The notes under the pieces: generated by a model | The model's database searches: none | Seen by the model: only the letters and a program-made list of their open reading frames with translations | Told to the model about the DNA's origin: nothing | Made by a program: the position numbers and the translations under genes | In this document: positions 1 to 52,011 of the stretch, piece after piece | Numbering within the stretch: the stretch's first letter is position 1 | How the letters are laid out: each line of letters starts with the position of its first letter | From: an uncultured Pelagibacteraceae bacterium | GTDB lineage: Bacteria; Pseudomonadota; Alphaproteobacteria; Pelagibacterales; Pelagibacteraceae | Assembly: GCA_902522955.1 (NCBI GenBank) | Contig: CABYXR010000005.1 | Span: 1-52,011 of the forward strand | DNA: 52,011 nt | Direction of reading: 5' to 3'

Positions 1-1
1 A

Positions 2-487
2 AAACCTAGAAATAAATATAAGTATGAACTAGTGGAAAAAATTGTTATTAAACTGCCAAAAAGGTATCAAAGAAAAAGTTTTATGGTGCTTGATGGAAAG
101 TTCGTTTCTTTAGATCCATATGTAGGAACAAAATATCATTTGCTAAGTGATGTGCAGCACTCAAAAATTGAGGTGATAAAAAACTTTTATCCTAAATTTA
201 GAGACTATAGAAAAAAATATTTAAACAAAGGACTTCTCAAATTAAACAAGGTTTCAAATTTTAAAAAATTTATCTTAAATAGCTCAAAATACTTACCATT
301 TTTAAATGAAGCCAAGTACATTGGATCTTTTTTTGTTACTAGGGCAATAGAACTTAATAAAGAAAAGACAGATGAAAGGATTAATTCAATAAAATTTTTT
401 GATAACAAAATTGTAACAATTTTCTCTGGTAAGTGGAATACTGCTGTTGGCTTAGCAAAATTTTTGTTATTGAGTAAAAAGATTTAA
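2..487 (+). CDS. FAD-dependent oxidoreductase (DAO-like), C-terminal part only
   Basis: The reading frame is open to the left edge, so the gene starts outside the window; the GTG at 32 is probably internal, because the residues before it (ending YKYELVEKIVIKLP) already look like this family. The visible part resembles the C-terminal half of DAO-type flavin oxidoreductases: a substrate-cap strand with a DGKFVSLDPYVG stretch, then a final segment with SIKFFDNKIVTIFSGKWNTAVGLA, like the closing FAD-binding strand and helix. The N-terminal dinucleotide-binding GxGxxG lies outside. It ends one base before a Gfo/Idh gene, so the two are probably co-transcribed. The substrate is unknown; by context it oxidises a sugar or amino-sugar precursor for surface polysaccharide. 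The family call rests on the tail alone. Confidence 0.6.
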   Translation, partial: KPRNKYKYELVEKIVIKLPKRYQRKSFMVLDGKFVSLDPYVGTKYHLLSDVQHSKIEVIKNFYPKFRDYRKKYLNKGLLKLNKVSNFKKFILNSSKYLPFLNEAKYIGSFFVTRAIELNKEKTDERINSIKFFDNKIVTIFSGKWNTAVGLAKFLLLSKKI

Positions 488-488
488 T

Positions 489-1214
489 ATGAAAAAAAAA
501 AATATTGGCATTATAGGACATGGCAAATGGGCGAAAACTATAATTCCAACTTTACAAAAATATTTTAAAATTAAATTTATTCTCAACTCAAAAATAAATT
601 ACAAACTAATATGTTTAGACCAACTAGATTGGGTATTTGTTCTTTCAAATAATGACTCCCATTTTGAAATAGTTAAATACTTATTAAATAAAAAAAAAAA
701 TATATTTTGCGAGAAACCACTTACTTCAAATTTTAAAGAAGTTAAATATCTTTATTCATTAGCGAATAAAAAAAATTGTAAATTGTACGTTGATGATGTT
801 GAATATTTTAAAAAAAAGAAAATTTTTTTAGAAAAAAAAAATATAATTAAAAGATTGAAAAAAGCACAAAAATCAAGTGTTTCATTATTATTTAGATTTG
901 CCTATCATGATTTTTACTTACTAAAAGATTTCATTAATTTAAAACAAATTAAAAAAATTAGAATAAAAGAAAATAGTACAAATTTAAAAATATCTTTTTT
1001 ATCAGGAGAAAATTTCTTTAGTTTTATTTACAGTATTAATTCTAACAAAAAACTTCATAAAATAAATAAGGCAGATTTTTTAAATATAAAAAGAAAACCG
1101 CTTAATTTAATGTTTGAGGGAATGATCAAAAATAAATTAAATTTTGATAAAAATAAAGAGAGAACTTTATTTTCTAGTAAATTGATATCAATTTTGAAAA
1201 AAAAATATAGATAA
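489..1214 (+). CDS. Gfo/Idh/MocA-family oxidoreductase
   Basis: A predicted NAD(P)-dependent sugar oxidoreductase of 241 residues. The N-terminus is a Rossmann fold (NIGIIGHGKWAK, residues 5-16), and the family signature EKPL is at residues 75-78 (FCEKPLTSNFKEVKYL), carrying the catalytic-site lysine. The protein is short compared with the usual 320-400 residues, so the C-terminal substrate domain is reduced. It follows the FAD oxidoreductase by one base and precedes the DesII-like radical SAM gene by three bases. It probably reduces or oxidises a keto group on a nucleotide sugar or cyclitol in the same pathway. The substrate cannot be told from sequence. Confidence 0.75.
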   Translation: MKKKNIGIIGHGKWAKTIIPTLQKYFKIKFILNSKINYKLICLDQLDWVFVLSNNDSHFEIVKYLLNKKKNIFCEKPLTSNFKEVKYLYSLANKKNCKLYVDDVEYFKKKKIFLEKKNIIKRLKKAQKSSVSLLFRFAYHDFYLLKDFINLKQIKKIRIKENSTNLKISFLSGENFFSFIYSINSNKKLHKINKADFLNIKRKPLNLMFEGMIKNKLNFDKNKERTLFSSKLISILKKKYR

Positions 1215-1217
1215 ACT

Positions 1218-2717
1218 ATGAAATATAATGATAAAATTTTAGATCAAATTAATAAAAATCAGTCTTTTTTTGAAGATAACATAAAAGATTTTGACTTAAA
1301 TAAAATTAAAAAAATAATTTTAGATATTGTTGATAAGCTCTCTTTAAATCCATTAATAACACAAGAGGAGATATTCAATAGTTTAAGTTTAAAAAAAATT
1401 GATAATTTAAAAAAAATTAATAAGTTCATTCGAGAAAATGATTTTATACAAGACATTATTACAAAAAAAAGTGTATCAAAAAAATATTGGAATACTATTT
1501 TACCTTTTGCAAATATTTCTGAAGAAGTTATTACAAATAAATATAGATATCCCATAAGGATAGCTTTATTCCCGGGTGTATCATGTATGTTTTATTGTGG
1601 ATTCTGTGGAAGAAATCAAGATGCGAAATATAAAAATTCAGTTGTTACTGATGGCGTTAATCAAATTAAGAAACTGTTAAAAACAACAGATAAAAACTCA
1701 AAAATTTCAATTTCCGGTGGACTTGAGCCATTAACTAATCCTAAAATTGGTGAGATAATAAAAGCAGCTAATGACAGTGGCTTTAAAGTTCCTTTAATTA
1801 CAAATGGTTATTCACTTACCGAAGCTTTTATTAAAAAAAACCCAGAAATTTGGAATTTAGATTCTTTAAGAATCTCTCTCTATGGTTATGACAGTAATTC
1901 ATACAAAGATATCACTCAAGTAGGGAAAAGTTATGATATCGTAAAAAAAAATCTAATTAATTTTTTAAAGTTAAGAGAACAATTTAATAATAAACTAAAA
2001 GTAGGCCTTAACTATATTATTCTACCAGAAAATATGAATAATTTAATTAATGTTTTGGAGTTCATTAAAGAAGTTAACGCAAGCGCTCAATCTCAAGGAG
2101 TAAATTTTTTAACTTTAAGAGATGATTACCAAAGTGTAACTGGAAATGACCCTTCACTAGATAGTATTCGAAAGTACAGACTACAACAAGAAATGACAAT
2201 CAATCAAAGAAAAAAACTACTCGAGATATTGCAAGATTTTAAAAGTAAAGTAAAAACATATACTCCGTACCTACACGTTGATTATGGTTATTCTCTAGAA
2301 TATTTATCCAATAATATTTTTGATAAAGGATTAGTTAAAGTATCTGGTGGAGAATTAAGAAAGTTTGGATTTACTCAAATGTCAGTTGCAATAGATTTGC
2401 ATGGCGATGTATTTCTTTTCAGGGAAGCTGGATTTTTGGACAGACCAGGAAACAAAAAGGCAATAATTGGAAGAATTAGTGAGAAAAATTCACTAGAAAA
2501 AATTATAAAAAAATTTTTAGAAAAAGATCAACCGATAAATTTTGATGAAGACGACACTAGACTGCTAGACTCTTTTGATCACGTCTTAAATGCTTTAGTA
2601 AATCAAAGTGAGTCTAATTATAAGTTTGGAATTTCATTATCTGAATGTCCTATTTCTTTTAAACAATATTCAAGAGAAAAATCAGTAGGAAACAATTGGT
2701 ATTCAGATGACATTTAA
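1218..2717 (+). CDS. Radical SAM enzyme, DesII/EryCV-like (NDP-4-aminosugar deaminase type)
   Basis: The 499-residue protein has a CxxxCxxC cluster-binding motif at C123, C127 and C130 (SCMFYCGFCGR). Around it are stretches that match my memory of Streptomyces DesII over the full length: KKYWNTILPF before the cluster, ISGGLEPLTNP, RISLYGYD, HVDYGYSLEYL, and DLHGDVFLFREAGF near the end. DesII removes the 4-amino group of dTDP-4-amino-4,6-dideoxyglucose in desosamine biosynthesis, using S-adenosylmethionine and a [4Fe-4S] cluster. The length is also right (about 485 residues in DesII). By inference this enzyme deaminates or dehydrates an amino-deoxysugar nucleotide for the surface polysaccharide; CDP-glucose 4,6-dehydratase (13200-14276) could supply a precursor. 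The family call is firm on motifs; the exact reaction is not. The last 11 bases overlap the next gene. Confidence 0.8.
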   Translation: MKYNDKILDQINKNQSFFEDNIKDFDLNKIKKIILDIVDKLSLNPLITQEEIFNSLSLKKIDNLKKINKFIRENDFIQDIITKKSVSKKYWNTILPFANISEEVITNKYRYPIRIALFPGVSCMFYCGFCGRNQDAKYKNSVVTDGVNQIKKLLKTTDKNSKISISGGLEPLTNPKIGEIIKAANDSGFKVPLITNGYSLTEAFIKKNPEIWNLDSLRISLYGYDSNSYKDITQVGKSYDIVKKNLINFLKLREQFNNKLKVGLNYIILPENMNNLINVLEFIKEVNASAQSQGVNFLTLRDDYQSVTGNDPSLDSIRKYRLQQEMTINQRKKLLEILQDFKSKVKTYTPYLHVDYGYSLEYLSNNIFDKGLVKVSGGELRKFGFTQMSVAIDLHGDVFLFREAGFLDRPGNKKAIIGRISEKNSLEKIIKKFLEKDQPINFDEDDTRLLDSFDHVLNALVNQSESNYKFGISLSECPISFKQYSREKSVGNNWYSDDI

Positions 2718-3669
2718 GCTAAATGAAAATTCGCATGTTTTCATAAAAAAAAATAAAAAAAATAAAGATTATTTAGTCTCTGTTGTAATTGGTAAAAAAC
2801 ATTTTAATGACTGGAAAAGATATTGCCTTGAGTCATGGAAAAAATACGCAAAAAAAAATAGTTTAGGTATATTGATAATTAAGAAAGATTTAATTGAAAA
2901 AAAAAGTGATTATTGGAAAACACCTACATGGCAAAGACTTTTAGTTGCAGAATACATTAGGGTTAGTTCTCTAAATGTAAAGAACATTTGTGTTCTAGAC
3001 AGTGATATATTTATTAATGAACTAGCTCCAAATATTTTTAAATTCTCAAATTTAAACAAGATATCAGTTGTGAATTTCTATAAAAACCTGCCGTATAGAA
3101 AAAATGATTACACATTAAGAGAAAGAATAGTTTATCTTAGAAGATTATTTTTAGACAAATCATATCCATTAAGAAGTTCAATAACTGCCAGTCCTAAAGA
3201 AATATTTAAGAATTATAAACTAAGTAAAAATTTGAATAATTATTTTTGTGCCGGGGTAATGGTTTATAACTCTAACAAGTTTAGAAAATTTTTTAAAGAC
3301 TCGTACATCAAGTATTGCAAAAAAAAATATAAAAAAATTTTTAAGGGTGTTGAAGTTCCTATAAATTTTGAAATAATGAAAGGTAATAAATCATTTTGGT
3401 TAGATTATAAATTTCAGACAAATTGGCTATTTGAATTAGCAGACAAATATTCTTTTTTATATAGAGAGAAAAAAAATTACAAAATGTTAGTAAAATATTG
3501 TGCAGAAGAAATTATTTTAAATTCATATTTTTTACACTTTCCAGGAACACTTAAAGATGCAGGTAAAGCTTGGCAAATAAAAAATTTTTTCAAGGACAAG
3601 AGACTAATAATATTAAACAAATTTTTTAACTCTAAGAACAAAAAAATAAGACCAAGATTTAAAAAATAG
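2707..3669 (+). CDS. Putative GT-A-type glycosyltransferase
   Basis: A 320-residue protein with the pattern of a nucleotide-sugar glycosyltransferase. An N-terminal region (LVSVVIGKKHFNDWKRYCLESW) is followed by WQRLLVAEYIRV and a hydrophobic strand ending in an acidic DxD-like motif, CVLDSDIFIN (DSD at residues 98-100), which in this fold binds the metal and the sugar nucleotide. Later, YFCAGVMVYNSNKFRKFF resembles the conserved mid-domain of GT8-like enzymes. No membrane segment is seen. It starts inside the end of the DesII-like gene (11-base overlap), so translation is probably coupled. The donor and acceptor are unknown, and no exact family is recognised. Confidence 0.55.
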   Translation: MTFKLNENSHVFIKKNKKNKDYLVSVVIGKKHFNDWKRYCLESWKKYAKKNSLGILIIKKDLIEKKSDYWKTPTWQRLLVAEYIRVSSLNVKNICVLDSDIFINELAPNIFKFSNLNKISVVNFYKNLPYRKNDYTLRERIVYLRRLFLDKSYPLRSSITASPKEIFKNYKLSKNLNNYFCAGVMVYNSNKFRKFFKDSYIKYCKKKYKKIFKGVEVPINFEIMKGNKSFWLDYKFQTNWLFELADKYSFLYREKKNYKMLVKYCAEEIILNSYFLHFPGTLKDAGKAWQIKNFFKDKRLIILNKFFNSKNKKIRPRFKK

Positions 3670-3678
3670 TTTTAATTA

Positions 3679-4875
3679 ATGAAGAAAAAAATCATTTTTG
3701 TCCAATTTGTAAAATTTTTAGATTTTCATCATGAATTATTTGAGGTCAAATATTTAAGAAAAGACTTTATAGTAGAGGTACATGACTTATCGTTTTTGTT
3801 TAACAATAAGTCTCACAAAAATTACGATTATCTTAGGCAAAAAAGTAAAGTAATTAAATTTTATAATCTTTTAAATTGGTTTAAATTGGTTTCAAAGGAT
3901 CTAAAAAAATATAAAAACAATCTTTATTTATTTTATACGGGCAATCCACTTAACTTTAGTTTTTTATTTTTTCATTTTCTTTTATTACTAAAAAAAATAA
4001 ATATTGTTCTTGTAAAGCAAAATACATTGCCAAATTTAGATATAACTAAAGACTATAGTTTAAAAGAAAATTTAATTTTTAAATGCCATAGATTATTTAA
4101 TAGAAAGAAACATGTCCTTTATGAGAATAAGTTTAAAATCATAAATTTTTTTTTAGGATTAATGTCACTATTTTTCCCACCAAAAATTATTTTCACCAAC
4201 GGTAAAATTGATAAAAAAAGATTTGAAAAAAAATTTCCTAGATCTCAAATAATAAGCCTTAATAGTTGGGATGCTTCAAAAGTTTTTTTAAACAATACAA
4301 AAAAAATTTTTTCAAGAAAAAAGTATGGTGTTTACTTAACACCTTTCTCAATAAAATCTGCGAGTGACTCAAATACCTATGGATATGAAAAGTTAGAGAA
4401 TGCCAAAAAAGTTTTTTATGATGTTAATAAAGGTTTAAGCGAGATAGAGCAGAAATATAAAAAAAAGATATTAATTGGATTACATCCTAGAGGAGAGGAT
4501 AAGATTAGTAAATTAAAAGAGTTAGGAAACAGGCAGACATTTAAGTATAAAACTTTAGAATTAATTAAAAATTCAAATTTTGTAATTACCCATATGTCAA
4601 TTGCCATCTCCTATGCAATACTTTTTAATAAACCATTAGTTTTTATAAATACTAAGGAACATAAAAAAAATTTATTTTACATGAGATATAATAAGCATAT
4701 GGCGAATTTTTTTTCTTGTGAATCAGTCAATATCGAAAATATTTCTAATATTTCGATCCCAGATAAAATCTCTCGTTCTATGAAATCTAGATATGATTAT
4801 TTCAAAAACACTTATTTATTATCCAATGATTATAAAAAATTGCCAAATTATAAAATCATAAAAAAAACGATTTAA
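3679..4875 (+). CDS. Putative GT-B-like surface polysaccharide transferase
   Basis: I do not recognise an exact family for this 398-residue protein. The second half has features common in GT-B-type capsule and polysialic-acid transferases: a predicted strand with HPRGEDK (ILIGLHPRGEDK) and, further on, SNFVITHMSIAISYAILFNKPLVFINT, a typical sugar-nucleotide-binding segment with a Ser/His pair. Hydrophobic stretches (about residues 90-115 and 155-170) could bind the membrane surface. It is embedded in a plus-strand polysaccharide run and overlaps the start of the next gene by one base (TAATG). Transfer of a sugar in the surface polymer is an inference from fold and context. Confidence 0.45.
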   Translation: MKKKIIFVQFVKFLDFHHELFEVKYLRKDFIVEVHDLSFLFNNKSHKNYDYLRQKSKVIKFYNLLNWFKLVSKDLKKYKNNLYLFYTGNPLNFSFLFFHFLLLLKKINIVLVKQNTLPNLDITKDYSLKENLIFKCHRLFNRKKHVLYENKFKIINFFLGLMSLFFPPKIIFTNGKIDKKRFEKKFPRSQIISLNSWDASKVFLNNTKKIFSRKKYGVYLTPFSIKSASDSNTYGYEKLENAKKVFYDVNKGLSEIEQKYKKKILIGLHPRGEDKISKLKELGNRQTFKYKTLELIKNSNFVITHMSIAISYAILFNKPLVFINTKEHKKNLFYMRYNKHMANFFSCESVNIENISNISIPDKISRSMKSRYDYFKNTYLLSNDYKKLPNYKIIKKTI

Positions 4876-5783
4876 TGAAAATTAAAAATAAGAATATTTT
4901 GATAATTGGTGGCACGGGCTTTTTGGGATATCATTTTGCAAAAAAATGCGTTGAAAAAAAATTTTTTGTTACAAGTATTTCCATTAGTAAACCAAAAAAA
5001 GAAAGGAGATTAAAATCAGTAAATTACGTATATTTCGATATCTCCAAAAAAAAATTTTTTAATAAAATAAAAAAAAATAAGTTTGACTATGTTGTAAATT
5101 TTGGAGGGCATGTAGATCATTTAAATAAGGTTAAGACTTACAATAGTCATTTTATTGGTGTAAAGAATCTTGTAAATTTCTTTTTAAAAAAAAATGATTT
5201 AAAAAAGTTTATTCAAATAGGAAGTTCAGCAGAATACGGTAAAATTAAATCACCACAAAAAGAAAGTGCAAAATGTCTACCTAAATTGATCTACGGTAAA
5301 TCTAAATTTTTGGCTACTAAATTTTTATTGAAATTAAACAAGAACAAAAAATTTCCAGTTGTAATATTAAGATTTTATCAAGTTTACGGACCCAGACAGT
5401 CATTTAACAGGCTTATACCGATAGTTATTAATTCCTCTTTAAAAAATAAAAATTTTCCATGTTCTTCAGGATCACAAAAAAGAGATTTTTTGCACGTAAA
5501 CGATGCTATTAAAGCCATAATGTTAACAATTACGAGTGAGAAAGTCATAGGCAAAATAATCAATATTGGATATGGAAAAAGTATAGAGGTAAAAAAAGTT
5601 ATCAATTACATAGTAAAAATAATTAGAATGGGTAAGCCAGAATATGGAGTAATCAAACTTAGAAAAGATGAAGCTAAAGTAATCTTTCCAGATATATCTA
5701 GGGCAAAAAACCTGATAAAATGGAATCCAAAAATTAAATTTTTTGATGGTCTTAAAAGAACAATTAATTATTATAAATCATGA
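4875..5783 (+). CDS. NAD-dependent epimerase/dehydratase (extended SDR)
   Basis: A 302-residue extended short-chain dehydrogenase acting on a nucleotide sugar. Visible motifs are the NAD-binding GGTGFLG (residues 12-18), a catalytic serine region IQIGSSAEYG (about 113-122), the YxxxK pair Y140 and K144 (IYGKSKFL), RFYQVYGPRQ, and RDFLHVNDAIKAI. The size fits 4-epimerases, 4,6-dehydratases and 4-reductases. It is coupled at both ends: its ATG overlaps the upstream stop and its stop overlaps the next start (ATGA). It probably remodels the same sugar as its radical SAM and aminotransferase neighbours. The precise reaction is not readable. Confidence 0.75.
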   Translation: MKIKNKNILIIGGTGFLGYHFAKKCVEKKFFVTSISISKPKKERRLKSVNYVYFDISKKKFFNKIKKNKFDYVVNFGGHVDHLNKVKTYNSHFIGVKNLVNFFLKKNDLKKFIQIGSSAEYGKIKSPQKESAKCLPKLIYGKSKFLATKFLLKLNKNKKFPVVILRFYQVYGPRQSFNRLIPIVINSSLKNKNFPCSSGSQKRDFLHVNDAIKAIMLTITSEKVIGKIINIGYGKSIEVKKVINYIVKIIRMGKPEYGVIKLRKDEAKVIFPDISRAKNLIKWNPKIKFFDGLKRTINYYKS

Positions 5784-6661
5784 TTATAGATAAAAATATT
5801 TATAGAAAAGAAAAAATCACAAAAGACAGTATTCAGTTTATAACTAAAAAGGGTGAAAACTTTCCATTAATGTCTGTAGTTGAAATAAGTAATTCAGGTA
5901 TGTGCAATAGGAAATGTTCTTTTTGCCCCAGAAGCGATCCAAATTATCCTGATATAAATGAATTTATTTCTGAAGAACTTCACTATAAAATTTTTAAAGA
6001 GTTAAGCGATTTAAAATATAAAGGAATGATAATTTACTCTGGTTACGTAGAACCCTTATTAGATAAAAAAATTTACAAATGTATTTCAGAAGCAAGAAAA
6101 CTTTTACCAGATGCAAAGATTGAAATAATTACAAATGGAGATGTTTTAAATGTTGATAGAATTAAAAAATTATTCAAGGCCGGATTGTCTACCTTGTTGG
6201 TAAGTGTTTATGATGGCCCTGAAGATGAAAAAAGATTTTTTGATATGTGTGAAAAAGCAGAATTAAAAAAAAATCAATATGTAATTAGAAATAGATATAT
6301 GCCGGAAACTCTAGATTTTGGATTAAATATTAGCAATCGTGGAGGAAATTTAGAAAACTCAGAGCATAAAAGACCAGCTTTAATAAATCCTTTAAATGCT
6401 AAATGTAATTACCCAGCTTACACCTTTTTTATTGATTACAATGGCGATGTTCAAATGTGTTCACATGACTGGGCTAAAAAATTTATTGCTGGAAATATTA
6501 AATCTAAAAAAATTATCGATATATGGCTTGATAAAAAATTTCAAGTAGCAAGAAAAAAACTATTACGATCTGATAGAAACTTGAATCCTTGCAACAAATG
6601 CGATGTCTCAGGTGAACTAATAGGGTCTCTACACTCTAAGGAATGGTTAAAAATAATTTAA
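5780..6661 (+). CDS. Radical SAM/SPASM enzyme
   Basis: The 293-residue protein has a canonical radical SAM cluster motif at C42, C46 and C49 (GMCNRKCSFCPR) and a C-terminal SPASM-like auxiliary-cluster region with C209, C227, C271 and C274 (CNYPAYTF, DVQMCSHDW, PCNKCD). A TNGD motif lies at about 118-121. SPASM enzymes include peptide-modifying enzymes and BtrN, which oxidises 2-deoxy-scyllo-inosamine in butirosin synthesis. No precursor peptide is nearby, and the gene shares 19 bases with a PLP aminotransferase, so a carbohydrate or cyclitol substrate is more likely. That is inference. The start overlaps the previous stop (ATGA). Confidence 0.75.
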   Translation: MIIDKNIYRKEKITKDSIQFITKKGENFPLMSVVEISNSGMCNRKCSFCPRSDPNYPDINEFISEELHYKIFKELSDLKYKGMIIYSGYVEPLLDKKIYKCISEARKLLPDAKIEIITNGDVLNVDRIKKLFKAGLSTLLVSVYDGPEDEKRFFDMCEKAELKKNQYVIRNRYMPETLDFGLNISNRGGNLENSEHKRPALINPLNAKCNYPAYTFFIDYNGDVQMCSHDWAKKFIAGNIKSKKIIDIWLDKKFQVARKKLLRSDRNLNPCNKCDVSGELIGSLHSKEWLKII

Positions 6662-7707
6662 TTAAAAAAAATTGGTTATCTAGTATCAATCGATTGAAAT
6701 CTGATTCAGTTGAAAGAGACAAATTTTTACGACTAGATAAGAATGAAAGAGTAATTAGCTTTGAAAAAAAGTTTATTAATTATCTTAAAAAAAAAATAAA
6801 TACTTTTAATATTTCATCTTACCCAGATATAGAAAAAACAAAAAAACTTTTATCAAAAAAGCTTAAGGTATCAGATAAAATGATCTATATTTCAGCTGGA
6901 TCAGATCTCTCACTTAAAACTTGCTTTGAACTTTTTACTAAACCGAAAGACAAAATTATTATATTGGAACCAACTTTTGGAATGGTAAATGTTTACAGTA
7001 AAATTTATAATTTAAATACAATTAAGGTAACATATAATAAAAATTTAGAATTGAACTTTAAAAAATTGTTTAAGAGTATATCAAAATCTGTTTCCCTTAT
7101 GATTTTGGCCAATCCAAATAGTCCAACAGGAACAATTATTGATAAAAAAGTTATGATGAAAATTTTGACAAAATGTAAAAAAAATAAAGTACCAGTAGTT
7201 ATCGATGAAGCTTATGAAGGTTTTTACAAATATTCATATATAAATCTTATCAAAAAATTTAATAATTTAATAATCACTAGAACATTTTCAAAATCCTTTG
7301 GTTTAGCTGGTTTAAGAGCCGGATACGCTGTTTCTAACCCTAATATCTCACAATTGTTAAATAAATTTAAACCTATGTATGAAATTAATTCTTTGGTTTG
7401 TTTATCCATAGAATTTTTGATTAAAAACTACTCAATTGTGACTAAACATATCAAGGAGGTTGGTCTTTCAAAAAAATATATGAAAGAAGAGCTCAAAAAA
7501 AATCAAATTGAGTTCTTAGATACCCATGCAAATTTTTTTCATATTAAAATTAGAAATAGAAAGAGTTTTGAAAAAGTTTTAAAAAAGAATGGCATATTAG
7601 TGAGAAAAGGACCTGGCGTTAAAGGCTTAGAAAATTTTCTTAGATTTTCTTTAGGTTCGAGATCACAAATGAAGAAAGTTATTAATTTAGTTAAAAAAAA
7701 TAATTAA
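6643..7707 (+). CDS. HisC-like class I/II PLP aminotransferase
   Basis: A fold-type I pyridoxal-phosphate aminotransferase of 354 residues, nearest in pattern to histidinol-phosphate aminotransferase. Motifs are RLDKNERV near residue 30, SAGSDLSL (cofactor phosphate loop), LANPNSPTGTI (158-164), VVIDEAYEGF with D188, and the Schiff-base lysine K217 in TFSKSFGLAGLRAGYA. The length is normal for HisC. It lies inside a polysaccharide cluster and its first 19 bases overlap the SPASM radical SAM gene, so it probably aminates a keto-sugar or keto-cyclitol rather than serving histidine synthesis. A second housekeeping hisC would be expected elsewhere. The substrate is unproven. Confidence 0.78.
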   Translation: MVKNNLIKKNWLSSINRLKSDSVERDKFLRLDKNERVISFEKKFINYLKKKINTFNISSYPDIEKTKKLLSKKLKVSDKMIYISAGSDLSLKTCFELFTKPKDKIIILEPTFGMVNVYSKIYNLNTIKVTYNKNLELNFKKLFKSISKSVSLMILANPNSPTGTIIDKKVMMKILTKCKKNKVPVVIDEAYEGFYKYSYINLIKKFNNLIITRTFSKSFGLAGLRAGYAVSNPNISQLLNKFKPMYEINSLVCLSIEFLIKNYSIVTKHIKEVGLSKKYMKEELKKNQIEFLDTHANFFHIKIRNRKSFEKVLKKNGILVRKGPGVKGLENFLRFSLGSRSQMKKVINLVKKNN

Positions 7708-9047
7708 TGTCGAATATAAATTATCTTCAAAAAAATTTTATAGATAATTGTTTTTCCTATCTTAGAGACTGTAAAAAAAAAAATATAAATATTGCTATAA
7801 GCCCACTTTGCTTTTTTACAGTTTGGGCAAAAACTCCTGGGCAATTTATAATAAGTAGATTTTTAAAAAAAACACTATTTTCTAATATAGCTTTCACTAT
7901 TAAAAACATCTTATCTTTATCTTACAATCATGATCTAGAGTTATTTTCCAAACAAAAGGATATAAAAATAAATCAAAAAAAAATAATTGTTTCTTATTCT
8001 TCAAAAGCAAATTTTGATAAAAATGGTAATTTTTACGATGTATATTTTAATATTGGTAGTAAGAAAAAAAAAAATTTTTTATGGTTTCTTATATCTCTTG
8101 ATAATTACGCGCCGGATAATTTAAAAAAAAATATTTTTATAGTGAAAAAAAGGAATACTGGTAGTGTAAGTTTTTTATATCTTGTAAAAAAGATAATAAA
8201 TTTGTTCACGAGATATAATTTTTCTTTTTCAAAAATTAAACATAATTGCTGGTATGAGTCTGATTTTGCCCATGAGACGACTTATATATTTAAAAATTTT
8301 ATTAAAAAAAAGAATTTCGAAAAGGTATTAATTAATTATGAGAGCACACCCTGGCAAAACTCAATTCTTTCAGAGGCAAAAAGAGGCAATAATATTAAAA
8401 CCTATGGTTATTTACATTGTGCTCCTTGGCCAGTTCAAACTGACTTGATAAATAGAAATATATTTTTAGATAAACTATATGTTTCTAGCAGTGATCAAAA
8501 AAAAAATCTTTGTAAAAACTTAGGTTGGAAACAAAAAAAAGTTTCTGTGATTCCATCACTTAGATTTTCTAAATTTGAAAAAAGAGTTTTTAATGGATAT
8601 ATTTTTCCTCCTTATAATTTAAATAAAAAAAATGATTATTTAATTAGATTAGAAAAATTTTTTAAAGATTGTTCCAATAAAAGTTTAAATAAGTTAAGAG
8701 TAAGAATTCACCCATTAAATCAGTCAAGTCATACTCATTTAAAATTTAAGAACGATGTTAATAAATTGATTAAAAAGTATAAAAATAAATTTTCTAAAAA
8801 TAACAAAAATATTTCTTTGTTTTTTGGTTCTGCCACTGGAGTTTGTGTACAAGCTTTAGAAGAGGGAACCAAAATTTTTCATTTTCCTAACGACAATCCT
8901 CTTGATGTATTTTCAAGCAGTATATGGGAAAATATAAATGTAAAAAAAATTAATAATAATACTTATCTTTATAATTTAAAAAAATACAACAGAACCTTCT
9001 TTATAAATAAAGAGAAAAATAAATTTTCGAAATATATTAATTTTTAG
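7707..9047 (+). CDS. Putative surface carbohydrate biosynthesis protein (GT-B-like)
   Basis: The protein has 446 residues and no assignable family from memory. Recognisable elements are VLINYESTPWQNSILSEAKRG, then YGYLHCAPWPVQTD, VSSSDQKKNLCKNLGW, a histidine in RIHPLNQ and a late glycine-rich FFGSATGVCVQALEEGTKIFHFPND. This order (acceptor half, then HP and a nucleotide-binding segment with an acidic residue) is typical of GT-B glycosyltransferases of surface polymers. It is joined to the upstream aminotransferase (TAATG overlap) and followed by a 68-base gap with promoter-like signals, so it probably ends a transcription unit. The assignment is from fold-like pattern and context. Confidence 0.45.
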   Translation: MSNINYLQKNFIDNCFSYLRDCKKKNINIAISPLCFFTVWAKTPGQFIISRFLKKTLFSNIAFTIKNILSLSYNHDLELFSKQKDIKINQKKIIVSYSSKANFDKNGNFYDVYFNIGSKKKKNFLWFLISLDNYAPDNLKKNIFIVKKRNTGSVSFLYLVKKIINLFTRYNFSFSKIKHNCWYESDFAHETTYIFKNFIKKKNFEKVLINYESTPWQNSILSEAKRGNNIKTYGYLHCAPWPVQTDLINRNIFLDKLYVSSSDQKKNLCKNLGWKQKKVSVIPSLRFSKFEKRVFNGYIFPPYNLNKKNDYLIRLEKFFKDCSNKSLNKLRVRIHPLNQSSHTHLKFKNDVNKLIKKYKNKFSKNNKNISLFFGSATGVCVQALEEGTKIFHFPNDNPLDVFSSSIWENINVKKINNNTYLYNLKKYNRTFFINKEKNKFSKYINF

Positions 9048-9078
9048 ACGAAAAATGCTAAAAAATTTGATGTTTTGC

Positions 9079-9107
9079 TTTACTGTTCAATTTTTGAACA
9101 TTATAAC
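9079..9107 (+). promoter_or_regulatory. Candidate sigma-70 promoter with a palindrome filling its spacer
   Basis: TTTACT (9079-9084) and TATAAC (9102-9107) are separated by 17 bases and resemble -35 and -10 boxes. The spacer carries a perfect inverted repeat, TGTTCAA-TTT-TTGAACA (9084-9100), which could be an operator. The predicted start is about 9113-9116, at or next to the ATG at 9116, so the SDR transcript would be leaderless or nearly so. AT-rich DNA gives such matches by chance, so this is only a candidate. Confidence 0.4.
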
Positions 9108-9115
9108 CGTTTAAA

Positions 9116-9853
9116 ATGATACTTAAAAATAAAAATATTTTTATCACTGGAGCTGGAAAAGGTATTGGAGAAAGAACAGTGAAGGATATGATTAATGCTG
9201 GTGCCTATGTTTATACTTTAATTAAAGATAAAAGAGATAATATAAAATTTAAAAACCAAAATAATTTAAAAATATATAATGGAAATGTTCTCAATTTAAA
9301 ATTAATTAATCGTATTATCAGCGACTCTAGAAAAAATAAAAGACCTATTAATGGTATAGTTAATAATGCTGGAGTTAGATTAAGAAAAGAATTCATAAAA
9401 ATTAATAATAAAGATTTACGAAAAGTTTTAGATGTAAATTTTTTTAGTATATTTTATATTTTGCAAAATTTTTCCAAATTCTGGATAAAATATAGAATTC
9501 AAGGAACGGTTGTTAATTTGTCTTCAATAGTTGGAAAATCTGGTTTTAAAGAATTATCTGCATATGCAGCATCTAAGGGAGCAGTAACTTCATTAACAAA
9601 ATCTTTTGCCACTGAAATGGCAAGGTATGGTATAAGGGCTAATTGTGTAAGTCCAGGTTTTACAAAAACATCTTTTTACACAAAATTTAAAAAAAATAAG
9701 AAGCTCTACAATTGGACTCTGAGCAGGATACCAACTAGAAGATGGGGTGAACCAAAAGAAGTTTCTAACTTAATTTGTTTTTTGCTTTCAAATAATTCAA
9801 ATTACATAAATGGTGAAGATATAAGTATTGATGGTGGATGGTTAAGTTCATGA
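9116..9853 (+). CDS. Classical SDR oxidoreductase (FabG-like)
   Basis: A 245-residue classical short-chain dehydrogenase/reductase. Motifs are the TGAGKGIG cofactor loop (11-18), NNAGVR (83-88), the catalytic serine region NLSSIVG (134-140), Y150 and K154 (SAYAASKGAV), GIRANCVSPGF, and the closing GEDISIDGGW. Length and motif spacing are those of 3-oxoacyl-ACP-reductase-like enzymes, but its stop codon overlaps a CMP-sugar synthetase gene and an AroB-like cyclase follows, so the substrate is more likely a sugar acid or cyclitol. It has its own candidate promoter immediately upstream and no Shine-Dalgarno sequence. Confidence 0.8.
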   Translation: MILKNKNIFITGAGKGIGERTVKDMINAGAYVYTLIKDKRDNIKFKNQNNLKIYNGNVLNLKLINRIISDSRKNKRPINGIVNNAGVRLRKEFIKINNKDLRKVLDVNFFSIFYILQNFSKFWIKYRIQGTVVNLSSIVGKSGFKELSAYAASKGAVTSLTKSFATEMARYGIRANCVSPGFTKTSFYTKFKKNKKLYNWTLSRIPTRRWGEPKEVSNLICFLLSNNSNYINGEDISIDGGWLSS

Positions 9854-10599
9854 AAAATAAAGTGTTAGGCCTTATTCCCACAAGATTAGGGTCCACGAGA
9901 TTGCCCGCGAAACCTCTGCTTTCTATTAACGGATGTCCACTGATTGTCCATGTTTACAGACGAGCTAGACTTTCGAAAATTTTAAATGACGTAATAGTTT
10001 GTTGTGATGATAAAAAAATTTTAGATGTAGCAAAAATGTATAATGTGAAATGTATTTTGACTTCAAAAAAACACAAAAACGGCACTGAAAGGATTTACGA
10101 GGGATATAAAAAAATAAAAAAAAAATACAACTTTATTGTAGACATTCAAGGCGACGAACCTTTGATAAATCCTAAACATATAGATCAAGTTATTAAATTT
10201 CATCTTAAAAATAAAAAAACAGATATCATTCTACCAACTCTTAAGACTAAGATTACAAATAATACAAATTTAATTAAGGTTGTCACCAATAATTTTGATG
10301 AAGTACTTTATTTATCTAGATCAAATATTCCTTTAGAATTTAAAAAAAAAAATAAATTCATTAAAAAACATCTATCTATAATTTCTTTTAAACCAGATGC
10401 TCTTAAAAAATTTTATTATACTAAAAAAGGTAATCTTGAGTCGATTGAAGATATTGAGTTATTAAGAGCGCTTGAAGCGGGACTTAAAATAAAAACTTTA
10501 AATTTGAAAGGAGAAAGTTTTTCTATTGATGTCAAAAAAGATTTCCTAAAAGCAAAGGAAATATTAAAATCTGATAAACTCTTTAAAAGGTATTTTTAA
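9850..10599 (+). CDS. kdsB: 3-deoxy-manno-octulosonate cytidylyltransferase-like CMP-sugar synthetase
   Basis: The 249-residue protein has the KdsB pattern: LGLIPTRLGSTRLPAKPLL at the N-terminus (nucleotide binding), VIVCCDDKKILDVAK, NGTERIYEGY, and the metal-binding FIVDIQGDEPLINP. KdsB transfers CMP from CTP to Kdo for lipopolysaccharide core assembly in the cytosol. I chose the ATG at 9850 because it forms an ATGA overlap with the SDR stop and gives the normal N-terminus; an in-frame start at 9838 would add four residues. Given the neighbouring SDR and cyclase it could be a paralogue for a Kdo-like acid (compare 8-amino-Kdo synthesis in Shewanella) rather than the housekeeping copy. Confidence 0.78.
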   Translation: MKNKVLGLIPTRLGSTRLPAKPLLSINGCPLIVHVYRRARLSKILNDVIVCCDDKKILDVAKMYNVKCILTSKKHKNGTERIYEGYKKIKKKYNFIVDIQGDEPLINPKHIDQVIKFHLKNKKTDIILPTLKTKITNNTNLIKVVTNNFDEVLYLSRSNIPLEFKKKNKFIKKHLSIISFKPDALKKFYYTKKGNLESIEDIELLRALEAGLKIKTLNLKGESFSIDVKKDFLKAKEILKSDKLFKRYF

Positions 10600-10602
10600 C
10601 TT

Positions 10603-11712
10603 ATGAAAATTACTTATAAAATTAATAATATCCTTCATGGTATTAAATTTTGTACAGATAAAGAGTCGCCAGATATTGTTAGAGAGCTCAAAAAACATTA
10701 CTCAGATCATAATCTTTTAGTTGTTTTAGATAAAAAATTAAAAAATAATTTTAAAAAATATTTGATTAAAGATTTGAAAAAATCTGGAAAAAAAATCTCA
10801 CTTATCACTGTAGAGGCTAATAAAAAAAACAAAAATGAAAAAATGTTATTCAAAATTTTGGATGAATTAATTACAAGGGGATTTACAAAAAAATCGGTGA
10901 TAATTTCTTGTGGAGGGGGTGTAGTCGGAGACGTTTGTGCATTAGCAAGCAGTCTTTATTTAAGAGGATTAATTTACTACCATATACCAACAACTATGAC
11001 GGCTATCGTTGATAGTTGTATAGGTGGTAAAACAGGCATTAATTATAAAAACATTATTAATTCTGTTGGAAATTATTATCACCCCAGAACAGTTTTTGTT
11101 TCAAAGAATGTCATTAATTTAATACCTGATAGAGAATTTTTTTCAGGTCTTCCAGAAATAATGAAATCTGGACTTATTAATGATTTTAAAATTCTAACAA
11201 TGTTAAATAACGGTATGTCTAAGTGTTTATCGAGAAATTATAAATACCTTTCAAAACTAATATTTTTAACTTTAAAAACTAAAATTAAATTTTTTAAAGA
11301 CGACGTCTATGAAAATTCATCAAGATTAAATTTAAATTTTGGTCACACTTTTGCTCATGCAATTGAGATGGCTTTAAAATCTAAAACTAGTGACATTATA
11401 AGACACGGAGAAGCAGTAGGTATAGGAATGTTATGTGAAATATATTATGTTGAAGGAAAAGGAAAAAATTTTATTTTTTTAGAGTCTTTATTAAAAAAAT
11501 ATAAGCTTCCTACTAATATCAATAGCTTCATCAAGAAAAAAAATCAAAAATCAATTTCTAGAAAAATCTATAATAACATTTTTTTAGATAAAAAGAGAAT
11601 TAATAAATTTCCAAGAATTATCAAATTAAAAAAAATTGGTAAATCGAATATTTTTGAAATGAAAAATAATCGTAAAATTATAGATACAATTAAAAATGTA
11701 ATTGTAAGGTAA
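10603..11712 (+). CDS. 3-dehydroquinate synthase-superfamily sugar-phosphate cyclase
   Basis: The 369-residue protein is AroB-like: SCGGGVVGDVCALASS (103-117), IPTTMTAIVDSCIGGKTGIN (128-147), LPEIMKSGLIND, LNFGHTFAHAIEMA and RHGEAVGIGM. The expected metal ligands are present (E185, H248, H268). The stretch after GGKTGIN, which is HPLGKN in typical dehydroquinate synthases, is YKNIIN here, so a phosphate-contacting lysine appears lost. The family also contains 2-deoxy-scyllo-inosose synthase and sedoheptulose-7-phosphate cyclases. Its place between kdsB and FkbM genes, away from shikimate genes, argues for a cyclitol role in surface polymer synthesis. If it were the only aroB in the genome, the call would revert to dehydroquinate synthase. 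Confidence 0.72.
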   Translation: MKITYKINNILHGIKFCTDKESPDIVRELKKHYSDHNLLVVLDKKLKNNFKKYLIKDLKKSGKKISLITVEANKKNKNEKMLFKILDELITRGFTKKSVIISCGGGVVGDVCALASSLYLRGLIYYHIPTTMTAIVDSCIGGKTGINYKNIINSVGNYYHPRTVFVSKNVINLIPDREFFSGLPEIMKSGLINDFKILTMLNNGMSKCLSRNYKYLSKLIFLTLKTKIKFFKDDVYENSSRLNLNFGHTFAHAIEMALKSKTSDIIRHGEAVGIGMLCEIYYVEGKGKNFIFLESLLKKYKLPTNINSFIKKKNQKSISRKIYNNIFLDKKRINKFPRIIKLKKIGKSNIFEMKNNRKIIDTIKNVIVR

Positions 11713-11716
11713 TAAT

Positions 11717-12580
11717 ATGATGAAAAAAATTTCTTATTTACTATATAAGATTATAAAAATATTTGATGATTTAGTTTTTTTTATTTTTAAAAAAAAATTT
11801 TTAATTCATTTTAGTGATTTTTTTAATGAGGATTTCTACCAAAACGTTGAAATAAATAAAAAAAAAACTATTTTTTTTTCTCCTAATAAAGTTATTAATT
11901 GGAGAGTTAATACTTTATTCTCAAAAGAACCAGAGACCATAGAATGGATAGATAATTTCGATACAAGTAATAATAATATTTTTTGGGATATAGGAGCTAA
12001 TATTGGATTATACTCTATTTACGCGGTCCAAAAACATGAAAATTTAAAAGTAATTAGCTTTGAGCCTTCCACAAGTAATTTAAGAGTTTTAAGTAGAAAT
12101 ATTTCAATTAATAATCTAAATAGTAAAATTATAATTAATCAAATTCCTTTAACTGATAAAAAAAATGTTCATATTTCTATGTTTGAACCTGAATTTACAG
12201 AAGGATGGGCTATGAATTCTTACGGATTTCCTACTGACTATGAAGGTAAAAATTTTCAGCCTAAACAAAAATATAATTTGTTCGGAACAAATATAAATTT
12301 TCTTCTAGATAACAAAATTCTAGACATTCCCAATTATATAAAAATTGATGTTGACGGCATTGAACATAAAATTTTAAAAGGGGCGGATAAGTATCTTAAA
12401 AATAAAAACATCAGAAGTATCTCAATAGAGATTAACGAGAACTACAGCTCTCAATTTAATGAGATATTAAAAACTTTGTCAGATTGTGATTTTCATATTA
12501 AACATAAAAAGCATGCATCAATTTATGATAAAAATGAAAAGTTTTCTAAATTATTTAATTATGTTTTTGAAAAAAAATGA
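11717..12580 (+). CDS. FkbM-family SAM-dependent methyltransferase
   Basis: A 287-residue methyltransferase. The SAM-binding motif is NIFWDIGANIGLYSIYA (motif I at about 90-100), followed by VISFEPSTSNLRVLSRNI (motif II acidic residue) and the FkbM signature YIKIDVDGIEHKILKGA near 225-240. FkbM-type enzymes O-methylate sugars or polyketides, and many surface-polysaccharide clusters carry them. The N-terminal 60 residues are unrelated to the core fold and rich in Phe and Lys. It follows the cyclase by four bases and its stop overlaps the start of the 2OG oxygenase gene (ATGA). The likely role is methyl capping or decoration of a sugar. Confidence 0.8.
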   Translation: MMKKISYLLYKIIKIFDDLVFFIFKKKFLIHFSDFFNEDFYQNVEINKKKTIFFSPNKVINWRVNTLFSKEPETIEWIDNFDTSNNNIFWDIGANIGLYSIYAVQKHENLKVISFEPSTSNLRVLSRNISINNLNSKIIINQIPLTDKKNVHISMFEPEFTEGWAMNSYGFPTDYEGKNFQPKQKYNLFGTNINFLLDNKILDIPNYIKIDVDGIEHKILKGADKYLKNKNIRSISIEINENYSSQFNEILKTLSDCDFHIKHKKHASIYDKNEKFSKLFNYVFEKK

Positions 12581-13203
12581 ATATTAAATTAATAGATAAC
12601 TTTTTAAATGAACACGATCTTAAAGAGATCCAGTCATTAAATTTAACTTCGGTAAAAAAAAATGAAGTTAAAGTTTATCATAATTCAATTGATAAGAATA
12701 ATAACGTAAAATCAGAGTGTATAAATTCTGACACTATAATAAGACTACATAGAAATTATCACAAAAAAGCTATTAATGTTTTGAGGGAGTTAAATCAAGC
12801 AAAAATAGATCTATATGAATACTCTGAATTTCACATAATTGAAACGGGAGCTAATTGTCAGTTTCCCATTCATGATGATACTCCAAATAAATTATTAAGC
12901 GGTGTTATTTATATAAATCCAGAGTCAAATTCAGGAACGAAATTTTACAAAACTAAAAAAGGTGAAGGGGAAAAGACTGTTGAATGGAAAATAAACAGAG
13001 GAGTTTTTTTTTCAAGAAAAGAAAGAGAAACTTGGCATTCCTACAGAGGTGATGGAAATTCAAATAGAATAGCTTTAGTTTATAATTTAATGACTACAAG
13101 AATAAAAGAAGTATTTGAAATTGAAAAAAAAAGCTATTTGATCGGAAATTTTCGATACAAAATTAATCCTTATATTTATAAATTTTTTAAATTTACTATA
13201 TGA
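12577..13203 (+). CDS. 2-oxoglutarate/Fe(II)-dependent oxygenase-like protein
   Basis: The 208-residue protein shows the HxD...H facial triad of the cupin-fold oxygenases: H99 and D101 (FPIHDDTPNKLLSGVIYINP) and H154 (RETWHSYRGD), followed by R164 (SNRIALVYNL) as the usual 2-oxoglutarate-binding arginine. The spacing and the NSGTKFY stretch between them fit the prolyl-hydroxylase-like group. It would hydroxylate or otherwise oxidise a substrate using O2 and 2-oxoglutarate. Its start overlaps the FkbM gene stop by four bases and its end overlaps rfbG, so it is probably co-expressed with both. A sugar or lipid-linked intermediate is the likely substrate by context only. Confidence 0.68.
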   Translation: MNIKLIDNFLNEHDLKEIQSLNLTSVKKNEVKVYHNSIDKNNNVKSECINSDTIIRLHRNYHKKAINVLRELNQAKIDLYEYSEFHIIETGANCQFPIHDDTPNKLLSGVIYINPESNSGTKFYKTKKGEGEKTVEWKINRGVFFSRKERETWHSYRGDGNSNRIALVYNLMTTRIKEVFEIEKKSYLIGNFRYKINPYIYKFFKFTI

Positions 13204-14276
13204 TTTTTTTTAAAAGATTTAAAAATAAAAAAGTTTTAGTTACAGGCCATACCGGTTTCAAAGGCTCATGGCTGACTATTTGGCTAAAAATACTTGGTGC
13301 TAAAGTACTTGGAATATCCAATGGAGTTTTAACAAATCCATCAATTTTTAAAATTACAAAGCTTGAGAAAAAAATTGATAGTAGAAAAGTTGATATAAGA
13401 AATTTAAAAAAACTAAAAAAAATTTTTTTATCATTCAAACCTGATTTTGTATTTCATTTAGCGGCACAATCTTTAGTGCAAAAATCGTACAAAAACCCTT
13501 TAGAAACTTTTGAAACAAATTCTTTAGGTACTTTAAATATTTTAGAAGCTCTAAGAGGAATTAAAAAAAAATGCACTGTAATATTAATTACTAGTGATAA
13601 AAGTTATAAAAATCTCGAGCTTAAAAGAGGATACAGAGAAAACGATATATTAGGGGGACTTGATCCCTATAGCGCTTCAAAAGGATCCGCTGAATTAATA
13701 ATTCAATCTTATATCAATTCCTATTACAAAAAAAAAAACAAGATTTTAATTGGTGTAGCTAGAGCTGGAAATGTTATAGGAGGGGGTGACTGGTCTACAA
13801 ACCGATTGGTACCAGATTGTGTAAAATCTTGGTCAAAAAAACAAACAGTTCTTTTGAGGAATCCTTCATCAACTAGACCTTGGCAACATGTTCTTGAAGC
13901 AGTAGGAGGTTATTTACTGTTCGCGATGAAATTAAGTAAAAATCCTAAATTACATGGAGAAGTGTTTAATTTTGGACCAAATAATAAGAATAACTTTAGC
14001 GTAATAAACTTAGTAAAAATCATGAAAGCAAATTGGAAAAATGTTGCTTGGAAGGTAGATAAAAACAGGTCAAAATTATATGAGTCTAAATTACTTAAGC
14101 TAAATTGTCTTAAGGCTAAAAAGATCCTTAATTGGAAAAGTGTTTTAAATTTTAAGGAAACAGCAAATATGACAATAAATTGGTATAGAAAATATTATAA
14201 TTCTTCAGAACAAATTTTAGATTATACAAAAAAACAAATTCTTAAATATGAAAAAATAATGCAAAATAAATTATGA
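13200..14276 (+). CDS. rfbG: CDP-glucose 4,6-dehydratase
   Basis: Converts CDP-glucose to CDP-4-keto-6-deoxyglucose, the entry to CDP-linked dideoxysugars of O-antigens. The 358-residue extended SDR has TGHTGFKGSWL (15-25), which is specific to this family, FHLAAQSLVQKSY, the catalytic TSDKSY (T131, D133, K134), Y157 and K161 (DPYSASKGSAE), and GNVIGGGDWS with RNPSSTRPWQHVLE. The length is normal. It overlaps the cytidylyltransferase gene by four bases, the classic rfbF/rfbG pairing in reversed order. No RfbH-type 3-dehydratase or its reductase partner is in the window, so the next step may use the DesII-like enzyme or an aminotransferase instead. Confidence 0.92.
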   Translation: MIFFKRFKNKKVLVTGHTGFKGSWLTIWLKILGAKVLGISNGVLTNPSIFKITKLEKKIDSRKVDIRNLKKLKKIFLSFKPDFVFHLAAQSLVQKSYKNPLETFETNSLGTLNILEALRGIKKKCTVILITSDKSYKNLELKRGYRENDILGGLDPYSASKGSAELIIQSYINSYYKKKNKILIGVARAGNVIGGGDWSTNRLVPDCVKSWSKKQTVLLRNPSSTRPWQHVLEAVGGYLLFAMKLSKNPKLHGEVFNFGPNNKNNFSVINLVKIMKANWKNVAWKVDKNRSKLYESKLLKLNCLKAKKILNWKSVLNFKETANMTINWYRKYYNSSEQILDYTKKQILKYEKIMQNKL

Positions 14277-14974
14277 AAGTAGTAATTTTAGCAGGAGGTC
14301 AAGGCACAAGGATTTCAGAATATTCAAAAAGTATTCCTAAACCAATGATCGAAGTTAACGGAAAACCAATAATTACGAGAATAATGAGTCATTTTGCTAA
14401 GGCGGGGTTTAAAAAATTTTATATAGCTTTGGGGTATAAGGGAGCAGTTTTAAGAAAATATTTTAAAAAAAATAAAAAAGATTGGAGTGTGAAATTAATT
14501 GATACTGGCACAAAAACCATGACTGGAGGAAGACTCAAAAGATTGCAAAAATATTTTAAAAATGAAACTTTTTTTATGACCTATGGAGATGGTTTATCTG
14601 ATATTGATTTAAAAAAATTAGTAAAATTTCACAAAAAAAATAATAAATTAGTCACTCTAACTGCAGTTAGACCTCCTGCTAGATTTGGACATTTAAAAAT
14701 TAAAGGAAATTCTGTTAAATATTTTAAAGAAAAATCTAGTTTAGATGAAGGTTGGATTAATGGCGGTTTTTTTGTAATGAATTCAAAATTTTTAAAATCT
14801 ATTAAAAATGACAACACTTATCTTGAACGAGATCCACTCGAAAACTTAGCAAAAAAAAAACAACTTTCTGCTTATAAATATGATGGCTTCTGGCATTGTA
14901 TGGATACGGTTCGAGATAAAAAAAGTTTAGATCAAATTTTAAAAAAAAAAAAATTTAAAAAAATCTTTGATTAA
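14273..14974 (+). CDS. rfbF: Glucose-1-phosphate cytidylyltransferase
   Basis: Makes CDP-glucose from CTP and glucose-1-phosphate. The 233-residue protein begins with the nucleotidyltransferase signature VVILAGGQGTRISEYSKSIPKPMIEVNGKPI, and continues with the metal site MTYGDGLSDID, RPPARFGHLKI, and GWINGGFFVMN. It is about 20 residues shorter than the usual 257. It is translationally coupled to rfbG by an ATGA overlap, and the next gene starts inside its last codons. Together the two genes supply CDP-4-keto-6-deoxyglucose to the cluster. Confidence 0.92.
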   Translation: MKVVILAGGQGTRISEYSKSIPKPMIEVNGKPIITRIMSHFAKAGFKKFYIALGYKGAVLRKYFKKNKKDWSVKLIDTGTKTMTGGRLKRLQKYFKNETFFMTYGDGLSDIDLKKLVKFHKKNNKLVTLTAVRPPARFGHLKIKGNSVKYFKEKSSLDEGWINGGFFVMNSKFLKSIKNDNTYLERDPLENLAKKKQLSAYKYDGFWHCMDTVRDKKSLDQILKKKKFKKIFD

Positions 14975-15755
14975 GAAAAATAGCTCAACACCTCTAGTAA
15001 GTATAATTATGAATTGTCATAATGGAGAAAAATACTTGCACGAAAGCATTAAAAGCATTATGTCTCAAATTTACAAAAATTGGGAATTAATTTTTTTTGA
15101 TAATCAATCTAAAGATTCTACCACAAAAATTCTTAAAAAATTTAATGATAAAAGAATAAAATATTTCAAATCAAAAAAATTCCTTAATTTATACGAAGCA
15201 AGAAATTTAGCTATTTCAAAGGCTAAGGGAAAATATATTTGTTTTTGTGATTATGACGATTGGTGGAAAAAAGATAAACTTAAGAAACAAATTAATTACG
15301 TAAAAAAAAATAAAAAAGCTTATTTTGTTTTTTCAAATCTACATATCTATAATGAAAAAACAAAGAAATCATTTTTATACTTTAAAAAAATGCCGAGTGG
15401 TAAAATAACTCAAACATTACTAGATGAGTATAGGCTAGGAATTTTGTCAGTTTTTATGCATAAAAAACTTTTTCAAAAAAACAAATTTAATAAGAGATAT
15501 AATATTATAGGAGACTTCGACTTTTTTTTAAAACTCAGTTTAAAAGAAAAATTTTATTGTATACCGGAACCCTTAGCTTTTTATCGACATCATGATACAA
15601 ATTTCTCTAAAAAAACTAATCTTTTCGCAAATGAAATGGATCATTGGATAAAGAAAAATTCTTACAAGTTTAAAAAATTGAACTATTCATTAAAAAGATT
15701 TAAATTTAATTATTATAAATTAAAATTAAAACAATTAATTGGTTGGGGACTATAG
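14967..15755 (+). CDS. Family 2 glycosyltransferase
   Basis: A 262-residue GT2 enzyme of GT-A fold. Motifs are PLVSIIMNCHNGEKYLHESIKSIMSQ at the N-terminus, ELIFFDNQSKDST, AKGKYICFCDYDDWW (the DxD region) and a later IIGDFDFFLKLS with PEPLAFYRHH. The predicted start is TTG at 14967, within the last codons of rfbF; no ATG lies near the start of the conserved domain. The stop codon TAG at 15753-15755 lies inside the acceptor and D-arm region of the tRNA-Val gene that begins at 15746, so gene and tRNA share 10 bases. The sugar donor is unknown. Confidence 0.8.
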   Translation: MIKKNSSTPLVSIIMNCHNGEKYLHESIKSIMSQIYKNWELIFFDNQSKDSTTKILKKFNDKRIKYFKSKKFLNLYEARNLAISKAKGKYICFCDYDDWWKKDKLKKQINYVKKNKKAYFVFSNLHIYNEKTKKSFLYFKKMPSGKITQTLLDEYRLGILSVFMHKKLFQKNKFNKRYNIIGDFDFFLKLSLKEKFYCIPEPLAFYRHHDTNFSKKTNLFANEMDHWIKKNSYKFKKLNYSLKRFKFNYYKLKLKQLIGWGL

Positions 15756-15820
15756 CTCATCGGTAGAGCACTTCGTTGACATCGAAGGGGTAGCAAGTTC
15801 GATTCTTGCTAGTCCCACCA
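15746..15820 (+). tRNA. tRNA-Val (anticodon GAC)
   Basis: The cloverleaf folds cleanly. The acceptor stem GGGACTA pairs with TAGTCCC, the D-arm is GCTC...GAGC, the anticodon stem CTTCG/CGAAG encloses the loop TTGACAT (anticodon GAC, reading GUC valine codons), the variable loop is GGGTA, the T-arm GCAAG/CTTGC carries TTCGATT, and the discriminator A is followed by encoded CCA (15818-15820). Its first 10 bases overlap the end of the upstream glycosyltransferase gene. Confidence 0.93.
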
Positions 15821-15837
15821 TCTAATGAAAAAAATTT

Positions 15838-15857
15838 TTCTTAATAAATATTAAGAA
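15838..15857. repeat. Perfect AT-rich inverted repeat after tRNA-Val
   Basis: TTCTTAATA (15838-15846) and TATTAAGAA (15849-15857) are exact reverse complements separated by two bases. The repeat lies between the tRNA-Val 3' end and the next ATG at 15862. No T-run follows on the plus strand, so it is not a standard terminator. It could be a protein site, an mRNA hairpin or chance in AT-rich DNA. Confidence 0.4.
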
Positions 15858-15861
15858 TATT

Positions 15862-17136
15862 ATGAATGAAAATACTATTAAATCTTTAAAATACATTTAT
15901 TTATTTTCCCTACTACAATTATATCTAATAGGTTTTTTTTTAAGAGAAAACATAGCTGGTGGTGCTGAAAAAGATTTTGTTACGTTTACTTGGCCTCTTA
16001 TTGTATCTTTTAAAGAAAATTTTTTAACAACTTTAAAAAATTATTATTCATTTGGAGAGGGTAGCACTCCATTATTCCATATTTTAAATGCCTACCTCAA
16101 TCCTTTCACTTTTAGTCAATTTTCTTTTCAAGGTTCAATAACTCTATTATCACTTCTAAATGTAATTTTTTTTTCAGATATCATAGCTGAAAAATTTAAG
16201 TTTTCAAAATTAGACTCGTTCGTATACTCAAGCATATTTTTGATTTTACCATTTTTTAGATCTTCTGCTTATTGGGGATTAACAGAGAATTTAGGTTGGC
16301 TTTTTTTAATTTTATCTTTAAAGTTTTACTTAAAAGTTGAAAGTATAAAAATCAAAAACAAGATTAAATTTGTATTTCTAACTTGCTTTTTCTCCAGTTT
16401 AGCACTTTATACTAGACCTTACTTAATTTTTTTTCCTATCTTTTTAGTTATTTATTCAGTAGTTGATAAAAAATATTCAATATTAAAATTTTTAATTTTT
16501 TTCTATACGTTGTTATCTATTCCCGGACTTTACTTATTATATATTTGGGTAGGAACAATTTATATTGGTCAAGGTGAACAACAAATAAATTTTATATATC
16601 AATATCATCACCCGAGATTTATTTTACAGAATTTAATTATTGTTTCGACAATTTTGTTATTTTATTTAATACCTATGGTGATTAGATCACTTGAAAATAA
16701 AAATTATTTTTCAAAAAAAAGATTTTTAATTTTTGGATTTTTTCTAATTATCATTTTGATATTAAATTATTTCGACATTTTTCAATATATCAAAGAAATT
16801 AGTTTAGGCGGAGGGGTGTTTCATAAAATCAACAAGACAGTCTTTGGTAAAAATATATACTTTTTTTTATTTCTATCAGCTGTTGGGTTTTTAATAATTT
16901 CTGATTATTTTATTATTTCAAAAAAAAATAAAGTTTTATTATTTAGTCTACTAGTTTTTTGCCAACCAAAATATGTATTACAAGAATATTTTGAACCATT
17001 AATTATAATATTATTTTTTTCTTTATTTGATCTTAAAAAAGAAAATAAAAAAATGTTAGGGGAAAATAAAACAATGTTTATTTTTATAATCTATTTCCTA
17101 ATTTATTTGACTGGCGGGTATCTATATAGGTACTAG
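15862..17136 (+). CDS. Polytopic membrane protein, possible GT-C glycosyltransferase
   Basis: The 424-residue protein is very hydrophobic, with roughly ten predicted membrane segments. After the first segment a loop carries acidic residues (RENIAGGAEKDFVTFTW), as in GT-C enzymes, where an acidic residue in the first outer loop is catalytic. SAYWGLTENLGWLFLILSLKFYLK resembles the ArnT/PMT-type core. These use polyprenyl-phosphate sugars on the outer membrane leaflet side. No strict signature is seen, so it could be another polysaccharide membrane protein. It starts 41 bases after the tRNA-Val and ends facing the minus-strand methyltransferase gene. Confidence 0.4.
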   Translation: MNENTIKSLKYIYLFSLLQLYLIGFFLRENIAGGAEKDFVTFTWPLIVSFKENFLTTLKNYYSFGEGSTPLFHILNAYLNPFTFSQFSFQGSITLLSLLNVIFFSDIIAEKFKFSKLDSFVYSSIFLILPFFRSSAYWGLTENLGWLFLILSLKFYLKVESIKIKNKIKFVFLTCFFSSLALYTRPYLIFFPIFLVIYSVVDKKYSILKFLIFFYTLLSIPGLYLLYIWVGTIYIGQGEQQINFIYQYHHPRFILQNLIIVSTILLFYLIPMVIRSLENKNYFSKKRFLIFGFFLIIILILNYFDIFQYIKEISLGGGVFHKINKTVFGKNIYFFLFLSAVGFLIISDYFIISKKNKVLLFSLLVFCQPKYVLQEYFEPLIIILFFSLFDLKKENKKMLGENKTMFIFIIYFLIYLTGGYLYRY

Positions 17137-17142
17137 TTTATT

Positions 17143-18378
17143 TTAATTTATTATTCTTGGTGTTGGCAAAGGAATTATAAATTTTCCTTTAAAACCTTTT
17201 TTTCTAAGTTTTTTTATCAATTGTTTAGAAATATGCCACGAAAGTATCAGTAAATAATCTGGTTTTAATTTTTTAAGATACTTTTCACTGATAATTGGAA
17301 TGTTTGTGCCGGGCATGTATTTTCCAATTTTATAAGATCCATTAATTTCTAAAATACATTTTAGAATATCTTCATTTAAACCTACGTAATTTACAAGTGT
17401 TGCAGCTCTAGAGGGAGCTCCAACACCAAAAATCACCTTTTTATTTAATCTTATTCTTTTAAGAAGATTATAAAGATTAACTTTTGACTCAATTACATTC
17501 TTTTTAAAATTATCAAAATTTTTTGTAGTAAGAAAATTTTTTTCCTGAAGTAAAATTTTTGAAACAGATTTATCGACTTTAAATTGCTTATTTTTTGACA
17601 CATATACTCTAATAGATCCACCATGAGTATTAATTTTTTTTGCATAAAAAATTTTTAATTTATACTTTTTAAATAGATAATATAAACTTGTAAGCGAGTA
17701 ATATCTCATGTGTTCATGATATATTGTGTCGTATTGAACTGTTTGAATTAAAGAAATTAAATAATGTGATTCTGTGATAAAAACTCCTTTTGCATCCAGA
17801 ACTTTGATTATATTTTTCATTAAGGAGTCGATATTTTCTATATGCGCGAAAACATTTGTAGCAGTTATTAACTGACACTTTCCAAACTTATTTAAAATTA
17901 TCTTAACTGCTTTTGAGTCAAAGTATCTTAACAAGGTATATATGCCCCTTTTGATTGCAATTTTTCCTATAGTCTCGGGTGTAACACCTAAAACCCGATA
18001 ATTATTTTTAAAGTTATTAAGTAAGTTTCCATCATTCGAACCAATATCAACTATAAGATCTCCTTTTTTTAATAAATTAAGTTTTTTGCACTCAACATAT
18101 AAATCTTTGAAATTTTCTCTTAAAACTTCAGTTGTGCTACTTGTGTAAGGATAGTTTTTTGGAAAAATTATTTCTTTTTTAACAATGGTACTTAATTGCA
18201 TTAATTTTGAACTTTTAGAGTACATAAGTTCTGCTGGAAAAAAAATTTCCTCAGTTTTTGACTTATTTATAGGATGATAATTATTTACTGGTGGTAAATA
18301 ACCTAGTGATAAAATTCTTACCAAGTCCTTTTTTTTTGAAAATTGACATTTAGTAATTGTTGTTGATAAATTTCTCAT
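17143..18378 (-). CDS. NDP-sugar C-methyltransferase-like protein (TylC3/TcaB9 type)
   Basis: The 411-residue protein has the domain layout of C-methyltransferases acting on keto-deoxysugar nucleotides: an N-terminal segment (1-70, LGYLPPVNNYHP), a SAM-binding domain with LIVDIGSNDGNLL (108-120), the catalytic region TIYHEHMRYYSLTSL with H220, E221 and H222, and a C-terminal domain with HGGSIRVYVS and VIFGVGAPSRAATLVNY. In the family the N-terminal segment binds zinc through four cysteines. Here only C11 remains, and the second pair is replaced (ELMYSKSSKLMQL). So either zinc is not used or the domain is degenerate. It follows the acetyltransferase gene by two bases on the minus strand. Confidence 0.8.
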   Translation of the reverse strand: MRNLSTTITKCQFSKKKDLVRILSLGYLPPVNNYHPINKSKTEEIFFPAELMYSKSSKLMQLSTIVKKEIIFPKNYPYTSSTTEVLRENFKDLYVECKKLNLLKKGDLIVDIGSNDGNLLNNFKNNYRVLGVTPETIGKIAIKRGIYTLLRYFDSKAVKIILNKFGKCQLITATNVFAHIENIDSLMKNIIKVLDAKGVFITESHYLISLIQTVQYDTIYHEHMRYYSLTSLYYLFKKYKLKIFYAKKINTHGGSIRVYVSKNKQFKVDKSVSKILLQEKNFLTTKNFDNFKKNVIESKVNLYNLLKRIRLNKKVIFGVGAPSRAATLVNYVGLNEDILKCILEINGSYKIGKYMPGTNIPIISEKYLKKLKPDYLLILSWHISKQLIKKLRKKGFKGKFIIPLPTPRIIN

Positions 18379-18380
18379 AC

Positions 18381-18956
18381 TTATTTAAGAATAGCTTTTT
18401 TATATACGTTATTCAATTTTATTAAATTTCTTTTCTTTAATTTAATATTTTTTGTTTCTAAATTTGAAAAAAAATAACCATTTTTTATTTTTTTAGTTAT
18501 TAGTGAGAATGCACCTGCTGATGAAAAATCCCCCATTTCTGTTCCAGGAAGAATTACACTAAAAGTGCCGACAATAACTGATTTACCTATTTTTATTTTT
18601 TTATTATGTATCTTACAAAATTGTTTCTGTTTATTTTCGTTTAAAGTTCCCCCCGAGACACCCGGTAAAAAATAATCGTCAGATTTTGTAAATAATTGAC
18701 AAAAATTTGACAACGTTGAGAAGTTATCTAAAAAAATTCCTTTTTCACCCCCAGAAAGCGTACATCCTCTAGCGATATGAACATTTGATTTTATATTAAT
18801 TTTTCCTTTAAGGACAACATCATCGTCTATTCGTACGTTATCTCCAAGAGTACAATCCAAATTGTACCCCCTTATTAAATTTGATATTTTGCAGTTTTCT
18901 CCTATTTTTTTAAAACCTATCTTTTTAAGTTGTTTTTTATTTAGATATAATGGCAT
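18381..18956 (-). CDS. Left-handed beta-helix acyltransferase
   Basis: The 191-residue protein has hexapeptide repeats of the LbH acyltransferase family (for example IGENCKISNLI, LGDNVRIDDDVVLKG, INIKSNVHIARGCTLSGG, IKIGKSVIVGTFSVILPGTEMGDFSSAGA). Such enzymes form trimers and usually move acetyl from acetyl-CoA to a sugar amine or hydroxyl. It is the first gene of a two-gene minus-strand unit with the C-methyltransferase and is divergent from the UDP-sugar dehydrogenase gene. A role in acetylating a surface sugar is likely; the substrate is not visible. Confidence 0.78.
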   Translation of the reverse strand: MPLYLNKKQLKKIGFKKIGENCKISNLIRGYNLDCTLGDNVRIDDDVVLKGKINIKSNVHIARGCTLSGGEKGIFLDNFSTLSNFCQLFTKSDDYFLPGVSGGTLNENKQKQFCKIHNKKIKIGKSVIVGTFSVILPGTEMGDFSSAGAFSLITKKIKNGYFFSNLETKNIKLKKRNLIKLNNVYKKAILK

Positions 18957-19022
18957 TTAAAAAATTATCTTTTATTTTCTTTTAATATATAAAGTTAATT
19001 AAGTACAATATTTATTTTGTTT

Positions 19023-20189
19023 ATGGATACAAATAAATCAATTTCTATAATTGGGGGCGCAGGTCATGTCGGATTACCACTTGGTTTAGCTTTTGCGAGT
19101 AAAAATTTTAATGTCAATTTGATTGATATAAATACTAAAAGTTTGAGTTTGATAAAAACTGGGAAGATGCCTTTTTACGAGGTAGGAGCAAAAAAAGTAT
19201 TAAAAAATTGTTTGAAAAAAAAAAAATTGAGTTTTTCAAAAAATATTAAAACTATTGAAAAAAGTAAATTTATTATAATTTGCATCGGAACTCCAATAAA
19301 CCAAAATCTTAAACCTCAAACAAAAAAATTTTTTAGTTTTTTTAAAAATTTATCAAAATTTGTTAACAAAAAACAAATTATTGTTATAAGAAGCTCTGTT
19401 TATCCAGGAGTTGTAGATAAAATCTTTAAACAGTATAAAGAAATAAATCAAAATATTTCATATTGTCCAGAAAGAATAGTGCAAAGTAAAGCTTTAGTAG
19501 AGCTTAAAAAACTTCCTCAAATTGTTTCGGCAAAAAACATTAAATCTCTTTTAGAATCTAAAAAACTTTTTTCTAAAATTTGTAAAAAAATTTTGATAGC
19601 TGAAGTAAAAGAAGCAGAAATGTGTAAATTATTTTCTAATGCAAATAGATATATAAATTTTTCAATTGCAAATCAATTTTATTCTATATGTAAAAAACAC
19701 AATATGAATTACTCAAAAGTTAGAGAAATTATGATGCACGGTTATGAGAGGAATTTTAATTTATTGAAAGCTGGCTTTACAGCGGGACCATGTTTATTAA
19801 AAGATACTATGCAATTGAATTCTTTTTTTAAAAATAACTTTAAGATTGGTCATTCTGCAATGCAAGTAAACGAAGGTATGATAAATATAGTAATAGATGA
19901 GATTAAAAAAATTAAAAACTACAACAAGAAAAAATACGGAATTCTTGGAATTGCCTTTAAAGCTGAGACAGACGACACGAGAGACTCTTTATCTTTAAAG
20001 CTTTATAGCAAACTTAAAAAAATGAAATTGAAAATTAACTTTTCTGATGAATATTATAAAGATAAGATGAATTTAAATAAAAACGAATTAGTAAAAAAAT
20101 CAAATGTTTTAATAATAGGAGCACCTCATAAAGCATACTCAAGATTGAAAATTCCAAAAAATAAAATATTGATTGATATTTGGGATTAA
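19023..20189 (+). CDS. UDP-glucose/UDP-ManNAc dehydrogenase family protein
   Basis: The protein (388 residues from the ATG at 19023; an upstream TTG at 19017 would add two) oxidises a nucleotide sugar C6 hydroxyl to the acid with two NAD. Motifs are IIGGAGHVGLPLGLAFA (9-25), CIGTPIN (87-93), VIRSSVYPGV (121-130), CPERIVQ (148-154), EAEMCKLFSNANRYINFSIANQF with the catalytic lysine, and GPCLLKDT with the nucleophile C257. The pattern is closer to UDP-N-acetylmannosamine or UDP-N-acetylglucosamine dehydrogenases than to Ugd. With the DegT aminotransferase next to it, it could start a route to a diamino-uronic acid. Confidence 0.8.
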   Translation: MDTNKSISIIGGAGHVGLPLGLAFASKNFNVNLIDINTKSLSLIKTGKMPFYEVGAKKVLKNCLKKKKLSFSKNIKTIEKSKFIIICIGTPINQNLKPQTKKFFSFFKNLSKFVNKKQIIVIRSSVYPGVVDKIFKQYKEINQNISYCPERIVQSKALVELKKLPQIVSAKNIKSLLESKKLFSKICKKILIAEVKEAEMCKLFSNANRYINFSIANQFYSICKKHNMNYSKVREIMMHGYERNFNLLKAGFTAGPCLLKDTMQLNSFFKNNFKIGHSAMQVNEGMINIVIDEIKKIKNYNKKKYGILGIAFKAETDDTRDSLSLKLYSKLKKMKLKINFSDEYYKDKMNLNKNELVKKSNVLIIGAPHKAYSRLKIPKNKILIDIWD

Positions 20190-20192
20190 AAT

Positions 20193-21290
20193 ATGAAAAA
20201 CATTGAATTTTCAAAACCAATAATTAACACTAAAGAAGTTTTAAGATATACTAAAAAAATTCTTTTAAACAATTTTCCGAATGAAGGTGAAGCTACAAAA
20301 TTATTTCAGAAAAAGATTAAAAAGGTTTTAAAGTCAAGGTATGTAGTAACAACAACTAGTGGCACATCTGCAATATTTCTAGCTTTAAAATCAATAAACG
20401 TTCAAAATAATGACGAAGTTATTGTTCCTAATATAACTTTTCCGGCTACAGCCAATGCAGTGAGAATGGCAGGGGCCAAATTAGTTTTAGTTGATATAAA
20501 TCCTAAAAATCTTTTAATTAATATCGATAGCTTAAAAAAAAAGATAAGTAAGAATACCAAAGCAGTAATACCTGTGCATGTTTCTGGTCGTGGAGGAAAT
20601 ATTAAAGAGATAATTAAAATATGTAAAAGAAAAAAAATTAAAGTAATCGAGGACGCAGCCGAGGCATTTGGTTCAAAACATAAAAAAATTTTTTTAGGGA
20701 ATTTTGGTGATTTTGGTTGTTTTTCATTTGCACCAAATAAAATTATTACAACCGGGCAAGGAGGTGTGGTTGTAACTGGCAGTAAAACTAACTATCAAAA
20801 AATGCTTAAAATTAAAGATCAAGGGAGAGCAGGCCAAATCACTGGAGGTGCAGATAAGCATGTTATTGATGGATTTAATCTAAAATTTACAAATCTACAG
20901 GCAGCTTTAGGGATTTCCCAACTAAACACGTTTAATAAAAGGATAAAAAAACTAAATGAAATTCACAATTATTATAAAAAAAATTTGATTAAAAATAAAA
21001 AATTTAAACTTTTCAATTTTAACCAGAAACATGGAGAACTTCCTTTGTGGTCAGATATATATTGTTTAGACAGAAATAAACTTTATGATTATCTAAAAAA
21101 GAGAAAGGTCATTTGTAGATTATTTTGGTTACCTTTAAATACTTTAAAACCTTATAAAAAATCTAATAAACATTTTAGAAATTCACATAAATTACTAAAT
21201 AAATTAATGTGGTTACCCTCGTCTCTTGCTTTAAAAACAAAAGATCAAAAAAAAATTTGTGATCTTATAAATAACTTTTACAGTAAATGA
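20193..21290 (+). CDS. DegT/DnrJ/EryC1/StrS-family sugar aminotransferase
   Basis: A 365-residue PLP enzyme that aminates keto groups on nucleotide sugars. Motifs are TTTSGTSAIFLAL (52-65), VPNITFPATANAVRMAGA (78-95), VIEDAAEAFGS (151-161) and the Schiff-base lysine K183 in CFSFAPNKIITTGQGG. The glycine-rich end of that motif is typical. It starts three bases after the UDP-sugar dehydrogenase gene and overlaps the next gene by four. With the nearby sugar dehydrogenase and acetyltransferase it could build an acetamido sugar; alternatively it uses CDP-4-keto-6-deoxyglucose. The position of amination is not readable. Confidence 0.85.
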   Translation: MKNIEFSKPIINTKEVLRYTKKILLNNFPNEGEATKLFQKKIKKVLKSRYVVTTTSGTSAIFLALKSINVQNNDEVIVPNITFPATANAVRMAGAKLVLVDINPKNLLINIDSLKKKISKNTKAVIPVHVSGRGGNIKEIIKICKRKKIKVIEDAAEAFGSKHKKIFLGNFGDFGCFSFAPNKIITTGQGGVVVTGSKTNYQKMLKIKDQGRAGQITGGADKHVIDGFNLKFTNLQAALGISQLNTFNKRIKKLNEIHNYYKKNLIKNKKFKLFNFNQKHGELPLWSDIYCLDRNKLYDYLKKRKVICRLFWLPLNTLKPYKKSNKHFRNSHKLLNKLMWLPSSLALKTKDQKKICDLINNFYSK

Positions 21291-22006
21291 AAAAAGAAAT
21301 ATCTATTATTTTACCAATACACAACGAAAAAGACAGCTTACCAATTATGATTAGATTGTTAAATTCATCTATAAAATTTACAAAAGAAATTATAATTGTT
21401 TATGATACGGAGAAAGAAAATGCTTTAAATGTAGCAAAAGAACTTAGTGATGAATTTGAAAATGTTAAATTAATTCATAATACAAAGGCTAGAGGTGTTA
21501 AACATGCTGTAGATGTTGGAATACAAAACGCTAAATATGATGTTGTAATGATTTTTGCTGTAGATGAGATTTTCCCTGTTATAGCTATAGATAAAATGTT
21601 GACCCATCTTATCGAAAATGATTTAGATTTTATAAGCGGAACTAGATATAGTAAAGGTGGAATTAGATTAGGCGGATCCTTTTTAGGAGCTATTTTTTCA
21701 AGAACTGCTAATAAACTTTTTAATTTATTTACTAATATACCTTTGACTGACTGCACGACTGGAATAAAGATGATGAAAAAAAAAGTGTGGAATGAAATTC
21801 AGCTGGAGTCAAAACCAATCGGATGGGCCTATGCTTTTGAGCTAACTATAAAAGTTTATCTAGGAAATTACAAAGTCGATGAATTTCCTTTAAAATCCGT
21901 TGACAGACTGTTTGGTGGATCATCTACATTTAAATTTGGACCTTGGTTAATTGAATATATGAAGTGGTTTATCTGGGGAGTAAAAAATGTCAAAAAAAAG
22001 AAATAA
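21287..22006 (+). CDS. Family 2 glycosyltransferase (DPM1-like)
   Basis: A 239-residue GT2 protein with ISIILPIHNEKDSLPIMIRLL at the start, a short nucleotide-binding strand (EIIIVYDTEKENALNVAKEL), ARGVKHAVDVGIQNAKYDVVMIFAVDEIF (the usual DxD appears as VDE), SGTRYSKGG, and DCTTGIKMMKKKVW. It lacks the C-terminal membrane helices of dolichol-phosphate mannosyltransferase homologues but has the same core, so it may charge a polyprenyl phosphate with a sugar. The deviation at DxD is worth noting. Both ends overlap neighbours (four and 20 bases). Confidence 0.75.
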   Translation: MKKEISIILPIHNEKDSLPIMIRLLNSSIKFTKEIIIVYDTEKENALNVAKELSDEFENVKLIHNTKARGVKHAVDVGIQNAKYDVVMIFAVDEIFPVIAIDKMLTHLIENDLDFISGTRYSKGGIRLGGSFLGAIFSRTANKLFNLFTNIPLTDCTTGIKMMKKKVWNEIQLESKPIGWAYAFELTIKVYLGNYKVDEFPLKSVDRLFGGSSTFKFGPWLIEYMKWFIWGVKNVKKKK

Positions 22007-22934
22007 TAAACATTATTTGATTACTGGTGGACTTGGATTTATTGGGTCAGCAATATCAAACTTATTACTTGAAAGGGGAGCAAGAGTAACGATATTTGAC
22101 AATCTATCACGAGGAAAAAAGAAAAGAGTAAAATTTAAACATTCGAGACTTAAAATTATAAATGGAGATATTAGAAATATAAGTCATGTAAGAAAGTCCC
22201 TAAAAAGTATTAATGCAGTCGTACACCTCGCTTACATCAATGGTACAAAATATTTTTACAATAAGCCAACTGAAATTCTCGACGTTGCTGTTAAAGGTAT
22301 TACAAATGTAATAGACGGCTGTATAGAAAATAAAATAAAGGAGCTTTACCTCGCATCAAGTTCTGAGGTTTACCAAACACCTAGTAAAATTCCTACAGAT
22401 GAAAATGAGTCTTTAAAAATACCAGATGTTTTTAATCCAAGATATTCATACGGAGGTGGAAAAATTTTAACAGAAATCATGGGTTTAAACTTTGGAAAAA
22501 AATACTTTAAAAAGTTAATAATATTTAGACCACATAATGTTTATGGGCCAGATATGGGTAATGAGCACGTTATTCCAGAATTTATCAATAGAATTAAGAA
22601 AATTAAAAATAAAAATTTTAAGATCCAAGGCACTGGAAACGAAACCAGATCATTCATATATATCGATGATTTTTTAAATGCGTTTAATTTACTTTTAAAA
22701 AAAGGAAAACATTTAAATATTTATAATATTGGTACTTCAGAGAAAGTATCTATAAAAGAATTAGCAAAATTAATTTCAAATATCTCCAAAAAAAAAATAT
22801 CAATACAAAGAGCACCACTTAAAGAAGGAGGAACTAAAAAAAGGTTACCAAATATAAGGAAAATTAAACAAATTGGGTTTATTCAGAAAATTAAGCTAAA
22901 AGAAGGTTTGAAGAAAACATTTGAGTCTTATTAA
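21987..22934 (+). CDS. NAD-dependent nucleotide-sugar epimerase/dehydratase
   Basis: A 315-residue extended SDR. It has TGGLGFIGSAI (13-23), DNLSRGKKKR, LASSSEVYQTP (catalytic serine zone, 122-132), Y155 and K159 (RYSYGGGKIL), FRPHNVYGPDMG and TRSFIYIDDF. The length and the late IGTSEKVSIKELA match UDP-sugar 4-epimerase and decarboxylase-like enzymes. With the dehydrogenase at 19023 upstream it may act on a UDP-uronate or UDP-HexNAc. It begins within the last 20 bases of the GT2 gene, suggesting coupled translation. Confidence 0.8.
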   Translation: MSKKRNNKHYLITGGLGFIGSAISNLLLERGARVTIFDNLSRGKKKRVKFKHSRLKIINGDIRNISHVRKSLKSINAVVHLAYINGTKYFYNKPTEILDVAVKGITNVIDGCIENKIKELYLASSSEVYQTPSKIPTDENESLKIPDVFNPRYSYGGGKILTEIMGLNFGKKYFKKLIIFRPHNVYGPDMGNEHVIPEFINRIKKIKNKNFKIQGTGNETRSFIYIDDFLNAFNLLLKKGKHLNIYNIGTSEKVSIKELAKLISNISKKKISIQRAPLKEGGTKKRLPNIRKIKQIGFIQKIKLKEGLKKTFESY

Positions 22935-22937
22935 AAG

Positions 22938-23618
22938 ATGAAGAAAATACTTTATAGCATACCTATATTAGTTTTTTTTTCAATACTTTACCTTACAATT
23001 TATCATTATGAAATAATACAAATATTTTTATTTAATATTTTTAGTTATTTAGTAGAAATTCATTATCAAAATTTTTTACTATTTCTTATTTTATTATTTA
23101 TATTTAATTTTATTTTTTTTTTATCACCAATACCTACTCTTCCAATTATTATATTTAATGGTTTTTTACTTAAAGATTTAGGTTTCTTATTTACTTATTT
23201 AATAATTATTTTATGTTCACTGATACTTTTTTATTGTGCAAGATATATTAAGATTTTTCAAAAAATTAAGTATTTTAAAAAAATAATAATTAAAATTAAT
23301 GACAATATCAACACCGATTTAAATTTTTTTGTAATTGCTACTAGTAGATACGTACTACCTTATTTTGTACATAACGTATTTTTTGGGTCGATTTTAAAAA
23401 ATGCAAAGACATTCCTAATTGCTATTATAATAACAGAAATACCTATTATTTTTGTTCTAAATAAATTTGGAAAATATATTAATGATTTTAATAATATTAA
23501 GAATTTTACAATAGAAAATGTTTTGAAAACTGAATATATCCTTTTCTTTGTACTATTTCTCTGTATTTTAGTAGTTATAAAAAGATTTTCGTTGTATTTA
23601 AAAAGTAGAATAAAATAA
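22938..23618 (+). CDS. Putative VTT/DedA-like membrane protein
   Basis: The 226-residue protein has about six hydrophobic segments. The middle part (FLSPIPTLPIIIFNGFLLKDLG...ARYIK) and the later SRYVLPYFVHNVFFGSILKNAKTFLIAIIITEIPIIFVLNKFG resemble the re-entrant loop and Arg-Pro pattern of the VTT (SNARE-associated, DedA) family. Bacterial members include undecaprenyl-phosphate and phospholipid flippases, which would fit a polysaccharide cluster that needs carrier recycling. The resemblance is weak; a generic membrane protein cannot be excluded. It lies between the epimerase and the amidotransferase genes on the same strand. Confidence 0.4.
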   Translation: MKKILYSIPILVFFSILYLTIYHYEIIQIFLFNIFSYLVEIHYQNFLLFLILLFIFNFIFFLSPIPTLPIIIFNGFLLKDLGFLFTYLIIILCSLILFYCARYIKIFQKIKYFKKIIIKINDNINTDLNFFVIATSRYVLPYFVHNVFFGSILKNAKTFLIAIIITEIPIIFVLNKFGKYINDFNNIKNFTIENVLKTEYILFFVLFLCILVVIKRFSLYLKSRIK

Positions 23619-23629
23619 CTTAATAAAAA

Positions 23630-25561
23630 ATGTGTGGAATATTCGGTCTACATCTTAAAAATTTAAAGTTTCTTAAAAGAGAGGAAATTAAAAAAGATAT
23701 AAAACTTATTTCCCACTTAAGCCGAACCAGAGGACAAGATACTTATGGAATATCTATTTTTAATGATAAAACTGAAAAGATTTTTAAACAAAATGTAGAT
23801 CCTTCAAAAATATTTAATAGAGAAGATTATAAAAAATTTATTTCACAAGCTCTTGAAAATCTAAATATAAATAATCCACTTTCAATTAATGGGCAAACTA
23901 GACTAGTTACTAATGGGACAAAATTCTTAGCAAAAAATAATCAACCATTGATTACAAAAAACATTATAGGAGTGCATAATGGAATAATCGTAAACCAAGA
24001 ATTTCAGAATAATTCTGAACGAAAAATTAATTATGAAGGATATAATGTAAAAAGTGACTCTCTTATATTTTATGAGGAATTAAATGAAATTTACGAGAAA
24101 GATCCAGTAAATTTTATATCAAATTTCACGAATTTTATGAAAAAAATTGATGGAAATTATTCAATTCATTTCAGAATTCCAGAATTAAAAATCAATCTCT
24201 TATCATCTAACTGCGGATCTTTATACTATGTCTCTGATGAAAATTATATCATTTACGCATCTGAGAAAGAGATACTTAAAAAATTTCAAACAAAAAGTAG
24301 TTCAAATCTTTTTAGTAATAACAGAACAATAAAAAAAATAGTTAACAAAACTATAATTTATAATGAAAACCTAGAAATTTTAAATAGTGAAGAAATATTA
24401 AGTAAAAAGATTTTTTCAGTCAAAAATCAATATAAAATTTTTGATAACATCACTGAAACAAATCTCAAAAGAGAAAACCTTAAAAGATGTAAAAAATGTA
24501 TTTTACCCTCAACTTATCCTTTCATCGAATTTGATAAAGATGGAGTATCAAATTATTACAAAGATTATAAAAAGCAGATTTTTTTAGGTGACGATAAACT
24601 TTTTGAAGAGTTAGAAAAATATAGGTCGAAAAATGGAAAACCTGACTGCGTAGTAGGATTAAGTGGTGGGAGAGATAGTAGTTTTGGCCTTCATCTTTTA
24701 AAAACAAAATTTAAAATGAATCCAATTGCATTTACATATGATTGGGGTTTAACCACTGATACTTCAAGGGTAAATCAAGCAAAACTTTGCGGCAAATTAG
24801 GAGTAGAACATATAATTAGGGCAGCTAATATTAAACAAAAAAGAAATTATGTTAGAAATAACATTATGGCTTGGTTGAAAAGACCACATTTAGGAATGTT
24901 GCCAGTAGTACAAGCTGGCGACAAACCATTCATGGATTATGGAGATATTTTAGCTAAAGAAAATGATATCAAACTTGTTATTCAATTTACTGGATATCAA
25001 TTGGAGCAAAGAGAATTTTTTTTAGGTTTTGCAGGTATAAATCAAAAGTTAACAAACAATCAAAGAATGTCATCTTACAGTTTGCTCAACAAATTAAAGA
25101 TGTTTTATTTTTACTCTTCTCAAAGTTTGATAAATCCATCTTATCTAAACATGGCTTTATTAGATAATTTTAAAGGGTTCGTCTCAAGTTTTGTTAGAAA
25201 GGAGAGATCGGTTCATTTTTATAATTACGTTAAATGGGATGAAAAAACAATTATCGACACACTTCAAAAAGAATACAACTGGTCAAATGATTTAGCATAT
25301 GGAAAAAATCAATGGCGAATGGGAGATGGCCAAACAACATTTAATAATTTTATTTATTACAACTTAGCTGGATTTTCTGAATTTGATAATTTCAGGTCTA
25401 ATCAAATTTGCGAGGGCTTATTAGATAGAAATTCTGCTCTAGAACTTGCAAAAAAGGATAATTCTTTTAAATACGATGTTTTAAAAAATTTTAGTGATAT
25501 TATAGGTTTTAACCTGGACGATGTTCTATCTAAAATTACATCTATTCAAAAATTATATTAA
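23630..25561 (+). CDS. Fused class II glutaminase / N-acetyl sugar amidotransferase
   Basis: The 643-residue protein joins two domains. Residues 1 to about 240 are a class II glutamine amidotransferase: Cys2 nucleophile (MCGIFGLH), TRGQDTYGIS (33-42), NGQTRLVTNG, VHNGIIVN (115-122) and KSDSLIF, closest to the GlmS/PurF type. Residues from about 280 look like WbpG/PseA-type N-acetyl sugar amidotransferase: RCKKCILPSTYPFIEFDKDGVSNYY (286-310), PP-loop VVGLSGGRDSSFG (341-353), and FTYDWGLTTDTSR. WbpG normally takes ammonia from HisH/HisF partners; here a built-in glutaminase could supply it. A second cysteine pair usual after GVC is replaced (VSNYY). The product would be an acetamidino sugar. 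It ends two bases from a convergent gene. Confidence 0.78.
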   Translation: MCGIFGLHLKNLKFLKREEIKKDIKLISHLSRTRGQDTYGISIFNDKTEKIFKQNVDPSKIFNREDYKKFISQALENLNINNPLSINGQTRLVTNGTKFLAKNNQPLITKNIIGVHNGIIVNQEFQNNSERKINYEGYNVKSDSLIFYEELNEIYEKDPVNFISNFTNFMKKIDGNYSIHFRIPELKINLLSSNCGSLYYVSDENYIIYASEKEILKKFQTKSSSNLFSNNRTIKKIVNKTIIYNENLEILNSEEILSKKIFSVKNQYKIFDNITETNLKRENLKRCKKCILPSTYPFIEFDKDGVSNYYKDYKKQIFLGDDKLFEELEKYRSKNGKPDCVVGLSGGRDSSFGLHLLKTKFKMNPIAFTYDWGLTTDTSRVNQAKLCGKLGVEHIIRAANIKQKRNYVRNNIMAWLKRPHLGMLPVVQAGDKPFMDYGDILAKENDIKLVIQFTGYQLEQREFFLGFAGINQKLTNNQRMSSYSLLNKLKMFYFYSSQSLINPSYLNMALLDNFKGFVSSFVRKERSVHFYNYVKWDEKTIIDTLQKEYNWSNDLAYGKNQWRMGDGQTTFNNFIYYNLAGFSEFDNFRSNQICEGLLDRNSALELAKKDNSFKYDVLKNFSDIIGFNLDDVLSKITSIQKLY

Positions 25562-25562
25562 G

Positions 25563-26294
25563 TTAATTTTTTTTATATTTTAGTAAAACAAGCGTCAATT
25601 CATAAATAATTTCAATATTCTTTATCACCGAAAAAATTTTTATTGATGATTTTTTGTCAATTGTATATTTTACTGGCACAGAAAAAAATTTTTTGTCATG
25701 TAATTTGTAGTAATGCATTAATTCTAAGTCTAGAAAAAATTTTTTTGATATAAATTTTAATTTTTCAAAATTTTCTAGTTTTTTAAATCCTTTCAGACCG
25801 GATTGAGTATCGGTTTCAACTGTATTAAATTTTAAAATTATCTTAATTATGAAACTAACAAAAAAACCTATAAGATATCTTGAAAATTGATAAAAATTAA
25901 GTTTCTTGTTTTTAATTAAACTTTTTCTATGTCTTCGATTCACAAACACAAAGTCATAATTTTGATTTAATCTTTTTATTATTTTTTCAAATGAATCTAA
26001 ATACGGCAGATCACTATCTATAAGAACTATTTTTTTGTATTTAGAGAACTTTAGTCCTTTTCTTACCGAGAATGATTTTCCAAGATTATGAATATTGTTG
26101 AGAATTCTGATCTTTTTATATTTCTTTCTTAATCTTTTTAAAATTTTACTTGTATTATCTTTGCTACCATCATTTACAATAATAATTTCGTAATTTACTT
26201 TAATTTTTTTTACTTTTTTAATTAAATGAATTACATTTTTTTCTATGTTTAATTCATCATTAAATGTTGGAATTATGATTGAAAAAGCATTCAT
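25563..26294 (-). CDS. Family 2 glycosyltransferase (polyprenyl-phosphate type)
   Basis: A 243-residue GT2 enzyme with FSIIIPTFNDELNIEKNV, YEIIIVNDGSKDNTSKIL, NLGKSFSVRKGLKFSKYKKIVLIDSDLPY (DSD at the metal site), FVNRRHR and DTQSGLKGF. The order is that of dolichol-phosphate mannose synthase-like enzymes, here without C-terminal membrane helices. It would load a sugar onto a lipid carrier, which the neighbouring membrane protein at 26298-28403 might use on the outer leaflet. It is the last gene of a three-gene minus-strand unit. Confidence 0.82.
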   Translation of the reverse strand: MNAFSIIIPTFNDELNIEKNVIHLIKKVKKIKVNYEIIIVNDGSKDNTSKILKRLRKKYKKIRILNNIHNLGKSFSVRKGLKFSKYKKIVLIDSDLPYLDSFEKIIKRLNQNYDFVFVNRRHRKSLIKNKKLNFYQFSRYLIGFFVSFIIKIILKFNTVETDTQSGLKGFKKLENFEKLKFISKKFFLDLELMHYYKLHDKKFFSVPVKYTIDKKSSIKIFSVIKNIEIIYELTLVLLKYKKN

Positions 26295-26297
26295 TTT

Positions 26298-28403
26298 TTA
26301 TCTAAACTCAATACTCTTTAAAAGTACACCAAGTTTTCTAGCATCAGGACTTTCAAAAATATCATAAGGGGAAATTAAACCTTTATTTTTAAATTCTATA
26401 ATAATATCTTTTCTTGTAGTTTCGGGATTTATCACAAATTTAATTTTTTGACTCTTTTTATTTTCAAAAAAATTAATTTGTTTTTTTAAATTTTTGTTTA
26501 TAAGTATTTCTAACGATTGGTCTTTTTTTTTATTAGAAATGTACGGTTGTATATCTAAAATAAAATCAATTTTTTTTTCTGAGTTTGGTAGTTTGAATAG
26601 AAGAAAAGATCTTTCGCCCTCTGTCCAAATTCCCTTTTCACCAAAATTGTGCGTCCAGCCAAATCCTTGAAAATTTTTTTTAAACATTAATTCATATTTT
26701 TTATTTAATATAGCCGTATCTGTATTAATCTTGTTTAAATTATTTTTATCTTTTTCAGTCATAATAGATTTTTTATCAGGTAGCATTATCCAAAAATTGT
26801 CTCTTTTAAAAAAACCTACATCCTTATTTTCAAATATTTTTTTGAGTTGCACTAAATGACCTATATTATCAATTATATAAGCAGTGTTATTATCTAATTC
26901 ATTTTGATTAATCTTATTTATTAAATTATATCTCACTTCAGCCGCCTTCTTTCTATCCATAGAAGCGTTTAAAATGATATCTGTTTCAATATTCTTAAGG
27001 TTACCTAAAATTTTACTTAGCTTAATAAAAATTGGTCCATAATTATTATATAAATAAGTTGTTCTAATTTTATCATAATTATTTTCAATTACTCCCCAAA
27101 TTGGATCGAGTTTTTGATAATTATTTGTTTTATTGTTAGCTAGTGAATTATTGTAAAGTCCTAAGGTGATATCAAAGATCTGAATAACCAAACAAATTAA
27201 AATGACAGAAAAATTAAATTTTTTTAAATTTTTGAAAACATAAATTAATGCATATAAAATTAATATATATACTACTGGCCAAGCAAATCTTCCTGTCGAA
27301 CTGAAAATACTTAATAAACCAAATAAATAATCTGGTAAATTTAAACTAAAAATTTTATTTCCATAGACAGAAAAATTAGTAGTTAACGACCAAAGAAAAA
27401 AAATGACAATATATAAGTTTGCAATTCTCAAAAAAGGAAAGTTATTTTTTTTAGATTTATTTTTTTCCCGATTCTTTAAAAAGAGAATAAAAGCAAAAGA
27501 AATTAAAATTATATTACCTAAACCTAAATATATAAAACCTTCTAAATGAGTTATATTGATATCATTTAAAAAATAAGACCAACTAGAAGTGGATGGTATT
27601 TTGGGGTCTAAAAAGCTAAAAAGATCCATCTTAAATTCGCCGTAACCAGAAGAAACTGAATTAACTGGGGAAGACTCAAAATAGCCAATTACATACATTA
27701 ATACTAAAGCAAATAATATTTTGAGCAACAATCCGAAAAAAATTTTTATATTTTTTCTCTTCAAATAAATTTCTAATAGAGAGCATCCATAAATGATAAA
27801 TATCATCACAGTAAAATATAAATGAATCAGTAAACTTAGTGCTATAAGAACAAACCAATGAAAATTTTTATTTTTCTCTTCAATAAAATAAACAGTGTAA
27901 AATGAGTATAATATGAGCCAGTGAGCTCCTAATGAAAAATGATGAGATAATCTAAAAAATAAAAATGGAACCAATAAAAGTAAAAAACTCGCAAAAAGTG
28001 AAAAGTTTTTATTTAATGTAGTTTTCTCTAATAGGATATAAGAAAAGTAAAGCTGTAAAAAAAGACATATAAAAATCCAAAGCGAATAATATTGAAATTT
28101 ATCAGGTAAAAATGGATTTAAAATTTTAAAAAAAATTGCGAATAGAGGAATATTGTCCGTAAATACTATTGAGTTAGATATCTCTAATCCATAGGACGGG
28201 TTTTTTCCAATAGGAAAATGCCATTTATCATGTTGGAAATATTGCCAACTTAATTGAGCGTTAGTTAAATCTCCGTGGCCATAAAGCCAATCTACTCGAC
28301 TAAGCCATAAATTATTTTGACCTACAAAAAAAATTGTTAAGATGAGAGAAACAACTACTAATATTATAACATTTATATTTCTATGGTATTTATTTTTTTC
28401 CAT
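26298..28403 (-). CDS. Large polytopic membrane protein, DUF6311-like
   Basis: The 701-residue protein has about 11-12 hydrophobic segments in the first 400 residues and a soluble C-terminal domain of about 280 residues. The first loop, HGDLTNAQLSWQYFQHDKWHFP followed by IVFTDNIPLFAIFFKIL, matches my memory of the DUF6311 family, probable GT-C-type surface glycosyltransferases. The C-terminal part contains ASMDRKKAAEVRYNLINKI and a beta-rich end. Its start codon overlaps the O-antigen ligase gene by 14 bases, and a DPM1-like gene follows by three bases, consistent with a lipid-linked sugar donor system. The function is inferred. Confidence 0.6.
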   Translation of the reverse strand: MEKNKYHRNINVIILVVVSLILTIFFVGQNNLWLSRVDWLYGHGDLTNAQLSWQYFQHDKWHFPIGKNPSYGLEISNSIVFTDNIPLFAIFFKILNPFLPDKFQYYSLWIFICLFLQLYFSYILLEKTTLNKNFSLFASFLLLLVPFLFFRLSHHFSLGAHWLILYSFYTVYFIEEKNKNFHWFVLIALSLLIHLYFTVMIFIIYGCSLLEIYLKRKNIKIFFGLLLKILFALVLMYVIGYFESSPVNSVSSGYGEFKMDLFSFLDPKIPSTSSWSYFLNDINITHLEGFIYLGLGNIILISFAFILFLKNREKNKSKKNNFPFLRIANLYIVIFFLWSLTTNFSVYGNKIFSLNLPDYLFGLLSIFSSTGRFAWPVVYILILYALIYVFKNLKKFNFSVILICLVIQIFDITLGLYNNSLANNKTNNYQKLDPIWGVIENNYDKIRTTYLYNNYGPIFIKLSKILGNLKNIETDIILNASMDRKKAAEVRYNLINKINQNELDNNTAYIIDNIGHLVQLKKIFENKDVGFFKRDNFWIMLPDKKSIMTEKDKNNLNKINTDTAILNKKYELMFKKNFQGFGWTHNFGEKGIWTEGERSFLLFKLPNSEKKIDFILDIQPYISNKKKDQSLEILINKNLKKQINFFENKKSQKIKFVINPETTRKDIIIEFKNKGLISPYDIFESPDARKLGVLLKSIEFR

Positions 28404-29646
28404 TAACTTTTTTATCGTAATTTACCATTGCAATGGAAATCCATAATATTGTTCCTGTCCAAGTACTAAACAAACTTCCAGTTGATTTTATTGGGAAAAC
28501 TTCAATTAAGAAATTCAACATTATTAGTGAAAAAATAATTTTATCAATGTAATTTAATTTTCCATATTTAAAAGATTTAAATTTTGTAAATAAAATTATA
28601 AATACAAAAATTGATAATAATATAAATCCAATTATTCCTGTATCATGTAAAACTTCAAGATGATAATTATGGGGGTGGGTTGAACAAGTTACTCTTATGT
28701 CATTTTTTAAATCTGGACACTTGTATCTAAAGGATTTTAAACCACCTCCAAGCAACATATCATTTTTAAATGATTCAAATACAGCATAATAAATTCGTCC
28801 ATGATTTGCTGAGTAAAATTTATTTTTTTGAGTATCTTTATTTAATGCATCTATTGATCTAGACACTTTACTTTTAAAATCGTCATATCTAATATTTAAA
28901 CTATCATTAGAATTATAAAGGTATAAAAAAACAGGAATAATAAAAATGAAAAAAACTAATAATTCTTTTCTAAAATTTTTATAAAATAAAAATATAAAAA
29001 CAATTATTGACATTAAAATTAAAAAGGACATTCTGTTACTTGCGACGAATGCACCTAGAGTAGCAATCAAAAAGAAAAGAATTTCGTTATATTTTATTTT
29101 TGAACTTCTCAAATATTTTATCAAAAAAACCCCAATTAAAGAAAAAATAAAAAGTTTTTGAATGAATGCGCCCGCTATTGCCTCTGACCCAAAAATACCT
29201 GCAATTCTTCCATCATGCGGCTCAAATCCTAAAATATTTTTCCCAGAAAAAAATTGTAGTATTACATCTAGAGAAACAAATAATACCAATATTAAACAAA
29301 TTTTAAAAAATATTTCTAAATTTAATTTTTTGTTAGTAATTAAAGTTTCAATAAAAATATAAATAAAAAAAAATTTTATTAACAAAATAGATTTAATTAA
29401 ATTTTCAACACCTATCACTTTAATATTTAAAAGTGATGATAAAATTACTAAAAAAAAGAAAGATAACAGTAATTTATTAGCAAGATTGAACTTAACAGAA
29501 ATCTTATTTTTAACTAAGAAAAAATAAGTCAAAATTATAAATATTAAAATATTAACATTTACTACTAAACTACCTATTAATAAGGAAACAGGTAAGAAAT
29601 AGAATGATAATTGGACAAGATTTAGAGAATTATTTTTCCAAAACAT
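28390..29646 (-). CDS. O-antigen ligase/polymerase family protein (WaaL/Wzy-like)
   Basis: A 418-residue integral membrane protein with about 11 membrane segments and a large outer loop. The Wzy_C signature is clear: GRIAGIFGSEAIAGAFIQ, the ASNRMSFLIL segment, LLGGGLKSFRYKCPDL and the diagnostic STHPHNYHLEVLHDTGIIGF. WaaL joins undecaprenyl-linked O-antigen to lipid A-core, and Wzy polymerises O-units; sequence alone does not tell them apart. It is the first gene of the minus-strand unit and is the last island gene before the 5S rRNA. Confidence 0.88.
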   Translation of the reverse strand: MFWKNNSLNLVQLSFYFLPVSLLIGSLVVNVNILIFIILTYFFLVKNKISVKFNLANKLLLSFFFLVILSSLLNIKVIGVENLIKSILLIKFFFIYIFIETLITNKKLNLEIFFKICLILVLFVSLDVILQFFSGKNILGFEPHDGRIAGIFGSEAIAGAFIQKLFIFSLIGVFLIKYLRSSKIKYNEILFFLIATLGAFVASNRMSFLILMSIIVFIFLFYKNFRKELLVFFIFIIPVFLYLYNSNDSLNIRYDDFKSKVSRSIDALNKDTQKNKFYSANHGRIYYAVFESFKNDMLLGGGLKSFRYKCPDLKNDIRVTCSTHPHNYHLEVLHDTGIIGFILLSIFVFIILFTKFKSFKYGKLNYIDKIIFSLIMLNFLIEVFPIKSTGSLFSTWTGTILWISIAMVNYDKKVNGKK

Positions 29647-29727
29647 AACTATAATTAATTTACATTAAAAGATTTGCAATATCTATTTGTATTGTTTTAA
29701 GGGAAATTTATAGCTTTTTTTAATCAG

Positions 29728-29756
29728 TTTACATTTGTCCTCAAAAATACTATAAA
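29728..29756 (+). promoter_or_regulatory. Near-consensus sigma-70 promoter of the 5S rRNA gene
   Basis: TTTACA (29728-29733) and TATAAA (29751-29756) are 17 bases apart, each one base off consensus. The predicted start, about six or seven bases after the -10 box, falls at or next to the mature 5S 5' end at 29763. The 115 bases between the ligase gene and the 5S contain no other feature that I can support. Confidence 0.65.
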
Positions 29757-29762
29757 ACTTTC

Positions 29763-29878
<116 letters not shown>

Positions 29879-29887
29879 TATATAATT

Positions 29888-30013
29888 ATGAAAATAGCAA
29901 GCTCACTTAAATCACTTAAAAAAAGAGATCTAAACTCAAAATTAGTAAAGCGTAAAGGGAAGCTTTATGTAATTAATAAAAAAAATCCTAAATTTAAAGC
30001 ACGCCAAGGTTAG
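29888..30013 (+). CDS. rpmJ: 50S ribosomal protein L36 (bL36)
   Basis: A 41-residue protein, [19 protein letters not shown] followed by [22 protein letters not shown], with the bL36 core. It lacks the four zinc-binding residues of the C+ form (C..C...C....H), so it is the zinc-free type usual in alphaproteobacteria. It lies directly after the 5S rRNA gene and may share its transcript. No Shine-Dalgarno sequence is visible in the nine-base gap. The stop is followed after two bases by the next small gene. Confidence 0.95.
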
Positions 30014-30015
30014 CT

Positions 30016-30126
30016 ATGAGTGACCAAGATTACAAAGAAACTTGGAAAGGATTCACTAAGTTTGTTTTATGGGGAACAATAGTAGTTATTGCGATCTTAG
30101 TAATACTTGCTTTTACCTTACTTTAA
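30016..30126 (+). CDS. aa3-type cytochrome c oxidase subunit IV-like small protein
   Basis: A 36-residue protein (MSDQDYKETWKGFTKF, then one membrane helix WGTIVVIAILVILAFTLL). The polar N-terminus with a W-x-x-F element followed by a single helix is the pattern of the bacterial aa3 oxidase subunit IV family, which binds the edge of the oxidase in the inner membrane. In other alphaproteobacteria this small gene commonly sits just before the transhydrogenase genes, as here. It is usually missed because of its size. Confidence 0.75.
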   Translation: MSDQDYKETWKGFTKFVLWGTIVVIAILVILAFTLL

Positions 30127-30144
30127 TCTAAAAATATTTTAAAA

Positions 30145-31239
30145 ATGATAGTAGGTTCAACTAAAGAAGATTTAACACTAGAAAAAAGAGTTTCTTTGAC
30201 ACCTGAAACTGCAAAAAATATTTTAGGATTGGGTTTAAATATGTGCATTGAAAAAGACTATGCAAGTCACTTAGGCATTCAAGATGATGAGTATACAAAA
30301 CTTGGTGTCGAGATTAAATCTTCATCTAATGAGGTTTTAAATTCTAGTAATTTAATTATTAAGGTTAATTGTCCGTCTGAAAATGAAATTAATAATTTGA
30401 AAGAAAATACAATTTTAATTGGAATGTTAAATCCATCAAAAAATAAAAATCAAATTGAAAAAATTATTAACAAAAGAATAAAAATTTTTTCTCTTGAACA
30501 ATTGCCTCGTATAACAAGGGCTCAATCGATGGATGTATTATCTTCCCAATCAAATTTAGCTGGTTATAGAGCAGTAGTCGATTGTGTCGCTGAATTTGAA
30601 AAAGCTATACCAATGATGATGACAGCCGCAGGAACTGTCCCAGCTGCTAAAGTACTAGTAATCGGAGCAGGAGTAGCTGGTTTACAAGCTATTGCTACTG
30701 CAAAAAGATTAGGAGCAATCGTTTCAGCAACAGATGTAAGAGCAGCATCAAAAGAGCAAGTAGAAAGTTTAGGTGGAAAATTTTTGACCGTTGAACAAAC
30801 CGAAGATATGGAAACTGCTGGTGGATATGCAAAAGAAACCTCAGACGATTATAAAAAAAAACAAGCTGAAATGATGCAAGGGGCATTAAAAAAAAATGAT
30901 ATTGTTATATGTACAGCATTGATACCTGGAAAACCTGCGCCAAGGATTTTAACTGAGGATTTAGTAAAATTGATGAAACCTGGATCTATAGTTTATGATT
31001 TAGCGGCAGAGCAAGGGGGAAATTCTGCATTTTCAGAAGCAGGAAAAATTAATACAATTAATGGAATTAAAGTAATAGGTGTTAAAAGTTTAATGAACAG
31101 TCTGCCACTTACTGCTTCGAGCTTATATGCTAAAAACTTATTTAGTTTTATACGGAATTTATATAGTAAAGAAAAAAAAGATTTTAATATAAATTTAGAA
31201 GATGAAATTATAGAAAAATCACTCATCAAAGAAATTTAA
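30145..31239 (+). CDS. pntAA: NAD(P) transhydrogenase subunit alpha, part 1 (NAD-binding)
   Basis: A 364-residue soluble domain I of proton-translocating transhydrogenase, which couples the proton gradient to NADPH formation from NADH. It resembles alanine dehydrogenase: an early VGSTKEDLTLEKRVSLTPE, then QSNLAGYRAVVD, the Rossmann motif VLVIGAGVAGLQAIATAKRLGA, and DVRAASKEQVESLGGKFL. The AAEQGGN segment near 290 is typical. As in other alphaproteobacteria, the alpha subunit is split, with the membrane part in the next gene two bases away. It is an NADPH source in a genome with few alternatives. Confidence 0.95.
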   Translation: MIVGSTKEDLTLEKRVSLTPETAKNILGLGLNMCIEKDYASHLGIQDDEYTKLGVEIKSSSNEVLNSSNLIIKVNCPSENEINNLKENTILIGMLNPSKNKNQIEKIINKRIKIFSLEQLPRITRAQSMDVLSSQSNLAGYRAVVDCVAEFEKAIPMMMTAAGTVPAAKVLVIGAGVAGLQAIATAKRLGAIVSATDVRAASKEQVESLGGKFLTVEQTEDMETAGGYAKETSDDYKKKQAEMMQGALKKNDIVICTALIPGKPAPRILTEDLVKLMKPGSIVYDLAAEQGGNSAFSEAGKINTINGIKVIGVKSLMNSLPLTASSLYAKNLFSFIRNLYSKEKKDFNINLEDEIIEKSLIKEI

Positions 31240-31241
31240 TT

Positions 31242-31553
31242 ATGGAAATAGATCCGTTTATATTTAGATTAAGTATATTTATTTTGTCAATCTTCATTGG
31301 CTATTATGTTGTTTGGAGTGTTACTCCATCTCTTCACACCCCTTTAATGTCAGTTACTAATGCTATTTCATCAGTTATCATTGTTGGTGCTATAATAGCA
31401 GCCTTAGCAGGATCTTCTGAAACTGTTTTTGATATATCAAGTATATTTGGTTTTATCGCTATTGTTTTAGCAGCTGTAAATATTTTTGGAGGATTTTTAG
31501 TCACTCAAAGAATGCTTCAAATGTACAAAAAGAAGAAAGATAAAAACAAATGA
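31242..31553 (+). CDS. pntAB: NAD(P) transhydrogenase subunit alpha, part 2 (membrane)
   Basis: A 103-residue protein with three membrane helices: FIFRLSIFILSIFIGYYVVWSV, TNAISSVIIVGAIIAALAGS, and FGFIAIVLAAVNIFGGFLVTQRML. The helical segments and SVTNAISS match the C-terminal part of PntA in E. coli. It forms the proton channel together with PntB. Its stop overlaps the pntB start by four bases. Confidence 0.93.
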   Translation: MEIDPFIFRLSIFILSIFIGYYVVWSVTPSLHTPLMSVTNAISSVIIVGAIIAALAGSSETVFDISSIFGFIAIVLAAVNIFGGFLVTQRMLQMYKKKKDKNK

Positions 31554-32953
31554 TATCTCCAAATTTGTCAGCAATTTTTTATTTAGTCTCAGGGATATTA
31601 TTCATCCTTGCACTTAGAGGATTATCATCTCCAGACACATCCAGACAAGGAAATTATTTTGGAATTGCAGGAATGATAATAGCAATTGTAGTAACATTTT
31701 TATCAATTGGAAATTTTTCTAATTCATTAGTTTATGTAATAATTGTTCTAATTATTGGTGGAGCAATTGGAGCTTTTATAGCATTTAAAATTCCGATGAC
31801 CGCTATGCCTGAGTTAGTAGCAGGTTTTCATAGTTTAGTTGGTTTAGCTGCTGTTTTTGTTGCAATAGCAGCTTTTTTAAACCCTGAAGCTTTTAATTTA
31901 GGATTTGTTGGCCAAATTAAACTGGCTAGTCTTATAGAAATGTCCATTGGTGCAGCGGTGGGTGCTATAACTTTTTCTGGCTCTATAATAGCTTTTTTAA
32001 AATTAAGAGGGATAATGTCTGGCTCTCCAATTATATTTGGAGGACAACATTTTTTAAATTTAATACTCGGAGTAGGAATTTTTGTTTCAATTTTTTTTCT
32101 ATGCAAAACTCAAGAGTCAAATATTTTTTGGACAGTAGTAATGATATCTTTTCTAGTTGGCGTGTTATTAATCATACCTATTGGCGGCGCAGATATGCCA
32201 GTAGTAATTTCAATGCTTAATTCTTACTCTGGATGGGCAGCTGCAGGAATAGGTTTTACTTTGGAAAATACTGCCTTAATCATTACCGGTGCATTAGTTG
32301 GATCCTCAGGAGCAATACTTTCTTATATAATGTGCAAAGCTATGAACAGATCTTTCTTTAGCGTCATACTTGGTGGTTTTGGAGCAGATAATTCTGCTAA
32401 TGACAAAAATGAAAAGAGAGATCAAAAACCTGTAAAAAGTGGAAATGCTGAGGATGCAGCTTTCTTAATGAAAAATGCCTCATCGGTGATAATAGTTCCT
32501 GGTTATGGTATGGCAGTAGCACAAGCTCAACACGCTTTAAGAGAAATGGTAGATAAATTAAAAAAAAACGACATTAAAGTAACATATGCGATACATCCAG
32601 TTGCAGGAAGAATGCCAGGACATATGAACGTCTTGCTAGCTGAGGCTAACGTTCCTTACGATGAAGTTTTTGAATTAGAGGATATAAATAATGATTTTGC
32701 CAATTCTGATGTTGCATTTGTAATTGGCGCTAATGATGTAACAAATCCTGTTGCTAAAACAGACCCTAAAAGTCCGATATTTGGTATGCCCGTGCTTGAT
32801 GTTGAAAAATGCAAATCGGTTTTATTTGTAAAGAGAAGTTTATCGCCTGGTTATGCTGGAATAGATAATGAATTATTTTATAAAGATAATACTTTAATGC
32901 TGTTTGCTGATGCTAAAAAAATGACTGAGGACATAGTCAAAAATCTTGATTAA
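31550..32953 (+). CDS. pntB: NAD(P) transhydrogenase subunit beta
   Basis: A 467-residue inner-membrane protein with about nine helices (domain II) and a C-terminal NADP-binding domain III. Motifs include KIPMTAMPELVAGFHSLVGLAAVFVA, GGADMPVVISMLNSYSGWAAAGIGF, then VIIVPGYGMAVAQAQH, HPVAGRMPGHMNVLLAEANVPYD and GANDVTNPVA. Order and length are normal. Overlaps on both sides indicate a single pntAA-pntAB-pntB transcript that continues into the transaldolase gene. Confidence 0.96.
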   Translation: MISPNLSAIFYLVSGILFILALRGLSSPDTSRQGNYFGIAGMIIAIVVTFLSIGNFSNSLVYVIIVLIIGGAIGAFIAFKIPMTAMPELVAGFHSLVGLAAVFVAIAAFLNPEAFNLGFVGQIKLASLIEMSIGAAVGAITFSGSIIAFLKLRGIMSGSPIIFGGQHFLNLILGVGIFVSIFFLCKTQESNIFWTVVMISFLVGVLLIIPIGGADMPVVISMLNSYSGWAAAGIGFTLENTALIITGALVGSSGAILSYIMCKAMNRSFFSVILGGFGADNSANDKNEKRDQKPVKSGNAEDAAFLMKNASSVIIVPGYGMAVAQAQHALREMVDKLKKNDIKVTYAIHPVAGRMPGHMNVLLAEANVPYDEVFELEDINNDFANSDVAFVIGANDVTNPVAKTDPKSPIFGMPVLDVEKCKSVLFVKRSLSPGYAGIDNELFYKDNTLMLFADAKKMTEDIVKNLD

Positions 32954-33651
32954 TGAAAATAAAAATATTTTGCGATATAGCTGATTATAAAACTATTAAA
33001 TTTTTTAATAAAAAATCTTTCGTTGACGGTTTTACTACAAATCCAAGCTTAATGAGACTGGCTGGGGCCAAAAATTATAAAAAGTATTCTATCAAAATTT
33101 TAAAAATTTGTAGAAAAAAACCAATTTCTTTTGAGGTATTTGCTGACAATTCTAAAGACATGCTTAAACAAGCTTATGAAATTAATTCTTGGAGTAAAAA
33201 CGTATATGTTAAAATTCCTGTTGTTAACTCTAAAGGAATTTTTTCAGGTTCAGTCATTAAAGAATTAAGCAACAAAGGGATAAAACTAAATATAACTGCA
33301 GTTTATACATTTGATCAAGTTAAAAGAGTCTACAAAAAATTAAACAAAAAAACTAAATCTATTATTTCTATATTTGCTGGAAGAATGGCGGACAAAGGAA
33401 AAGACCCAATCCCAATTTTCAAAAAAAGTATTTTGCTTACAAAAAAAAATAAAAATATTGAAATTCTTTGGGCTAGCACCAGAGAAGCTTATAATTATAC
33501 TCAGGCCAAACAAATAAATTGCAATATTATTACTATGCCGCCTAAAGTATTAAATCAAATTAATAGTTTCGGAAAAAGTTTTAGATCAATGACACTTGAT
33601 ACGGTAAATGGTTTTCTAACAGATAGTAAAAAATCAAAGTTTAGCCTCTAA
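32953..33651 (+). CDS. Transaldolase family protein (small, FSA/TalC-like)
   Basis: The 232-residue protein has the short transaldolase/fructose-6-phosphate aldolase pattern: IFCDIADYKTIKFF, VDGFTTNPSLMRLAG, SFEVFADN, the Schiff-base lysine in VYVKIPVVN, and LNITAVYTFDQV. It belongs to the pentose-phosphate shuffle between sugar phosphates in the cytosol. It starts at the last base of pntB (TAATG) and meets typA head-on: the stop codons overlap by four bases (33648-33651). Whether it has transaldolase or aldolase activity is not readable. Confidence 0.82.
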   Translation: MKIKIFCDIADYKTIKFFNKKSFVDGFTTNPSLMRLAGAKNYKKYSIKILKICRKKPISFEVFADNSKDMLKQAYEINSWSKNVYVKIPVVNSKGIFSGSVIKELSNKGIKLNITAVYTFDQVKRVYKKLNKKTKSIISIFAGRMADKGKDPIPIFKKSILLTKKNKNIEILWASTREAYNYTQAKQINCNIITMPPKVLNQINSFGKSFRSMTLDTVNGFLTDSKKSKFSL

Positions 33652-35477
33652 GATGCTTTAGCTTTAGCTCTAGATAGTCTTTTTCTTTCGTGAGGATCTA
33701 AAATTAGTTTTCTTAGTCTGCAAGATTTTGGTGTAATTTCTAAAGCTTCATCAGTATTTAATAAGCTTAGTTGTTCGGCAATAGCCATTTTTCTGACTGG
33801 AGTTAATACCACATTTTCATCGGTATTCTGCGTTCTCATATTAGTTAGTTTCTTTCCTTTTAAAACATTAATTTCAAGATCTCCGGCCTTAGAAGAAATA
33901 CCCACAATCATACCTTCATAAACAGGATCTTTATGAGTTACTAGCATCTCCCCTCTAGCTTGCAAATTGAAAATTGCAAATGCAACTGCCTTTCCAGTCT
34001 CCATGGATATAAGAGCACCGTTTCTCCTTCCTTCCATATCACCAGTGTAATCTCCAAAGGAATGAAAGGTTCTATTTATGACTCCAGTTCCTTTTGTTAA
34101 AGTTAAAAATCTACTTGTGTAACCCATTAAACCTCTTGTTGGTGCATGAAAAATCAATCTTTTTTTATTTTTACCCGTATCTTTTAGGTCAATAAGTTTA
34201 CCTTTTCTTCTATTCATTGAGTCAATAATTTTTGAGGAATATTCTTCATCCAAATCCATAGTGATTTCCTCAATTGGCTCCTGTTTTTTCCCATTATTAT
34301 CTTGCTTGATCAAAACTTTTGGAGGACTGACAGTCATTTCAAATCCTTCTCGCCTCATTTGAGTTAAAAGAATTTCCAACATTAATTCACCTCGACCACT
34401 AATAATAAAAGCATCCTTATTTTTATTTTCCTCAAAATTTATTCCAACATTATTTTCAGCCTCTAAAATTAAACGTTCACGAATTTGTGTACTTGTTAAT
34501 TTTTTCCCTTCTGTTCCAGCTAAAGGAGAACTATTTACTGTAATTTTGATCGACATAGTTGGGGGATCAATAGGAGTTGCATTTATTGGTTCATTTAATT
34601 CTAAATCACAAATTGTATCTGCTACATTGGCCTTTTCTAAACCGGCAATTATAACTATATCTCCAGCTTCTCCAGTAGTAATTGGAACTCTTTTAGTGCC
34701 TTCATATCTAAATATTTTTGTAAGTCTTCCTTCATCAACTTTCTCACCATTTAAATTTATTGCTTTAATTTGCTGATTAGCTTTTGCAGTCCCTTGAGCT
34801 ATTTTACCAACCAAACTTCTTCCTAAAAAACTATCTGCATAAAGTAAAGTGGACAGCATGGCAAAAGGCTTGGCTTTGTCCAAGCTAGTTGGTTTAACAT
34901 GCGTCATGATCAAATCTAGCAAAGGATTTAAATTTTCCCTTTGACCATCAATATCTTTCGTGGCCCATCCCGACCTTCCACTAGCATATAAAACTGGAAA
35001 ATCTAATTGTTCTTCATTTGCATCTAAACTTACGAAAAGATCAAATGTTTCATCTAAAACTACGTTTGCTCTTTGATCAGTTTTATCTAATTTATTAATA
35101 ATAACTATTGGCCTTAGACCCTGCTTTAAAGCTTTAGCCAATACAAATTTTGTTTGAGGCATTACTCCCTCTACTGAGTCAATTAATAGCAACGCACCAT
35201 CAGCCATATGTAAAACTCTTTCAACTTCTGCAGCAAAGTCTCTGTGTCCAGGAGTATCAATAATATTTATTCTTGAGTTTTTCCAATTAATAGAAGTTGG
35301 TTTTGCTAAAATCGTAATACCCCTCTCTTTTTCTAATTCACCCGAGTCCAAAATACGTTCTTCAATATTTTCATTATCTCTGAATGAACCGCTTTGCTTC
35401 ATTAAACTATCAATTAGAGTTGTTTTTCCGTGATCTACATGTGCGATGATTGTGATGTTTCTAATTTCTTTTGTCAT
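33648..35477 (-). CDS. typA: Ribosome-associated GTPase TypA/BipA
   Basis: A 609-residue translational GTPase. It has IAHVDHGKTTLIDSL (G1), RGITILAKPTS (G2), DTPGHRDF (G3), NKLDKTDQRAN (G4), then EF-G-like domains and the BipA-specific C-terminal part with HAPTRGLMGYTSRFLTLTKG. It binds 70S ribosomes and helps 50S assembly and stress growth. The ATG at 35477 lies two bases after the encoded CCA of the initiator tRNA gene on the same strand, so no room exists for a Shine-Dalgarno sequence outside the tRNA. The stop overlaps the transaldolase stop. Confidence 0.96.
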   Translation of the reverse strand: MTKEIRNITIIAHVDHGKTTLIDSLMKQSGSFRDNENIEERILDSGELEKERGITILAKPTSINWKNSRINIIDTPGHRDFAAEVERVLHMADGALLLIDSVEGVMPQTKFVLAKALKQGLRPIVIINKLDKTDQRANVVLDETFDLFVSLDANEEQLDFPVLYASGRSGWATKDIDGQRENLNPLLDLIMTHVKPTSLDKAKPFAMLSTLLYADSFLGRSLVGKIAQGTAKANQQIKAINLNGEKVDEGRLTKIFRYEGTKRVPITTGEAGDIVIIAGLEKANVADTICDLELNEPINATPIDPPTMSIKITVNSSPLAGTEGKKLTSTQIRERLILEAENNVGINFEENKNKDAFIISGRGELMLEILLTQMRREGFEMTVSPPKVLIKQDNNGKKQEPIEEITMDLDEEYSSKIIDSMNRRKGKLIDLKDTGKNKKRLIFHAPTRGLMGYTSRFLTLTKGTGVINRTFHSFGDYTGDMEGRRNGALISMETGKAVAFAIFNLQARGEMLVTHKDPVYEGMIVGISSKAGDLEINVLKGKKLTNMRTQNTDENVVLTPVRKMAIAEQLSLLNTDEALEITPKSCRLRKLILDPHERKRLSRAKAKAS

Positions 35478-35479
35478 TT

Positions 35480-35556
<77 letters not shown>

Positions 35557-35561
35557 TTGAG

Positions 35562-35765
35562 TTATAATTTCTTTATATTTATAGCTTGGAGTTTATTTTT
35601 TTCTTCTTTTATATCGTATTTTAATTTTTGCTCTTCTTTTAATACTCTTAATTTCGAATTTTCTAACTCAGAAACGTGTAAAAATATATCTTTATTTGTT
35701 TCATCGTCAGTAATAAATCCATATCCTTTTTTTGAATTAAACCATTTTACTTTACCAGACGGCAT
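35562..35765 (-). CDS. Cold-shock domain protein
   Basis: A 67-residue CSD protein starting MPSGKVKWFNSKKGYGFI, with RNP1 (KGYGFI) and the RNP2-like DIFLHVSEL. It binds single-stranded nucleic acid and melts RNA structure. I prefer the ATG at 35765: six bases upstream lies AGAGGA (35772-35777), a good Shine-Dalgarno, and cold-shock proteins start just before GxVKWFN. A longer start at 35780 would place this site inside the gene. The C-terminal 15 residues (EEKNKLQAINIKKL) depart from the usual GPQAANV end. It follows rpsU by 23 bases and precedes the initiator tRNA by five. Confidence 0.88.
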   Translation of the reverse strand: MPSGKVKWFNSKKGYGFITDDETNKDIFLHVSELENSKLRVLKEEQKLKYDIKEEKNKLQAINIKKL

Positions 35766-35788
35766 TATTGTTCCTCTCATATTTATTA

Positions 35789-35983
35789 TTAGTACCTGTT
35801 CTTTAATTTTTGGAGTTTTTTAATTCTCTTAATGTTTTCAGTTTGAACTCTTTTTTTTCTTTCTGACGGTTTTTCATAAGTGCTTTTCATTTTCATTACT
35901 TTAAAAAAACCTTCTTTTTGAAGCTTTCTTTTTAAAACTCGTATAGCTTGCTCAACATTGTTATCTTTGACGTCTATTTTAAT
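35789..35983 (-). CDS. rpsU: 30S ribosomal protein S21 (bS21), apparent ATT start
   Basis: A 64-residue protein (first codon decoded as Met, then KIDVKDNNVEQAIRVLKRK and LQKEGFFKVMKMKSTYEKPSERKKR) that matches bS21, whose alphaproteobacterial form begins MQVxVRDNNVxQAL. In frame upstream of the first codon there is only GTT TTT, GAG, CAG and a stop TAA, with no ATG or TTG. A perfect AGGAGG (35989-35994) sits five bases before ATT at 35983, and the alignment places that ATT exactly at residue 1. bS21 helps mRNA binding at initiation on the 30S. AUU starts are known in infC, where IF3 discriminates against them. Likely co-transcribed with csp. Confidence 0.88.
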   Translation of the reverse strand: MKIDVKDNNVEQAIRVLKRKLQKEGFFKVMKMKSTYEKPSERKKRVQTENIKRIKKLQKLKNRY

Positions 35984-35988
35984 AAAAA

Positions 35989-35994
35989 CCTCCT
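35989..35994 (-). promoter_or_regulatory. Strong Shine-Dalgarno (AGGAGG) of rpsU
   Basis: The plus strand reads CCTCCT, giving AGGAGG on the minus strand, five bases from the ATT codon at 35983. Such perfect sites are rare in this window, and here the site decides the start codon: no canonical initiator lies at a suitable distance. Confidence 0.85.
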
Positions 35995-36033
35995 GTTAAT
36001 TTTTAGTTTGTTATCATTTGCCACATTAATTGT

Positions 36034-36618
36034 CTATACTGAAGCCGCTTGAGCTTTCTTTTCTTCTCTTATCTTAGCTTTTCTCTCCCTTTCGATTCTT
36101 CTTTTTGCTTTATCTAGACTTTTTTGAAATGCCTCTTGGGTGCATAGAGCTAAAATTACTGGATCTCTCGGTTTAAGATTAGAAAAATTCCAGTAACTTC
36201 TTTTTCTGATTAAAGAAACTGTTCCTTTTGTACTTCCAACTAATTTAGAAATTTGTCCATCGGTGAGTTCCGAAGCATTTTTACATAACCATAAGATAGC
36301 GTCAGGTCTATCTTGTCTTTTAGACAAAGGTGTATATTTTGGTTTTTTTCTCTCTTTAACTTCAACTTCATCTACTTTTTTTAATAAATTTAATTTTTTT
36401 TCAGGATTAGAAGAACACGTTTCTATTTCTTCTCTAGATAATTGTCCGGCCAATATAGGGTTATAAGCTTTAATTCCCTTTGCAACATCTCCATCAGCAA
36501 TACCTTTAACTTCAAGTTCGTGCAAATTACAAAATTCAGCTATTTGTTTAAACGTTAAAGTAGTATTTTCAACTAGCCAAACAGCAGTAGCTTTCGGCAT
36601 AAAGGGTGCTTCAGACAT
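36034..36618 (-). CDS. trcR: TrcR-like cell-cycle regulator (DUF1013)
   Basis: The 194-residue protein matches the alphaproteobacterial DUF1013 family from memory: PFMPKATAVWLVENTTLTFKQIAEFC, HELEVKGIADGDVAKGIKAYNPI at the start, then DRPDAILWLCKNASELTDGQISKLVGSTKGTVSLIRKRSYWN, a helix-turn-helix-like segment. In Rhodobacterales and Rhizobiales it is called transcriptional cell-cycle regulator TrcR. The C-terminus is basic and charged. It lies two bases after rpmE on the minus strand and 50 bases before rpsU. Confidence 0.85.
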   Translation of the reverse strand: MSEAPFMPKATAVWLVENTTLTFKQIAEFCNLHELEVKGIADGDVAKGIKAYNPILAGQLSREEIETCSSNPEKKLNLLKKVDEVEVKERKKPKYTPLSKRQDRPDAILWLCKNASELTDGQISKLVGSTKGTVSLIRKRSYWNFSNLKPRDPVILALCTQEAFQKSLDKAKRRIERERKAKIREEKKAQAASV

Positions 36619-36620
36619 AT

Positions 36621-36845
36621 CTATTTTTTTGTTCTCAAGTTGCTAAATTTTTTATTATACTTACTTACTCTCCCTTTATCGAGAATTTTCTGCGCCCCAC
36701 CTGTCCATGCAAAATGTGATTTTGGATCGATATCTAATTTGAGCACATCATTTTCTTTACCCCAAGTTGACTTGGTTTCAAATTCACTTCCATCAGTCAT
36801 TACGACTTTAATTTTGTGATAATTAGGATGTATCTTTTTTTTCAT
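36621..36845 (-). CDS. rpmE: 50S ribosomal protein L31 (bL31)
   Basis: A 74-residue protein, [19 protein letters not shown] and onwards with [25 protein letters not shown], the bL31 pattern. It has no cysteines, so it is the zinc-free form common in alphaproteobacteria. bL31 bridges the central protuberance to the small-subunit head. The gene follows suhB by 28 bases on the minus strand. Confidence 0.95.
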
Positions 36846-36873
36846 GTTGCGAGTTTTATATTATTAAATGTTC

Positions 36874-37674
36874 TTACTCAATATTTTTTTTTACGATTAG
36901 GTCTTTTAATTCTTTATGAATATTTGTATTTGAAGCTAAAACGTTCCTTTTTAAAGGAGCTTTATCATCTGGTTCAAAAAAATCTACAAAACCACCAGCT
37001 TCTTTCAAAATTATAGTTCCAGCAGCAATATCCCAATAATTTATTTCTCTTTGCCAATAACCATCAAATCTTCCGCATGCCACATATGATATATCTAAAG
37101 CTGCACTTCCAAACCTTCTAATATTTGGTACAATTTTTGAAATTTTTTCGAACTCGGAAAAAATTTTCTCTTTTATCTTGCTTGAATATTTTGGACCTCC
37201 AGTTACTAGCAAGGCATCTTTAAATATTTTCTTATTCGATACTCTTATTCTTGAGTTATTTAAATATGCTCCATTACCTTTTTCAGCACAGAAAAATTCA
37301 TTTTTAATTGGATCAAACACTACTCCACACTTAATCTCTCCGTTTTCTTCATATCCTACAGAAATAGCGAATTGGGGAACACCATTTAAAAAGTTTACAG
37401 TCCCATCAATCGGATCAATAATCCATCTGTTGCTTGTATTAGATTTATTTATTATTCCTGACTCTTCCGTAATTATCCCGTAATCTGGATGAGCTTTTTG
37501 TAATTCTTCAATAATAATTTTTTCAGTTCTTTTGTCTGATGAAGTAACAAAATCACCTGGTCCCTTAGTTGAAACTTGCAGGTTTTCTATTTCCCCAAAA
37601 TCTCTTATTAAAGATCTGGAGGCTTTCATACAAGCTTTAGAAATTATATTTATTTTAGGAGAATTTAATCTCAT
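36874..37674 (-). CDS. suhB: Inositol monophosphatase family protein
   Basis: A 266-residue Mg-dependent phosphatase. It has ITEESG (metal ligand), WIIDPIDGTVNFLNGVPQFAISVGY, and GRFDGYWQREINYWDIAAGTIILKEAGGFV near the end. The family removes phosphate from inositol monophosphate or similar; in E. coli SuhB also supports rRNA transcription. Its start overlaps the efp stop by one base. The physiological substrate is not evident here. Confidence 0.9.
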   Translation of the reverse strand: MRLNSPKINIISKACMKASRSLIRDFGEIENLQVSTKGPGDFVTSSDKRTEKIIIEELQKAHPDYGIITEESGIINKSNTSNRWIIDPIDGTVNFLNGVPQFAISVGYEENGEIKCGVVFDPIKNEFFCAEKGNGAYLNNSRIRVSNKKIFKDALLVTGGPKYSSKIKEKIFSEFEKISKIVPNIRRFGSAALDISYVACGRFDGYWQREINYWDIAAGTIILKEAGGFVDFFEPDDKAPLKRNVLASNTNIHKELKDLIVKKNIE

Positions 37675-38237
37675 TAGTGTACTCGCTTTACATACTCTAA
37701 TGTACGAGTGTCTAAAATAATTTTTTCACCACTTTCAATAAATGGAGGTACATCAATTTTTATTCCACAATCTAATAGCGCAGGTTTATAGGATGAAGAC
37801 GCTGTCTGATTTTTAATAGCTGCATCTGTACTTTCAATTACACACTCTATATTATTTGGCAGTTCTATAGAAATAGCTCTTTCCTCCATAAAAGAAATAG
37901 TAACTTCTAAATTTTCTTTAAGTAATTTATGCTTTTCTCCAGTTACTGATTTTGGGATTTCAATCTGTTCATAACTTTTGTTGTCCATGAAATGACAATT
38001 TTCACCATCTATATACAAAAAATTAAATTTTTTTTCATCAACCTCAGCTTTTTCAACTGTCTCACTTGATCTAAACCTTTCATTCAATTTAGTTCCCTTG
38101 ATTACACTTTTCAACTCTACTTGATTGAAAGCTCCTCCCTTACCCGGCTTGACATGTTGAGTCTTTAAAACATTCCAGTAATCATTTTTATGCTCAATTA
38201 TCATTCCTGGTTTTATCTCTATTGCAGTAATTTTCAT
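37674..38237 (-). CDS. efp: Elongation factor P
   Basis: A 187-residue EF-P with an N-terminal KOW-like domain (MKITAIEIKPGMIIEHKNDYWNV), the modification-site loop HVKPGKGGAFNQVEL with K33, and two OB-like domains with LPNNIECVIESTDAAIKNQTASSSYKPALLDCG near the C-terminus. It relieves stalling at proline runs. The lysine at the loop tip implies lysylation by EpmA/EpmB; those genes are not in the window. Its first codon overlaps the thiE-like stop (four bases). Confidence 0.96.
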   Translation of the reverse strand: MKITAIEIKPGMIIEHKNDYWNVLKTQHVKPGKGGAFNQVELKSVIKGTKLNERFRSSETVEKAEVDEKKFNFLYIDGENCHFMDNKSYEQIEIPKSVTGEKHKLLKENLEVTISFMEERAISIELPNNIECVIESTDAAIKNQTASSSYKPALLDCGIKIDVPPFIESGEKIILDTRTLEYVKRVH

Positions 38238-38836
38238 TTAAATTCCTTTATAGCTATTTCTGGTTTTAATTTTGGGTTATCCCAAATAAAACTTGATATT
38301 GCAATATATTTAGCTCCCGATTTAATGAATTTTTTGTAATTTGAATTATTAATTCCACCAATTGCTACTATTGGTTTTTTAACATTTTTTTTTGCCCATT
38401 TTAAAATATTTAAATTTGCTCTTTTTGCGTTTGGTTTAAGTTTTGATTTATTGAAAGAGCCGAACGCTAAATAATCAGCTTTATTTCGTAAGGCATTTTT
38501 GGCTAATAATTTTGAATTATGACAAGTTACTCCAATAATCATCTTTTTAAGATATTTTCTAGATTTCATTATTGGGCTATCGTTTTGACCCAAATGACAT
38601 CCATCAGCATTTACAATTTTTGAAATATTTGGATGATCATTGATTATAAGCTTAACCCTATACTTTTTTGTAATTTTTCTTATTTCTTTAGCAATTTTTA
38701 TAATTTTTGCTTTTTTTACATTCTTTAATCTAAGTTGAAAAAACTTTACATTTTTGGCTTTAAATACTTTTTTTAAATCATCATAAAAATTATTATTAAT
38801 TTTTTCAGGAGAGATTAAATAAACTAATTTTTTCAA
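38234..38836 (-). CDS. thiE: Thiamine-phosphate synthase-like protein
   Basis: A 200-residue TIM-barrel protein with VKFFQLRLKN (phosphate-binding area), LIINDHPNISKIVNADGCHLGQND (the ThiE Asp/His signature), IIGVTCHN, ADYLAFGSFNKSK and IVAIGGINNSN. ThiE couples HMP-pyrophosphate with thiazole phosphate. In place of the usual NDR segment it has NDHPN, and it is diverged, so the TenI-type isomerase is an alternative. SAR11 strains are known to need an external HMP precursor, and a ThiE is still expected. Confidence 0.78.
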   Translation of the reverse strand: MKKLVYLISPEKINNNFYDDLKKVFKAKNVKFFQLRLKNVKKAKIIKIAKEIRKITKKYRVKLIINDHPNISKIVNADGCHLGQNDSPIMKSRKYLKKMIIGVTCHNSKLLAKNALRNKADYLAFGSFNKSKLKPNAKRANLNILKWAKKNVKKPIVAIGGINNSNYKKFIKSGAKYIAISSFIWDNPKLKPEIAIKEFK

Positions 38837-38841
38837 TTGTA

Positions 38842-39858
38842 TTAAGCCGCAGCTTCTTTTTCTAAATCTTCAGACCACTCTCCTTTAGAAGAAAGTCCAT
38901 TCATTTTGGCCCTGTGATCAAAAGCTTTTTGAATTTCATTTTGATTATTTTGATTTTTACCGAATGCTTTCAATGCACTTGCCTGCAAACCTCTGCCATA
39001 GGAGAAAGTAATTAAAAAATCTGTATCATTAATCTTGTTTATTTCATTTAAATTTTTACTTGCTTCAATTTCAGACTGTCCCCCTGACAAAAATGCAATG
39101 CCAGTTACCTCGCTTGGAACATTTTTTTTAAGACAGTCCAATGTTTTTTTTGCGATTTCTTCTGAACTAGATTTTTTTGATGATTCTGAACCAGGTATAA
39201 TCATATTTGGTTTTAAAACTGTTCCTTTCAAATCAACTCTGTGGTTTTCAAGTTCGTTATAACATTCATTTAATACATTAGTTGTAACTTGGTAACATTT
39301 ATTAATATCATGGGATCCATCCATTAATACTTCAGGTTCCACTATTGGAACCATTCTAGCTTCTTGTACAAGAGCAGCGTATCTAGCAAGGGCGTGAGCA
39401 TTTGATTTTATTGATTGAGAAGATGGAAATTTATCTCCAATTTTATAAACAGCTCTCCATTTTGTAAATCTTGCTCCTAATTCGTAGTATTCTTTCAATC
39501 TCTCTCTTAGTCCATCTAGACCTTCTGTTATTGTCTCGTCCAGAGATCCTGCTAATGGCTTAGCACCTTTATCAACTTTAATTCCTGGTAAAGCTTTATT
39601 CTTTGAAATTAGTTCTGGAATACTCGGTCCAATTGTAGTTTTTTGTTTTATAGTTTCGTCAAAAAGAATAACTCCACCAATGTAGTTTTTCATAGCTTCA
39701 GAGTTAAATAATGTTTGTCGAAAAATTAATCTATTTTTTTCAGTATTTTCTACATTTATACTTTTAAATCTTTTAGCAATCGTCCCGGTGCTTTCATCTG
39801 CAGCTAGAATTCCTTTTCCTTTAGCGCACATTTTTCTTGCAATTTCTTCTAAAGTCAT
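38842..39858 (-). CDS. Class I fructose-bisphosphate aldolase
   Basis: A 338-residue Schiff-base aldolase: KGKGILAADESTGTIAKRF near the start, GVILFDETIKQ, GARFTKWRAVY, VPIVEPEVLMDG, GTVLKPNMIIPG with the catalytic lysine, and GIAFLSGGQSE. It cleaves fructose-1,6-bisphosphate or condenses triose phosphates in gluconeogenesis. The eukaryote-like class I type replaces the class II enzyme of many bacteria. It follows pgk by nine bases in the same minus-strand run. Confidence 0.95.
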   Translation of the reverse strand: MTLEEIARKMCAKGKGILAADESTGTIAKRFKSINVENTEKNRLIFRQTLFNSEAMKNYIGGVILFDETIKQKTTIGPSIPELISKNKALPGIKVDKGAKPLAGSLDETITEGLDGLRERLKEYYELGARFTKWRAVYKIGDKFPSSQSIKSNAHALARYAALVQEARMVPIVEPEVLMDGSHDINKCYQVTTNVLNECYNELENHRVDLKGTVLKPNMIIPGSESSKKSSSEEIAKKTLDCLKKNVPSEVTGIAFLSGGQSEIEASKNLNEINKINDTDFLITFSYGRGLQASALKAFGKNQNNQNEIQKAFDHRAKMNGLSSKGEWSEDLEKEAAA

Positions 39859-39867
39859 AAATGTTAT

Positions 39868-41058
39868 TTATTTTAAAACATCAAGCCCGGGCAAGTCTTT
39901 TCCTTCAAGAAATTCTAAAAACGCGCCACCTGCTGTTGATAAGTGCGTAAAAACAAATTTATCTTTACTCTTATTAATAGCAGATATGGTATCTCCACCA
40001 CCTATTATTGATATAAGAGATTTTTTATTTGTGCTTTCAGAAATCTTATTAGCAATAGCCAGGGTTCCATGTGAGAAATTCTTATTTTCTATGTATCCTG
40101 CGGGCCCGTTCCACAAAACTGTTTTAGATTGATCTATAATACTATGAATATTTTTTATTGTTTTAGGTCCAATATCCAAGATCATTTCATCTTTATCAAT
40201 TGAGTCAGTTATTTTTATTTTTCCAGTACTTTTAAAATCATTTGAAACACTACAATCCTCAGGAATTAAGATATTACAGTTATATTTTTTAGCCTCAACA
40301 TATATCTGGCTGATTGTCTCTTTTGTTCCTTTTTCTATAAGAGATTTTCCAATGACAAAACCTTTAAAGATTAAAAAGTTATTAGCCATAGCTCCCACAA
40401 TAACAATGTTGTTTACGTTTTTAACTAAATTATTAATTACATTTATTTTTGTAGAAATTTTTGATCCTCCTATAATACAAGTTACTGGTTTTTTTTTATT
40501 TTTTATAATTGAATTTATCGCTTCAATTTCTTTTTTGAGTAATGGTCCGGCATAACACTCATTTATATATTTTGTAATTTTATGAATGGAAGCTTGCTTT
40601 CTGTGAGAACATGAAAAGGCGTCATTAATGTACATATCACCTATCGAAGCAAGTTTTTTTGCAAAATCATCATCATTTTTATTTTCTCCTTCAAAAAATC
40701 TTATGTTTTCTAATAAAATAATCTCACCTTCTTTAAGGTATGAAAATTTACTTTTTGTCTCCTCATTTATATCGCCCATATAGAAATAAACATTAGTTTT
40801 AAGATTTTCTTTTAAAAATTTGTAAATTGGAGTTAAAGAAAATTCATTACTCCTTTTTCCTTTTGGTCTACCTAAATGACTAATAATGATTATCTTAGCT
40901 TTTTTTCTTACTAAGTCTTTTAAAAAAGGTAGAGTTAATAATATTCTATTATAATCCTGAATTTTTTTTTCTTGTAGAGGAACATTTAAATCAAGTCTTA
41001 GAATTATTATTCTGTTCTGAACTTCTAGACTGTCAGAAAAATATTTTATTTTGTTCAT
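39868..41058 (-). CDS. pgk: Phosphoglycerate kinase
   Basis: A 396-residue two-domain kinase. Motifs are RIIILRLDLNVPLQ (substrate loop), ISHLGRPKGKR, LLENIRFFEGE, INDAFSCSHRKQASI, CIIGGSKISTKI and GPAGYIENKNFSHGT with the closing STAGGAFLEFLEG. It makes ATP from 1,3-bisphosphoglycerate. Its start overlaps the tkt stop by four bases. A gap gene, often between tkt and pgk in alphaproteobacteria, is not here. Confidence 0.97.
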   Translation of the reverse strand: MNKIKYFSDSLEVQNRIIILRLDLNVPLQEKKIQDYNRILLTLPFLKDLVRKKAKIIIISHLGRPKGKRSNEFSLTPIYKFLKENLKTNVYFYMGDINEETKSKFSYLKEGEIILLENIRFFEGENKNDDDFAKKLASIGDMYINDAFSCSHRKQASIHKITKYINECYAGPLLKKEIEAINSIIKNKKKPVTCIIGGSKISTKINVINNLVKNVNNIVIVGAMANNFLIFKGFVIGKSLIEKGTKETISQIYVEAKKYNCNILIPEDCSVSNDFKSTGKIKITDSIDKDEMILDIGPKTIKNIHSIIDQSKTVLWNGPAGYIENKNFSHGTLAIANKISESTNKKSLISIIGGGDTISAINKSKDKFVFTHLSTAGGAFLEFLEGKDLPGLDVLK

Positions 41059-43052
41059 TTAGATAACGAATAATCTCTAAGTTTTTTTTGAATAGTGGTC
41101 ACTATTTTTTCCACTGACAAGTTCAGATGTTCATATACTTTTTTGTATGGAGCACTTTCACCGAATCTATTAATACCTAGAGATATGCCTCTACTACCTA
41201 AATATTTTTTCCAAGAAGAAACATCCCCAGCCTCAAGAGTAACAATTAAAGACTCTTTGTCTATAATGTTATTTTTAAAATCATCTGATTGTTTATCAAA
41301 AAGTTCTTGGCAAGGCATAGAAACTACTTTTGATTCAATACTATACTTCTTTAATTCACTTTGTACTTCTAAAGCTAATTCGACTTCTGATCCAGAGGCA
41401 ACTAGTGTTAATTTGTTATTATGTGAAGTTATTTTAACTATGTATGCACCATTTAAACATTTATTAATATTTGATAATTCTGGATTGATATAGGGTAATT
41501 TTTGTCTTGATAGTGCGATTGCACTTGGAGTATTTTTACTATTTAAAGCTATTTCCCAACACTCAAGAGTTTCATTAATATCTGCTGGACGAAACACATT
41601 TAGATTTGGAATAGCCCTTAACCCATTTAATTGTTCTACTGGTTGATGAGTTGGACCATCTTCTCCAAGACCAATAGAGTCGTGAGAAAAAATATAAATT
41701 ACTTTTAAACCCATTAATGCGGCTAGTCTTATAGATGGCTTGCAATAATCTGAAAAAATCAAAAAGGTTCCACCAAAAGGAATTAGTCCGCTGTATAATG
41801 CTAAGCCATTCATAACAGCAGCCATTCCATGCTCTCTAACACCATAATGAATATAATTTCCATTAAAATTTTTTGGGCTAATAACTTTTGAATTACTTGT
41901 TTTTGTATTGTTTGATCCACTTAAGTCTGCGGAACCACCAATTAATTGAGGTAAAATACTTGAAACACTCTCTATCACAGCCGAAGAACATTGTCTTGTT
42001 GCCATACTTGGCTTTGATTCAAAATATTTTATTTTTTCTTTTTTAATTAAATCTTTTAAATCTTTTAAATTTGGCTCTACGTATGTATTTTTTAACTCTG
42101 ATTTTATTCTAGAATCTTTTTTATTTAATGCTGTTAGCCATTTTTTTTCTAGCTCAACTCCTTTTTCACCAATCTTTCTCCAAGCATTTAAAATATTTTC
42201 AGGCGTTTCAAACGGCCTACTGTTCCATTTAAGTTTTTTTCGTACTAAAGCTATTTCGTCTTCTCCTAAAGGAGATCCGTGTGATGAAGCTTTTCCTGAT
42301 TTATTTGGAGACCCAAACCCAATTACAGTTTTACAAGATATTAAAGTAGGTTTATTAGTTTTAGAAGCTTTTGTTATTGCTTTAGAAATTTCTTTTTCTC
42401 TATGACCGTTAATTTCTAAAAAATTCCATCCATATCCTTCAAATCTTTTTTTATAATTATCAGATACACTTAAGGAAGTGGATCCATCAATAGAAATTTT
42501 ATTGTTATCAAATAATACAACTAAATTTCTTAATTGCAGATGTCCTGCTAAACTCATTGCTTCATGACTAATTCCTTCCATTAGATCACCGTCACTTGCG
42601 ATTACATAGGTTTTATTATTTATTAAAGTAGATCCAAATTTTTTTCTTAATATTTCTTCAGCGATAGCCATTCCCACAGCGTTCCCTAGACCTTGACCCA
42701 AAGGGCCAGTCGTAGTCTCAATACCCGATCCCTTTTTATACTCAGGATGACCTGCACAAATTGAATTTAATTGTCTAAAATTTTTCAAGTCATCAATTGA
42801 AATACTTTTATAACCTGTGAGATGAAGCAAAGAATAAAGCAACATTGAACCATGCCCCGCCGATAGAATAAACCTATCTCTGTTTATCCAATCAGGATTA
42901 TTAGGATTAAACCTCAGGTGGTATTTAAATAAAACTGTAGCTACATCCGCCATGCCCATAGGCATACCTGGATGACCAGAATTTGCTTTTTGCACAGCAT
43001 CAATTGATAAAAATCTTATTGCGTTTGATAATTGATTAAATTTTACGTTCAC
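41055..43052 (-). CDS. tkt: Transketolase
   Basis: A 665-residue thiamine-diphosphate enzyme of the pentose-phosphate pathway. Motifs are ANSGHPGMPMGMADVATVLF, SAGHGSMLLYSLLHLTG, TTGPLGQGLGNAVGMAIAEE, ASDGDLMEGISHEA with the ThDP GDG region, HDSIGLGEDGPTHQPVEQL and ALSRQKLP. The length is typical. The predicted start is GTG at 43052. It is the first gene of the long minus-strand run and is divergent from the DUF4164-like gene; the 59-base gap between them is AT-rich and holds no clear promoter I can support. Confidence 0.97.
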   Translation of the reverse strand: MNVKFNQLSNAIRFLSIDAVQKANSGHPGMPMGMADVATVLFKYHLRFNPNNPDWINRDRFILSAGHGSMLLYSLLHLTGYKSISIDDLKNFRQLNSICAGHPEYKKGSGIETTTGPLGQGLGNAVGMAIAEEILRKKFGSTLINNKTYVIASDGDLMEGISHEAMSLAGHLQLRNLVVLFDNNKISIDGSTSLSVSDNYKKRFEGYGWNFLEINGHREKEISKAITKASKTNKPTLISCKTVIGFGSPNKSGKASSHGSPLGEDEIALVRKKLKWNSRPFETPENILNAWRKIGEKGVELEKKWLTALNKKDSRIKSELKNTYVEPNLKDLKDLIKKEKIKYFESKPSMATRQCSSAVIESVSSILPQLIGGSADLSGSNNTKTSNSKVISPKNFNGNYIHYGVREHGMAAVMNGLALYSGLIPFGGTFLIFSDYCKPSIRLAALMGLKVIYIFSHDSIGLGEDGPTHQPVEQLNGLRAIPNLNVFRPADINETLECWEIALNSKNTPSAIALSRQKLPYINPELSNINKCLNGAYIVKITSHNNKLTLVASGSEVELALEVQSELKKYSIESKVVSMPCQELFDKQSDDFKNNIIDKESLIVTLEAGDVSSWKKYLGSRGISLGINRFGESAPYKKVYEHLNLSVEKIVTTIQKKLRDYSLSK

Positions 43053-43111
43053 TATTAAATTACCTATATAGACTTAAACTAAGTATATCAATAATATGAT
43101 ATAAAAAACAT

Positions 43112-43435
43112 ATGAGTATTTTAGAAAAAAAAGAAAAAAATCTAAATGAGCTATTAGATAAATTGAATATTTTGACTTCGACTTATTCACATTCTAATTA
43201 CAAATCTGAAAAAATTGAAACTGAGAAAAATGAATTAATCCGAAAAAAATCTGAAATTGAAAAAAGAAACCAAGAATTAATGCGAGAACATAAATACTTA
43301 AAAGGCAAAATCACTCAACTTCAAGAAGAGGTTAATAAACGCTCATTTATGGAAGAGAAATTTAATCAAGATATTGAAGAGTTAAGTCAAGAAACAGAGA
43401 ACTTAGTAAGCGAAATAGAAAAATGGCAAACGTAA
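43112..43435 (+). CDS. DUF4164-like coiled-coil protein
   Basis: The 107-residue protein is almost entirely predicted coiled coil: heptad-like Leu/Ile spacing through KIETEKNELIRKKSEIEKRNQEL and LKGKITQLQEEVNKR. In alphaproteobacteria a small coiled-coil gene (DUF4164) precedes zapA, which is the arrangement here, with a 13-base overlap. The function is unknown; a role with ZapA at the division ring is an inference from neighbourhood. Confidence 0.65.
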   Translation: MSILEKKEKNLNELLDKLNILTSTYSHSNYKSEKIETEKNELIRKKSEIEKRNQELMREHKYLKGKITQLQEEVNKRSFMEEKFNQDIEELSQETENLVSEIEKWQT

Positions 43436-43869
43436 ATATAAAGTTTAATAATAAAGACTACCTTTTGTCTTGTGACGATGGTCAAGAAGAGGCTTTAAAA
43501 ACTTTAACTTCTTATTTAGATAAGAAATATAAAGAATTAAAAGATAAATTAGGAAATATTGGTGAAAACAAATTATTGCTTATCACAACTATACAATTAA
43601 TAGATGAATATTTTGACTTAAAAAGAAGAATTACTCAACAAAAAAAAAAGTTAGACATTTTAGCTTCTAAATTCCAAGAATTAAAAAATTTGGCTATAAG
43701 ATATAAAGATAGCAAAGACAAGGAAATTGCTGATTTAAATAATGAATTAGAAAAATTTAAGCAGACAATTGAAGAAAGCAATACTCTTTACGAGTCAATG
43801 CTTGATAAAACCACAAAATCTCTTGAAAAAATACTTTCAAACACTGAAACAATTTCTAAAATTCAGTAA
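43423..43869 (+). CDS. zapA: Cell division protein ZapA
   Basis: The 148-residue protein begins MANVNIKFNNKDYLLSCDDG and continues with EEALKTLTSYLDKKYKELK, matching the ZapA globular head, followed by a long coiled coil with LLLITTIQLIDEYFDLKRR. ZapA cross-links FtsZ filaments at the septum. It is longer than E. coli ZapA (109 residues), mostly by an extended coil. It is followed directly (no gap) by the 5-FCL gene, leaving no space for the 6S RNA often found at this junction. Confidence 0.85.
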   Translation: MANVNIKFNNKDYLLSCDDGQEEALKTLTSYLDKKYKELKDKLGNIGENKLLLITTIQLIDEYFDLKRRITQQKKKLDILASKFQELKNLAIRYKDSKDKEIADLNNELEKFKQTIEESNTLYESMLDKTTKSLEKILSNTETISKIQ

Positions 43870-44424
43870 ATGCAAAACAAAGAGCGATTAAGAAAAAAAT
43901 ATTCTTTAATTCGCAGAAAGAAATATTTTGATGTTAATCCAAGTTTTTTTAAACCGTTATTAAAACTGATCAAACAAAGATTTAAAAAAAAAAATATTAC
44001 TCTTTCATTGTACTATCCCGCCTCTTATGAAGTAAATGTAATTAAATTACTTGATATTGTTAATATTAAAAAAATTAGAACTATTTTGCCTGTGATTGGT
44101 ACTCGGAATTCTATGTATTTTTATAAATGGCAAAAGGGAGATGTATTATATGTCAATAAATATGGAATGTTAGAGCCAAATTCAAATACGAGAAAAATCA
44201 TTCCAAATGTTATGTTAGTTCCGTTACTTGCTTATGATAACCAAAAAAATAGATTAGGTTATGGGGGTGGTTATTATGATAGATTTTTAAATAGATATCT
44301 CAAATCAAATAAAGATATTATTTCAATAGGTGTCGCTTTCTCGTTTCAAAAACACAATAAAGTTCCAACTTCTATCAACGATGTAAAATTAAATCATATT
44401 TTAAATGAAAAAGGTTTTATTTAA
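43870..44424 (+). CDS. 5-formyltetrahydrofolate cyclo-ligase
   Basis: A 184-residue folate enzyme that converts 5-formyl-THF to methenyl-THF with ATP. It has the N-terminal basic segment (KERLRKKYSLIRRKKYF), LSLYYPASYEVN, RTILPVIGTRNSMYFYKW and the signature VPLLAYDNQKNRLGYGGGYYDRFL. The gene starts at the base after the zapA stop and its stop overlaps the next ATG by one base. In bacteria it is often linked to zapA. Confidence 0.92.
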   Translation: MQNKERLRKKYSLIRRKKYFDVNPSFFKPLLKLIKQRFKKKNITLSLYYPASYEVNVIKLLDIVNIKKIRTILPVIGTRNSMYFYKWQKGDVLYVNKYGMLEPNSNTRKIIPNVMLVPLLAYDNQKNRLGYGGGYYDRFLNRYLKSNKDIISIGVAFSFQKHNKVPTSINDVKLNHILNEKGFI

Positions 44425-45230
44425 TGAAAATACTAATTCTAGGTGATATAATGGGAATTTCTGGCAGGAAAGCACTAGATAAAAGTTTACATAAGATTAT
44501 AGAAAAAAATAAAATAGATTTTACAGTTATAAATGGAGAAAATGCAGCTGATGATGGTAAAGGTATTACTAGCCCGATAGCCGATGAACTCTATTCCAAG
44601 GGTGTCGATGTCATTACTTCTGGCAATCATATTTGGGATAAACAAGAAACTGTTGACTATATTAATAAAGAGAAAAGGCTTTTAAGGCCAGCAAATCTTG
44701 CTGAAGGTTCTCCGGGAAATGGTTATGGAATTTTTATTACAAAAAATAAAAAATATAAAATTGGTGTCATAAATTTAATGGGAAACGTTTTCATGCGAAA
44801 GACTGAAGATGTTTTTAAAGCTGCGAAAAAAATTAAAGAAAAGATTAAACTAAAAAAAAATGTTGATTTTATTGTGGTTGATTTTCACGGAGAAATTACA
44901 AGTGAAAAAATGGCGATGGGACACTTTTTTGACGGATCGTCTACAGTAGTTGTTGGAACTCATACTCATGTACCTACAGCTGATACAAGGATATTAGAAA
45001 AAGGAACAGGATATCAAACTGACATAGGCATGTGTGGAGATTATAATTCTGTAATTGGAATGAATAAAGAAAATTCTTTAAAAAAATTTTTAAAAGACAA
45101 ATCTGCTACTGATCATTTTCCTGCTGAGGGAGAGGGAACTTTATCTGGCATTATAATAGAGGCAAATCCTAAAACAGGTTTAACAAAAAAAATTTCTAGA
45201 TTAATAGATGGTGGCATTCTAATTAATTAA
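44424..45230 (+). CDS. YmdB-like metallophosphoesterase (TIGR00282 family)
   Basis: A 268-residue calcineurin-like phosphoesterase with MKILILGDIMGISGRKAL, INGENAADDGKGITSPIADEL, ITSGNHIWDKQE, IVVDFHGEITSEKMAMGHFFDG and GTHTHVPTADTRILEKGTGYQTDIGMCG. All metal-ligand motifs (GD, GEN, GNH, DFHGE, GTHTH) are present. Homologues are reported as cyclic-nucleotide or RNA-active phosphoesterases. The role in SAR11 is unknown. It is directly upstream of yebC. Confidence 0.9.
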   Translation: MKILILGDIMGISGRKALDKSLHKIIEKNKIDFTVINGENAADDGKGITSPIADELYSKGVDVITSGNHIWDKQETVDYINKEKRLLRPANLAEGSPGNGYGIFITKNKKYKIGVINLMGNVFMRKTEDVFKAAKKIKEKIKLKKNVDFIVVDFHGEITSEKMAMGHFFDGSSTVVVGTHTHVPTADTRILEKGTGYQTDIGMCGDYNSVIGMNKENSLKKFLKDKSATDHFPAEGEGTLSGIIIEANPKTGLTKKISRLIDGGILIN

Positions 45231-45232
45231 AT

Positions 45233-45958
45233 ATGGCAGGACACTCACACTGGGCTGGAATTAAGCATAAAAAAGGTAGAGCAGATAAAGAAAGATCAAA
45301 AATTTTTTCTAAGTTATCAAGAGAAATTACTGTAGCTGCAAAATTAGGTGATAAAAATCCGGACATGAATCCAAGATTAAGAACAGCTATACAAGCTGCC
45401 AAACAAGCTAATATGCCCAAAGACAATATCGCCCGAGCGATAAGTAAATCCGAATTAACCGGAGATAAAAATTATGAAAATTTAAGGTACGAAGGGTTTG
45501 GCCCATTTAATGCAGCTTTGATAATTGAGACATTGACGGATAACAAAAATAGATCTGCATCTAGTTTAAGAACAATATTAAATAAGAACAACGGTAGACT
45601 GGGTGAAACTGGATCAACTAAACATTTATTTACTAATTGTGGTGTTATTCATGTAAATAATAAAAAAGTCAAAGAAGATAAGATTTTTGAATTAGCAATA
45701 AATTCAGGTGCAAAAGACTGTACAAATCTAGAAAATTACTATGAAATAATTTCTGAAAAAGAGGATTTTTATAAAGTTAAAAGTGAATTAGAAAAGAAAT
45801 TAAATAAACTAGAATACTCTGGTATAGAATGGAGACCACTGAGTCGTATAAGTTTAGATAAAGAGCAAAGTAAAAAAATTTATGAGCTTTTGTTAGCTTT
45901 GGAAGAGTTAGATGATGTTCAAGATGTTTATATAAACATTAATTTAAAAAATATTTGA
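45233..45958 (+). CDS. yebC: YebC/PmpR-family protein
   Basis: A 241-residue protein starting MAGHSHWAGIKHKKGRADK, the YebC signature, with LSREITVAAKLG, NMPKDNIARAISK and YEGFGPFNAALIIETLTDNKNR. The family is a transcription factor in some bacteria, and recent work links it to ribosomes stalled at proline runs. The gene is two bases from the phosphoesterase and its end touches the ruvC-like gene. Confidence 0.95.
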   Translation: MAGHSHWAGIKHKKGRADKERSKIFSKLSREITVAAKLGDKNPDMNPRLRTAIQAAKQANMPKDNIARAISKSELTGDKNYENLRYEGFGPFNAALIIETLTDNKNRSASSLRTILNKNNGRLGETGSTKHLFTNCGVIHVNNKKVKEDKIFELAINSGAKDCTNLENYYEIISEKEDFYKVKSELEKKLNKLEYSGIEWRPLSRISLDKEQSKKIYELLLALEELDDVQDVYININLKNI

Positions 45959-45960
45959 TA

Positions 45961-46449
45961 ATGAAAATAATTGGAATAGATCCGGGATTAAGTGGAGCAA
46001 TTGCTGTTCTCAAAAATAATAAGGTGTTAAATATTTTTGAGATACCCGTGATGTCTGAAGGAAAAAAAAACAAAAGACAACTCAATAGCGCCCAATTAGT
46101 AAAACTATTAAAAGACAATATCAAAAATGGTGAAGAAGTATCTGTAGTAGTAGAGCAGGTCAATGCAATGCCAGGACAAGGCGTTACTAGCATGTTTAAT
46201 TTTGGACAAACTTTTGGAGCAATTAAAGGCATTTGCGCTGCTTTGGGGCTACCTATTTTTTTTGTTAGACCTTCAAAATGGAAAAAACATTTTGAATTGA
46301 TCAATTCATCGAAAGACTCAAGCAGAACTAAGGCAATAGAAATGTACCCTTTGTTGTCCGCTGAATTATCGAAAAAAAAAGACGTAAATAAATCAGATGC
46401 TATACTTATAGCAAGATTTTATAGCGACACTCGATTAAACGATAATTAA
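45961..46449 (+). CDS. RuvC-like Holliday-junction resolvase, phage-type
   Basis: The 162-residue protein (start ATG 45961; a TTG at 45955 would add two residues) is an RNase H-fold nuclease. It has KIIGIDPGLSGAIAVL with the first acidic residue, VVVEQVNAMPGQGVTSMFNFGQ (Glu), and VNKSDAILIARF (Asp) near the end. The AMPGQGV...FNFGQTFG and SKWKKHF stretches are those I associate with phage-type RuvC relatives, not the canonical enzyme with IDPGSRVTGYG. It sits where alphaproteobacteria have ruvC-ruvA-ruvB, but ruvA, ruvB and ybgC are absent and tolQ follows after 69 bases. Resolution of recombination junctions is the likely role. Confidence 0.75.
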   Translation: MKIIGIDPGLSGAIAVLKNNKVLNIFEIPVMSEGKKNKRQLNSAQLVKLLKDNIKNGEEVSVVVEQVNAMPGQGVTSMFNFGQTFGAIKGICAALGLPIFFVRPSKWKKHFELINSSKDSSRTKAIEMYPLLSAELSKKKDVNKSDAILIARFYSDTRLNDN

Positions 46450-46518
46450 ATGATTTTTTTATATTTTTATATTTAAAAGCGCCAAATTCATGACACATTC
46501 TAAAAGTAATCAACTTGC

Positions 46519-47199
46519 ATGGAACAAGAAATTGCATCTCAAATTGTGGGCTTAGGCGGAAGTACAGACTTCTCCTTATTTAAATTATTTTTAAGAGCAG
46601 ACTTTGTTGTCAAATTTGTTATTATTTTATTAATTGCTAGTTCTATTTTTTCATGGGCTTTAATTTTTGATAAAGTTAAGTTATTTAAAAGAATTAATCT
46701 TTCAACTGAAGATTTTGAAAAAAAATTTTGGAAAGCAAAATCAGCTGAAAATTTTAATAATAATCTTCCAGCAAATACAAAAGATCCAGCAACTATTATT
46801 TTTAAAACAGCGATGAACGAAGTTATGAAAACCAAAAGGCAATCTTCAGCGGTACAAGCTGCTAGAGTGGAGAGAATATTAGAAATAGCTACTGATGTAG
46901 AAATTAAAAAAATTGAAAAGAATTTTACTTTTTTAGCCACAATAGGATCAACAGCTCCATTCATAGGATTGTTCGGAACTGTCTGGGGAATAATGAATTC
47001 TTTTCAATCTATAGCTATTTCACGGAATACAAGTTTAGCAATTGTTGCTCCTGGAATAGCAGAAGCATTGTTCGCTACAGCATTAGGTTTATTGGCTGCT
47101 ATACCAGCCGTTGTTGCTTATAATAAATTTAATAGTGACTCTAAAAGATATATCTCAAAAATAGATAATTTTTCCAAAAGATTTTTATCAATTATATAA
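46519..47199 (+). CDS. tolQ: TolQ (Tol-Pal proton channel subunit)
   Basis: A 226-residue inner-membrane protein of the ExbB/TolQ family with three helices: VVKFVIILLIASSIFSWALIFDKV, then FLATIGSTAPFIGLFGTVWGIMNSF and APGIAEALFATALGLLAAIPAVVAY. TolQR uses the proton gradient to energise TolA, pulling the outer membrane in at division. The gene begins a complete tolQ-tolR-tolA-tolB-pal-cpoB series. The 69-base gap upstream is AT-rich and probably carries the promoter, but no clear box can be fixed. Confidence 0.95.
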   Translation: MEQEIASQIVGLGGSTDFSLFKLFLRADFVVKFVIILLIASSIFSWALIFDKVKLFKRINLSTEDFEKKFWKAKSAENFNNNLPANTKDPATIIFKTAMNEVMKTKRQSSAVQAARVERILEIATDVEIKKIEKNFTFLATIGSTAPFIGLFGTVWGIMNSFQSIAISRNTSLAIVAPGIAEALFATALGLLAAIPAVVAYNKFNSDSKRYISKIDNFSKRFLSII

Positions 47200-47201
47200 A
47201 A

Positions 47202-47615
47202 ATGGCTTTTAAATTTAATCGCTCAACAAATGAACCAATGAGTGAAATTAATGTAACTCCATTCGTTGATGTAATGCTAGTATTACTTATTATTTTTATG
47301 GTAACAGCTCCACTACTAACTGTTGGTGTGCAAGTTGACTTACCCGAGTCTGCAGCGGATTCACTTCCAGACGATCAAGAACCATTAACAATTAGTATTA
47401 ATTCAAAAGGAGAAATTTTTATTCAAGAGCATAAGGTAAATTATCAAAAGATTGTTCCGAAACTTCTTGCAATTGCAAAAAACAGAACTGATACAAGAAT
47501 ATATGTAAGAGGAGATAAAACTATAAATTATGGAAGAGTTTTAGAAGTAATGGGCACTTTATCGGGTGCAGGTTTTTCAAAAGTTGCGCTTATATCTGAG
47601 CCTTATAAAAATTAG
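47202..47615 (+). CDS. tolR: TolR (Tol-Pal proton channel subunit)
   Basis: A 137-residue ExbD/TolR protein with SEINVTPFVDVMLVLLIIFMVTAPLL; the membrane aspartate in VDVMLVLLIIF is the proton-carrying residue. A periplasmic domain follows (QVDLPESAADSLP...ISINSKGEIFI, IYVRGDKTINYGRVLEVMGTL). Two bases separate it from tolQ. Confidence 0.95.
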   Translation: MAFKFNRSTNEPMSEINVTPFVDVMLVLLIIFMVTAPLLTVGVQVDLPESAADSLPDDQEPLTISINSKGEIFIQEHKVNYQKIVPKLLAIAKNRTDTRIYVRGDKTINYGRVLEVMGTLSGAGFSKVALISEPYKN

Positions 47616-47622
47616 ATGAAAA

Positions 47623-48429
47623 ATGACAAAAAGTTTATTCTATTCCATAATCTTCCACTCAGTAATGATAGTTTTGACTGCTTTAAGTTTACCATTTATG
47701 TTGAGAGAGCCAATTGATTTGCCTCCTATAGTTTCAGTGGAACTTATACAAATTTCAGATAAAACAAATATTCCTTTTGCTCCAAAGGCTCGAAAAATAA
47801 TAGAGGAAACAAAAAAAAAGGAGGATAGAGTAGTTTCCGAACAAGCTCCTCCTGCAGCAAAAGCCAAAGAAAAGCCTGACAGAATACCTTTACCGGATGA
47901 AAAAAAGGAAAAAAAACAAATAGTTAAAAAAAAACAAAATCCAGAGGAAGTAAAACCTGAGATTAGACAATCATCCGAGTTTGAAAAAAAAGAAATAATA
48001 GATACCAATCAAATTGCTGCTTTAATTGATAAAGCAAAAGAGGAAGAAGCGGTGAAAAAAGAAAAAAATGAAAAACTTACTCAAAGTAGTGTTAAAAATT
48101 CATTTGCGACAGGTTTAACATTATCCGAGGAAGATGCTTTAAGAGCTCAAATTTTTGGTTGTTGGAGCGTTCCCCTTGGTTTACCCTATGATGAAAATTT
48201 ATTAGTGAGAATAAAGCTTCAACTAAAAAAAGATGGTACTATTATGAAATCTGAGATTTTGGATCATCAAAGAATGAACAGACCAGGTCAAAAATTTTAT
48301 AAAGTTTTAGCTGAAAGTGCATTAAGAGCAGTAAGATTGTGTCAACCACTTAAGGTTCCACCAACAGGATATGAAAAATGGAAAAATATTCAATTAAATT
48401 TTAATCCAGCTGAGATGTTAAAAGGATAG
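47623..48429 (+). CDS. tolA: TolA-like envelope linker
   Basis: The 268-residue protein has one N-terminal membrane helix ([22 protein letters not shown]), a long Lys/Glu-rich charged region (residues about 50-165, probable extended helix) and a C-terminal domain ([39 protein letters not shown]) typical of TolA domain III in alphaproteobacteria, including two cysteines. It spans the periplasm from TolQR to Pal-TolB. It is shorter than E. coli TolA (421 residues). Confidence 0.88.
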
Positions 48430-48430
48430 T

Positions 48431-49768
48431 ATGAAAAAAATATTTCTAATAATAATTACCTATATTCTATCATTTAATCAACTAAATGCCTTAATAGAGA
48501 TAGATATTACAAGAGGTAATCTTGATCCTCTCCCAATAGCTGTTTCACCTTTGCATATAGATATTAAGTCAGAAAAATACAAAGATATAAAAATTGAGGA
48601 GTTGGGTTCAAATATTTCCTCAATAATTGAAAAGAATTTTAAGGGAACTGGTCTTTTTAACCCTCTTAAAAAAGAAGCTTTTGTGCAGAAACCAGATATA
48701 GCGCATCTAAAACCAAGATTTGAAGATTGGCGATTAATAAAAGCACAAGCCCTAGTTACTGGAAAAATATTAGTTAAAAATGAAAAGCTTAAAGTTGAAT
48801 TTAGACTTTGGGATTTGACCGCAGCAAAAGAAATGACGGCTCTGGCTTTTACAACTACACCTTCAAACTGGAGAAGAGTAGCTCATATAATATCTGATAA
48901 AATTTATGAACGTTTAACCGGAGAAGAAGGATATTTTGATACAAGAATCATTTATGTAGCAGAAAGTGGTCCAAAAGATCAAAGAGTAAAAAAGCTAGCT
49001 ATAATGGATCAGGATGGATCTAATACAAAGTATTTAACATTAGGAAACGAATTAGTACTTACCCCTAGATTTAATCCTACAAATCAAATGGTAACATACC
49101 TTTCATATTTTAGAAATATGCCTAGAGTGTATTTGCTAGATATCGAAACTGGCACACAAGAAGTTGTAGGCAATTTTCCTGGAATGACATTTGCTCCAAG
49201 ATTTTCTCCAGATGGAAAAAAAATAATAATGAGCTTTGCAGAAGACGGAAATTCAGATATTTACACTATGGATTTAGAAAATAGGATAGTCGAAAGAATT
49301 ACCAATCATTCATCTATTGATACTTCTCCTTCTTTTTCTCCCGATGGGAAATATATTGCTTTTAATTCTGACAGAAGCGGACTGCAGCAAATTTATGTAA
49401 TGAGAAGTGACGGCAGTGACGTAAGAAGAGTTACTTTTGGCAAAGGAATTTATGGAACACCTGTATGGTCTCCTAGAGGTGATTTAATCGCCTTTACAAA
49501 AGTAAGGAAAGGAAGATTTTACATTGGAGTTATGAGAACCGATGGATCCGGAGAGAGGTTGTTGACTGAAAATTATTACCAGGAAGCACCTTCTTGGTCT
49601 CCGAATGGAAGGGTTTTGGTTTTTTATAGAGAAACTAAAGCTGGATCTAAAGGTGAAGGGTTTTCTGCTACGTTATGGTCAATAGATATAACTGGCTATA
49701 ATGAAAGAAAACTATCTACAAAAACGGATGCTTCAGACCCATCTTGGTCTTCTTTATTATCAAAGTGA
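48431..49768 (+). CDS. tolB: TolB periplasmic beta-propeller
   Basis: A 445-residue secreted protein. A signal peptide ([20 protein letters not shown]) precedes the TolB N-terminal domain ([20 protein letters not shown]) and a beta-propeller built from repeated blades such as [56 protein letters not shown] and [16 protein letters not shown]. TolB shuttles between Pal and TolA. It follows tolA by one base. Confidence 0.95.
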
Positions 49769-49811
49769 GGGTATTTTTGATGTAATTAAAGCTTGAATAA
49801 TCTTAAATAAT

Positions 49812-49825
49812 TTGAAATATTTCAA
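49812..49825. repeat. Perfect palindrome in the pal leader
   Basis: TTGAAATATTTCAA reads identically on both strands. It lies 22 bases before the pal ATG, between tolB and pal, a gap of 78 bases. It could be an operator or chance in AT-rich DNA. Confidence 0.35.
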
Positions 49826-49846
49826 CAAATAAACCCAGGGGAAAAC

Positions 49847-50323
49847 ATGATATTTAACACGAGTTTAAAAAACATATTTTTAGTAGTTTTTACAACCTTA
49901 ATATTAAGTGCTTGTTCGACAGCTAAAAAATCAGGAGACATAGATGGCGATGTATATACTGGAAAAGAAACAGTAAAATATTTAGCCTCTGGTGTTCCAG
50001 ACAGAGTATTTTTTGCTACAAACAAATCTTCTTTAACAACAGCATCTAGAGCGACTCTTAGAAAACAGGCAACATATTTAAGAAAAAATAAAAAACTAAA
50101 TGTAACCATAGAAGGTCATGCCGACGAAAGAGGAACTAGAGAATACAATTTAGCTCTAGGTGAAAGAAGAGCCAACGCAGCTAGAGACTATTTAATGACT
50201 TATGGAATTTCGGGCAAAAGAATTTCAACTATTAGTTATGGAAAAGAAAAACCTGTTAATCCAGCATCTAGCCCTTTAGCTTGGTCTCAAAACAGAAGAT
50301 CAGTTACAGTTAAAGTAAACTAA
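49847..50323 (+). CDS. pal: Pal peptidoglycan-associated lipoprotein
   Basis: A 158-residue outer-membrane lipoprotein. The signal ends in the lipobox LSAC (residue 22 region), then a short linker and an OmpA-like domain with VFFATNKSSLTTASRATLRKQATYL, VTIEGHADERGTREYNLALGERRANAARDYL and the closing SQNRRSVTVKV. It anchors the outer membrane to peptidoglycan. A Shine-Dalgarno-like AGGGGA lies just upstream of the ATG, and the 5' leader contains a 14-base palindrome (49812-49825). The gene ends at a clear terminator. Confidence 0.96.
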   Translation: MIFNTSLKNIFLVVFTTLILSACSTAKKSGDIDGDVYTGKETVKYLASGVPDRVFFATNKSSLTTASRATLRKQATYLRKNKKLNVTIEGHADERGTREYNLALGERRANAARDYLMTYGISGKRISTISYGKEKPVNPASSPLAWSQNRRSVTVKVN

Positions 50324-50336
50324 TTTTTAACAATCT

Positions 50337-50376
50337 AAGACCCTTTAATAATAGTTTATTGAAGGGTCTTTTTTTT
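50337..50376 (+). terminator. Rho-independent terminator after pal
   Basis: AAGACCCTTTAATAA (50337-50351) pairs with TTATTGAAGGGTCTT (50356-50370) with one G-T wobble and a four-base loop, followed by a run of T (to 50376). This is the clearest terminator in the window. It separates pal from cpoB, 28 bases before the cpoB ATG. Confidence 0.9.
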
Positions 50377-50403
50377 GCCATTTTGTATATTTAAAGATTC
50401 AGA

Positions 50404-51363
50404 ATGAATTTAATTAGAAATTTTTCAATTATATTACTATCTTTAGTTATTTTTTTATCTTCATCACTATTAAAGGCTGAAGAAGAAGAAGTTTTGATCC
50501 AGGCAGTTTCTGATCAATTACAAGTTTTAATAAAAGATTTAAAAACTCTTGAAAAAGCAGTTTACCAGAAGTCTGATGTTACAACCTCATCTTTATCTAA
50601 TGACAACAGTGGACTTAATGAGGATATACTAACAAAACATCTTCTTAAATTAAACGAAATAGAAGATCAATTTAGAGAACTTACAAATAAGTTTGAAGAA
50701 GTAAATTTTAAACTTGATAAACTTTCTACTAGAGTAACTAAAATACAATCAGACAATCAATTGAGGTTTACAGATTTAGAAAATTCAGAATCAGAAATTA
50801 GAGAAAAGAAGGTAACAAAAAAATTACCTGGCTCGAGTAAGCCTGCAGACTTCGGTGCAAATCCAGGATACTCAGTTACAAACTTACCTGAGAAGCAGGA
50901 AACTAATTCAGTAGAAAGTGCAAAAACAGTTATTCTAGAGGAAGCTGAGAAAAAAGAGTCTCTTCTTCCAAATAAACCTCCAAATGAACAATATGAGTTT
51001 GCTGTAAGTTTTATGAAAATTGGTGATTATGAAACAGCAGAATTCGCACTTAAAGAATTTATTGAAAAAAATAAAGATAATGATTTAGCTGGTAACGCTC
51101 AGTATTGGTATGGAGAAACTTTTAGAATAAGACAATTATATTCGGATGCCGCTACAGCTTATTTAGACGGATATCAAAACTATCCAAAAAGTAAAAAAGC
51201 TCCAGACAATCTTTTAAAATTAGGAATTACAATGGTTCAATTAGGAGAGAAAGATCAAGGTTGTAAAATGATATCAGGAGTTAAAAAAGAATATCCAAAA
51301 GCTAATAAGTCTGTGTTACAAAAAGCTCAATATGAGCAAAAAAGATTTAAATGTAATTCTTAA
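50404..51363 (+). CDS. cpoB: CpoB (YbgF) Tol-Pal-associated periplasmic protein
   Basis: A 319-residue protein with a signal peptide (FSIILLSLVIFLSSSLLKA), an N-terminal coiled coil (QLQVLIKDLKTLEKAV, FREL...FEEVNFKLDKL), a low-complexity linker, and C-terminal TPR repeats (NEQYEFAVSFMKIGDYETAEFALKEFIE, AQYWYGETFRIRQLYSDAATAYLDGY, APDNLLKLGITMVQLG). CpoB coordinates peptidoglycan synthesis with outer-membrane constriction. The gene overlaps tilS by 32 bases. Position after pal matches its usual order. Confidence 0.92.
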   Translation: MNLIRNFSIILLSLVIFLSSSLLKAEEEEVLIQAVSDQLQVLIKDLKTLEKAVYQKSDVTTSSLSNDNSGLNEDILTKHLLKLNEIEDQFRELTNKFEEVNFKLDKLSTRVTKIQSDNQLRFTDLENSESEIREKKVTKKLPGSSKPADFGANPGYSVTNLPEKQETNSVESAKTVILEEAEKKESLLPNKPPNEQYEFAVSFMKIGDYETAEFALKEFIEKNKDNDLAGNAQYWYGETFRIRQLYSDAATAYLDGYQNYPKSKKAPDNLLKLGITMVQLGEKDQGCKMISGVKKEYPKANKSVLQKAQYEQKRFKCNS

Positions 51364-52011
51364 AGATTGTTTTAAGGATCATAAAGAATTCTCAGAAATT
51401 TATTTAAATTTTCAAAAACAATTAAATTCTTTAAAAAAAAGAATTTTTTTGATAGCAGTGTCAGGTGGTCCAGACAGTTTAGCTTTAAGTGCACTTTCAA
51501 AAGCCTATAGTTATAATAATAATTGTAAAATTTATTATGTTTTAATAGACCACCAACTTAGAAAAAACTCTTCAACAGAAGCTCACTCTGTAAAAAAATT
51601 ACTTAAAAAACATAAAATCAATATAAACATAATCAAAAACAAAAAAAAAATAACAAAAAATATACAAAGTGAAGCCAGAAATATTAGATACAACTTATTA
51701 GCATCTTTTTGTAAAAAAAAAAAAATTAGATATATATTAACTGCTCATCATTTAAATGATCAAGTTGAAACCTTTTTTATTAGATTATCAAGAGGAAGTG
51801 GTTTAGAAGGCCTCTCTTCTATGAAACAAATTACCGATTTAGAAAGCAATGTTAAGGTGGTAAGACCATTATTAGATTTTAAGAAGAATAAATTAATTCA
51901 ATTATCCAAGAAGGTTTTTGGTAAATACTATTTAGATCCATCAAATAATGATGAAAAATACTTAAGAATAAGAATAAGAAAATTAAAAAAAATTCTTGAA
52001 AAAAGTGGAAT
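51332..52011 (+). CDS. tilS: tRNA(Ile)-lysidine synthase, 3'-truncated by the window
   Basis: The open frame runs from ATG 51332 to the right edge (226 codons and two extra bases), inside a longer gene. The PP-loop motif is FLIAVSGGPDSLALSAL, followed by YYVLIDHQLRKNSSTEAHSV, the TilS-specific SEARNIRYNLL and LTAHHLNDQVETFFIRLSRGSGLEGLSSM. TilS converts C34 of tRNA-Ile(CAU) to lysidine so that AUA is read as isoleucine. AUA is very common in this AT-rich genome, so the enzyme is likely essential. It starts 32 bases inside cpoB, and tilS follows cpoB in many alphaproteobacteria. Confidence 0.93.
   Translation, partial: MSKKDLNVILKDCFKDHKEFSEIYLNFQKQLNSLKKRIFLIAVSGGPDSLALSALSKAYSYNNNCKIYYVLIDHQLRKNSSTEAHSVKKLLKKHKININIIKNKKKITKNIQSEARNIRYNLLASFCKKKKIRYILTAHHLNDQVETFFIRLSRGSGLEGLSSMKQITDLESNVKVVRPLLDFKKNKLIQLSKKVFGKYYLDPSNNDEKYLRIRIRKLKKILEKSG

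Follow-up and report, generated by a model that had tools for sequence, protein, structure and literature searches.

A near-cognate AUU codon behind a strong Shine-Dalgarno sequence as the probable start of rpsU in SAR11 bacteria

Bacteria are believed to use near-cognate start codons only very rarely, with two genes known in E. coli and a few in S. aureus. In E. coli, AUU is rejected by initiation factor IF3, which adjusts its own level by way of the AUU start of infC (PMC9410913). This system, present in E. coli and its relatives, is like rpsU of SAR11 in that AUU stands on a gene for translation initiation and is conserved over a large clade; infC, however, encodes IF3, whereas the SAR11 gene encodes bS21. 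The AUU of E. coli pcnB limits output (cited in PMC13009471 and PMC9410913), but it concerns a single gene, in contrast to a ribosomal gene throughout the SAR11 order. In S. aureus, genes with AUU or AUA starts need extended Shine-Dalgarno sequences (SDs) and yield approximately 10% of the AUG output in minimal medium (PMC13009471). Two of them, cvfC1 (AUU) and ccpN (AUA), share with SAR11 rpsU a conserved near-cognate codon behind a very strong SD, although they do not encode ribosomal proteins and their starts were mapped experimentally, whereas that of SAR11 rpsU is placed by comparison.

The closest case for the gene itself comes from Flavobacterium, in which ribosomes that lack bS21 show improved initiation on the rpsU mRNA with its strong SD (PMC9976891). 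The rpsU genes of Bacteroidota and of SAR11 have in common the gene, an outlier SD in an SD-poor setting and a short leader; they differ in phylum, in the near-cognate start, which is a SAR11 feature, and in sequestration of the anti-SD (ASD), for which SAR11 offers no evidence. The SD duplex is -11.5 kcal/mol at the SAR11 rpsU studied here versus < -13 kcal/mol given in that paper for Bacteroidota, values obtained by different methods. Near-cognate starts with strong SDs and bS21 autoregulation through the SD in Bacteroidota are therefore known already. A literature search, outside which lay most subscription papers and all preprints, returned no report of an AUU-starting rpsU or of class-wide avoidance of AUG in this gene.

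The rpsU start site in the window

The window, i.e., the whole 52,011-nt stretch of Pelagibacteraceae DNA that was analysed, carries rpsU on the minus strand, at the coordinates that the original prediction had given correctly. Read from position 36000 downward, this strand gives ATTAACAGGAGGTTTTTATTAAAATAGACGTC and, in a longer read-out of the rpsU region, ATTAACAGGAGGTTTTTATTAAAATAGACGTCAAAGATAACAATGTTGAG. The gene and its proposed start site comprise the following features:

35789..35983, minus strand: rpsU (bS21), 64 codons from AUU plus the stop; PF01165, E 1.9e-15; TIGR00030 above cutoff
35981..35983, minus strand: proposed ATT start codon of rpsU (near-cognate), placed by the reading frame; kept in 211 of 223 family genomes
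35989..35994, minus strand: AGGAGG Shine-Dalgarno of rpsU, separated from ATT by the 5-nt spacer TTTTT

It had been claimed that the first codon of rpsU is an ATT five bases past AGGAGG and that the frame upstream contains a stop and no canonical start. Both points are borne out by the minus-strand sequence, in which the bS21 profile matches and the codons leading to the start read TAA CAG GAG GTT TTT ATT. The open frame, QEVF-IKIDVKDNNVEQAIRVLKRKLQKEGFFKVMKMKSTYEKPSERKKRVQTENIKRIKKLQKLKNRY, begins after the TAA five codons before ATT and ends at the TAA stop (35791-35789); between the upstream stop and ATT, no canonical start is present. In the 0.92-Mb, 81% complete assembly, rpsU is the only S21 gene found.

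The SD of this gene is exceptional for its setting. Its predicted duplex (-11.5 kcal/mol, as given above) is the strongest among 54 window genes, for which the median is -0.9 and the next value -7.9; this comparison sets rpsU against 53 long ATG open reading frames of the window, with the first ATG taken in each, so that some starts may be wrong, and uses the standard 16S tail CACCUCCUUA rather than the assembly's own 16S. Within the window, the rpsU SD is consequently an outlier in an SD-poor background, as is expected of bS21/SD autoregulation of the Bacteroidota type. The bare AGGAGG hexamer is not rare (13 sites versus 9.6 expected), and none of its other copies in the window precedes a long frame with a canonical start. 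One copy on the minus strand (40466-40471) is followed seven bases downstream by an ATT that opens 196 in-frame codons; this may be an internal match inside a longer gene.

The first codon of rpsU in SAR11 and other Alphaproteobacteria

A key question is whether the ATT is a start codon or an ordinary isoleucine codon. To address it, we compared relatives in a sample of 297 genomes of the order, of which 223, representing seven genera of the window's own family, the Pelagibacteraceae (SAR11), have rpsU; many are single-cell genomes. Codon 1 is ATT in 211 of the 223 genomes, ATG in 8, ATC in 3 and ACG in 1, and the first 30 congeners listed all have ATT. Among 150 distinct rpsU sequences, it is ATT in 134, ATG in 8, ATC in 4, ATA in 3 and ACG in 1 (all start-codon counts were taken without correction for phylogeny). 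Conservation of ATT in other SAR11 rpsU genes, which the original prediction proposed as a check, is thus confirmed, and the conserved ATG in relatives that would have spoken against an ATT start is absent, with ATG in only 8 of the 223. The prediction had also foreseen the objection of a sequencing error. Although the window's assembly is fragmented and incomplete, an error of sequencing or assembly has a negligible probability and is already refuted by the relatives, since the same codon recurs in over 200 independent genomes, including many from single cells. At two loci (L149 and L150), the frame is interrupted within the gene while ATT and the SD are intact; these are possibly assembly errors or broken genes.

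The substitutes found at codon 1 are all one base away from AUG and include ACG, which does not encode isoleucine; the substitutions therefore favor a start over an isoleucine. The same reading follows from the upstream sequence: in 110 of the 142 distinct non-ATG sequences, no canonical start is present in the in-frame open stretch upstream, and in 24 more the sole canonical in-frame start is a TTG inside the SD. That the true start lies elsewhere, at such a TTG, at an upstream ATG or beyond a frameshift, with ATT as ordinary isoleucine, could draw on the TTG at codon -4 in these 24 family genes and on an upstream in-frame ATG in three. However, the 110 sequences offer no alternative at all, the TTG overlaps the SD, ACG and ATG replace ATT at the very same codon, and the upstream frame is not conserved and mostly runs into a stop; we consider this explanation highly improbable.

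The SD provides a further line of evidence. At least five SD bases are kept in 139 of the 142 distinct non-ATG sequences, and the other three read GGGGG, whereas the SD is missing in all eight ATG genes, which belong to one genus. This distribution again marks the codon as a start and indicates that the strong SD and the near-cognate start are coupled within the family. In trees of the region and of trcR, the eight ATG genes form a single group or a few adjacent ones, and they may represent only one or a few events; a single clean clade of ATG species was rejected because the two trees disagree on the placement.

Of the 40 rpsU genes read in the sister family (f2), 39 have ATA and one has ATC, behind AAGGAGG, and the next codon is GTT, GTC or GTA, with GTG in none of the 40. 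Beyond the order, the comparison covered 128 further genomes of Alphaproteobacteria, with most families represented by one. The SAR11 ATT aligns with the position of the GTG or ATG start in other alphaproteobacterial rpsU genes, which is another reason to read it as a start. The assigned starts in the 128 genomes were GTG in 59 (46%), ATG in 26 (20%), TTG in 20 (16%) and near-cognate codons in 23 (18%; ATC 11, ATA 5, CTG 5 and ATT 2), so that ATG is avoided in 102 of 128. In the near-cognate genes, the position that GTG occupies elsewhere is mostly GTT, GTC or GTA; the start is therefore either that codon or the preceding ATC, ATA or CTG, and is non-canonical either way. As a control, rpsO of Alphaproteobacteria has ATG in 28 of 28 readable cases, and rpsU outside this class has ATG in 23 of 24. 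Across the class, rpsU genes with a near-cognate start and those with ATG showed no difference in SD strength (Mann-Whitney p 0.52), and the coupling of SD and start is thus an observation at the family level only. The bS21 genes of pelagiphages start with ATG (HTVC008M, Kolga) or TTG (Mosig), and none has AUU; should the host exert control through the start codon, the phage copies would escape it.

Taken together, these comparisons make it almost certain that AUU, or one of its near-cognate substitutes, is the start of rpsU in SAR11. They show that selection keeps a near-cognate codon with a strong SD at this site, rather than isoleucine, and the proposal that near-cognate initiation is rescued by the strong SD is well supported at the sequence level.

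Probable promoter and gene neighbourhood

The region around rpsU contains the following further features, all on the same strand:

36034..36618, minus strand: trcR, upstream neighbour of rpsU; PF06242, E 5.7e-56
36031..36036, minus strand: TAGACA, probable -35 element of rpsU, whose TAG is also the trcR stop
36008..36016, minus strand: TGATAACAA, probable extended -10 element, by its conserved layout
35562..35766, minus strand: cold-shock domain protein, directly downstream of rpsU; PF00313, E 4.1e-24
35480..35556, minus strand: initiator tRNA-fMet, 77 nt, CAU, C1:A72 mismatch; ARAGORN, Rfam RF00005
33648..35477, minus strand: typA/bipA ribosome-associated GTPase, next gene; open reading frame with EF-Tu-like GTPase motifs, identified by reading the sequence

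The layout TAGACA-N17-TGnTA is present in 137 of the 150 distinct family sequences, and among the 138 that carry both elements the spacing is exactly 17 in 137. TAGACA overlaps the trcR stop in the window's genus and is kept also where it is not that stop, as in most loci of the ATG species. This arrangement is probably the rpsU promoter, which would place the transcript start near 36001 and give a leader of about 18-20 nt; a promoter consensus scan does not call the arrangement, and its -10 hexamer is poor. The leader is predicted to be unstructured (z -0.17) and matched no leader family in an Rfam search, and on these two grounds a structured autoregulatory leader was rejected. An upstream mini-ORF with reinitiation at AUU, considered for the TGnTAACTA motif, was also rejected because its frame is not conserved and an extended -10 element fits better.

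Downstream, the cold-shock gene starts with ATG at 35766, behind AGAGGA, or at 35780, and the stretch from rpsU to the typA start showed no terminator-like site. In the 166 Pelagibacteraceae loci fetched, an initiator tRNA gene follows rpsU on the same strand at a distance of no more than 600 bases, sometimes with an intervening cold-shock gene and sometimes without; a scan of four sister-family loci detected none next to rpsU. The anticodon stem of this tRNA is mostly TCAGG/CCTGA, in which one of the usual three G:C pairs is A:U, and is CAAGG/CCTTG in 11 of the 166 loci.

Possible control of bS21 synthesis at the start codon

How could such a start site act? The initiator tRNA would read the near-cognate codon (AUU here) as Met. 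Initiation at AUU would be intrinsically weak and would rely on the very strong SD on a short, unstructured leader, and bS21 synthesis could then track how permissive 30S initiation is. With 30S subunits in excess over IF3, or without bS21, when SD pairing would dominate, more initiation at AUU and more bS21 would be expected; with complete subunits and ample IF3, AUU would be rejected and bS21 synthesis would drop. The net effect would be to match bS21 to the 30S pool. We regard a sensing mechanism of some kind at the SAR11 rpsU start as slightly favored by the sequence data, with bS21 and IF3 as equal contenders for the sensor, between which we make no firm choice.

The original prediction had proposed an AUU start under IF3 control, modelled on infC, that would tie the S21 level to initiation capacity. 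Its near-cognate AUU and strong SD hold, but the parallel with infC is incomplete, since infC of the window's genus starts with GTG, overlapping the upstream stop, and not with AUU. An organism that depends on discrimination by IF3 would be expected to start infC at a discriminated codon, and this genus does not. In other Pelagibacteraceae, infC starts with GTG in genus g3, with ATG in genus g2 and perhaps with ATT or ATA in genus g4, and in the sister family it appears to start at ATA (AAGGAG-6 nt-ATA; AAGGAGATTAAAATAGCACTT). The gene was not found in the window's own MAG, at its 81% completeness. With its GTG in the genus and its absence from the MAG, infC itself gives no indication of IF3 sensing.

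The GTG of infC is one point in favor of autoregulation by bS21 alone, acting through the SD as in Flavobacterium, with AUU merely raising the dependence on the SD and IF3 not serving as the sensor; this is one of the two sensing routes contained in the preferred explanation. Another is the exceptional rpsU SD in an SD-poor window, which is the signature of Bacteroidota rpsU (PMC9976891). Against it, concealment of the anti-SD is not known from SAR11, and the passages found on Flavobacterium rpsU report no near-cognate start. We hold this restricted form to be possible but rather unlikely.

Similarly doubtful, in our assessment, is a constant throttle, in which AUU would only lower rpsU output to the level needed and nothing would be sensed, a mode suggested for E. 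coli pcnB. The rpsU sequence agrees with such a throttle no less than with feedback; in S. aureus reporters, output from near-cognate starts was about 10% of that from AUG (PMC13009471), and the eight species that exchanged AUU and SD for AUG without SD would hold output similarly low. Yet simpler routes to a low output are available, such as a weak SD with AUG, which only 8 of 223 genomes use; moreover, the pairing of the window's strongest SD with one of the weakest starts, kept across the order, would be odd for a mere throttle. That AUU or a closely related codon, behind an unusually strong SD, has been retained in almost the entire order suggests deliberate throttling or sensing of S21 production at this site.

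A more specific version of the sensing mechanism assigns the role of codon-discrimination sensor in SAR11 to rpsU instead of infC. Here, rpsU would belong to a conserved initiation-capacity cluster, rpsU-(cspA)-tRNA-fMet(-typA), with the initiator tRNA produced from the same transcript, and the output of bS21 would, through the AUU start, reflect the relative amounts of free 30S, IF3 and initiator tRNA. We offer this version as speculative, and its probability is low.

For genome annotation, pipelines restricted to ATG, GTG and TTG will misplace or miss rpsU in SAR11 genomes. The AUG species that have lost the SD constitute a natural experiment inside the Pelagibacteraceae. SAR11 are the most abundant marine bacteria, with small cells, and a ribosomal gene with a near-cognate start would extend across their entire order. 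Such use, order-wide in SAR11 and partly class-wide in the Alphaproteobacteria, would show start-codon discrimination to be a general control point for bS21.
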